Source: Actinobacteria bacterium UBA5176 | Lineage (GTDB): Bacteria > Actinomycetota > UBA4738 | NCBI GenBank assembly: GCA_002413305.1 | Contig: DHWS01000082.1 | Coordinates: 6,213-36,403, forward strand | Direction of reading: 5' to 3' | DNA length: 30,191 bases | In this document: positions 1 to 30,191 of the stretch, one piece after another | Numbering within the stretch: position 1 is the first letter of the stretch | How the letters are laid out: each line of letters starts with the position of its first letter | Position numbers and translations under genes: made by a program | Notes under the pieces: generated by a model | What the model was told of the DNA's origin: nothing | The model's database searches: none | The model's input: the letters and a program-made list of their open reading frames with translations, nothing else

Positions 1-362
1 TCGAACACGCCGTAGTTCGGGAGCCGGACCTTGTGGTAGCGGGCGACCACATGCCCACCGTGCACCAGCCCGGCGGCGTTGTGCAGTCCCGCATCCGTGC
101 GATCGACGAATCCGGTCAGGACCGGGCAGCCGCCCGCGGTTCGCTCCGCCAGGTCCTTCAGGGCGGCGAGGTTGTCCCGGACGAACTCCGGGCGGAGCAG
201 CAGGTCCTCGGGCGGATAGCCGGTGATTGCCAGCTCCGGGAAACAGACGAGGTCGGCGCCGGCCTCGGTGGCCCGGGCGGCCCATGCGACCATCCGGTCC
301 ACGTTCCCACCGAGGTCGCCGACCGTCGGGTTGATCTGCCCGAGCGCGATCCGGATGGCCAT
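1..362 (-). CDS. nadE: Glutamine-dependent NAD+ synthetase, N-terminal part (cut by window edge)
   Basis: Only the first 120 codons are present; the gene runs off the left edge. The visible protein begins MAIRIALGQINPTVGDL and continues with CFPELAITGYPPEDLLLR, the typical start of the nitrilase-like glutaminase domain of long NadE. This domain releases ammonia from glutamine for the C-terminal synthetase domain, which amidates deamido-NAD. The glutamate of FPEL is the expected catalytic acid; the downstream Lys is in YHKVRLPN, and the Cys lies outside the window. On the minus strand TAGGCT (372-377) lies 9 nt before the ATG with no Shine-Dalgarno, so it may be leaderless as well as read through from the GS gene 23 nt upstream. 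A nadE/GlnA2 neighbourhood also exists in Streptomyces, from memory. Confidence 0.93.
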   Translation of the reverse strand, partial: MAIRIALGQINPTVGDLGGNVDRMVAWAARATEAGADLVCFPELAITGYPPEDLLLRPEFVRDNLAALKDLAERTAGGCPVLTGFVDRTDAGLHNAAGLVHGGHVVARYHKVRLPNYGVF

Positions 363-385
363 GGCCCGGCAAGCCTAGCGCCGGG

Positions 386-1714
386 CTACAGCAGCGGCAG
401 GTACCGCTCCAGCTCGTACGGCGTCACGTAGGCCTTGTAGCCGTCCCACTCCTCGCGCTTGTTGCGGATCAGGTACTCGAAGACGTGGTCGCCGAGCGTC
501 TCCCGCACCAGTTCCGAGCGCTCGGTGGCGGCGATCGCTTCGAACAGATCCTCGGGGAGCGATTCGATCCCGGCGGCGCGGCGTTCGTCCTCGCTCATCT
601 CGTAGATGTTGTTCGACGCCTCCGGCGGGAGCTCGTACTCGTGCTCGATGCCGGCCAGGCCTGCGGAGAGCATGCACGCGAACGCCAGGTACGGGTTGCA
701 CGCGGGGTCGGGGGAGCGGAACTCGATGCGCGTGGCCTCCTCCTTGCCGGGCTTGTACATCGGCACCCGGACCAGCGCGCTGCGGTTCCGGCGCGCCCAG
801 CAGATGTAGACGGGCGCTTCGAACCCCGGCACCAGGCGCTTGTAGGAGTTCACCCACTGGTTGGTGATGAGCGTGATCTCCTTGGCGTGCCGCAGGATCC
901 CCGCGATGTAGGCCTTGCCGGTCTTGGACAGGTGGTACTCGTCGGTGGGGTCGAAGAACGCGTTGCGGTCGCCCTCGAACAGGGACTGATGGGTGTGCAT
1001 GCCGGATCCGTTGACGCCCATAACCGGCTTCGGCATGAACGTGGCGTACACGCCGAACTCCTGCGCAGCCTCCTTGACCGTCAGGCGATACGTCATGACG
1101 TTGTCGGCCATGGACAGCGCGTCGGTGTACCGGAGGTCGATCTCGTGCTGGGACGGCGCCACTTCATGGTGCACGTACTCGACCGGGATGCCCATCCGTT
1201 CGAGGTACTCCACGGTGCGCTTGCGGTAGTCGGTGGCCACGTCGAGCGGGGTGAGGTCGAAGTACGAACCGTTGTCCAGGAACTCCGTCCCCTGCGAGTT
1301 CTTGAAATAGAAGTACTCGAGCTCCGGCCCGACGTAGAACGTGAACCCGAGCTCGGCAGCGCGGTCCAGCTGCCGCTTCAGTACGTACCGGGGGTCCCCA
1401 TCGAACGACGCACCGTCGGGCTCCTTGATGTCGCAGAACATCCGCGCGGCCTGGCCTTCGGCGCGCCAGGGGATGATCTGGAAGGAGGACGGGTCGGGGA
1501 AGGCGACCATGTCGGATTCCTGGATGCGACTGAACCCTTCGATCGCCGAACCGTCGAACCCCATCCCTTCGCTGAACGCGCCCTCGAGCTCCTGCGGCGT
1601 GATGGCGAAGGACTTCAGGCTCCCCAGGACGTCGGTGAACCAGAGCCAGATGAACTTGATCCCGCGTTCCTCGACCGTCTTGAGGACGTATTCGGCTTCG
1701 TCGCTCGGTGGCAT
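386..1714 (-). CDS. glnA2: Glutamine synthetase type I, GlnA2-like paralogue
   Basis: The 442-residue protein has the GS signatures: MGFDGSAIEGF (about 51-61), [12 protein letters not shown] (234-245, ATP-binding) and EFRSPDPACNPYLAFA (331-346). The length matches the actinobacterial GlnA2 class (about 446) rather than GlnA1 (about 478). The equivalent of the adenylylation tyrosine is Y371, but its context is NIYEMSEDE instead of NLYDLP, so control by GlnE is doubtful. The start has a good Shine-Dalgarno (GGGAGG, 11 nt upstream). TACCCT (1748-1753) is a likely -10, with a GlnR-like box behind it. It may make glutamine from glutamate and ammonia. Alternatively it may be a gamma-glutamylpolyamine synthetase, as reported for a Streptomyces paralogue also called GlnA2; sequence inspection cannot decide. 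Confidence 0.93.
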   Translation of the reverse strand: MPPSDEAEYVLKTVEERGIKFIWLWFTDVLGSLKSFAITPQELEGAFSEGMGFDGSAIEGFSRIQESDMVAFPDPSSFQIIPWRAEGQAARMFCDIKEPDGASFDGDPRYVLKRQLDRAAELGFTFYVGPELEYFYFKNSQGTEFLDNGSYFDLTPLDVATDYRKRTVEYLERMGIPVEYVHHEVAPSQHEIDLRYTDALSMADNVMTYRLTVKEAAQEFGVYATFMPKPVMGVNGSGMHTHQSLFEGDRNAFFDPTDEYHLSKTGKAYIAGILRHAKEITLITNQWVNSYKRLVPGFEAPVYICWARRNRSALVRVPMYKPGKEEATRIEFRSPDPACNPYLAFACMLSAGLAGIEHEYELPPEASNNIYEMSEDERRAAGIESLPEDLFEAIAATERSELVRETLGDHVFEYLIRNKREEWDGYKAYVTPYELERYLPLL

Positions 1715-1747
1715 GGTGTTCGAGACCTCCCTCGCTCGGCGTGAGCA

Positions 1748-1753
1748 AGGGTA
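1748..1753 (-). promoter_or_regulatory. Probable -10 element of the GlnA2-like gene
   Basis: On the minus strand this reads TACCCT, a TANNNT hexamer. It places the transcript start near 1741, about 27 nt before the start codon, leaving room for the GGGAGG ribosome-binding site. The same hexamer TACCCT precedes glnA1. No convincing -35 is seen, as expected for an activator-dependent promoter. Confidence 0.5.
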
Positions 1754-1774
1754 GAACGCGCCGCCGGTTGGACC

Positions 1775-1790
1775 GTTACGTCGAGGTTAA
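1775..1790. promoter_or_regulatory. Putative GlnR box upstream of the GlnA2-like gene
   Basis: The plus strand reads GTTAC-GTCGAG-GTTAA: two pentamers spaced by 6 nt. This resembles the actinobacterial GlnR half-site pair (GTnAC-n6-GaAAC). It is centred near -41 relative to the transcript start inferred from the TACCCT hexamer. The same pair with the pentamers swapped lies upstream of glnA1. Assignment to GlnR is inference from the motif and from the GlnR-like gene in this window. Confidence 0.5.
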
Positions 1791-1879
1791 ATCCGCGGGG
1801 TCCGATGCTCCGTCCATCGTGCCCGCCGCGCCGCGGGAACCGAAGTCCTGGGTCGGCCGCAGTCAGCGAATGAGGCGCG

Positions 1880-3037
1880 TCAGCTGCAGGGCAGCGGCGA
1901 CGGGAACGACGACTCGAACCGGTTGCGCACCCAGCAGTTCCCGATCCCGGTGCCGTCCCACAGCAGGTCCGCGCCGGGGAACGGCGCGATGGACGGATCC
2001 GGATCCGCGCCGTTCCCCGACAGGCGATTGGAAGCGATCAGGTTGCCGTCCGGGTTCGGCTCGAAGTCCAGACCGGCGCATTCCTCCGGGGAGAGATGGG
2101 TCACGACGCAGAAGTTCGTCACCGCGATTCCCAACGAGTTGTTGCCGGTGACGAGGTTGTCGGCGACCGAGTTGGCGTCGGCCGAGACCAGAAGGATGCC
2201 GGTGCCGACAGGCACCAGGCAGACCTCACCCCCGGCGCAGGTGTTGCCCCTGTTGTTGTCGTGGACGAAGTTGTGGTCGATGCGGTTGTTCGCGTTCACG
2301 TGGGTGTCGAGGAATGGCAGGATGAAGGAGAGGATGCCGCCCGTGTTCCCGGTGGCCTCGTTGTGATCAGCCCGAACGTTCGTACTGTTCTCGATCTCGA
2401 AGCCGCTCACGTTGTCGGTCGCGACGTCGTGGTCCATACGAACATCGTGGGACTGGCCGACGTAGATGCCGGTGTCCTGTGCTCCCGAGGCGAACGAGTG
2501 GTCCACCCGGCCGAATCCGGAGTGGGACGGGAAGATCCCATACTCGAGATCGTCGCGAGTGGTGGTGCGGGTGATCCGCCAGTGGTCGACGCAGTACAGG
2601 AAGACTCCGTAGCCGCCGAAATCGTCGACCGTGAACCCGCTCACGGTGGAGCCCTGCACACGCTGCGTCGCGTCCGTCAGACAGGCCGGGTCGGCGCTCC
2701 TTGCCACCGCGATGCCCTGGTCCTGTCCGCCGGGGTTCTCCAGCAGGACGGGATGACCCGGGACGGGCTGGCCGAGCAGGCTGATGCCGTCCTTGGAAAC
2801 GACCACTGCACAGAGTTCGCCCAGCTCGGTGGGACAGGGGCGACCCGCTTCGGTGTACGTGCCGGGCTCCACCAGGATGGTGTCGCCCGGGTTCGCCTGG
2901 TCCACGGCGGCCTGGATCGAGTCGCCGGGCCGCACGACGATCGTTGAGGCCGCGCGGGCGGCTCCCGGTGCCCCCAGGATGGCGATCGCGGCTGCCAGTA
3001 CGGTTCCCGCTGCACGTCGCAAGGCGATTCCGGTCAC
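1880..3037 (-). CDS. Secreted right-handed parallel beta-helix protein
   Basis: I chose the GTG at 3037 because AAGGAGG lies 6 nt upstream; a longer reading from 3106 has no such site. The 385-residue protein starts with an arginine-containing n-region, a hydrophobic stretch and AARAA, a Sec signal peptide with likely cleavage after about residue 30. The mature part opens with RPGDSIQAAVDQANPGDTI and VEPGTYTE, the hallmark beginning of NosD/pectate-lyase-like beta-helix proteins. Many short turns follow, rich in N, D, H and G (for example NSTNVRADHNEATGNTGG), typical of PbH1 repeats. Several cysteines near the C-terminus suggest disulfides. The substrate is unknown; carbohydrate binding or cleavage outside the cell is the family's usual role. 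It sits as an insert between glnA2 and glnE, which are often neighbours. Confidence 0.8.
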   Translation of the reverse strand: MTGIALRRAAGTVLAAAIAILGAPGAARAASTIVVRPGDSIQAAVDQANPGDTILVEPGTYTEAGRPCPTELGELCAVVVSKDGISLLGQPVPGHPVLLENPGGQDQGIAVARSADPACLTDATQRVQGSTVSGFTVDDFGGYGVFLYCVDHWRITRTTTRDDLEYGIFPSHSGFGRVDHSFASGAQDTGIYVGQSHDVRMDHDVATDNVSGFEIENSTNVRADHNEATGNTGGILSFILPFLDTHVNANNRIDHNFVHDNNRGNTCAGGEVCLVPVGTGILLVSADANSVADNLVTGNNSLGIAVTNFCVVTHLSPEECAGLDFEPNPDGNLIASNRLSGNGADPDPSIAPFPGADLLWDGTGIGNCWVRNRFESSFPSPLPCS

Positions 3038-3250
3038 TGCCTTCCTCCTTCGCTTTCGGTGGCGGGCGGGCGCGTGACAGACGGACGCTGGCGGGCGGGG
3101 CGGCACGGAGCGACACCCTTTCTACCCCACGATCCAGAGGCTCCGCAAGGCTTCTGCCCCGTTTCTCGGACTGCTCACGTGGGTACCTACGGGAAGCCCA
3201 CTTCGCGATCTCGACCACGACAGGGCGCGCCCTTTCGAAAGGAACCTTAC
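3038..3250. promoter_or_regulatory. Divergent intergenic region between the beta-helix gene and the small membrane protein gene
   Basis: This 213-bp gap must contain both divergent promoters, but no clear -35/-10 pair stands out. Two possible hairpins precede the plus-strand gene: CAGAGGC/GCTTCTG (around 3135-3155) and GTGGG/CCCAC (around 3179-3202). A palindrome CCTTTCGAAAGG (3232-3243) overlaps its ribosome-binding site. A structured leader is possible but unproven. Confidence 0.3.
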
Positions 3251-3454
3251 ATGTTGCTGTCCATCGCTTTGCTGGCGCACGCCGCGGGAGGGTGTGCCAC
3301 CACGCTGTGGATCATCGCCATCGTCCTCGGCATCGCCGGCATCATCACGCTCATCCGCGGCTCGGTGATCGCCGGGATCGTGCTGATCGTCCTGGCTTTC
3401 CTGGTGGGCCCCGGGGGCTACAGCATCTTCTCGTGCGGTGGCGGCGTGAAGTAG
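3251..3454 (+). CDS. Small membrane protein with GPGG motif
   Basis: This encodes 67 residues. AAAGGAA lies 7-8 nt before the ATG and supports the start. Two hydrophobic segments are visible: about residues 17-35 (TLWIIAIVLGIAGIITLI) and 40-53 (IAGIVLIVLAFLVG). They are separated by a short RGS turn, and GPGGYSIF follows the second. The pattern of two helices ending in GPGG is shared by a family of very small actinobacterial membrane proteins of unknown function. Two cysteines (one near the N-terminus, one in SCGGG near the C-terminus) could face the outside. It lies 71 bp upstream of glnE but is separated from it by a strong hairpin, so it is probably its own unit. Confidence 0.8.
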   Translation: MLLSIALLAHAAGGCATTLWIIAIVLGIAGIITLIRGSVIAGIVLIVLAFLVGPGGYSIFSCGGGVK

Positions 3455-3480
3455 CCGCGCCGCATGCTCTGGGTTCCACC

Positions 3481-3514
3481 ACCGGCCGGGCCGCTCCGGG
3501 AGCGCCCGGCCGGT
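3481..3514 (+). terminator. Strong GC hairpin between the small membrane gene and glnE
   Basis: ACCGGCCGGGC (3481-3491) pairs perfectly with GCCCGGCCGGT (3504-3514), an 11-bp stem with a 12-nt loop. No T tract follows. It may terminate the upstream transcript. Its right arm ends on the first base of the glnE -10 hexamer, so it could also serve as an operator-like inverted repeat. Confidence 0.5.
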
Positions 3515-3525
3515 ACGCTTCCCGC

Positions 3526-6213
3526 GTGATGACGCCGGAGATCCTCGGCCGGGCGCTGGGGGAAGCGCCGGATCCCGAGCTGGCCCGCGTAGCCGTCTCC
3601 CGCATCGGGGAGCGTCCGGCCGGACGGGACCTTCTCGAGCGCCCCGAGATCATCGGTCCCGCGGCCCGCCTGCTGGGGTTCTCCACCGCGGCGAGCGACT
3701 TCTTCCTCGCCCACCCCGAGGAGCTCGGAGCGCTCGCCGACCTCGCCCAGCGTTCGTTGGGTGAGCTCGTCGCCGAAGCGCACGGCGATGTCGATGCCCT
3801 CGGAGCACCCCCGGGTCTCCGGCGGTTCCGCCGCCGGGCCGCCTCCCGGATCGCCGCCCGCGACCTGTTCGGGGCCGGTGTCGAGGAGATGATGGCCGAG
3901 CTCAGCGCGATGGCCGAAGCCTGTGTCCAGGTCGGGCTCGAGATCGTCCGGCAGCCGGACGATCCCCCCGCCGCCGTGATCGGGATGGGGAAGCTCGGCG
4001 GCCGAGAGCTGAACTATTCGTCCGACGTGGACGTGCTGTTCGTGCACGGCGGGACGGGCGGCGAGGCGCAGGAGCGGGCGGCGGCCGCGGCGTCCCGGCT
4101 GATGGCGCTCCTTTCCGGCCACACCGCCGACGGCGTGGCGCTCCGGGTCGACGCGAACCTCCGGCCGGAGGGCCGGAGCGGCGTGCTTTCGCGTTCGCTC
4201 GAGTCGATGCTCGAGTACTACGGGCGCCACGCGGCAACGTGGGAGCGCCAGGCGCTGCTGAAGGCGCGTCCGGTGGCCGGTGACGAAGCGCTGGGCCGGG
4301 CCTTCGTGGAGGGCGTGGCGGCATTCGTCTACCCCGCGGTCCTCCCGGCGACCGCGATCGAGGACGTCCGCAGCTCGAAGGCCCGCATCGAGGAGCACGT
4401 TCGCGCGCTGGGCAAGGAGCGGACGGAGGTCAAGCGGGGATGGGGGGGTATCCGCGACGTGGAGTTCGCCGTGCAGCTGCTGCAGCTGGTGCACGGGCGG
4501 CGCGACGTTCGCCTCCGCTTGCCGAACACGCTCGAAGCGCTGGCCATGCTGGCCGAGGAGGGGTACGTGGGGGCGGGGGACGCCGAGGGGCTCGCCGACT
4601 CCTACCGCTTCCTGCGCCGCTTGGAGCACCGCCTCCAGATGGTCCGCGACCTCCAGACGCACGAGCTTCCGGCAGACCGGCGCGCCCTCGGCCCGCTTGC
4701 GCGTGCCATGGGTCTCCGCGACGCCGACCATCTGCGGCAGGAGTTCGAACGGCACACCTCGCTGATCCGCGGGATGCACGAGCGGCTGTTCTACCGCCCG
4801 CTGCTCGAAGCGTTCGCCGGCCCAGCGGTCCATGCCCCTCGGCCCGGCGTCGACCGCACGGCCACCGAGGAGCTGCTCCAGGCGCTCGGGTTCGCCGACC
4901 CGCCCCTGGCGTTCGACGCGTTCGCCCGGGTGGTCAACGATTCGACGCGCTTCGGGAAGGTGCTGCGGACGCAGTTCCCGGTAGTGGCCCCGGCCATCGC
5001 GTTCGCCGCCGTGCCCGACGCCGGGCTGGTCCGGTTCGAACGCATCGCCGACGCCCTCCGGGGGGACGAACGCTTCGCCGACGCCCTGGCCGACCGGCCG
5101 GAGGCGGCCCGGCGGCTGGCCGCGCTGGCGGCCGTCAGCTCGGCGTTCGCCGACATGCTCGTGGCGAACCCGCGCCTGGCCACTGCGGTCCTCGAGCTGC
5201 CGGCGCCCGAGCGGGCACTGTTCCCCGGCGATCCGCGCGCCGAGCTGCTCCGGGTTGCGGCGGCATACGCGTCCGGCGAGGTCCGCGCACCGGCATGCGG
5301 ACGGCTCCTGGCCTCGGTGGCGGACGGGCTGGTGGGGCGGGCGGTGGCGGAGGCCACGGCGACCGGCCCGTCGATCCCGATCGCCGCCATCGGCCTGGGA
5401 AAGCTGGGGAGCGAGGAGGTGTCGTTCGCCTCCGACCTCGACATCGTGTTCGTCTACGAGGGCGAAGGCGCGGAGGACTTCCATGCCGCATCCCGGATCG
5501 CCGAACGCATCCTGTCGATCGTCCGGGCGGCGGGATGGGAGGCCGACCCCGATCTCCGGCCCGAGGGACGGTCGGGCTCGCTGGCCCGCAGCATGGCCTC
5601 GTACCTGGAGTACTGGGAGCGATGGGCCGAGACGTGGGAGTTTCAGTCGCTGCTCCGGGCCCGCTTCGTGGCCGGCGACGAGGCGCTCGGCCGGCGGTTC
5701 GTGTCGAACGCGTCCGACTTCGCCTACCCGCAGCTGCTGACGTTCGAACAGGTGGCGGCGATCCGGCGGATGCGGGTGCGGATGGAGGAGGAGCGGGTCC
5801 GGCCCCGCGACGCCCGCCGGTTCCACTTCAAGCTCGGCTACGGCAGCTTGGCGGACGTCCAGTTCGCCGTGGAGCTGGCACTGATGCGACACGGGTTCGA
5901 GCACCCGCAGGTTCGAAGGACGAACACGCTGGAGGCGCTCGAGGCACTGGCCGCGGCGCGCCTGGTGGAGGACAGCGTGGCCCGGTCGCTGGGAGAGGCG
6001 TCGATCTTTCTCACCGAGATCAAGCACGCGCTGGACATCGAACGCCGCGTTGCAGTTGATTCGCTTCCCCCGACCCCGGAGGCGCAAGCGGCGCTGGGGC
6101 GGCGGCTCGGCTACGAGGATCGGCCGCGGCAGCGGCTGCTCGAGGACTACCGCCGGATCACCCGCAGGGCGCGCTTGGCGATGGAGCGCGTCTTCTACGG
6201 CGACGAAGCATGA
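3526..6213 (+). CDS. glnE: Bifunctional glutamine synthetase adenylyltransferase/deadenylase
   Basis: GlnE attaches AMP to, and removes it from, the regulatory tyrosine of GlnA1. The 895-residue protein has the expected duplicated nucleotidyltransferase core: GMGKLGGRELNYSSDVDVLF near residues 153-172 (deadenylase half) and GLGKLGSEEVSFASDLDIVF near 622-642 (adenylylase half), each with the metal-binding SDxD. It is slightly shorter than the usual 945-1000, mainly at the N-terminus. GTG 3526 is preferred because TACGCT (3514-3519) is a TANNNT hexamer 6 nt upstream, fitting a leaderless start; ATG 3529 is the alternative. The open frame extends far upstream without homology, so the longer reading is rejected. 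The next gene overlaps the stop (ATGA), indicating translational coupling. glnA1 lies downstream on the other strand. Confidence 0.95.
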   Translation: MMTPEILGRALGEAPDPELARVAVSRIGERPAGRDLLERPEIIGPAARLLGFSTAASDFFLAHPEELGALADLAQRSLGELVAEAHGDVDALGAPPGLRRFRRRAASRIAARDLFGAGVEEMMAELSAMAEACVQVGLEIVRQPDDPPAAVIGMGKLGGRELNYSSDVDVLFVHGGTGGEAQERAAAAASRLMALLSGHTADGVALRVDANLRPEGRSGVLSRSLESMLEYYGRHAATWERQALLKARPVAGDEALGRAFVEGVAAFVYPAVLPATAIEDVRSSKARIEEHVRALGKERTEVKRGWGGIRDVEFAVQLLQLVHGRRDVRLRLPNTLEALAMLAEEGYVGAGDAEGLADSYRFLRRLEHRLQMVRDLQTHELPADRRALGPLARAMGLRDADHLRQEFERHTSLIRGMHERLFYRPLLEAFAGPAVHAPRPGVDRTATEELLQALGFADPPLAFDAFARVVNDSTRFGKVLRTQFPVVAPAIAFAAVPDAGLVRFERIADALRGDERFADALADRPEAARRLAALAAVSSAFADMLVANPRLATAVLELPAPERALFPGDPRAELLRVAAAYASGEVRAPACGRLLASVADGLVGRAVAEATATGPSIPIAAIGLGKLGSEEVSFASDLDIVFVYEGEGAEDFHAASRIAERILSIVRAAGWEADPDLRPEGRSGSLARSMASYLEYWERWAETWEFQSLLRARFVAGDEALGRRFVSNASDFAYPQLLTFEQVAAIRRMRVRMEEERVRPRDARRFHFKLGYGSLADVQFAVELALMRHGFEHPQVRRTNTLEALEALAAARLVEDSVARSLGEASIFLTEIKHALDIERRVAVDSLPPTPEAQAALGRRLGYEDRPRQRLLEDYRRITRRARLAMERVFYGDEA

Positions 6214-7367
6214 ACGGCCCTCCCGTCCCGATCCCCGCGTACGGCCGGGGTTCGCTGGCGGAGCTCACGCCGTCGCTGTTCGCCGCGCTTCGGATCCCGG
6301 GGTTCGAGAACGCGTTGGAGGTTGAACCCTTTCGGCAGGTGAGTCTGCTGGTCATCGACGGGCTGGGATGGGAGCTGTTGCGGGGACATCCGGAAGACGC
6401 GCCCTTCCTCCACGGGCACGCTGCCCAGGCCCTGACCACTGGGTTCCCAGCCACGACCGCGTCCAGCCTCGGGTCGATCGGCACGGGTCGGCCGCCCGGT
6501 GAACATGGCCTGGTCGGGTACTGCTTCGCGGTGCCGCCCTCAGAAGACCGGCCGATGAACGCACTGAAGTGGCAGTTGTACGGGAGCGGCCCGCAGGTGG
6601 ACCTCCGGGAGGCGTTCCCGCCCGAGCTGGCCCAGCCCCGGCCGACGGCGTTCGAGCGCGCCGCCGCCGAGGGCGTCAAGGTGACGCTGATCGGGCCCGG
6701 GTATCTGGCCCGGTCGCCCTTGGAGCGGGCGGTGCTTCGGGGTGGCCGCTACCGGTTCGCGCTGGGGATGGGTGACCTGGCGTCGGAGGCAACGCGGGCA
6801 TTGGGTGAGGAACGGAGCTTCACCTACGCCTACCACCCGGCGCTGGACACGACCGGCCACGTTCGGGGCATCGCGTCCGAAGCGTGGGCGCTGGAGCTTC
6901 GACACGTGGACCGGGTGGCCGCGGATATCGCTGATCGGCTTCGGCCCGGGCAGGCCATGGTGGTGACCGGCGATCACGGCATGGTCGACCTCGACCGGGC
7001 GGACCGGGTCGAGGTGGCCGATCATCCCCAGCTCATGGCCGGCGTCCGCATGCTGGGCGGTGAGGCTCGCGCCCGCCACGTCTACACGGCCGCGCGGGCG
7101 GGCGAGGACGTGGCGGCCGCCTGGCGCGGCTCGCTCGGCGACCGGATGTGGGTTCGAACCCGCGATGAAGCGATCGCTGAGGGGTGGTTCGGCCCGATCG
7201 TCGACGACGACGTGCGCCCGAGGATCGGGGACGTGGTCGCAGCGGCGTTCGGTGCCGTCGGGGTCTTCCAGAAAGAGGTCGACTCGCGCCAGGCCGAGTT
7301 CGTCGGCCATCACGGCTCCATGACGAAGGACGAACAGCTCGTCCCCTTCATCCTGGTCCGGGGCTGA
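6210..7367 (+). CDS. Alkaline-phosphatase-superfamily phosphodiesterase/nucleotide pyrophosphatase-like protein
   Basis: The 385-residue protein matches the type I phosphodiesterase/nucleotide pyrophosphatase pattern. LLVIDGLGWELL (about 47-58) holds the first metal-binding Asp. FPATTASSLGSIGTG holds the Thr nucleophile, followed by PPGEHGLVGY. HPALDTTGH, TGDHGMVDL and GHHGSMTKDEQ supply the remaining metal-binding His and Asp residues. No signal peptide is seen, so it is probably cytoplasmic. It overlaps the glnE stop by 4 bases and is likely co-transcribed with it. The substrate is unknown. A link to GlnE through nucleotide or phosphodiester chemistry is possible but speculative. It ends convergently with glnA1, with tandem palindromes and a hairpin terminator between them. 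Confidence 0.87.
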   Translation: MNGPPVPIPAYGRGSLAELTPSLFAALRIPGFENALEVEPFRQVSLLVIDGLGWELLRGHPEDAPFLHGHAAQALTTGFPATTASSLGSIGTGRPPGEHGLVGYCFAVPPSEDRPMNALKWQLYGSGPQVDLREAFPPELAQPRPTAFERAAAEGVKVTLIGPGYLARSPLERAVLRGGRYRFALGMGDLASEATRALGEERSFTYAYHPALDTTGHVRGIASEAWALELRHVDRVAADIADRLRPGQAMVVTGDHGMVDLDRADRVEVADHPQLMAGVRMLGGEARARHVYTAARAGEDVAAAWRGSLGDRMWVRTRDEAIAEGWFGPIVDDDVRPRIGDVVAAAFGAVGVFQKEVDSRQAEFVGHHGSMTKDEQLVPFILVRG

Positions 7368-7396
7368 GGTCGCACAACCTGGGTCGTGGTCATCAC

Positions 7397-7424
7397 GTAT
7401 GGCGCCATACGTATGGCGCCATAC
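7397..7424. repeat. Two tandem copies of a perfect 14-bp palindrome
   Basis: GTATGGCGCCATAC occurs at 7397-7410 and again directly at 7411-7424. Each copy is its own reverse complement, so the 28-bp block is also a palindrome. It lies between convergent genes, 29 bp after the phosphodiesterase stop and upstream of the shared terminator hairpin. It could be a dimer-of-dimers protein site or an RNA hairpin. No known operator is recognised. Confidence 0.9.
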
Positions 7425-7437
7425 ACGTAGAACGTGA

Positions 7438-7466
7438 AAGGAGACCGGTGGCGGACCGGTCTCCTT
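7438..7466. terminator. Bidirectional hairpin terminator between convergent genes
   Basis: Bases 7438-7449 and 7455-7466 form a perfect 12-bp stem (core GGAGACCGGT/ACCGGTCTCC) with a 5-nt loop GGCGG. Short T-rich stretches follow in both directions, but there is no long T tract. It suits termination of the glnE-phosphodiesterase transcript on one strand and glnA1 on the other. Confidence 0.75.
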
Positions 7467-7499
7467 CGTCACCTCTCCGTGACCGATTTCACGGTTCCC

Positions 7500-8933
7500 C
7501 TAGATGTCGTAATAGAGCATGAACTCCCATGGGTGGGGACGGAGGCGTACCTGGTCAAGCTCGCGGGTCCGCTTGTACTCGAGCCACGTGTCGATCACGT
7601 CCTGGGTGAACACCCCGCCCTCCAGCAGGAACGTGTGATCGGCCTCGAGTGCGTCGAGCACCTCCTCGAGCGAACCGGGGACCTGCTTGACGTTCGCCGC
7701 CTCCTCGGGCGGCAGGTCGTACAGATCCTTGTCGATCGGATCCGGGGGCTCGATCTTGTTCTTCACCCCGTCCAGGCCGGCCATGAGCATCGCCGCGAAG
7801 GCGATGTAGGGGTTGCACGACGGGTCGGGCGAACGGAACTCCACCCGCTTGGCGGCGGGGGTTTTGTAGTACACGGGGATCCGCGCGCAGGCCGAACGGT
7901 TCCGCTGCGAGTACACCAGGTTGATCGGCGCCTCATAGCCCGGCACCAGCCGCCGGTAGGAGTTCGTGGTCGGGGCGGCGAACGCGAGTAGCGCGGGCGC
8001 GTGGGCCAGCAGCCCGCCGATGTAGTACCGCGCGGTGTCCGACAGCTGCGCGTACCCCATCTCGTCGAAGAACAGATTCTCGCCGTCCCTCCACAGGCTC
8101 TGGTGCGTGTGCATGCCCGAGCCGTTGTCCTGGAAGATCGGCTTGGGCATGAACGTGACCGTCTTGCCGGCCTGGTTCGCCGTGTTCTTGACCACGTACT
8201 TGTACTTCATGACGTTGTCGGCGGTGGCCAGCAGGGTTCCGTACCGGATGTCGATCTCGGACTGCCCGGCGGTGCCGACCTCGTGGTGCTGCACCTCGAC
8301 CGTGATGCCGACCTTCTGCAGGTTCAGCACCATGTCGGTTCGAAGGTCCTGGTAGTGGTCCATGGGCGGAAGCGGGAAGTAGCCCTCCTTGTACCGCGGC
8401 TTGTAGCCGAGGTTGTGGCCGCCCTCTTCGGCCCCCGAGTTCCAGGCGCCGGCCACGGAGTCGATGTGGTAATAGCCCTCGTGGCTGTTCTGGTCGAACC
8501 GGATGGAGTCGAAGATGTAGAACTCGCACTCCGGTCCCCAGTAGCTCACGTCCGCGATGCCTGTCTGGAGCAGATGGTTCTCCGCCTTCTTGGCGATCCC
8601 GCGGGGGTCGCGCGTGTACATCTCGCCGCTGACCGGATCCTTCACGAAGCAATGCAGCACGAGCGTGGGGACCTTGAGGAAGGGATCGATGTACGCGGCT
8701 CCGGGGTCGGGGATCAGGAGCATGTCGGACTCCTGGATCTCCTGATACCCGCGGATCGACGATCCGTCGAACCCGAACCCGTCGACGAAACCGTCCTCGG
8801 TCAGCTCGGCGATCGGTACCGAGAAGTGCTGCATGAGTCCCGGTAGGTCGCAGAACCGGAAGTCGACGATCTTCGCATCGGCATCGCTCGCGAGTGCGAG
8901 GACGTCCTGGGGCGTGGCGGTGCCTTCGGTCAT
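7500..8933 (-). CDS. glnA1: Glutamine synthetase type I, adenylylatable (GlnA1)
   Basis: This is the main ammonia-assimilating enzyme (glutamate + NH3 + ATP to glutamine), a dodecamer in this family. The 477-residue length matches actinobacterial GlnA1 (about 478). Motifs: [12 protein letters not shown] (21-32), [13 protein letters not shown] (52-64), [11 protein letters not shown] (270-280) and [16 protein letters not shown] (365-380). The adenylylation site KDLYDLP is intact with Tyr405, so it is the expected GlnE target. AAGGAGG lies 9 nt before the ATG. A TACCCT -10 and a GlnR-like box are present upstream. With glnE and the GlnA2-like gene it recreates the actinobacterial glnA1-glnE-glnA2 neighbourhood, here spread out by extra genes. 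Confidence 0.97.
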
Positions 8934-8978
8934 GTTTCGAGCCTCCTTCCCCGTGGCTCCCTGATTGGGATGCGTCCG

Positions 8979-8984
8979 AGGGTA
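8979..8984 (-). promoter_or_regulatory. Probable -10 element of glnA1
   Basis: The minus strand reads TACCCT, identical to the hexamer upstream of the GlnA2-like gene. It gives a transcript start near 8972 and a leader of about 39 nt carrying the AAGGAGG site. No strong -35 is visible. Confidence 0.5.
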
Positions 8985-9016
8985 TCGAGGCGCGGTTTCC
9001 TCGAAGCTTCGTCGCG

Positions 9017-9032
9017 GTTAATTCCCTGTTAC
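9017..9032. promoter_or_regulatory. Putative GlnR box upstream of glnA1
   Basis: The plus strand reads GTTAA-TTCCCT-GTTAC; the minus strand, in the direction of glnA1, reads GTAAC-n6-TTAAC, close to the GTnAC-n6-GaAAC GlnR pattern. It is centred near -52 from the inferred transcript start, about 11 bp further than the corresponding box of the GlnA2-like gene, that is one helical turn. It also lies 41 bp upstream of the divergent DUF2207 gene's start codon, just behind that gene's -10. Confidence 0.55.
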
Positions 9033-9059
9033 GAAGTTCGCGGGGCCGCCCCAAGTCCG

Positions 9060-9065
9060 TAGAGT
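9060..9065 (+). promoter_or_regulatory. -10 hexamer of a leaderless promoter for the DUF2207 gene
   Basis: TAGAGT lies 7 nt before GTG 9073, the spacing expected if transcription starts at the start codon. Confidence 0.5.
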
Positions 9066-9072
9066 GCCAATC

Positions 9073-11007
9073 GTGTGCGTCCTCCTCCGCCGTCTCGCAC
9101 CCGGGCTGGCTCTGCTGGCCCTGCTCCCGGCGTGCTCGCCGTCGAAGTCCTACTCGTTCCTCTCCGTCCGGATCGACGCGACCGTGCACCCCGACGGGTC
9201 GCTCAGCCTGGTCGAACAGCGCACGTTCGACTTCCATGGCCACTTCCATTACGCGTTCTTCACGGTCGAGCACAAGCAATTCGACGACGTGACGAGCTTC
9301 GCGGTGCGTGAAGGCGACCGGGCGTACACGCCGGGGACCGCGACGACGGCGGGCCACGTAGTCTTCGACGACAACGTGCTAGAGGGCCCGGGCGGGTTCA
9401 AGTACAAGGCGACGTGGTATTTCGACGCCCGGGACCAGCAGCGGACGTTCATCATCAGCTACCGGGTCCTGTGCGCGGTCGACGTATACCCGGACACCGC
9501 GCATCTGCTATGGAAGTTCATCGGCGAGGGGTGGACGGTCCCCACCGAGCACGCGGTGGTCACGGTGCATCTTCCGGGGTCGGCCACGAAGCCGCCGGCC
9601 AGGCCGGAAGGCTCGTGCTTCCCGAGCGCACTGCGGGTGCCATCGCTCGAGCCGCCCGCGAACCCCGGACCGCTGGAGACCACCGCGCTCCTGTCCCACG
9701 AGGTTCGGGCGTGGGGGCACGGCCCGCTCCAGGGGGCGGTTGCGTTTCCTGACCCGCAGACGGTTCGGTACGACGTGCGCGACATGGTCCCGGGAGCCAT
9801 CCTGGAGGGCAGCATCCTGTTCCCGACCAGCGCGGTGCCGCTCGAGGCCCAGCAGTCCACCCCGAAGCGAGCGGCCATCCTCGCGCAGGAGGCGTCGTTC
9901 TCCCAGGAGGCGAACGCATTCCGGCGCGCCGCCATCCGGACCGAGCACCGCCGGGCGGTGTTCCGGTGGCTCCTCATCGCCTGGGCCATCGGGCTGCTGG
10001 TCATGGCCATCGTGCTGGTGCTCCTTGGCCGGCGGCGGGACCGGATCCGGGGCGCGCCGCGCACGCTGACCGAGCCCCCCGAACCGAGCCTGCATCCGGC
10101 GAAGCTCGCGATGCGGTGGGCGTTCGCGCGGCGTCAGACCGGACTGGGCAACGCCTTCCGGGCGGAGCTCCTCACCCTGGCGGCGATCCAGGCCGTCGAT
10201 GTCAGGCCGGTGGGGACGGTCACCCAGGCCAAGGATTTCACTCTGACCTTGAAGCAGGTCCCCACCGACGCCCTCGACGAGAAGTTCGCCGACTTCCTGT
10301 TCCCCGGCGACCAGCCGGTCGACCTGGACGAACTCGAACCGGACGAGAGCCAGCGGGAGGACCTGCGCTCCTGGCGCCGGACGCTCGAGGCAGACACCAA
10401 CGAGCAGTTCCCGAAGGGCAGCGGCCGGGCGGAGACCGAGACCCTTGGGTGGGCGATCCTCGTTTCGCTGGCGGCCGGCATCGTGTTCGGCATCTTCGCG
10501 GCGAACGTACCGCTCGGCCTCGGCCTGTTCGTGGAGGCGTTCGTCTTGTGGTACGTCGCTCGCCGGCTGCTTCCGCCCCGTCCGACGCAGCCAGCGGCGT
10601 CCGCGCTGTCGGGCTGGAACGCGTTCCGGCGATACCTCCGCCAGTTCTCTTCCCTGAAGGAGGCGCCGGCCGCCAGCGTCGTCATCTGGGAGCGGTACCT
10701 CGCGTTCGCGGTAGCCCTCGGCGTGGCGAAGGAGGTCGAGAGACAGGTCAAGTCGTTCGTCCCGGTGGAGGATCTCCCGGCGCCGTGGCCCGGCGCTCCG
10801 ACCGGCTTGAACGGCCTCTCTTTCTACTCTTCATTCCAGAGCTTCCACAGCTTGAGCAGCCTCACCTCCGTGGCCGCGTCGAACTTCGACGCGAGCAGCA
10901 GCAGCCTGTCCTCGTCGAGCTCGTTCTCCTCCGACAGCGGGATGGGCGGAGGGTTCAGCGACGGTGGTGGCGAGGGTGGAGGCGGCACGGGCGGCGGGGC
11001 GGGCTGA
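9073..11007 (+). CDS. DUF2207-family membrane lipoprotein
   Basis: The open frame reaches back to GTG 9064, but TAGAGT (9060-9065) looks like a -10, so the in-frame GTG at 9073 is the likely leaderless start (644 residues). A lipoprotein signal is clear: hydrophobic LALLALLPAC with the lipobox cysteine. The extracytoplasmic region (to about 295) has the DUF2207 layout. A transmembrane helix follows at about 297-319 (LLIAWAIGLLVMAIVLVLL), then a soluble domain, then a helical hairpin at about 460-500. The C-terminus is serine- and then glycine-rich (GMGGGFSDGGGEGGGG), as in many DUF2207 proteins. Function is unknown. It is divergent from glnA1 and probably co-transcribed with the next gene. 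Confidence 0.83.
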   Translation: MCVLLRRLAPGLALLALLPACSPSKSYSFLSVRIDATVHPDGSLSLVEQRTFDFHGHFHYAFFTVEHKQFDDVTSFAVREGDRAYTPGTATTAGHVVFDDNVLEGPGGFKYKATWYFDARDQQRTFIISYRVLCAVDVYPDTAHLLWKFIGEGWTVPTEHAVVTVHLPGSATKPPARPEGSCFPSALRVPSLEPPANPGPLETTALLSHEVRAWGHGPLQGAVAFPDPQTVRYDVRDMVPGAILEGSILFPTSAVPLEAQQSTPKRAAILAQEASFSQEANAFRRAAIRTEHRRAVFRWLLIAWAIGLLVMAIVLVLLGRRRDRIRGAPRTLTEPPEPSLHPAKLAMRWAFARRQTGLGNAFRAELLTLAAIQAVDVRPVGTVTQAKDFTLTLKQVPTDALDEKFADFLFPGDQPVDLDELEPDESQREDLRSWRRTLEADTNEQFPKGSGRAETETLGWAILVSLAAGIVFGIFAANVPLGLGLFVEAFVLWYVARRLLPPRPTQPAASALSGWNAFRRYLRQFSSLKEAPAASVVIWERYLAFAVALGVAKEVERQVKSFVPVEDLPAPWPGAPTGLNGLSFYSSFQSFHSLSSLTSVAASNFDASSSSLSSSSSFSSDSGMGGGFSDGGGEGGGGTGGGAG

Positions 11008-11034
11008 GCACCTCGCCCCGGATTTGACGCCGCG

Positions 11035-11466
11035 ATGCGCCGCCCCGAAACTCCCGCCGTGGACGAAGCGGACCTCCCGGACCACCCCTTGGTCGGCGCC
11101 TACGTGGCCCTGCTCAGGGCCTACCGGAGCAACGATCTGGCCAGGCTTCAGACGCTCTTCGCGCCGGGCGTCTCGCTCACCATCGGGGGTCGGAGCCAGT
11201 TCTCGGGGACCTATGTCGGCATCGGCCAGGTGAACGCGGGCGCCATCGCGTTGCAGCGGCAGTTCGTCCCGGCTGCGAGCCGGATCCTGGACGTCTCCAC
11301 GACCGACGGCGAGCTTCGGGCCGAGGTGGAGGTGGTCGCCCAGCACCTCGGGCGTCGCTTCCCCGCGAGGCTCCATCACGTGGTGCGCTTCGACGCCGAC
11401 GGACGGGTCGAGGGGTTCGCCATCGACGCGGAAGATCAGGATGCGTTGGACCGCTTCCTGGGCTAG
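11035..11466 (+). CDS. SnoaL/NTF2-like protein
   Basis: The 143-residue protein has the small cone-shaped NTF2-like pattern. An N-terminal helix (HPLVGAYVALLRAYRSNDL) is followed by LFAPGVSLTIGG, GTYVGIGQVNAGAIALQ and a final strand pair HHVVRFDADGRVEGFAI. Such domains act as isomerases, hydrolases or ligand-binding modules; no catalytic Asp/His set can be assigned with confidence. It begins 27 bp after the DUF2207 gene with no clear Shine-Dalgarno, so the start is uncertain. Its stop overlaps the stop of the convergent GlnR-like gene (shared CTAG at 11463-11466). Confidence 0.7.
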   Translation: MRRPETPAVDEADLPDHPLVGAYVALLRAYRSNDLARLQTLFAPGVSLTIGGRSQFSGTYVGIGQVNAGAIALQRQFVPAASRILDVSTTDGELRAEVEVVAQHLGRRFPARLHHVVRFDADGRVEGFAIDAEDQDALDRFLG

Positions 11467-12143
11467 GGTTCGGCCACCAGCGAGCGCGGATCGGCGGCCC
11501 GGTACCCGACGCCCCGGACCGTCTGGATCAGGGCCTCGTGTTCGGACCCCAGCTTCGCCCGGAGCCGCCGCACATGCACGTCCACGGTCCGGGTGCCGCC
11601 GTAGAAGTTGTAGCCCCACACCTCCAGCAGCAGCTCGCTTCGGGTGAACACGCGGCCGGGTCGCTGGATCAGGAACTTGAGGAGCTCGAACTCCTTGTAG
11701 GTCAGGTCGAGCACGTCGCCCGACACGCTGACCTGGTACGTCTCGGTGTTCAGGGAGAGCGCTCCCAGCCGGATCGTCGCCTCGCCGGCACCCCCGGTCC
11801 GCCGCTCGAGCATGGCCAGCCGAAGCCGCAGCTCGGCGACGGAGCACGAAGGGTGCACCAGCTCGTCCGCCACCTGCTGCCAGGGGTGCCGGTCCAGCTC
11901 CCCGTACCCCATCACCACGACGACCGGCACGGCCGGGCGCGCGGCGGCGAACGCGGTGAGGATGCGAAACGCGAGCTCGGGGTCGAGGGCAGCGTCGGCG
12001 ATCACCACCGAGGGTGCGAGGTCCGGCAGGTGGGCAAGCGCGTCCGGGGTGAGGGGCTCGTGCTTGACGTCTTGCCCGAGCGATTGCACCGCAGGAAGCG
12101 CCTCTGCGGGGGGGCGATCGGCGAGGAACGCGATCCGTCCCAC
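11463..12143 (-). CDS. glnR: GlnR-like orphan OmpR-family transcriptional regulator
   Basis: The C-terminal part (about 125-222) is a winged-helix DNA-binding domain with LDLTYKEFELLKFL, PGRVFTRSELLLEVWGY, GGTRTVDVHVRRLRAKLG and VRGVGYR, very close to actinobacterial GlnR as I recall it. The N-terminal receiver-like domain is degenerate: it keeps an Asp at position 50 (VVIAD), as GlnR does, but lacks the acidic pocket DD and a clear conserved Lys. It may therefore work without phosphorylation. No histidine kinase gene adjoins it. In Streptomyces, GlnR controls glnA, glnII, amtB and nir genes. Two GlnR-like boxes upstream of the glutamine synthetases here fit that role. The GTG start follows TACCCT (12153-12158) by 9 nt without a Shine-Dalgarno. 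Another OmpR-type orphan is the alternative. Confidence 0.82.
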   Translation of the reverse strand: MGRIAFLADRPPAEALPAVQSLGQDVKHEPLTPDALAHLPDLAPSVVIADAALDPELAFRILTAFAAARPAVPVVVVMGYGELDRHPWQQVADELVHPSCSVAELRLRLAMLERRTGGAGEATIRLGALSLNTETYQVSVSGDVLDLTYKEFELLKFLIQRPGRVFTRSELLLEVWGYNFYGGTRTVDVHVRRLRAKLGSEHEALIQTVRGVGYRAADPRSLVAEP

Positions 12144-12195
12144 AGCGACGCGAGGGTAGCAGAACGCCCTCCGGTCGGTAGGCTAGGTCCCGACC

Positions 12196-12444
12196 ATGGC
12201 CCCGCCCCGGATCCACGTGTTGTTGTTCGCCGCACTCCGCGAGCTGGCCGGCGCCTCGCGCCTGGAGGCGGATGCTCCGGACGTGGGCTCGCTGCTCGAC
12301 GAGCTGGCCGCGAAGTACGGCTCCGAGTTCGAGCGGATCGTCCGCTTGGGCACGGTGCTGGTGGACGGCGAACGGGCCGAACGGGAGCGCCCGCTGTCGG
12401 CGAACGACGAGGTCGCCCTGCTCCCTCCGGTTTCGGGCGGCTGA
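12196..12444 (+). CDS. MoaD/ThiS-family sulfur carrier protein
   Basis: The 82-residue ubiquitin-fold protein starts RIHVLLFAALRELAG, has LDELAAKYGSEFERIV in the middle and ends VALLPPVSGG. The terminal Gly-Gly is the site of adenylation and thiocarboxylate formation. VALLPPVSGG is the classic MoaD ending (molybdopterin synthase small subunit). A CysO-like carrier for cysteine synthesis is an alternative, since sat and cysH are nearby, and no moaE or other moa gene is in the window. TAGGCT (12179-12184) lies 11 nt upstream, so the leader is absent or very short. It is divergent from the GlnR-like gene. Confidence 0.87.
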   Translation: MAPPRIHVLLFAALRELAGASRLEADAPDVGSLLDELAAKYGSEFERIVRLGTVLVDGERAERERPLSANDEVALLPPVSGG

Positions 12445-12512
12445 GGGCGAGGAATCTTCGACCCGGCGGGCCAGTTGGCTCCGTCAGGATCGCCTCGGCG
12501 GAAGGAGCATCC

Positions 12513-13367
12513 ATGAAGATCGGGATCGGACTTCCCAACGTGGTCCCCGGGACCCCAGGCGATGTGCTGGTGCGATGGGCGCAGCGCGCGGAGGAACGTG
12601 GGTTTTCCTCGCTGGCCACGATCGACCGGATCGCCTATCCCAGCTACGAGTCCCTCATCGCGCTGGCCGCGGCCGCCGCCGTCACGGAGCGGGTCGGGTT
12701 GTACACGAACGTGTTGCTCGGCCCCACCCGCAACCCGATCCTGCTGGCGAAGGAGGCGGCCAGCGTGGACCAGCTGGCCGGCGGCCGTCTCACGCTCGGC
12801 TTGGGGGTCGGCGCGCGCGAGGACGACTTCGAAGCCGTCGAGCGCGACTTCCACACCCGGGGGAAGCGGTGGGACAGCGACCTCGAGCTCATCCACGCCG
12901 CGTGGCGGGGCGAGCTCGTGAACGGCGCGAACAAGCCCGTCTCGCCGAAGCCGGCGAACGGTGATCGGGTCCGCGTCCTGATCGGCGGGACGTCGGATGC
13001 GTCGATCGAACGGACCCTGAGGTGGGGGGCCGGGTGGACGGTGGGCGGTGCCCCGCCGGAGCGGGGCGGACCGTTCGCCGAGCGCGTCCGGCAGGCCTGG
13101 ACGGAGGCGGGCAAGCCGGGGCAGCCATGGATCGTCGGTCTGGCGTACTTCGGCCTGCAGGAGGATGCGGCGGAAACCGCCGCGGGCTACCTCGGTGACT
13201 ACTACGGCGACTTCGGCACGCAGATGGCGGAGCGGATCCCGACGTCCCCGGAGGCCCTGCGCGAGACCGTCAAGAAGTTCGACGACACCGGGTTCGACGA
13301 GCTGTTCCTCGATCCAACCACGAACGACCTCGACGAGATCGATCGAACCGCCGACGTGGTCCTGTGA
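12513..13367 (+). CDS. LLM-class flavin/F420-dependent oxidoreductase
   Basis: This encodes 284 residues; GGAAGGAG sits 5 nt before the ATG, which fixes the start. The luciferase-like TIM barrel is evident from MKIGIGLPN, RAEERGFSSL, a central RVGLYTNVLLGPTRNPILLAKEAASVD-like segment and LAGGRLTLGLGVG. RVRVLIGG and the C-terminal FDELFLDPTT complete the barrel. Such enzymes use FMNH2 or reduced F420; the cofactor cannot be told by eye, though F420 use is common in actinomycetes. The substrate is unknown. It follows the MoaD-like gene by 68 bp and ends 4 bp from the convergent cysH. Confidence 0.85.
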   Translation: MKIGIGLPNVVPGTPGDVLVRWAQRAEERGFSSLATIDRIAYPSYESLIALAAAAAVTERVGLYTNVLLGPTRNPILLAKEAASVDQLAGGRLTLGLGVGAREDDFEAVERDFHTRGKRWDSDLELIHAAWRGELVNGANKPVSPKPANGDRVRVLIGGTSDASIERTLRWGAGWTVGGAPPERGGPFAERVRQAWTEAGKPGQPWIVGLAYFGLQEDAAETAAGYLGDYYGDFGTQMAERIPTSPEALRETVKKFDDTGFDELFLDPTTNDLDEIDRTADVVL

Positions 13368-13371
13368 CCGG

Positions 13372-14112
13372 TTATTCGGCCGGCCGGTCGTTCATCTGTG
13401 ACTCGGCCACGTGGATGCCGCACTCCGTCTTCAGAAGTCCCGACCACCGGCCGGCGCGTTCGTCCTCTCCGGGGAAGGTCATCCGCGTGCACGGGGCACA
13501 GCCGATCGAGGCGTAGCCGAGGTCGTACAGCGGGTTGTGAGGCAGGCCGTTGTCCTTCAGGTACCCCCAGGCGTCGCGGCGGGTCCAGTTCGCGATCGGG
13601 TTGATCTTCACCAGGCGTTCCCCGCTCTCGAGCTCGGTCTCGGCCACGATCGGCGTGTCGCGGCGCGTCCAGGACGAATCCCGCCGCATCGACGTGACCC
13701 ACGCGTCGTAGTGCCGGAGCGCCCGGTTGAACGGGATGACCTTGTTGAGCTCGCAGCAGAGCTTCGGATTGCGTTCGTACAGGCGCGGGCCGAACTCCGC
13801 CGTCTGGGCGTCGACGGTGTAGTCGCCGGTGAGGTCGACCACGTTCAGGCCCAGCGTCTCCCTGAGCCGCTGCTTGAAGGCGAGCGTCTCGGCGAAGTGG
13901 AACCCGGTCTCCAGGAACAGGATGGGGACCTCCGGCCGGATCTGGGCCGCCATGTGGATCACGGCGGTCCCCTCCGCCTGGAACGCCGACGCCACGCACA
14001 CTCGCTCCAGCCCGCTCGCGTCCAGGGCCCAGGCCAGGATCTCCTGCGGCTCGGCGGTCTCGAAGCGGGCGTTCAGGTCGCGGATGAGGGCTTCGTCCAG
14101 CAGCGTCTGCAC
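13372..14112 (-). CDS. cysH: Assimilatory adenylyl-sulfate (APS) reductase, [4Fe-4S] type
   Basis: The 246-residue protein reduces activated sulfate to sulfite with thioredoxin. It has the PAPS-reductase fold (ASAFQAEGTAVIHM, 41-54; FLETGFHFAET, 66-76). The catalytic cysteine is in TECGIH (Cys231). The paired cysteines KLCCEL (119-120) and GCAPC (205, 208) bind a [4Fe-4S] cluster and mark the APS-using class rather than the E. coli PAPS class. The GTG start has GAGGAG 11 nt upstream and a promoter behind it. It is divergent from sat, which makes its substrate. No APS kinase gene (cysC) is visible in the window, consistent with direct APS reduction. Confidence 0.94.
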   Translation of the reverse strand: MQTLLDEALIRDLNARFETAEPQEILAWALDASGLERVCVASAFQAEGTAVIHMAAQIRPEVPILFLETGFHFAETLAFKQRLRETLGLNVVDLTGDYTVDAQTAEFGPRLYERNPKLCCELNKVIPFNRALRHYDAWVTSMRRDSSWTRRDTPIVAETELESGERLVKINPIANWTRRDAWGYLKDNGLPHNPLYDLGYASIGCAPCTRMTFPGEDERAGRWSGLLKTECGIHVAESQMNDRPAE

Positions 14113-14154
14113 GATCTCGACGACTCCTCGGGAGGGGGGACGGAGAGGTGAGCA

Positions 14155-14182
14155 AGTATACCCAGGGCCTCCTTCCTGTCTA
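14155..14182 (-). promoter_or_regulatory. cysH promoter
   Basis: On the minus strand TAGACA (14177-14182) is followed after 16 bp by TATACT (14155-14160), a good housekeeping-sigma promoter. The transcript would start near 14148, giving a leader of about 36 nt, too short for a riboswitch. Confidence 0.7.
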
Positions 14183-14264
14183 GACGCCCGACGGGACCGC
14201 TTCGCTCCCCGGTGCCACAGACCCTTCCCTCCAGCGATCCCGCCGGACCGTCCGGCCGGACGCG

Positions 14265-14315
14265 TATGCTAAATGCTCCCGTCGAACGGTCCGCTCGAAC
14301 CGCCTGCCGGACCGT
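14265..14315 (+). promoter_or_regulatory. sat promoter -10 and leader hairpin
   Basis: TATGCT (14265-14270) is a likely -10; the implied leader is about 86 nt. Within it ACGGTCCG (14286-14293) pairs perfectly with CGGACCGT (14308-14315), an 8-bp stem with a 14-nt loop. No known SAM or other sulfur riboswitch is recognised. The hairpin could be an attenuator or only a stabiliser. Confidence 0.4.
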
Positions 14316-14362
14316 GTCGCCGGTCGTTTCGAATCCTCGTGACGAATGTGGAAGGAGTGCCG

Positions 14363-15538
14363 ATGACCGCGACCCCCACCGAGACCATCGCCCCGCACGG
14401 CGGCGAGCTCGTCGATCTGCTGCTGCCGGCGACCGAAGCCGATCGGGCGAGGGAAGAGGCGGGACACCTGCCCAAGGTCGCCATCGGCAACCGCGAGCTC
14501 TCCGACCTGGAGATGATGGCGGTGGGCGCCCTCTCGCCCCTGACGGGCTTCATGGGCGAGAAGGACTACTGGTCGGTGATCGACGAGATGCACCTGTCGA
14601 ACGGCCTGCCGTGGACCATCCCGGTCACGCTCTCGCTCTCCGAAGAGGAGGCGAAGCGGATCGGCGGCGCCACCTCGGTGGCGTTGACGCACGGCGACCA
14701 CGTCATGGCGATCCTCGACGTGCAGGAGGTCTACCGACGGGACAGGGAGCGCGAGGCTCTGTCGGTCTTCCGGACCACCGAGACCGAGCACCCGGGGGTG
14801 CGCGCGCTGCACGCGGCGGGCGATTTCGTGGCGGCGGGACCGGTGCGGGTGCTCCGCCTTCCGGACCACCACACCTTCCAGGAGTACCGCCTGACCCCGG
14901 CTGAGACGCGCGCCTCGTTCGTCGAGCGGGGGTGGAAGACCGTGGTGGGGTTCCAGACCCGCAACCCGGTCCACCGGGCTCATGAGTACCTGCAGAAGTG
15001 CGCCATGGAGATCGTCGACGGCCTTCTACTGCACCCGCTGGTCGGGGAGACGAAGGAAGACGACGTGCCGGCCGACGTGCGGATGCGTTGCTACGAGATC
15101 CTGTTCGCCAGCTACTACCCGAAGGACCGGGCCATGATGAGCGTGTTCCCGGCGGCCATGCGCTACGCGGGTCCGAAGGAGGCGATCTGGCACGCCATCG
15201 CCCGGAAGAACTACGGCTGCACCCATTTCATCGTGGGCCGCGACCATGCCGGTGTTGGCAGCTACTACGGTACCTACGACGCGCAGAAGATCTTCGAGGA
15301 GTTCGACGCCGGCGAGCTCGGCATCACGCCCCTGTTCTTCGAGCACTCGTTCTTCTGCAGGCGGTGCGACGCCATGGCCTCGCCGAAGACGTGCCCGCAC
15401 GGCGACGACGACCGGGTGATCCTGTCGGGGACGAAGGTGCGCGAGATGCTCCGGGCGGGCAAGAAGCCGCCGAAGGAGTTCAGCCGGCCCGAGGTCGCGC
15501 AGATCCTGATCGACGCGATGGCCGACCGGACGCGCTGA
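14363..15538 (+). CDS. sat: Sulfate adenylyltransferase (ATP sulfurylase)
   Basis: The enzyme forms adenylyl sulfate (APS) from sulfate and ATP, the first step of sulfate assimilation. The 391-residue, single-polypeptide Sat type (not CysDN) has FQTRNPVHRAHE (about 197-208), containing the QxRN and HxxH catalytic elements, and GRDHAGVGSYYG (the second ATP-contact motif). A C-terminal HSFFCRRCDAMASPKTCPH carries four cysteines, as in bacterial homo-oligomeric Sat. The start is ATG 14363, with GGAAGGAG 5 nt upstream; the open frame upstream to 14273 is not coding. No fused APS kinase is present. It is divergent from cysH. Confidence 0.96.
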   Translation: MTATPTETIAPHGGELVDLLLPATEADRAREEAGHLPKVAIGNRELSDLEMMAVGALSPLTGFMGEKDYWSVIDEMHLSNGLPWTIPVTLSLSEEEAKRIGGATSVALTHGDHVMAILDVQEVYRRDREREALSVFRTTETEHPGVRALHAAGDFVAAGPVRVLRLPDHHTFQEYRLTPAETRASFVERGWKTVVGFQTRNPVHRAHEYLQKCAMEIVDGLLLHPLVGETKEDDVPADVRMRCYEILFASYYPKDRAMMSVFPAAMRYAGPKEAIWHAIARKNYGCTHFIVGRDHAGVGSYYGTYDAQKIFEEFDAGELGITPLFFEHSFFCRRCDAMASPKTCPHGDDDRVILSGTKVREMLRAGKKPPKEFSRPEVAQILIDAMADRTR

Positions 15539-15541
15539 GCT

Positions 15542-16099
15542 TCACGCTTCGTTCCAGTCCTCAGCGAGCAGCCCCATGACGAGCACGTCGATGGGCTTGC
15601 CGTCCTCGAAGTGCGCGCCCCGACGCCGGCCCTCCTCCTTGAACCCGATCTTCCGGTAGGAGCGGATGGCCCGGGGGTTCGACTCGTAGACGGCCAGGCC
15701 GATCCGCCGCAGGTTCATCTCCCGGAGTCCGAACCGGCAGAGCGTGCGGACGGCGTCCGTCCCGTAGCCCTGGCCGAACCACGGCGCGCCGATCCAGATC
15801 CCGAGCGCTGCGGAGCGGACGCGTGGGTCGATGCCCTCCAGGCTGCAGGCCCCGATCAGCTCGCCGGCCAGGGTCTGGATGGCGAACGCGCTGGACGAGG
15901 GGTCCCGTCGGCGGCTCTCCCACCATGCCCGCGTGCCGGCCAGCGGCTCGGGCCACGACAGCGCGAGGTGCCGGGAGACCTCGGGGTCCCAGATCAGCGC
16001 GTTGATGCGAGGGAGATCCGATTCTTCCACGGCGCGCAGCAACACGACCGTCCCCTCGAACGGCGATCGAACCCGACTGAAGTCGTCCTTCGGCGCCAC
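15542..16099 (-). CDS. GNAT-family N-acetyltransferase (RimJ/RimL-like)
   Basis: This encodes 185 residues. The RimJ/RimL-type GNAT layout is visible: VVLLRAVEESDLPRINAL near the N-terminus, AFAIQTLAGELIGACSL, then the acetyl-CoA loop WFGQGYGTDAV (motif Q/RxxGxG/A variant) and AVYESNPRAIRSYRKIGFKEEG. The substrate, either a protein N-terminus or a small molecule, cannot be assigned. The GTG start lies 8 nt after TATCCT (16108-16113) on the minus strand with no Shine-Dalgarno, fitting leaderless transcription. It ends 3 bp from the convergent sat and diverges from the acyl-CoA dehydrogenase gene. Confidence 0.85.
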   Translation of the reverse strand: MAPKDDFSRVRSPFEGTVVLLRAVEESDLPRINALIWDPEVSRHLALSWPEPLAGTRAWWESRRRDPSSSAFAIQTLAGELIGACSLEGIDPRVRSAALGIWIGAPWFGQGYGTDAVRTLCRFGLREMNLRRIGLAVYESNPRAIRSYRKIGFKEEGRRRGAHFEDGKPIDVLVMGLLAEDWNEA

Positions 16100-16158
16100 C
16101 GGGGGCGAGGATAGCCCGACGAGGTGTGGGGCGCTCTCCCGCGCAACCTACCGGCGGG

Positions 16159-16164
16159 TATAGT
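16159..16164 (+). promoter_or_regulatory. -10 hexamer for the first acyl-CoA dehydrogenase
   Basis: TATAGT lies 9 nt before ATG 16174, implying a leader of 0-3 nt. There is no Shine-Dalgarno between the two. Confidence 0.55.
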
Positions 16165-16173
16165 TCGAACACG

Positions 16174-17322
16174 ATGCTGCATCCCCTCTTCACCGAGGAG
16201 CATGAACAGCTCCGCCGGTCCGTCCGGCAGTTCGTGGAGAGCGAGCTGGCCCCCCACGCCCAGGAGTGGGAACGGGAGGGCGGCTTCCCCGACTGGGTCT
16301 TCAAGCGGATGGGCGACCTCGGCTTCATGGGCGTCCGGTTCCCCGAAGAGTATGGGGGACAGGGCGGCGACTGGGGCCACTCGATCGTGATCGCCGAGGA
16401 GATGGCCCGGTGCGGCTCCGGCGGGGTGGGGATGGCGATCGCCGTGCAGAGCGAGATGGCGACGCCGCCGATCTTCAAGTTCGGCACCGAGGCCCAGAAG
16501 CAGCGTTACCTGGTCCCCGCGATCAAGGGCGAGAAGATCGTGTGCCTAGGGATCACCGAGCCGAACGCCGGCAGCGACGTGGCCGGCATCGAGACCACCG
16601 CACGGCCGGACGGGGACGGCGGGTGGGTCATCAACGGCCGGAAGATCTTCATCACGAACGGCGTCCGGGCCGACTTCTGCGTCCTGGTGACGCGGAACGA
16701 CAAGGAGGCCGGGCACCACGGCTTCTCGCTGTTCCTGGTCGACACCGACACGCCGGGGTTCGAGGTGTCGCGCAAGCTCGACAAGCTCGGGATGCGCTCG
16801 TCCGACACCGCCGAGCTGGTGCTGGACGACGTGCGCGTGCCGAGCGAACAGCTGCTCGGCGAGCAGGGACACGGGTTCGTCGAGATCATGTGGGAGCTGC
16901 AGGGCGAACGGTTGATCGGCGTGGCCGGCAGCGTGGCCGGCGCGTGGCTCGTGTTCGACAGGACGATGGAGTACGCGAAACAACGCATGGCGTTCGGCCG
17001 GCCGATCGGGTCGTTCCAGGTGAACCGGCACAAGTTCGCCACGATGGCCACCGAGCTCGAGGCCGCCCGCCAGCTCACGTACGACACCGCGCTGGCCTGG
17101 GAGCGCGGCGAGTATCCGGTCCAGCAGATCTCGATGGCGAAGCTGTACGGCGGCCTGGTCGCCAACCGGGTGATGAACGAATGCCTCCAGCTTTGGGGCG
17201 GGATGGGGTATGCCACCGAGACGGGCATCGACCGGGCGTGGAGGGATGCGCGGCTCCTGCGGATCGGCGGCGGTACCGACGAGGTGATGCGCGAAGTCAT
17301 CGCCAAGACCATGGGGCTGTAG
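16174..17322 (+). CDS. Acyl-CoA dehydrogenase 1
   Basis: The 382-residue flavoprotein oxidises an acyl-CoA to the 2-enoyl-CoA. The canonical ACAD pattern is present: N-terminal helices, ITEPNAGSDVAGI (FAD/substrate), a middle beta domain with KIFITNG, MAFGRPIGSFQ and LWGGMGYATE near the C-terminus. The usual catalytic Glu of medium-chain enzymes (in YEGT) is replaced by IGGGTDE. A Glu is present at residue 245 in QGERLIG, the helix-G position used by isovaleryl- and long-chain acyl-CoA dehydrogenases, so the enzyme should be active with that type of base. Chain-length preference is unknown. A paralogue follows 30 bp downstream. Confidence 0.93.
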   Translation: MLHPLFTEEHEQLRRSVRQFVESELAPHAQEWEREGGFPDWVFKRMGDLGFMGVRFPEEYGGQGGDWGHSIVIAEEMARCGSGGVGMAIAVQSEMATPPIFKFGTEAQKQRYLVPAIKGEKIVCLGITEPNAGSDVAGIETTARPDGDGGWVINGRKIFITNGVRADFCVLVTRNDKEAGHHGFSLFLVDTDTPGFEVSRKLDKLGMRSSDTAELVLDDVRVPSEQLLGEQGHGFVEIMWELQGERLIGVAGSVAGAWLVFDRTMEYAKQRMAFGRPIGSFQVNRHKFATMATELEAARQLTYDTALAWERGEYPVQQISMAKLYGGLVANRVMNECLQLWGGMGYATETGIDRAWRDARLLRIGGGTDEVMREVIAKTMGL

Positions 17323-17352
17323 CGGTGAAGCCGTGCAAGAGATGACCGGACG

Positions 17353-18534
17353 ATGACGCCCTCCGCAGCGCGCTTCGCCGCGATCCCACAGGCCGGGCTT
17401 TTCACGGCCGACCACGCCGAGCTGCGGGACGTCATCCGGCAGTGGGTCCGCCGCGCCCTTCGGCCCCACGCCGAGGAGTGGGAGCGCGCCGGCGACTTCC
17501 CGTACCGGGAGGTCTTCCGCGAGGCTGGCTTGGTCGGGATCTTCGGCGCCAAGTACGAACCACGCTACGGAGGGACCGGGCCGGACCTGGTGGCCGACGC
17601 CCTTATCACGGAGGAGCTGGTGGGGTGCGGCGCGGGCGGTGTGGCGGCAGCGCTGGGCGCGCACAAGGACCTCGGGCCGTACTACGTCTCCCGCTTCGGG
17701 ACGGAGCAGCAGCGGCAGCGATACCTGATCCCCGCGGTGGCCGGGGAGCGTATCTGCGCCCTTGCCGTCACCGAGCCGGGGGCGGGCTCCGACGTGGCCG
17801 GCATCCGCACGCGGGCCGAACGTATCGGAGGTGGCGGCTGGCGCCTTTCAGGAACCAAGACGTTCATCACGAACGGCTCGATCGCCGACTTCGTCGTGGT
17901 CGCCGCGAAGACGGAGCCGGAGGCCGGAGCGCACGGCATCTCGCTGTTCGTCGTGGAGGCCGGGACCGCGGGTTTCTCCGCGCAGCGCCTGGACATGGTG
18001 GGTTGGCGGACCTCCCACACCGGTGAGCTCGTGTTCGAGGGATGCGAGGTGCCGGCTGATGCGTTGCTGGGCGAAGAGCACCAGGGTTTCGGACACATCA
18101 TGGCGAACTTCCAGTGGGAGCGGATCGTGATGGCGCTGGCAGCCGTGGCGGCCGCCCGGGCAACGCTCGACCTGGCCATCTCTTACGGGCGGGAACGGAA
18201 AGCGTTCGGCCGGCCGGTGGTGAAGTTCCAGGTGTGGCGGCACCGCTTGGCCGACCTGGCCACGGAGATCGAAGCCGCCCGGGCGCTGACCTATCACGCG
18301 CTGCGGAAGATCGTGGCCGGCGAGGACGCGGTCCGCGAGGTGTCCATGGCGAAGTGGCTCGCCACCGAGCTCGACTGGAAGGTCGCCGACGAAGCGCTCC
18401 AGATGCACGGGGGGTACGGCTACATGATGGAGTACCCCGTGCAGCGGGCCTGGCGCGACGCCCGCCTGGGCCCCATCGGGGGCGGTTCGACCGAGATCAT
18501 GAAGGACATCATCGGCCGGTCGTTCGGCCTGTGA
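17353..18534 (+). CDS. Acyl-CoA dehydrogenase 2
   Basis: This 393-residue paralogue of the preceding gene has VTEPGAGSDVAGI, KTFITNGSIADF, KAFGRPVVKFQ and MHGGYGYMMEYPVQRAWRD. Like its neighbour it has IGGGSTE where medium-chain enzymes have YEGT, and keeps a Glu at residue 256 in QWERIVM, the isovaleryl/long-chain type catalytic position. The 30-bp spacing and same strand suggest one operon; the Shine-Dalgarno is weak. Two distinct dehydrogenases side by side suggest either different chain lengths/branching or a heteromeric enzyme as in actinobacterial steroid catabolism. The latter is only a possibility, since both copies keep the base and FAD motifs. Confidence 0.93.
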   Translation: MTPSAARFAAIPQAGLFTADHAELRDVIRQWVRRALRPHAEEWERAGDFPYREVFREAGLVGIFGAKYEPRYGGTGPDLVADALITEELVGCGAGGVAAALGAHKDLGPYYVSRFGTEQQRQRYLIPAVAGERICALAVTEPGAGSDVAGIRTRAERIGGGGWRLSGTKTFITNGSIADFVVVAAKTEPEAGAHGISLFVVEAGTAGFSAQRLDMVGWRTSHTGELVFEGCEVPADALLGEEHQGFGHIMANFQWERIVMALAAVAAARATLDLAISYGRERKAFGRPVVKFQVWRHRLADLATEIEAARALTYHALRKIVAGEDAVREVSMAKWLATELDWKVADEALQMHGGYGYMMEYPVQRAWRDARLGPIGGGSTEIMKDIIGRSFGL

Positions 18535-18579
18535 TCCGCGCGTCCCCCGGTCCCGCCTTTCGGCGTCTTCCGGCCACCC

Positions 18580-18585
18580 TATACT
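18580..18585 (+). promoter_or_regulatory. -10 element of the acyl-CoA ligase gene
   Basis: TATACT lies 41 bp upstream of ATG 18627; the leader of about 35 nt carries GGGAGGAGG at 18611-18619. The ligase may therefore be transcribed on its own as well as from the dehydrogenase operon. Confidence 0.5.
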
Positions 18586-18626
18586 TCGGTCCTCGCGGCG
18601 GGCGAGACCCGGGAGGAGGTGGGCCG

Positions 18627-20141
18627 ATGAACCTCGCGGTGCTGGCGGAGCGGAACGTCCAACGGTTCGGCGAATACGAGTCCCTGATCTTCGAGGATCG
18701 CGCCTACACCAACGTCGAACAGCTCCGGGGGGCCCGCCGGTTCGCGAACGGGCTGGTCTCCGTGGGGGTCGAACCCGGCGACCGGGTGGCGGTGATGATG
18801 CCGAACGGCGTTGAGGTCGGACAGGCATACACGGGCATCTCGGCAGCCGGGGGCGTGGTGGTGCCGATCGTCTTCCTGCTGGCCGTCCCGGAGATCAACC
18901 ACATCCTGGCCGACGCGCGCCCGAAGGTGCTGGTCACCGGGCCGGACTTCGTCCCCACCGCCCGGGCCGCCATGGAAGGCCTGACCGAACCGCCCCGCGT
19001 GGTGGTCACCGGCGACGCGGCCCCCGAGGGCATGGACGCGTGGGACGGCCTGGTGGCGAGCCAGGCGCCGGCCTTCGCGCCGGTCGACCGAGACGGCGAC
19101 GACCTCGCCGTGATCATGTACACGGGCGGGACCACCGGGCGGCCGAAGGGCGTGATGATCACGCACGGCAACCTGCTGTGGATGGCTGAGACCCTGTCGA
19201 AGGAGACCACGGTCGGCCCGGACGACGTGGGGCTCATTGCGCTTCCCGTCTCGCACCTGTTCGGCATGATCGCCGGCCTCACCGGCCAGGTGCTGGGGAC
19301 CCGAGGCGTCCTCTTGAAGTGGTTCGAAGCCGGCGAGGTCCTGCGGGCGATCGAGACGTACGGGGTCACGTCGATCCCCATGGTTCCGACCATGGCCCTG
19401 TTCCTGCTCCAGCATCCCGACGCGACGGCTACCGACACGTCGACGCTTCGAACGGTCCTGCTGTCGGCGGCACCGGTCCCGCTCGATCTGAAACAGCGGT
19501 TCGCGGAGCGGTTCGGCTGCGAGGTGCTGGAGGCATACGGGCAGACCGAAGCCTCGCCGGCCATCGCCATCGAGCGGGAGGGAGAGGAGAAGCGGCCGGG
19601 ATCGTGCGGGAAGGCCATCAGCGGCGCGGACGTGGCGATCCTCGGCGAGGACGGGACCGCGCTCCCGCCGGGCGAGGTCGGCGAGATCTGCGCACGATCG
19701 CCCGGGATCATGAAGGGCTACTTCGGCCTGCCGGAGGCGACGGCTGAGGCGCTGCGGGACGGCTGGCTCCACACCGGTGACATGGGCTACCTCGATGCGG
19801 ACGGCTACCTGTACGTGACCGACCGCAAGAAGGACCTCATCATCCGGGGCGGCTTCAACGTGTATCCGCGCGACGTCGAAGAGGTCCTGCACCAGCATCC
19901 GGACGTGGCGGAGGCGGCGGTGGTCGGCCGCCCCGATCCCGCCATGGGGGAGGAGGTCGTGGCATTCGTCGTCAAGGCACCCGGTAGCGAGGTGGCCGAA
20001 GACGACCTGCTGGCGTTCTGCCGCGACCGGCTGGCGAGATACAAGTCGCCGAGAGAGATCCGGTTCACCGGATACCTGCCGAAGTCCCCGATCGGCAAGG
20101 TCCTGAAGAAGGACCTCCGGGCCCAGGTGGGAGGCGCCTGA
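18627..20141 (+). CDS. AMP-forming fatty-acyl-CoA ligase (long-chain type)
   Basis: The 504-residue ANL-superfamily enzyme activates a carboxylic acid with ATP and joins it to CoA. Motifs: P-loop MYTGGTTGRPKG (about 165-176), LEAYGQTEASP (A5), GWLHTGDMGYLDADGYLYV (A7), DRKKDLIIRGGFNVYP (A8) and the C-terminal catalytic lysine K491 in PIGKVLKKDL (A10). GGGAGGAGG precedes the ATG by 7 nt; the open frame reaching upstream is an overlap with the dehydrogenase in another frame. Together with the two dehydrogenases it forms the entry to a fatty- or branched-acid beta-oxidation route. The exact acid is unknown. Confidence 0.92.
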   Translation: MNLAVLAERNVQRFGEYESLIFEDRAYTNVEQLRGARRFANGLVSVGVEPGDRVAVMMPNGVEVGQAYTGISAAGGVVVPIVFLLAVPEINHILADARPKVLVTGPDFVPTARAAMEGLTEPPRVVVTGDAAPEGMDAWDGLVASQAPAFAPVDRDGDDLAVIMYTGGTTGRPKGVMITHGNLLWMAETLSKETTVGPDDVGLIALPVSHLFGMIAGLTGQVLGTRGVLLKWFEAGEVLRAIETYGVTSIPMVPTMALFLLQHPDATATDTSTLRTVLLSAAPVPLDLKQRFAERFGCEVLEAYGQTEASPAIAIEREGEEKRPGSCGKAISGADVAILGEDGTALPPGEVGEICARSPGIMKGYFGLPEATAEALRDGWLHTGDMGYLDADGYLYVTDRKKDLIIRGGFNVYPRDVEEVLHQHPDVAEAAVVGRPDPAMGEEVVAFVVKAPGSEVAEDDLLAFCRDRLARYKSPREIRFTGYLPKSPIGKVLKKDLRAQVGGA

Positions 20142-20186
20142 AGAGGGCGGGCGGATCGCGGGCTCCGGCGGGTGCGGAGATCTCGG

Positions 20187-20216
20187 TTGACACGCGGAAT
20201 TGTCACTGGATAGGGT
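20187..20216 (+). promoter_or_regulatory. Promoter of the M23 peptidase gene
   Basis: A consensus -35 TTGACA (20187-20192), an 18-bp spacer and -10 TAGGGT (20211-20216) give a transcript start near 20223. TGACA (20188-20192) and TGTCA form an inverted repeat with an 8-nt gap covering the -35 and spacer, a possible operator. Confidence 0.75.
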
Positions 20217-20292
20217 CATTCGGCTCGTTCTGTCACCCTGTCCCGGTCCGTTCTGGGCGGCCGGCTCGAGCCCCCGCGACGGAGGAGGGCGG

Positions 20293-21342
20293 TTGATCCC
20301 ACGCAGAGCCCGGATGCTGGCCGGGCTGGTCACGTTGGTCACCATCCTGGGCGCGGCGGCCACGCCGGTGCACGCCGATACGGCCGGCGACCTGAAGGCG
20401 GCGAAGGCGAACCTCGCCACGATCCAGACGGGGCTGGACGCCCTGGTGACGAGCTACGACGCGGCGCAGGCACGGTACGCGAAGACGCAGGCGCAGATAC
20501 AGGACGTCCGGGCGCGCGCCGCCCGCGAACGGGCCAGGATGTCCGAGATCCACGATGCGCTGGCCGGCGAGGCGTGGGACGCGTACGAGAGCGATGGCGT
20601 GAACACGGTCGAGCTGTTGCTCACGTCCAGTTCGTTCTCGGAGTTCTCCGACCGGGTCGAATTCCTGGGAAGCCTGGCACGGAGTGACAACGACCTGCTT
20701 GTGCAGGCCGGCGTGTCCGGCGAGAAGCTCCGCCGCCTGAACGGGCAGCTCTCGATCCTCTCGGCCCAGCAGTCCGCCACCGTGGGGCAGCTCTCGACCC
20801 AGAAGGCGGCCATCGCATCGCAGTTCGCTGCGGCTCAGTCGCAGATCGCCTCGCTCCAGGCCAAGCTCGCCGCGCTGGAGGCGGCCGCCAGGGCCGCTCA
20901 GCCGGGCGCTTCGGGCCCTCCCGGGCCGGTCACCGGTGGGGGTCCTCTCCAGGCCTGCCCGGTCGGGCAGCCCCGGGCCTTCAGCGACGACTTCGGCGAC
21001 CCCCGGCCGGGAGGCCGAACGCACCAGGGCATCGACCTGCTCGCGCCGCTCGGCACCCCGATCTACGCGGCGCAGTCCGGGCAGTTCGAGCAGAACTCCA
21101 ACTCGCTCGGCGGGACCACCGCGCTCCTGTACGCGGACAACGGCGACTACACGTACTACGCGCACATGTCGAGCTACGCGGGCGTGGCGAACGGGGCGCA
21201 CGTGCCGGCGGGTACCATGATCGGCCACGTGGGGAACACCGGTGACGCGGCCGGCGGCCCATACCACCTGCATTTCGAATACCACCCGGGCGGCGGGGGC
21301 GCGGTCGACCCCTATCGGTACCTCGTCGCGGTCTGCGGGTAA
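20293..21342 (+). CDS. Secreted coiled-coil M23 metallopeptidase (cell-wall hydrolase or activator)
   Basis: TTG 20293 is chosen because GGAGGAGG ends 4 nt upstream and the protein then starts with an ideal signal peptide (MIPRRARMLAGL...ATPVHA, cleavage near residue 28). ATG 20314 is the alternative. The 349-residue protein then has a long heptad-rich coiled coil (about 30-205; LKAAKANLATIQTGLDAL), an alanine/proline linker and a C-terminal peptidase_M23 domain. The domain shows zinc-binding H...D in THQGID and HLHFE, plus YYAHM. This EnvC/NlpD-like arrangement is typical of division-associated peptidoglycan hydrolases or their activators. The metal ligands look intact, so it may be catalytic. 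Its own strong promoter is at 20187. Confidence 0.9.
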   Translation: MIPRRARMLAGLVTLVTILGAAATPVHADTAGDLKAAKANLATIQTGLDALVTSYDAAQARYAKTQAQIQDVRARAARERARMSEIHDALAGEAWDAYESDGVNTVELLLTSSSFSEFSDRVEFLGSLARSDNDLLVQAGVSGEKLRRLNGQLSILSAQQSATVGQLSTQKAAIASQFAAAQSQIASLQAKLAALEAAARAAQPGASGPPGPVTGGGPLQACPVGQPRAFSDDFGDPRPGGRTHQGIDLLAPLGTPIYAAQSGQFEQNSNSLGGTTALLYADNGDYTYYAHMSSYAGVANGAHVPAGTMIGHVGNTGDAAGGPYHLHFEYHPGGGGAVDPYRYLVAVCG

Positions 21343-21360
21343 GGCGCTACTCTGGCCGGC

Positions 21361-21894
21361 ATGAGCGATCGCACCACCTCCCGCGCCGCCGAGGTGCTCG
21401 ACCAGTCGTTCGCGGAGGGGCTGGCGGAGATCTCGCTGGAGGAGCTCCGCCGCCGCCGGGACGAAGCGCTCGCAGAACGCGAATTCCAGTCCTACCTCCG
21501 CCGGCTGGTCCAGACCCGGATCGACATCCTTCGCGACGAACAGGCCCGGCGGGTGGAGGGCGGCGACCCACAACCGCTGGTCGAGCGGTTGGCCTCGGCG
21601 CTCTCCGAAGGCGGGCCGAAGGGCACCAGCCGGGGGGAGGCGCTGGTGGTCAGTGTGTCTTCGGAGGACATGGCCGAAGCTCAGCTGCAGGCCGACGCGA
21701 TCACACGGATCGGGGATGCCGACCCACGGTCGATGTCGGATGAGGACCTCGTCGCCGCTGTGGCGGTGCTCGAGGAGGCCGAACGGTCGGTCTCCGCGGA
21801 CCGCGTGGCGATCTTCCACGTCCACGACCGGCTGCAGGACGAGCTGAAGCGTCGGTACCGGGCCGACCCCTCGCTGATCGCCCGCGAGTTCTAA
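21361..21894 (+). CDS. RsiG-like anti-sigma factor (c-di-GMP-responsive family)
   Basis: This encodes 177 residues, mostly helical. SYLRRLVQTRIDILRDEQARR (from residue 44) is strongly reminiscent of RsiG, the actinobacterial 'aerial mycelium formation' family that binds sigma-WhiG and c-di-GMP. The signature E-x3-S-x2-R-x3-Q-x3-D is present at 40-55 except that its first position is Arg40 (S44, R47, Q51, D55 kept). A second, imperfect copy lies at 141-156 (E141, S145, R148, Phe152 instead of Gln, D156). No sigma factor gene is in the window. TACTCT (21348-21353) is 7 nt before the ATG and there is no Shine-Dalgarno, so it is probably leaderless. Whether it still binds c-di-GMP is uncertain. 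Confidence 0.75.
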   Translation: MSDRTTSRAAEVLDQSFAEGLAEISLEELRRRRDEALAEREFQSYLRRLVQTRIDILRDEQARRVEGGDPQPLVERLASALSEGGPKGTSRGEALVVSVSSEDMAEAQLQADAITRIGDADPRSMSDEDLVAAVAVLEEAERSVSADRVAIFHVHDRLQDELKRRYRADPSLIAREF

Positions 21895-21940
21895 GAGCCA
21901 CCCGGCCCGGCCGAGTTCCGGACGCCGTAGGCTTCGCGCT

Positions 21941-22924
21941 GTGAGCTCCGTCCCGCTGGTGCGCGTCACCCGGTCCGGCCTCGAGGAGTCGGTGCACCTC
22001 GTGGACGTGGTCGTGGTGGACGCTGACGGACGCGTGGTCGCCTCGTGTGGCGACCCCGACCGGGAGCTCTACGCGCGGTCGTCGATGAAACCGTTCCAGG
22101 CGACCGTCACGCTGTCCCTCGCGCCGTTCGACTTCACTGACGCGGAGGTCGCGGTGATGTGCGCCTCGCACAACGCCGAACCGGTCCACGTGCGAACCGT
22201 GCGGTCGATCCTGGCCCGGACCGGCGTGGACGAAGGCGCTTTGCAGTGCCCCTCGATGCGGCCGTGGGACGACGAGACACTCGCCGCCGACCCGAAGCGG
22301 CGGCGGATCAATTCGGATTGCTCCGGCAAGCACGCCGGGATGCTCGCGGCGTGCGCCGCTCAAGGATGGCCGCTCGCGAACTACAGGGCCCCCGACCACC
22401 CGTTGCAGCAGGCGGTGCTGCGCTCGGTGCTCCGGGCTTCCGGCCGGGAGGAGGTCCGAGTCGGGGTGGACGGTTGCGGGGTCCCCGTCCATGGGATGCC
22501 GCTCTGGGCGATGGCGACGATCTACGCGCGCATGGTGGCACGCGAACGCCTGGGGGACCTCGCCCCGTTCGCCGAGCGTGCAGTGTCCTCCATGGTCGCC
22601 GAGCCGTATCTGGTGGCCGGTCGGAACCGCGCGGACACGGCGCTGATGGAAGCGGCGCCGGGAGCGGTGATCGCCAAGGGCGGCGCTGAAGCGCTGATGT
22701 GTGCTGCCCTGCTCGAGCCTCGGCTCGGGATCGCGGTGAAGATCCGTGACGGGGCGTCTCGGGCCAGCGGCCCGGCTGTCCTCCATGTGCTGCGACTCCT
22801 CGGCGCGCTCGACGAGGGGCAGGTCGAACGCCTCGCCCCCTTCGCCCGGCCGGCTGTGCTGGGAGGCGGTGAACCCGTAGGAGAGGTCCGGGCCGAGTTC
22901 GACCTGACCCGCGCCCCGACTTAG
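21941..22924 (+). CDS. L-asparaginase II family protein
   Basis: The 327-residue protein belongs to the asparaginase_II type (thermolabile, Rhizobium etli-like), not the bacterial AnsA/AnsB fold. Visible features are VTRSGLEESVHLVDVVVVD at the start, SSMKPFQA (the conserved Ser-x-x-Lys, reminiscent of serine hydrolases), CASHNAEPVH, NSDCSGKHAGMLAAC and GCGVPVHGMPL, all family hallmarks. It would release ammonia and aspartate from asparagine, fitting the nitrogen theme. TAGGCT (21928-21933) lies 7 nt before the GTG start with no Shine-Dalgarno, again fitting leaderless transcription. Confidence 0.9.
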   Translation: MSSVPLVRVTRSGLEESVHLVDVVVVDADGRVVASCGDPDRELYARSSMKPFQATVTLSLAPFDFTDAEVAVMCASHNAEPVHVRTVRSILARTGVDEGALQCPSMRPWDDETLAADPKRRRINSDCSGKHAGMLAACAAQGWPLANYRAPDHPLQQAVLRSVLRASGREEVRVGVDGCGVPVHGMPLWAMATIYARMVARERLGDLAPFAERAVSSMVAEPYLVAGRNRADTALMEAAPGAVIAKGGAEALMCAALLEPRLGIAVKIRDGASRASGPAVLHVLRLLGALDEGQVERLAPFARPAVLGGGEPVGEVRAEFDLTRAPT

Positions 22925-22942
22925 CCGCTGTTATCCGTGAAG

Positions 22943-22972
22943 TTTGCAAGTGTTTAAAGAATCTGCTAGCCT
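22943..22972 (+). promoter_or_regulatory. Promoter of the XRE regulator operon
   Basis: TTTGCA (22943-22948), an 18-bp spacer and TAGCCT (22967-22972) form a plausible promoter 10 nt before ATG 22983. The spacer is unusually AT-rich for this window and could hold an autoregulatory operator. Confidence 0.55.
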
Positions 22973-22982
22973 TCGAGGCGTC

Positions 22983-23519
22983 ATGAACGTTCGCGAGGTC
23001 GGTGCCTACATCCGGAGCCAGCGGCTCAGCTCGCGGCTCTCGCTCAAGAACGTGTCTGGGCTGGCGGGGATCTCGATCCCGTACTTGTCCCAGGTCGAAA
23101 GGGGCCTCCGCAAGCCCAGCGCGGACATCCTCCAGGCGATCGCGAAGGCGCTCCGCATCTCAGCCGAGACGCTGTACGTCCAAGCTGGGATCCTCGAGAG
23201 CCACCCGGTCCCCGACGTGGCATCGGCCATCATGGCCGATCCCTCGGTCACCGAGCGCCAGAAGCAGGCGCTCATCCAGATCTACGAAGCGTTTCGAGAG
23301 GAGACGGGCCGCGACCTGCTTCCGCGTGCCTCTACGGGCGTCGTGACCGCTGCGAGCAAGGGTTCCACCGTCACACGAGCTCGCACTGCTCGCGGCCGGA
23401 GCGCGACCACGAAGCGTTCGAGTGTCGAAGCTGGCGGGGGGGCGAAGACAAAGGCTGGAAACAGCCCTCACCCGGCTCCCCTTCGTTCCCCCGCCACCAA
23501 CCGTGGGAAGGAGGTGTAA
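22983..23519 (+). CDS. XRE-family transcriptional regulator
   Basis: The 178-residue protein has a helix-turn-helix at about 5-62: VGAYIRSQRLSSRLSLKNVS, then GISIPYLSQVERGLRKPS and ADILQAIAKALRISAETLYV. A short helical region follows (to about 115, PSVTERQKQALIQIYEAFREE). The tail is long, basic and low-complexity, probably disordered and possibly DNA-binding. The arrangement XRE regulator followed directly by an HbhA-like gene matches Rv0474-Rv0475 of Mycobacterium tuberculosis, as recalled, including an mshA gene not far away. The stop is 2 bp before the next ATG, whose AAGGAGGT lies inside this gene, so they form one operon. The ATG is close to the -10, so the leader is very short. Confidence 0.88.
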   Translation: MNVREVGAYIRSQRLSSRLSLKNVSGLAGISIPYLSQVERGLRKPSADILQAIAKALRISAETLYVQAGILESHPVPDVASAIMADPSVTERQKQALIQIYEAFREETGRDLLPRASTGVVTAASKGSTVTRARTARGRSATTKRSSVEAGGGAKTKAGNSPHPAPLRSPATNRGKEV

Positions 23520-23521
23520 CC

Positions 23522-23869
23522 ATGGCGACCGCGACGAAGAAGTACGACGCGAAGAAGGCACTGTCCGACTACTACGTGTACGTGCCACTCGGCGCCGGCC
23601 AGCTCTTCTTCGAGAAGTCGAAGGAGTTCTCCGGCAAGGTGCAGAGCTTCGCCCAGGCCCGGCGCAGGCGAGCGCTCTCGACCTACGAGGACCTCGCGAA
23701 GCGCGGCGAGAAGCTCGCCCGCAGCATCAGCCGGTCCGCGTACACGAAACGGGCGATCGAACAGAGCAAGATCGCGCGCACGCAGGTCAAGGCCGCGACC
23801 ACCAGCGTCCGGAAGGCCGTCAGCACCACCGGGACGGCTGCAAAGGAAGCTGCCAAGAAAGTCAGCTAG
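23522..23869 (+). CDS. HbhA-like lysine/alanine-rich coiled-coil protein
   Basis: The 115-residue protein begins with a short basic stretch, then YYVYVPLGAGQLFFEKSKEFSGKVQ, a helical region rich in K, R and E, and a Lys/Ala/Thr-rich C-terminus (AAKEAAKKVS). It is shorter than M. tuberculosis HbhA (199) but shares the pattern: a 'GAxxL...EK' N-terminal helix, a coiled coil and a basic Ala/Lys tail. Position next to the XRE regulator supports the link. HbhA proteins bind heparan sulfate or act in cell-envelope or lipid-body biology. A phasin-like role or a nucleic-acid-binding role is also possible from the composition. AAGGAGGT is strong, predicting high expression. Confidence 0.65.
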   Translation: MATATKKYDAKKALSDYYVYVPLGAGQLFFEKSKEFSGKVQSFAQARRRRALSTYEDLAKRGEKLARSISRSAYTKRAIEQSKIARTQVKAATTSVRKAVSTTGTAAKEAAKKVS

Positions 23870-23900
23870 CTGACCTGCTGCCAAGACGTCCCCCCGGACT

Positions 23901-23959
23901 CTCCCGCGCCCGGGAGGGCGAAGTGGGAAGACCCGCCCCCCGGGGCGGGTTTTCCTTTT
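23901..23959 (+). terminator. Tandem hairpins with T-rich tail after the HbhA-like gene
   Basis: CTCCCG-CGCC-CGGGAG (23901-23916) forms a first hairpin. A second (23926-23955) pairs GGAAGACCCGCC with GGCGGGTTTTCC, and TTTTCCTTTTC runs at its 3' side. This is the best rho-independent terminator in the window and ends the XRE/HbhA-like operon. Confidence 0.85.
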
Positions 23960-24051
23960 CGTGGAGGTTCTTCGTTCGGGCCGCCGATCCGGAGGACTCC
24001 GCCGCATGAGATTGCAGACGCAACTTCTCGTCTACGATGGGAGCATCCACC

Positions 24052-25374
24052 ATGCTTGAACCCAGACCGGACGCCGAACTCCGCCGGGCCCGCGACAGGG
24101 GCGAGGCACCCGATCCCGCCCGCGTCGCAGTCATCAGCGTGCACACCTCGCCGGGCGACCAGCCCGGGAGCGGAGACTCCGGCGGGATGAACGTCTACGT
24201 CCGCGAGGTGGCCGGCCGGCTGGTCGAACAGGGCATCCAGGTCGACATCTACACGCGTTTGGACGGCGACCCCGGCCCGCGGGTCCAGGACATCGGGGAC
24301 GGTGCCCGGCTGATCCGAGTCCCGGCGGGTCCGCGCGGTCCGGTGCCGAAGGAGGACCTCCCGAAGCACCTGCCGGAGTTCCTGGATGGCGTGCTGAGCC
24401 ACGCCCACGCCGAGGACCCGACGCCCCACCGCCACTCGCCGTACGACGTGGTCCACAGTCACTACTGGCTGTCCGGCTGGGTGGGCAGCCAAGCCAAGCA
24501 GATCTGGGGCGTCCCGCTGGTGGCGTCCTTCCACACGCTGGGGAAGGTGAAGAACGACTCGCTGGACGACCGCGACCACCTGGAGCCGTCCATCCGGTTG
24601 GCCGGAGAGCAGAAGGTCGTGCACGGGGCCGACCGCATCCTCGCCCCCACGCCGGTCGAGGCCGGCCAGCTGGTGAGCCTGTACGGAGCGGACCCGGCGC
24701 GGATCCGGATCATCTCGCCCGGCGTCGATACGGAGCTGTTCGTCCCCAGGCCGAAGGCCGAAGCGCGCGCCCGGCTGCACCTGGCGAAAGCCCGCCTCGT
24801 GCTGTTCGTCGGGCGGCTCCAGCCGTTCAAGGGCCCCGACGTGGCGGTCCGGGCGCTGGCGGCGGCCGTCCGCCAAGCTCCGGAGCTGATGCGCGACGCC
24901 GTCCTGGCCGTGGTCGGCGGGCCGGCCGGACAGCAGTCCCAGCCGGATGAGGTGGCCCGGCTCATGCAGCTGGCCTCCTCCGCTGGGGTCGGGGACCGCG
25001 TGGTCTTCTTCCCGCCCCAGCCGCACGAGCGCCTTGCGGACTTCTACTCGGCCGCCGAGGTCGTCCTGGTGCCGTCCCGGTGGGAGTCCTTCGGGCTCGT
25101 GGCCCTGGAGGCCGAAGCGTGCGGTACGCCGGTCATCGCGGCCGACGCCGGTGGCCTGCGGGACGTCGTGGTGGACGGCTCGACCGGGTTCCTGGTCAAG
25201 GGGCACGACCCGGATCGGTACGGAGCGAAGATCGTCGAGCTGTTCTCCGACCGGAAGCTGGCGCGACGCCTGTCGGCGGCGGCGGTCCGTCATGCGGCGA
25301 GGTTCTCGTGGGACGCCACCGCGGCCGAGATCCGCGGCGTCTACCGGGAGCTGCTGCCCCGTGAGGCCTCCTGA
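24052..25374 (+). CDS. mshA: D-inositol-3-phosphate glycosyltransferase (mycothiol biosynthesis)
   Basis: MshA transfers GlcNAc from UDP-GlcNAc to inositol-3-phosphate, the first step of mycothiol synthesis. The GT-B (GT4) protein has VAVISVHTSPGDQPGSGDSG, then GGMNVYVREVAGRL (acceptor/phosphate region), YDVVHSHYWLSGWVG, VGRLQPFKGPDVAVRAL, and the donor-site ESFGLVALEAEACGTPV. These match the MshA subfamily closely, better than sucrose or phosphatidylinositol mannosyltransferases. ATG 24052 (440 residues) has GGGAG 8 nt upstream; ATG 24037 overlaps a possible -10 (TACGAT, 24033-24038), so the shorter form is preferred. In M. tuberculosis mshA also lies downstream of the XRE/hbhA pair. Confidence 0.88.
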   Translation: MLEPRPDAELRRARDRGEAPDPARVAVISVHTSPGDQPGSGDSGGMNVYVREVAGRLVEQGIQVDIYTRLDGDPGPRVQDIGDGARLIRVPAGPRGPVPKEDLPKHLPEFLDGVLSHAHAEDPTPHRHSPYDVVHSHYWLSGWVGSQAKQIWGVPLVASFHTLGKVKNDSLDDRDHLEPSIRLAGEQKVVHGADRILAPTPVEAGQLVSLYGADPARIRIISPGVDTELFVPRPKAEARARLHLAKARLVLFVGRLQPFKGPDVAVRALAAAVRQAPELMRDAVLAVVGGPAGQQSQPDEVARLMQLASSAGVGDRVVFFPPQPHERLADFYSAAEVVLVPSRWESFGLVALEAEACGTPVIAADAGGLRDVVVDGSTGFLVKGHDPDRYGAKIVELFSDRKLARRLSAAAVRHAARFSWDATAAEIRGVYRELLPREAS

Positions 25375-25438
25375 AGCGCGGCCAGACCGTGCCCAGGAGG
25401 GGCGGACGGCGGCGTTCGGCGTGCGCGATGATGTCGGC

Positions 25439-25978
25439 ATGATCCGCGGCAAGAAGGTCTCCCTGCGCCCGGTCATGGAGAGCGACTACCCCCTGATCCG
25501 GCAGTGGATGAACCATCCCGAGATCTGGCGGTACATGGACTACGAGGAGCCGTACTCGTTGCAGGACGTTCGGGAGGACATCGAGCGCAGCCGCGAAGAA
25601 GGGCAGCCGTTCGCCATCCTGGTCGGCGACCGCCCGATCGGGCGGATCGGCCTCAACCAGTTCCGGCGCCGGGACCGCATCTGCTCCTTCCACATGTTCA
25701 TCGGGGAGCCGGCCTACTGGGGGAAGGGGTACGCCCGGGACGCGGTCATGGCGCTGCTGTCCTACGCGTTCGAGCGGTTCGACCTGCATCAGGTCGAACT
25801 GTGGACGCTGGCCGACAACAACCGAGCGGTCGGGACGTACGAGCGGTGCGGATTCGTCCTGGAGGGTCGCCTCCGGGAGCGTTCGTGGAAGGAAGGCCAC
25901 TGGGTCGACCATGTGGTTATGAGCGTGAACCGCGAGGAGTTCGCGAAGGCCCGCGAAGCTTGGGAGCGGGACGGCTGA
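25439..25978 (+). CDS. GNAT-family N-acetyltransferase (RimL-like)
   Basis: The 179-residue protein starts MIRGKKVSLRPVMESDYPLIRQW and has the acetyl-CoA loop YWGKGYARDAV. It ends with VELWTLADNNRAVGTYERCGFVLEG, the standard RimJ/RimL order. The substrate cannot be assigned. The start lies 64 bp after mshA. GATGAT (25427-25432) is a weak -10-like hexamer 6 nt upstream and there is no Shine-Dalgarno, so it may be leaderless or read with mshA. The large open frame covering the 5' part overlaps mshA in another frame and is not used. Confidence 0.87.
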   Translation: MIRGKKVSLRPVMESDYPLIRQWMNHPEIWRYMDYEEPYSLQDVREDIERSREEGQPFAILVGDRPIGRIGLNQFRRRDRICSFHMFIGEPAYWGKGYARDAVMALLSYAFERFDLHQVELWTLADNNRAVGTYERCGFVLEGRLRERSWKEGHWVDHVVMSVNREEFAKAREAWERDG

Positions 25979-26101
25979 GGCTCGCCAGAACCGCGTTCCT
26001 GCAGGCCGGAGGCCATTCGCCGTATTTGTCACTCAGGATCTGGGCCCGGCTGACCAGCCTCTGACCTGCGACGACGCGCCGCCACCAGGGATTTTGTCGC
26101 C

Positions 26102-26129
26102 TTGACGCGCCAGGGGCCATCCGTAAGAT
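26102..26129 (+). promoter_or_regulatory. Promoter of the candidate structured RNA
   Basis: TTGACG (26102-26107), a 16-bp spacer and TAAGAT (26124-26129) make one of the two clearest promoters in the window. Transcription should begin near 26136. No start codon with a protein-like frame follows. Confidence 0.7.
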
Positions 26130-26135
26130 ACGCCT

Positions 26136-26420
26136 TGCTCCGAGCAGTCGGAGCGGCTGAGTCAGGGAAGCGGAGTGGAACCCCCTGGGAAAGCCGTAAG
26201 GCCAACTGGGCGTACCTGCTCGTACGGTTGGGAAGGCCAACTAGCCGTCCGGGTGGGGTAGTTCGGGAGGCCCCAAAGCCCAACGAAAGGGTGACCGCCT
26301 CAGGACCCGAGACGGTCGCCGAGGTTACTCGGAGCACCAGGCCCGAGGGGCAGGTGGTGGTTGCGGACTTCGGTTCGCGACGAGCCGCCGGTCCCTCGGG
26401 CCTTATCTCTGCCCCTCGCG
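26136..26420 (+). ncRNA. Candidate structured non-coding RNA, no known family recognised
   Basis: The 451-bp gap 25979-26429 holds no convincing protein gene but is dense in perfect helices downstream of a good promoter. A long-range helix GCTCCGAG (26137-26144)/CTCGGAGC (26328-26335) can close a multibranched body. Inside it are CAGGG/CCCTG (26163-67/26183-87), GCC-GTAA-GGC (26193-26202, a GNRA loop), CCAAC/GTTGG (26202-06/26227-31) enclosing CGTAC/GTACG, AACTA/TAGTT (26239-43/26259-63) flanked by GGCC/GGCC, and GGTGACCG/CGGTCGCC (26290-97/26313-20). A 3' arm pairs 26339-26349 with 26393-26403 (11 bp) and is followed by TTATCTCT. It lacks the RNase P GAGGAAAGTCC core, a tmRNA T-arm and the SRP GGAAGNAGC core. 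It runs tail-to-tail with the ABC-F gene, so it is not that gene's leader. Confidence 0.55.
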
Positions 26421-26429
26421 GGTGGCGTC

Positions 26430-28019
26430 CTACGCGAGCGACACAAGGTCCAGGTAGTCGGCGCTCCAGAAGTCCACCGTGCCGTCCGGCATCATCACGA
26501 CCCGGTCGGGCTCCAGCGCCTGCACGAAGTCCCGGTCGTGGGTCACGATCACCATCGACCCTGGCCACGCCGACAGCGCCCGGGCGATGGCGTCCCGGGA
26601 CGGCGGGTCGAGGTTGTTGGTCGGTTCGTCCAGGAGCAGCAGGTTGTGCGCTCCCGCCACCAGCTGGGCCAGGGCGAGCTTCGTCTTCTCCCCACCGGAC
26701 AGCGTCCCCGCGTCCTGGAACGCGCGCTCGCCCGGCAGCCCGAACATCCCCAACAGGGCCCGAAGGGTCTGGTCCGGCTCGATCGAAGAGCGCCGCATGT
26801 GGGCCAGAACCTCCACACCCGGTTCGATCCCCTCGTGCTCCTGGGCGAAGTACCCGGCGCTCACCCCCGTCCCGAACCGCACGCGCCCCGTGTCGGCTTC
26901 GGACTCCCCGGCCAGGATCCGCAGGAGGGAGGTCTTGCCGGCACCGTTCAGGCCCATGACCAGGACCCGCTCGCTCTTCTCCACGCCGAACGTCACGTCC
27001 TCGAACACTGGCGGTCCTCCGTAGCCCTTGGCCAGCCCGGACACCCGGAGGACGAGGTTCCCGCAGTGCGGCGGCTTCGGGAACCGGAACCCCACCCGGC
27101 GCTCCTTCTTCGGCGCGTCGACGGCCTCGTGGCGGAGGCGCTCCACCCGCGTATCCAGGGCGTGCGCGATCCGGGCCCGCTTCTCCGTCTGGTGGCGCAT
27201 CGAATCGGCCAGCGTCTTCAGGCGCCGGATCTCCGCCTGCTGGCGGGTGGCGAGCCGCGTCTTTCGTTGCTCGTCCGCCTTCCGCGCCCGGCGGTACTCC
27301 GAGTACGTGCCCTTGTACTCGACCATCCCGGCGTCGTCGAGGTGCAGGACGCGGGTGATCGAGGCGTCCAAGAGGTTGAGGTCGTGGCTGACCACCAGGA
27401 GCCCACCGCGGTAGGACGCCAGGAACTTCATGAGCCAGGTCTTGGCGTCGGTGTCGAGGTGGTTCGTCGGTTCGTCCAGGAGCAGGAGGTCGCTGCCCGC
27501 GAACAGGATGCGGGACAGTTCGATCCGCCGGCGTTCCCCGCCCGACAGCACCCGGAGCGGCAGGTCCAGGCGATCGGGCTGGACGCCCACGCCGGCGGCG
27601 ATCCGTCGGGCCTCGGATTCGGCCGCGTACCCGCCGGCGTCGCGGAACGCCTCCTCGGCCCGGGAGAACTTCGCCACGTTGGTCGGGCTGGGGCGCTCCT
27701 CGACCGCGAGCCTGAGCTTCTCCAGCCGGACGATGGCTTCGTCCAGCGACCGACCGGACAGGATGTGGCCGATGGCCGTCCGCCCGGGGTCGATCCCGGT
27801 GACCTTGGGGTCCTGGGGCAGGTAGCCGAGCGCGCCGCGCCGAAGGACCGTCCCGTGGACCGACGGCAGCTCGCCGGCCAGGACCTTCAGCAGGCTGGTC
27901 TTACCGACCCCGTTGCGCCCCACCAGGCCGGCCTTGTCGCCGGCGCGCACGGCGAAGGAGGCCTCGTCCAGCACGACGCGGCCGCCGACTTCGACCGAGA
28001 GCTCCTTGACCTGCAACAT
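26430..28019 (-). CDS. ABC-F family ATPase
   Basis: The 529-residue protein has two tandem ABC domains and no membrane helices. Domain 1: Walker A GRNGVGKTS (about 34-42), signature LSGGERRR, Walker B LLLLDEPTNHLD. Domain 2: Walker A GLNGAGKTS, signature LSGGEKTK, Walker B LLLLDEPTNNLD. Between them is a charged linker of about 80 residues (RRARKADEQRKTRLATRQQ...), the P-site tRNA-interaction motif region. ABC-F proteins act on ribosomes as translation factors or in antibiotic resistance. No resistance context is visible, so a housekeeping role (Uup/Ttl-like) is more likely. The ATG lies 10 nt after TACCCT (28030-28035) on the minus strand, so the leader is very short. Confidence 0.92.
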   Translation of the reverse strand: MLQVKELSVEVGGRVVLDEASFAVRAGDKAGLVGRNGVGKTSLLKVLAGELPSVHGTVLRRGALGYLPQDPKVTGIDPGRTAIGHILSGRSLDEAIVRLEKLRLAVEERPSPTNVAKFSRAEEAFRDAGGYAAESEARRIAAGVGVQPDRLDLPLRVLSGGERRRIELSRILFAGSDLLLLDEPTNHLDTDAKTWLMKFLASYRGGLLVVSHDLNLLDASITRVLHLDDAGMVEYKGTYSEYRRARKADEQRKTRLATRQQAEIRRLKTLADSMRHQTEKRARIAHALDTRVERLRHEAVDAPKKERRVGFRFPKPPHCGNLVLRVSGLAKGYGGPPVFEDVTFGVEKSERVLVMGLNGAGKTSLLRILAGESEADTGRVRFGTGVSAGYFAQEHEGIEPGVEVLAHMRRSSIEPDQTLRALLGMFGLPGERAFQDAGTLSGGEKTKLALAQLVAGAHNLLLLDEPTNNLDPPSRDAIARALSAWPGSMVIVTHDRDFVQALEPDRVVMMPDGTVDFWSADYLDLVSLA

Positions 28020-28115
28020 GACCCGGACAAGGGTACGAGCCGCGAGCGGGTCCGGTGGGACCTCCGGGCCGTTCGCGGCAGGCCGTCCGGCGGACGCGCG
28101 GGCCGGAGCCGTTCC

Positions 28116-28121
28116 TATACT
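28116..28121 (+). promoter_or_regulatory. -10 element upstream of the leader ORF and proline dehydrogenase
   Basis: TATACT lies 6 nt before GTG 28128 and 50 nt before the proline dehydrogenase start. The transcript should begin at or next to GTG 28128. Confidence 0.6.
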
Positions 28122-28127
28122 CGGGGC

Positions 28128-28175
28128 GTGAACGGCCGGGCGGGCGCGAACGCGGGCGGAGGGGTCGGCCGGTGA
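28128..28175 (+). CDS. Possible leaderless 15-codon leader ORF overlapping the proline dehydrogenase start
   Basis: GTG 28128 follows the TATACT hexamer by 6 nt, the spacing seen for leaderless genes here. The frame encodes MNGRAGANAGGGVGR and stops at TGA 28173-28175, which overlaps the proline dehydrogenase GTG (28172-28174) as GTGA. The peptide is Gly/Ala/Arg-rich and contains no proline. Translational coupling is possible; it could also be chance in GC-rich DNA. The downstream gene also has its own GGAGGGG site inside this ORF. Confidence 0.35.
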   Translation: MNGRAGANAGGGVGR

Positions 28176-29107
28176 GCCCGCTGCTCCGGGGTTCGATCCT
28201 GTGGGCCACCGAGCAGCCGATCGTGCGGAGCCTCACCACCCGGACGCCGATCTTCCGGCAGATCGCCGGCCGGTTCGTGGCCGGGGACGACCTCGAAGCG
28301 GGGGTGGCGGCGGTCCGCGAGCTGGACGGGCAGGGGATCGCGGCCATGCTCGACCACTTGGGCGAGAAAGTGGGGTCGCCGGCCCAGGCGGCGTCGGCGG
28401 CCGACGACTACATCCAGGCCCTGAAGCGGGTCCGCGAATCGCCGGAGTTCGACGCGAACATCTCGGTCAAGCTCACCCAGCTGGGGCTGGACTCCGGGAC
28501 GGACGTGGCCCTCGAGAACATGGAGCGGCTGCTCCAGGTGGCGGGCGAGACGGATCCGCCCACGCTGGTGATGATCGACATGGAGGCCCGGCAGTACGTG
28601 GACGGCACGCTCGACGGCTACCTGCAGCTTCGCGAACGGCACCCGAACGTCGGCGTGTGCCTCCAGTCGTACCTGCACCGGACCGTGGTGGACGCCCAGC
28701 GCATCGGGGGCCCGTCGGCCATCGTCCGCATGACCAAGGGTGCCTACCTCGAGCCGCCCCAGGTCGCGTATTCGAGCAAGCGGGACGTCACCCGGAACTT
28801 CGCCCGGATCGCCGCGACCCTGCTGGGCTCGGGAGCCACGGTCCACCTCGCCACGCACGACCCGAAGCTGGTCGAGGGCGCTCGCCGGTTCATCCGGGAG
28901 CGCGGCATCCCCCGGGAGCGCTACGAGTTCCAGATGCTGTACGGGATCCGCCGGGACATCCAGCAGGACCTGGTCCGGCTGGACGAACCGGTTCGCGTCT
29001 ACGTGCCCTACGGCACCCAGTGGTATCCGTACCTGACGCGGCGGTTGGCCGAACGGCCTGCCAATGTATGGTTCTTCCTTTCCAACCTGCTTCGAAGAGG
29101 AGGGTGA
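28172..29107 (+). CDS. Proline dehydrogenase (monofunctional)
   Basis: The FAD enzyme oxidises proline to pyrroline-5-carboxylate. GTG 28172 gives 311 residues, the usual monofunctional PRODH length (about 300-310); GGAGGGG lies 7 nt upstream. The barrel features are visible: NISVKLTQLGLD, LVMIDMEARQY, GVCLQSYLHRTVVDA, VRMTKGAYLEP, ATHDPKLV and the C-terminal VRVYVPYGTQWYPYLTRRLAERPANVWFF, with the substrate-binding YxxRRxxE. No P5C dehydrogenase gene is present in the window. It is followed at once by proC, which performs the reverse-direction step P5C to proline; the two may form a proline/P5C cycle or be separately controlled. Confidence 0.94.
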   Translation: MSPLLRGSILWATEQPIVRSLTTRTPIFRQIAGRFVAGDDLEAGVAAVRELDGQGIAAMLDHLGEKVGSPAQAASAADDYIQALKRVRESPEFDANISVKLTQLGLDSGTDVALENMERLLQVAGETDPPTLVMIDMEARQYVDGTLDGYLQLRERHPNVGVCLQSYLHRTVVDAQRIGGPSAIVRMTKGAYLEPPQVAYSSKRDVTRNFARIAATLLGSGATVHLATHDPKLVEGARRFIRERGIPRERYEFQMLYGIRRDIQQDLVRLDEPVRVYVPYGTQWYPYLTRRLAERPANVWFFLSNLLRRGG

Positions 29108-29114
29108 TCAGCGC

Positions 29115-29975
29115 ATGACCGAAGGGTCGACAGGGTTGACGGCGACCGTCCACCGCAAGGTCGCGTTCCTGGGAGGCGGCCGGATGGGCGAAGCCCTCGT
29201 CTCCGGCCTGGTCCGCTCCGGCGGTAGGACGAAGGACGAGCTGATGGTCACCGCCCGCCGGGAGGAGCGGGCCCGGGAGCTCGAGGAGCGGACCGGCCTC
29301 ACCGTCACGCTCTCGAACCCTGACGCCGTGCAGTGGGCCGACGTGCTGGTCCTCACCGTGAAGCCGCAGGACATGGAGAGCCTGCTTCGGGAGATCGAAG
29401 GCCACGTGCGGGTGGAGCAGCTGGTGATCAGCTTCGCCGCCGGCATCCGGACCAGCTTCGTCGAACGGTTCGTGCCGCCGGACACGCCCGTGATCCGGGT
29501 CATGTCGAACGTGCCCGTGCTGGTCGACGAGGCGATGTCGGTGATCAGCCCCGGGAAGAGCGCCGACGACAAGCACCTGGCGGTGGCGGCCGAGCTGCTG
29601 TCCTCGGTGGGAAAGGTCATCCGCCTCCCCGAGAAGCACCAGGACGCGGTGACCGCGACCAGCGGCAGCGGGCCCGCATACTTCTTCCTGCTGGCCGAAG
29701 CCATGATCGAGGCTTGCATCCTGCTGGGGCTGTCGCGCGACGTGGGCACCGAGCTGATCATCCAGACGATGCTCGGGTCCGCGAAGATGCTCCGCGACAC
29801 GGGCAAGCATCCCGTGGAGCTCCGCGAGATGGTGACCTCGCCCGGGGGCACCACCATCCAGGCCATCCGCGTGCTCGAGGAGGCCGGCGTTCGCGCGGCC
29901 TTCCTGAACGCGATCGACGCGGCCTGCAAGCGGAGCGCGGAGCTGGCGATCGGGCACGAACCGGACGAGTCGTAG
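29115..29975 (+). CDS. proC: Pyrroline-5-carboxylate reductase
   Basis: ProC reduces P5C to proline with NAD(P)H, the last step of proline synthesis. The 286-residue protein has the N-terminal Rossmann motif VAFLGGGRMGEALVSG (about 16-31), then VLVLTVKPQ. The C-terminal signature includes TATSGSGPAYFFLLAEAM and VTSPGGTTIQAI. GAGGAGGG lies about 11 nt before the ATG, inside the end of the preceding gene; the genes are 7 bp apart, so they share a transcript. In M. tuberculosis proC (Rv0500) is in the same wider neighbourhood as the hbhA and mshA genes, as recalled. Confidence 0.95.
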   Translation: MTEGSTGLTATVHRKVAFLGGGRMGEALVSGLVRSGGRTKDELMVTARREERARELEERTGLTVTLSNPDAVQWADVLVLTVKPQDMESLLREIEGHVRVEQLVISFAAGIRTSFVERFVPPDTPVIRVMSNVPVLVDEAMSVISPGKSADDKHLAVAAELLSSVGKVIRLPEKHQDAVTATSGSGPAYFFLLAEAMIEACILLGLSRDVGTELIIQTMLGSAKMLRDTGKHPVELREMVTSPGGTTIQAIRVLEEAGVRAAFLNAIDAACKRSAELAIGHEPDES

Positions 29976-30001
29976 CCGCGGACATCGAGAGGAGAGCACG
30001 G

Positions 30002-30124
30002 ATGGGCAGAGGTGACCGGAACAAGGTGCGCTGGGCGCACGACCGCACGCTGACGAAGAAGGAGCGCGACGCGCGCAAGGCCAAGAATGCCGGCGCGGAA
30101 CGGAAGGCCGCGTCGAAGAAGTAG
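30002..30124 (+). CDS. Small highly basic protein
   Basis: This encodes 40 residues. AGGAGAG lies about 5-7 nt before the ATG. The sequence MGRGDRNKVRWAHDRTL followed by a Lys/Arg/Ala-rich tail ending ASKK is strongly basic with no hydrophobic core. This suggests a disordered RNA-, ribosome- or DNA-binding peptide. The position just after proC recalls the tiny ribosomal protein bS22 gene (Rv0500B) near mycobacterial proC, but the KKRRKRM-type pattern of bS22 is not present, so I do not assign it. The 26-bp gap suggests it belongs to the proline operon transcript. Confidence 0.65.
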   Translation: MGRGDRNKVRWAHDRTLTKKERDARKAKNAGAERKAASKK

Positions 30125-30156
30125 CCGAAGGGAGGACTCCACCAAGACGCTCGAAG

Positions 30157-30191
30157 GTGCGGAGGTGTGGAGATGCGGAGATGCGGAGATG
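30157..30191. repeat. 8-bp tandem repeat running off the right edge
   Basis: Four consecutive octamers are seen: GTGCGGAG, GTGTGGAG, ATGCGGAG, ATGCGGAG, followed by ATG at the end of the window. The unit is RTGYGGAG. The total length is unknown because the window ends inside it. An 8-bp unit would shift the reading frame on copy-number change. An assembly or contig-end effect is possible. Confidence 0.8.

Follow-up and report, generated by a model that had tools for sequence, protein, structure and literature searches.

The window analyzed here is a stretch of 30,191 nucleotides of actinobacterial DNA in which a structured RNA gene is preceded by a GNAT gene and followed by an ABC-F gene in convergent orientation, the features of the region being:

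24037–25374, + strand: MshA (D-inositol-3-phosphate glycosyltransferase), upstream neighbor (TIGR03449, 465.5 bits, cut-off 462.5)
25424–25978, + strand: GNAT acetyltransferase, upstream neighbor, start approximate (PF13302, E 4.4e-26)
26084–26095, + strand: upstream element ACCAGGGATTTT, directly 5' of the -35 box
26102–26129, + strand: sigma-70 type promoter TTGACG-16-TAAGAT (-35 at 26102–26107, -10 TAAGAT at 26124–26129)
26135–26410, + strand: RNA gene of about 275 nt, its ends placed from the promoter, the closing helix P1 and the 3' hairpin
26430–28019, - strand: ABC-F ATPase, convergent (PF00005, E 1.6e-44; NF000355, 371.7 bits, just under the cut-off of 380)
28055–29107, + strand: proline dehydrogenase, start approximate (PF01619, E 3.5e-30), a common further-downstream neighbor

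The promoter, already proposed in a sequence-only reading of this DNA, was recovered with 9 of 12 matches as the only promoter-like site in the region 25950–26480, none being found in shuffled sequences (mean 0.0, 50 shuffles), and transcription would start at about 26135–26137. Its TTGAC box is conserved in 17 of 19 homologues of the same compact form as the window's RNA (TTGAA in L060 and L070), and the promoter segment is 73.2% identical to that of six members of the same family, against 58.1% further upstream. At the other end, a terminator-like site was detected at 26390–26402 (tail TTATCTCTGC; shuffle mean 0.2), and the hairpin to which it belongs stops about 25 nt short of the convergent ABC-F gene. 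These borders are matched by those of sequence conservation. BLAST matches L002–L012 start at query positions 1–38, that is between promoter and P1, and among the 15 longer matches (L002–L012 and L014–L017, L013 being left out since its contig is cut) 14 end at query positions 301–305, equivalent to 26400–26404 and thus to the end of the 3' hairpin, the remaining one ending at 315; the weaker matches L018–L021 have other end points. Taken by segment, the RNA is 82.5% identical to the window's within the family (six loci), 80.0% in f3 (five loci) and 64.0% in f13 (three loci), whereas the flanks before the promoter and after the RNA show 52.6–58.1% identity, compared with 50.7–53.6% for shuffled flanks. 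Conservation is confined to promoter and RNA, with the flanks at or slightly over the shuffled level. One-base gaps are frequent in the alignment of the homologues, which indicates that no protein is encoded and agrees with the earlier observation that no protein-like frame is present.

The element upstream of the -35 box approximates ACCWGNNNTTTT in members from f1, f4 and f13 and differs in some f3 members, for example ACCTGCGGTTTC in L012. A strict pattern, GACCWGNNNTTTT followed by TTGAC, gave three matches in 27 genomes of the order, all of them the promoter of this RNA in other genomes, and hence no wider regulon by this pattern in these genomes; the copy in the window lacks the leading G and is therefore missed. 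Further conserved words, namely TTGTCACTC and the repeated TGACCTGCGG/TGACCAGC (in some cases spaced by about 20 bp), occur 5' of the RNA promoter in several genomes, including the window (26000–26101) and L050–L053, L059, L104 and L105, with TTGTCACTC also preceding the compact second copies of the RNA that are described below. From their sequence, these words look like sites of some regulator.

This gene matches no catalogued RNA family. The whole window has no Rfam match at the gathering score, its RNA stretch gives only chance-level matches at E<=10, and three distant members have no credible match at lenient E-values either (L062 none at all); the lenient matches, to miRNA, lncRNA and one alphaproteobacterial sRNA (ar45, E 1.5), all lie far under the cut-off. 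A literature search found no title or abstract opening describing this RNA. The family is new and absent from Rfam, so that the novelty surmised previously stands. The same reading had seen no hallmarks of RNase P RNA, tmRNA or SRP RNA, rightly so: these too are structured housekeeping RNAs, but each is encoded elsewhere in the same genome. RNase P RNA (RF00010) has no match in the window and is found at G000:C68 (222 bits); bacterial SRP RNA (RF00169) likewise has no window match and is found at G000:C75; tmRNA (RF00023) is found at G000:C171 (150.2 bits), and ARAGORN detects none in the window. Among ten genomes examined, RNase P RNA was detected in nine (not in G035), SRP RNA in nine (not in G009) and tmRNA above the cut-off in eight. 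Genome G035 is 94% complete and has no RF00010 match, though its class relative G049 has RNase P RNA, a situation that may reflect either an assembly gap or a divergent RNA. The 6S RNA model (RF00013) has no match in the window and none at E<=1 in any of the ten genomes, with a model that responds in six of 14 controls.

The predicted fold of the RNA is as follows, the values for paired cells, two-sided changes and column identity being those of 19 compact sequences:

26137–26149 with 26323–26335, + strand: P1, closing helix of 13 bp (98.8% of cells paired; two-sided change at 4 of 13 pairs)
26153–26159 with 26313–26319, + strand: P2, part of helix 2 (90.1% paired; two-sided change at 4 of 11 pairs)
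26176–26184 with 26289–26298, + strand: P4, helix 4 (91.2% paired; two-sided change at 6 of 9 pairs)
26186–26201, + strand: central segment, 5' side, TGGGAAAGCCGTAAGG, with A-rich internal loops (mean column identity 0.94)
26215–26257, + strand: apical hairpin of the rod, helix 10 (93.8% paired; two-sided change at 8 of 17 pairs)
26271–26285, + strand: central segment, 3' side, CCCCAAAGCCCAACG (mean column identity 0.95)
26339–26404, + strand: the 3' hairpin, terminator-like, its internal loops conserved and a T-rich tail after it (drawn from covariance model R1 and the alignment of the 3' domain)

That the region encodes a structured RNA is borne out by its folding energy, since the + strand of 26134–26420 reaches -156 kcal/mol against -129.6 +/- 5.95 for 200 shuffles (z -4.44, none as good), and the - strand of the same stretch gives z -1.79 with 12 of 200 shuffles as good. 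The single-sequence folds of the compact members have z values from -3.1 to -8.7, L064 being equalled by one of its 40 shuffles and each of the others by none of 40. The consensus of the 19 compact sequences is an unbranched rod of 68 pairs followed by the 3' hairpin. In this rod, 92.0% of cells are paired, compared with 31–46% after sliding one strand; two-sided changes occur at 27 of 68 pairs, against a shuffled mean of 12.7 (0/500); and the covariation score is 0.266, against 0.149 for shuffled and at most 0.093 for slid versions, over which the rod is favored because it was derived from the same 19 sequences. L070, near-identical to L060, was kept in this test and left out of the covariation ranking, while L013, whose 3' end is lost at a contig edge, was left out of the 3' domain alignment and L013–L017 out of the first full alignment (A3). 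Covariation among homologues had been proposed as a test of the RNA, and it is present.

Most of the support for the rod is carried by P1, P4 (the columns of which are among the strongest covarying) and the apical hairpin. The closing helix, given previously as 8 bp, is thus confirmed and extended, and the 3' arm noticed at the same time belongs to a real hairpin, the outer arms of which covary in 26 homologues (0/2000 permutations). Judged by comparison of sequences, the outer fold is well supported. The centre is the best conserved part, with mean identities of 0.94 and 0.95 on its two sides, P1 having 0.92–0.94 and the apical part 0.78; its short helices, being either nearly invariant or broken in f13, are tentative. 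A GNRA-capped stem suggested here, GCCGTAAGGC (26193–26202), can indeed be formed by the window sequence, yet in the consensus its GGCC (26200–26203) is paired with 26269–26272. This pairing is itself weakly supported: two of its four pairs have a single two-sided change apiece, and three of the four are unpaired in 5, 2 and 7 of the 19 sequences. The minimum-energy fold of the window's own RNA is branched, unlike the unbranched consensus, and in none of the 19 members is the rod the single-sequence minimum: the bare rod lies 6–52 kcal/mol and the completed rod 2–34 kcal/mol above it, the gap being greatest in f13. Because the rod lies above each sequence's own minimum, its centre is best taken as a working model, the middle of which may be wrongly drawn. 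RNAalifold recovered P1–P4 and the apical part both with four f13 sequences plus that of G332 and, separately, with f1/f3/f4 plus f45 and one copy from genus g11, the middle differing between these two sets. An alternative junction found by eye, TGGGC/GCCCA, is broken in f13 and f45 and was dropped. The fold of the GCCGUAAGGC region is likewise a prediction, as are the arms of the expanded form discussed below.

Homologues are common among the relatives of this genome. A DNA search of 100 relatives matched 20, own genome counted, with 75–85% identity over the matched part in the same family and order, 68% in G035 (family f13) and short matches in G042 (96%) and G049 (84%). We then used two covariance models, R1 for the 3' domain and R2 for the rod. 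R1 has matches in 21 of 27 genomes of the order, including all eight of high quality (>=90% complete, <=5% contamination), and in 27 of 396 genomes across the phylum; R2 matches 22 of 396 and adds G010 and G332, the latter from a further family. Together the two models match 29 of the 396 genomes sampled from the phylum, the window's own genome among them, on the assumption that both draws are one genome set, as their handles suggest. All five genomes of a second class (f13) are positive. Credible matches are lacking in G006, G022, G023, G024 and G026 of the order, four of which are 61–81% complete; G023, 98% complete with 7% contamination, gave nothing with R1 or R2. Not counted as homologues were a 25-base DNA match in G042 (L019), a genome in which R2 finds nothing, the R1 matches with E 0.0014–0.0043 (L054–L058, L054 overlapping a true copy on the other strand) and the R2 matches with E 0.5–0.9 in G006, G008, G012 and G024. 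By these sequence models the family occurs widely both in the order to which the window belongs and in another class of uncultured Actinomycetota.

A motif pattern searched in the contigs of 84,980 species genomes retrieved 16 contigs, of which 14 are titled Actinobacteria, Actinomycetes, Actinomycetota or actinobacterium, one 'bacterium' and one 'Acidobacteria' (which may be the contig of G035); no viral contig matched it. The last result bears on the idea that the RNA is a functionless remnant, for instance a piece of an old mobile element. This idea is also contradicted by the covariation, the conserved promoter, the sharp edges of conservation and the presence in all eight high-quality genomes of the order, and we regard it as extremely improbable. 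As a rule there is one copy of the RNA per genome, second copies being found on other contigs in G019 and G025. In G004, which has the full RNA, a separate stretch of 32 bases (L021, G004:C72:4815-4846) is 91% identical to the 3' strands of P2 and P1 (query 211–241) and may be a fragment or a chance match. The most distant homologue, L106 in G332, contains GGGGGUAAACUA and GGGUAAACUA, the latter as in f13; we take both to resemble loop sequences of RNase P RNA, and L106 has no Rfam match.

In the gene neighborhood of the relatives, genes were named by eye from translations (Pfam and NCBIfam having been run on the window proteins). Upstream there is an mshA-like gene, a GNAT gene or both, in some cases joined by an additional small gene; in L060 and L070 a different gene lies there, on the opposite strand, and this side is cut by the contig end in G332 and for the most part in G025:C86. 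The position after mshA or mshA-GNAT is supported, on sequence grounds, as the usual place of the RNA gene. On the downstream side, the opposite-strand ABC-F gene adjoins the RNA only in G000, G001 and G002 among the loci read, the other neighbors being proline dehydrogenase, TetR, ProC, isochorismatase, a secreted protein, a hydrolase and a PheA-like gene. In L007, a stretch of about 970 bases (approximately 1830–2800) separating the RNA from proline dehydrogenase has no clear gene by codon composition and is perhaps a decayed gene.

This context allows another interpretation to be weighed, in which the RNA is a 5' leader or riboswitch of a downstream proline dehydrogenase/ProC operon and its 3' hairpin a regulated terminator. 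Proline dehydrogenase or ProC does follow on the same strand at many loci, in L008 only about 24 nt past the hairpin, and the 3' strand of P1 (CUCGG) could pair with the 5' arm of the hairpin (CCGAG). However, the ABC-F gene after the RNA is on the opposite strand in three genomes, proline dehydrogenase is inverted in G160 and the second copies of G019 and G025 lie on other contigs; a constant downstream gene on the same strand, expected for a riboswitch, was not found. Moreover, in 26 homologues (without the copies of g11 and G332, L013 and L070) the alternative pairing between P1 and the hairpin has -10.02 kcal/mol for a sequence's own pairs versus -10.3 for mismatched partners, 96% of 2000 permutations being as good. 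A riboswitch-like switch between P1 and the terminator is not supported on this basis: covariation is seen between the two arms of the hairpin itself but not for the alternative pairing. We consider the leader interpretation improbable. Because the downstream genes vary in kind and strand and the switch pairing lacks covariation, a trans-acting RNA is favored over a leader, and the earlier suggestions that the RNA is not an ordinary 5' leader and may act in trans have gained support, the latter also from the conserved promoter, the terminator-like end, the covariation, the wide conservation and the absence of an Rfam family.

We conclude that the gene very probably encodes a structured RNA of about 275 nt that is transcribed on its own, acts in trans and belongs to a family outside Rfam. 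Comparison of the homologous sequences supports the following features of this family: the promoter is conserved, the RNA consists of a closing helix, a long rod whose A-rich centre is nearly invariant and a hairpin at the 3' end, and there is usually one copy per genome. The near-consensus promoter would make the RNA abundant, the 3' hairpin would end its transcription and the RNA would act by binding a protein. By analogy with Ms1 and 6S RNA, the leading candidate for this partner would be RNA polymerase: a rod closed at its ends could present a conserved central loop region that holds the polymerase or sets its amount. We view polymerase as the partner only tentatively, as a rather unlikely case.

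A conserved centre as the working part of the RNA fits poorly with a second form of the gene, because eight genomes (G008, G011, G012, G015, G016, G018, G019 and G025) carry at the usual location, behind an mshA-like or GNAT gene, an RNA whose middle is different and longer and lacks the conserved centre. The closing helix and the 3' hairpin are common to both forms, and the span from P1 to P1' is 277–398 nt in the expanded versus 194–228 nt in the compact form. Six expanded RNAs were folded, as single sequences, into five to seven arms each, 29 of the 37 arms being GNRA-capped and many having GA-rich internal loops, with z values from -6.0 to -9.4 and none of 60 shuffles as good. Two genomes of genus g11 contain compact second copies, L104 (G025:C86) and L105 (G019:C87), on a contig separate from that of the expanded copy and with a different stretch after P1; G012, also of g11, has an R2 match at E 0.51 only.

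These predicted arms, with their GNRA caps and GA-rich loops, their folding energies and the sharing of P1 and the 3' hairpin by both forms are consistent with a different role, in which the RNA is a scaffold or ornate RNA whose bulk matters rather than its central loop, assembling with itself or with a repeat-binding protein, so that rod and wheel would be two solutions to the same task. A mere scaffold would have no need for the nearly invariant centre of the compact form, and the arms of the expanded form are predicted from single sequences. We hold this role to be unlikely. A broader proposal, to which we give some credence while thinking it on balance doubtful, is that one RNA family of housekeeping grade, widespread in at least two classes of uncultured Actinomycetota with no detected 6S RNA, has switched at one place between two unrelated-looking architectures, and would constitute a new type of RNA particle, not an Ms1 variant. 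The two architectures would be a rod of about 200 nt, invariant in its A-rich centre, and a wheel made of five to seven mostly GNRA-capped arms, closing helix and 3' hairpin having remained unchanged through the switch and G019 and G025 holding both forms at separate loci. The switch of architecture at a single locus offers a natural experiment on what in the RNA is important. The RNA is also ready for probing, since its outer fold is backed by covariation, its gene has sharp borders and its homologues are many. Long, widely conserved bacterial RNAs outside known families are, to our knowledge, uncommon, and several such RNAs, once worked out, have turned out to be central machinery.

Among known RNAs, raiA/ModT, OLE, ROOL and GOLLD are also conserved, intricate bacterial RNAs, differing from the present one in hosts and architecture, and the window RNA has no gathering-score match in Rfam to any family. 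6S RNA is a long hairpin closed near both ends; the RNA described here is longer, has an extra 3' hairpin and does not match the 6S model. The closest known RNA in kind is Ms1, found in mycobacteria and, as scr3559, in Streptomyces, which binds the core of RNA polymerase without sigma and to which our RNA is likened from its published description. As described, Ms1 folds into a long hairpin that has a conserved bubble at its centre and, close to its ends, two short hairpins (PMC4191392). The published search lists it in 824 species from 14 orders and in one further 'Actinobacteria bacterium' left unspecified, and its neighbors are given as oxidoreductase/Fic genes and a HAD hydrolase ('inhibition of morphological differentiation'/phosphoserine phosphatase) (PMC9130861). 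As far as this description goes, both are standalone RNAs of Actinomycetota, similar in size (about 275 versus about 300 nt), with a conserved gene neighborhood and hosts without 6S RNA, and on the modelled fold of our RNA they would also have in common a long hairpin most conserved in its middle and a short hairpin near an end.

The RNA could be a true Ms1-like RNA, the functional counterpart of Ms1 outside its published range, binding the polymerase core and regulating its amount; a distant form of Ms1/6S had been among the suggestions of the sequence-only reading. A modelled rod closed near its ends and free of branch points, with the most conserved part at its centre, would be in keeping with this, as would the short 3' hairpin, the size and the lack of a 6S match in ten of ten genomes, and the published Ms1 table, in the part cited here, names other lineages (PMC9130861). 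The neighbors, however, are different: the window has MshA, GNAT, ABC-F and proline dehydrogenase, and its RNA is flanked by mshA/GNAT and ABC-F or proline dehydrogenase rather than by the HAD hydrolase and oxidoreductase genes described for Ms1. There is no Rfam match, and the shape also differs, in that the consensus rod, the energy minimum in none of 19 members, has a nearly invariant centre with many small purine-rich loops and one 3' hairpin, instead of the single large bubble described for Ms1, while the expanded members are predicted to be multi-arm and lack the rod. With the outline shared and the neighbors lacking, we do not assign the RNA to Ms1, and would give an Ms1-like function a modest chance at most. 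If this RNA does bind RNA polymerase, Ms1-like control extends beyond the lineages described so far; if it does not, it represents a new RNA particle.
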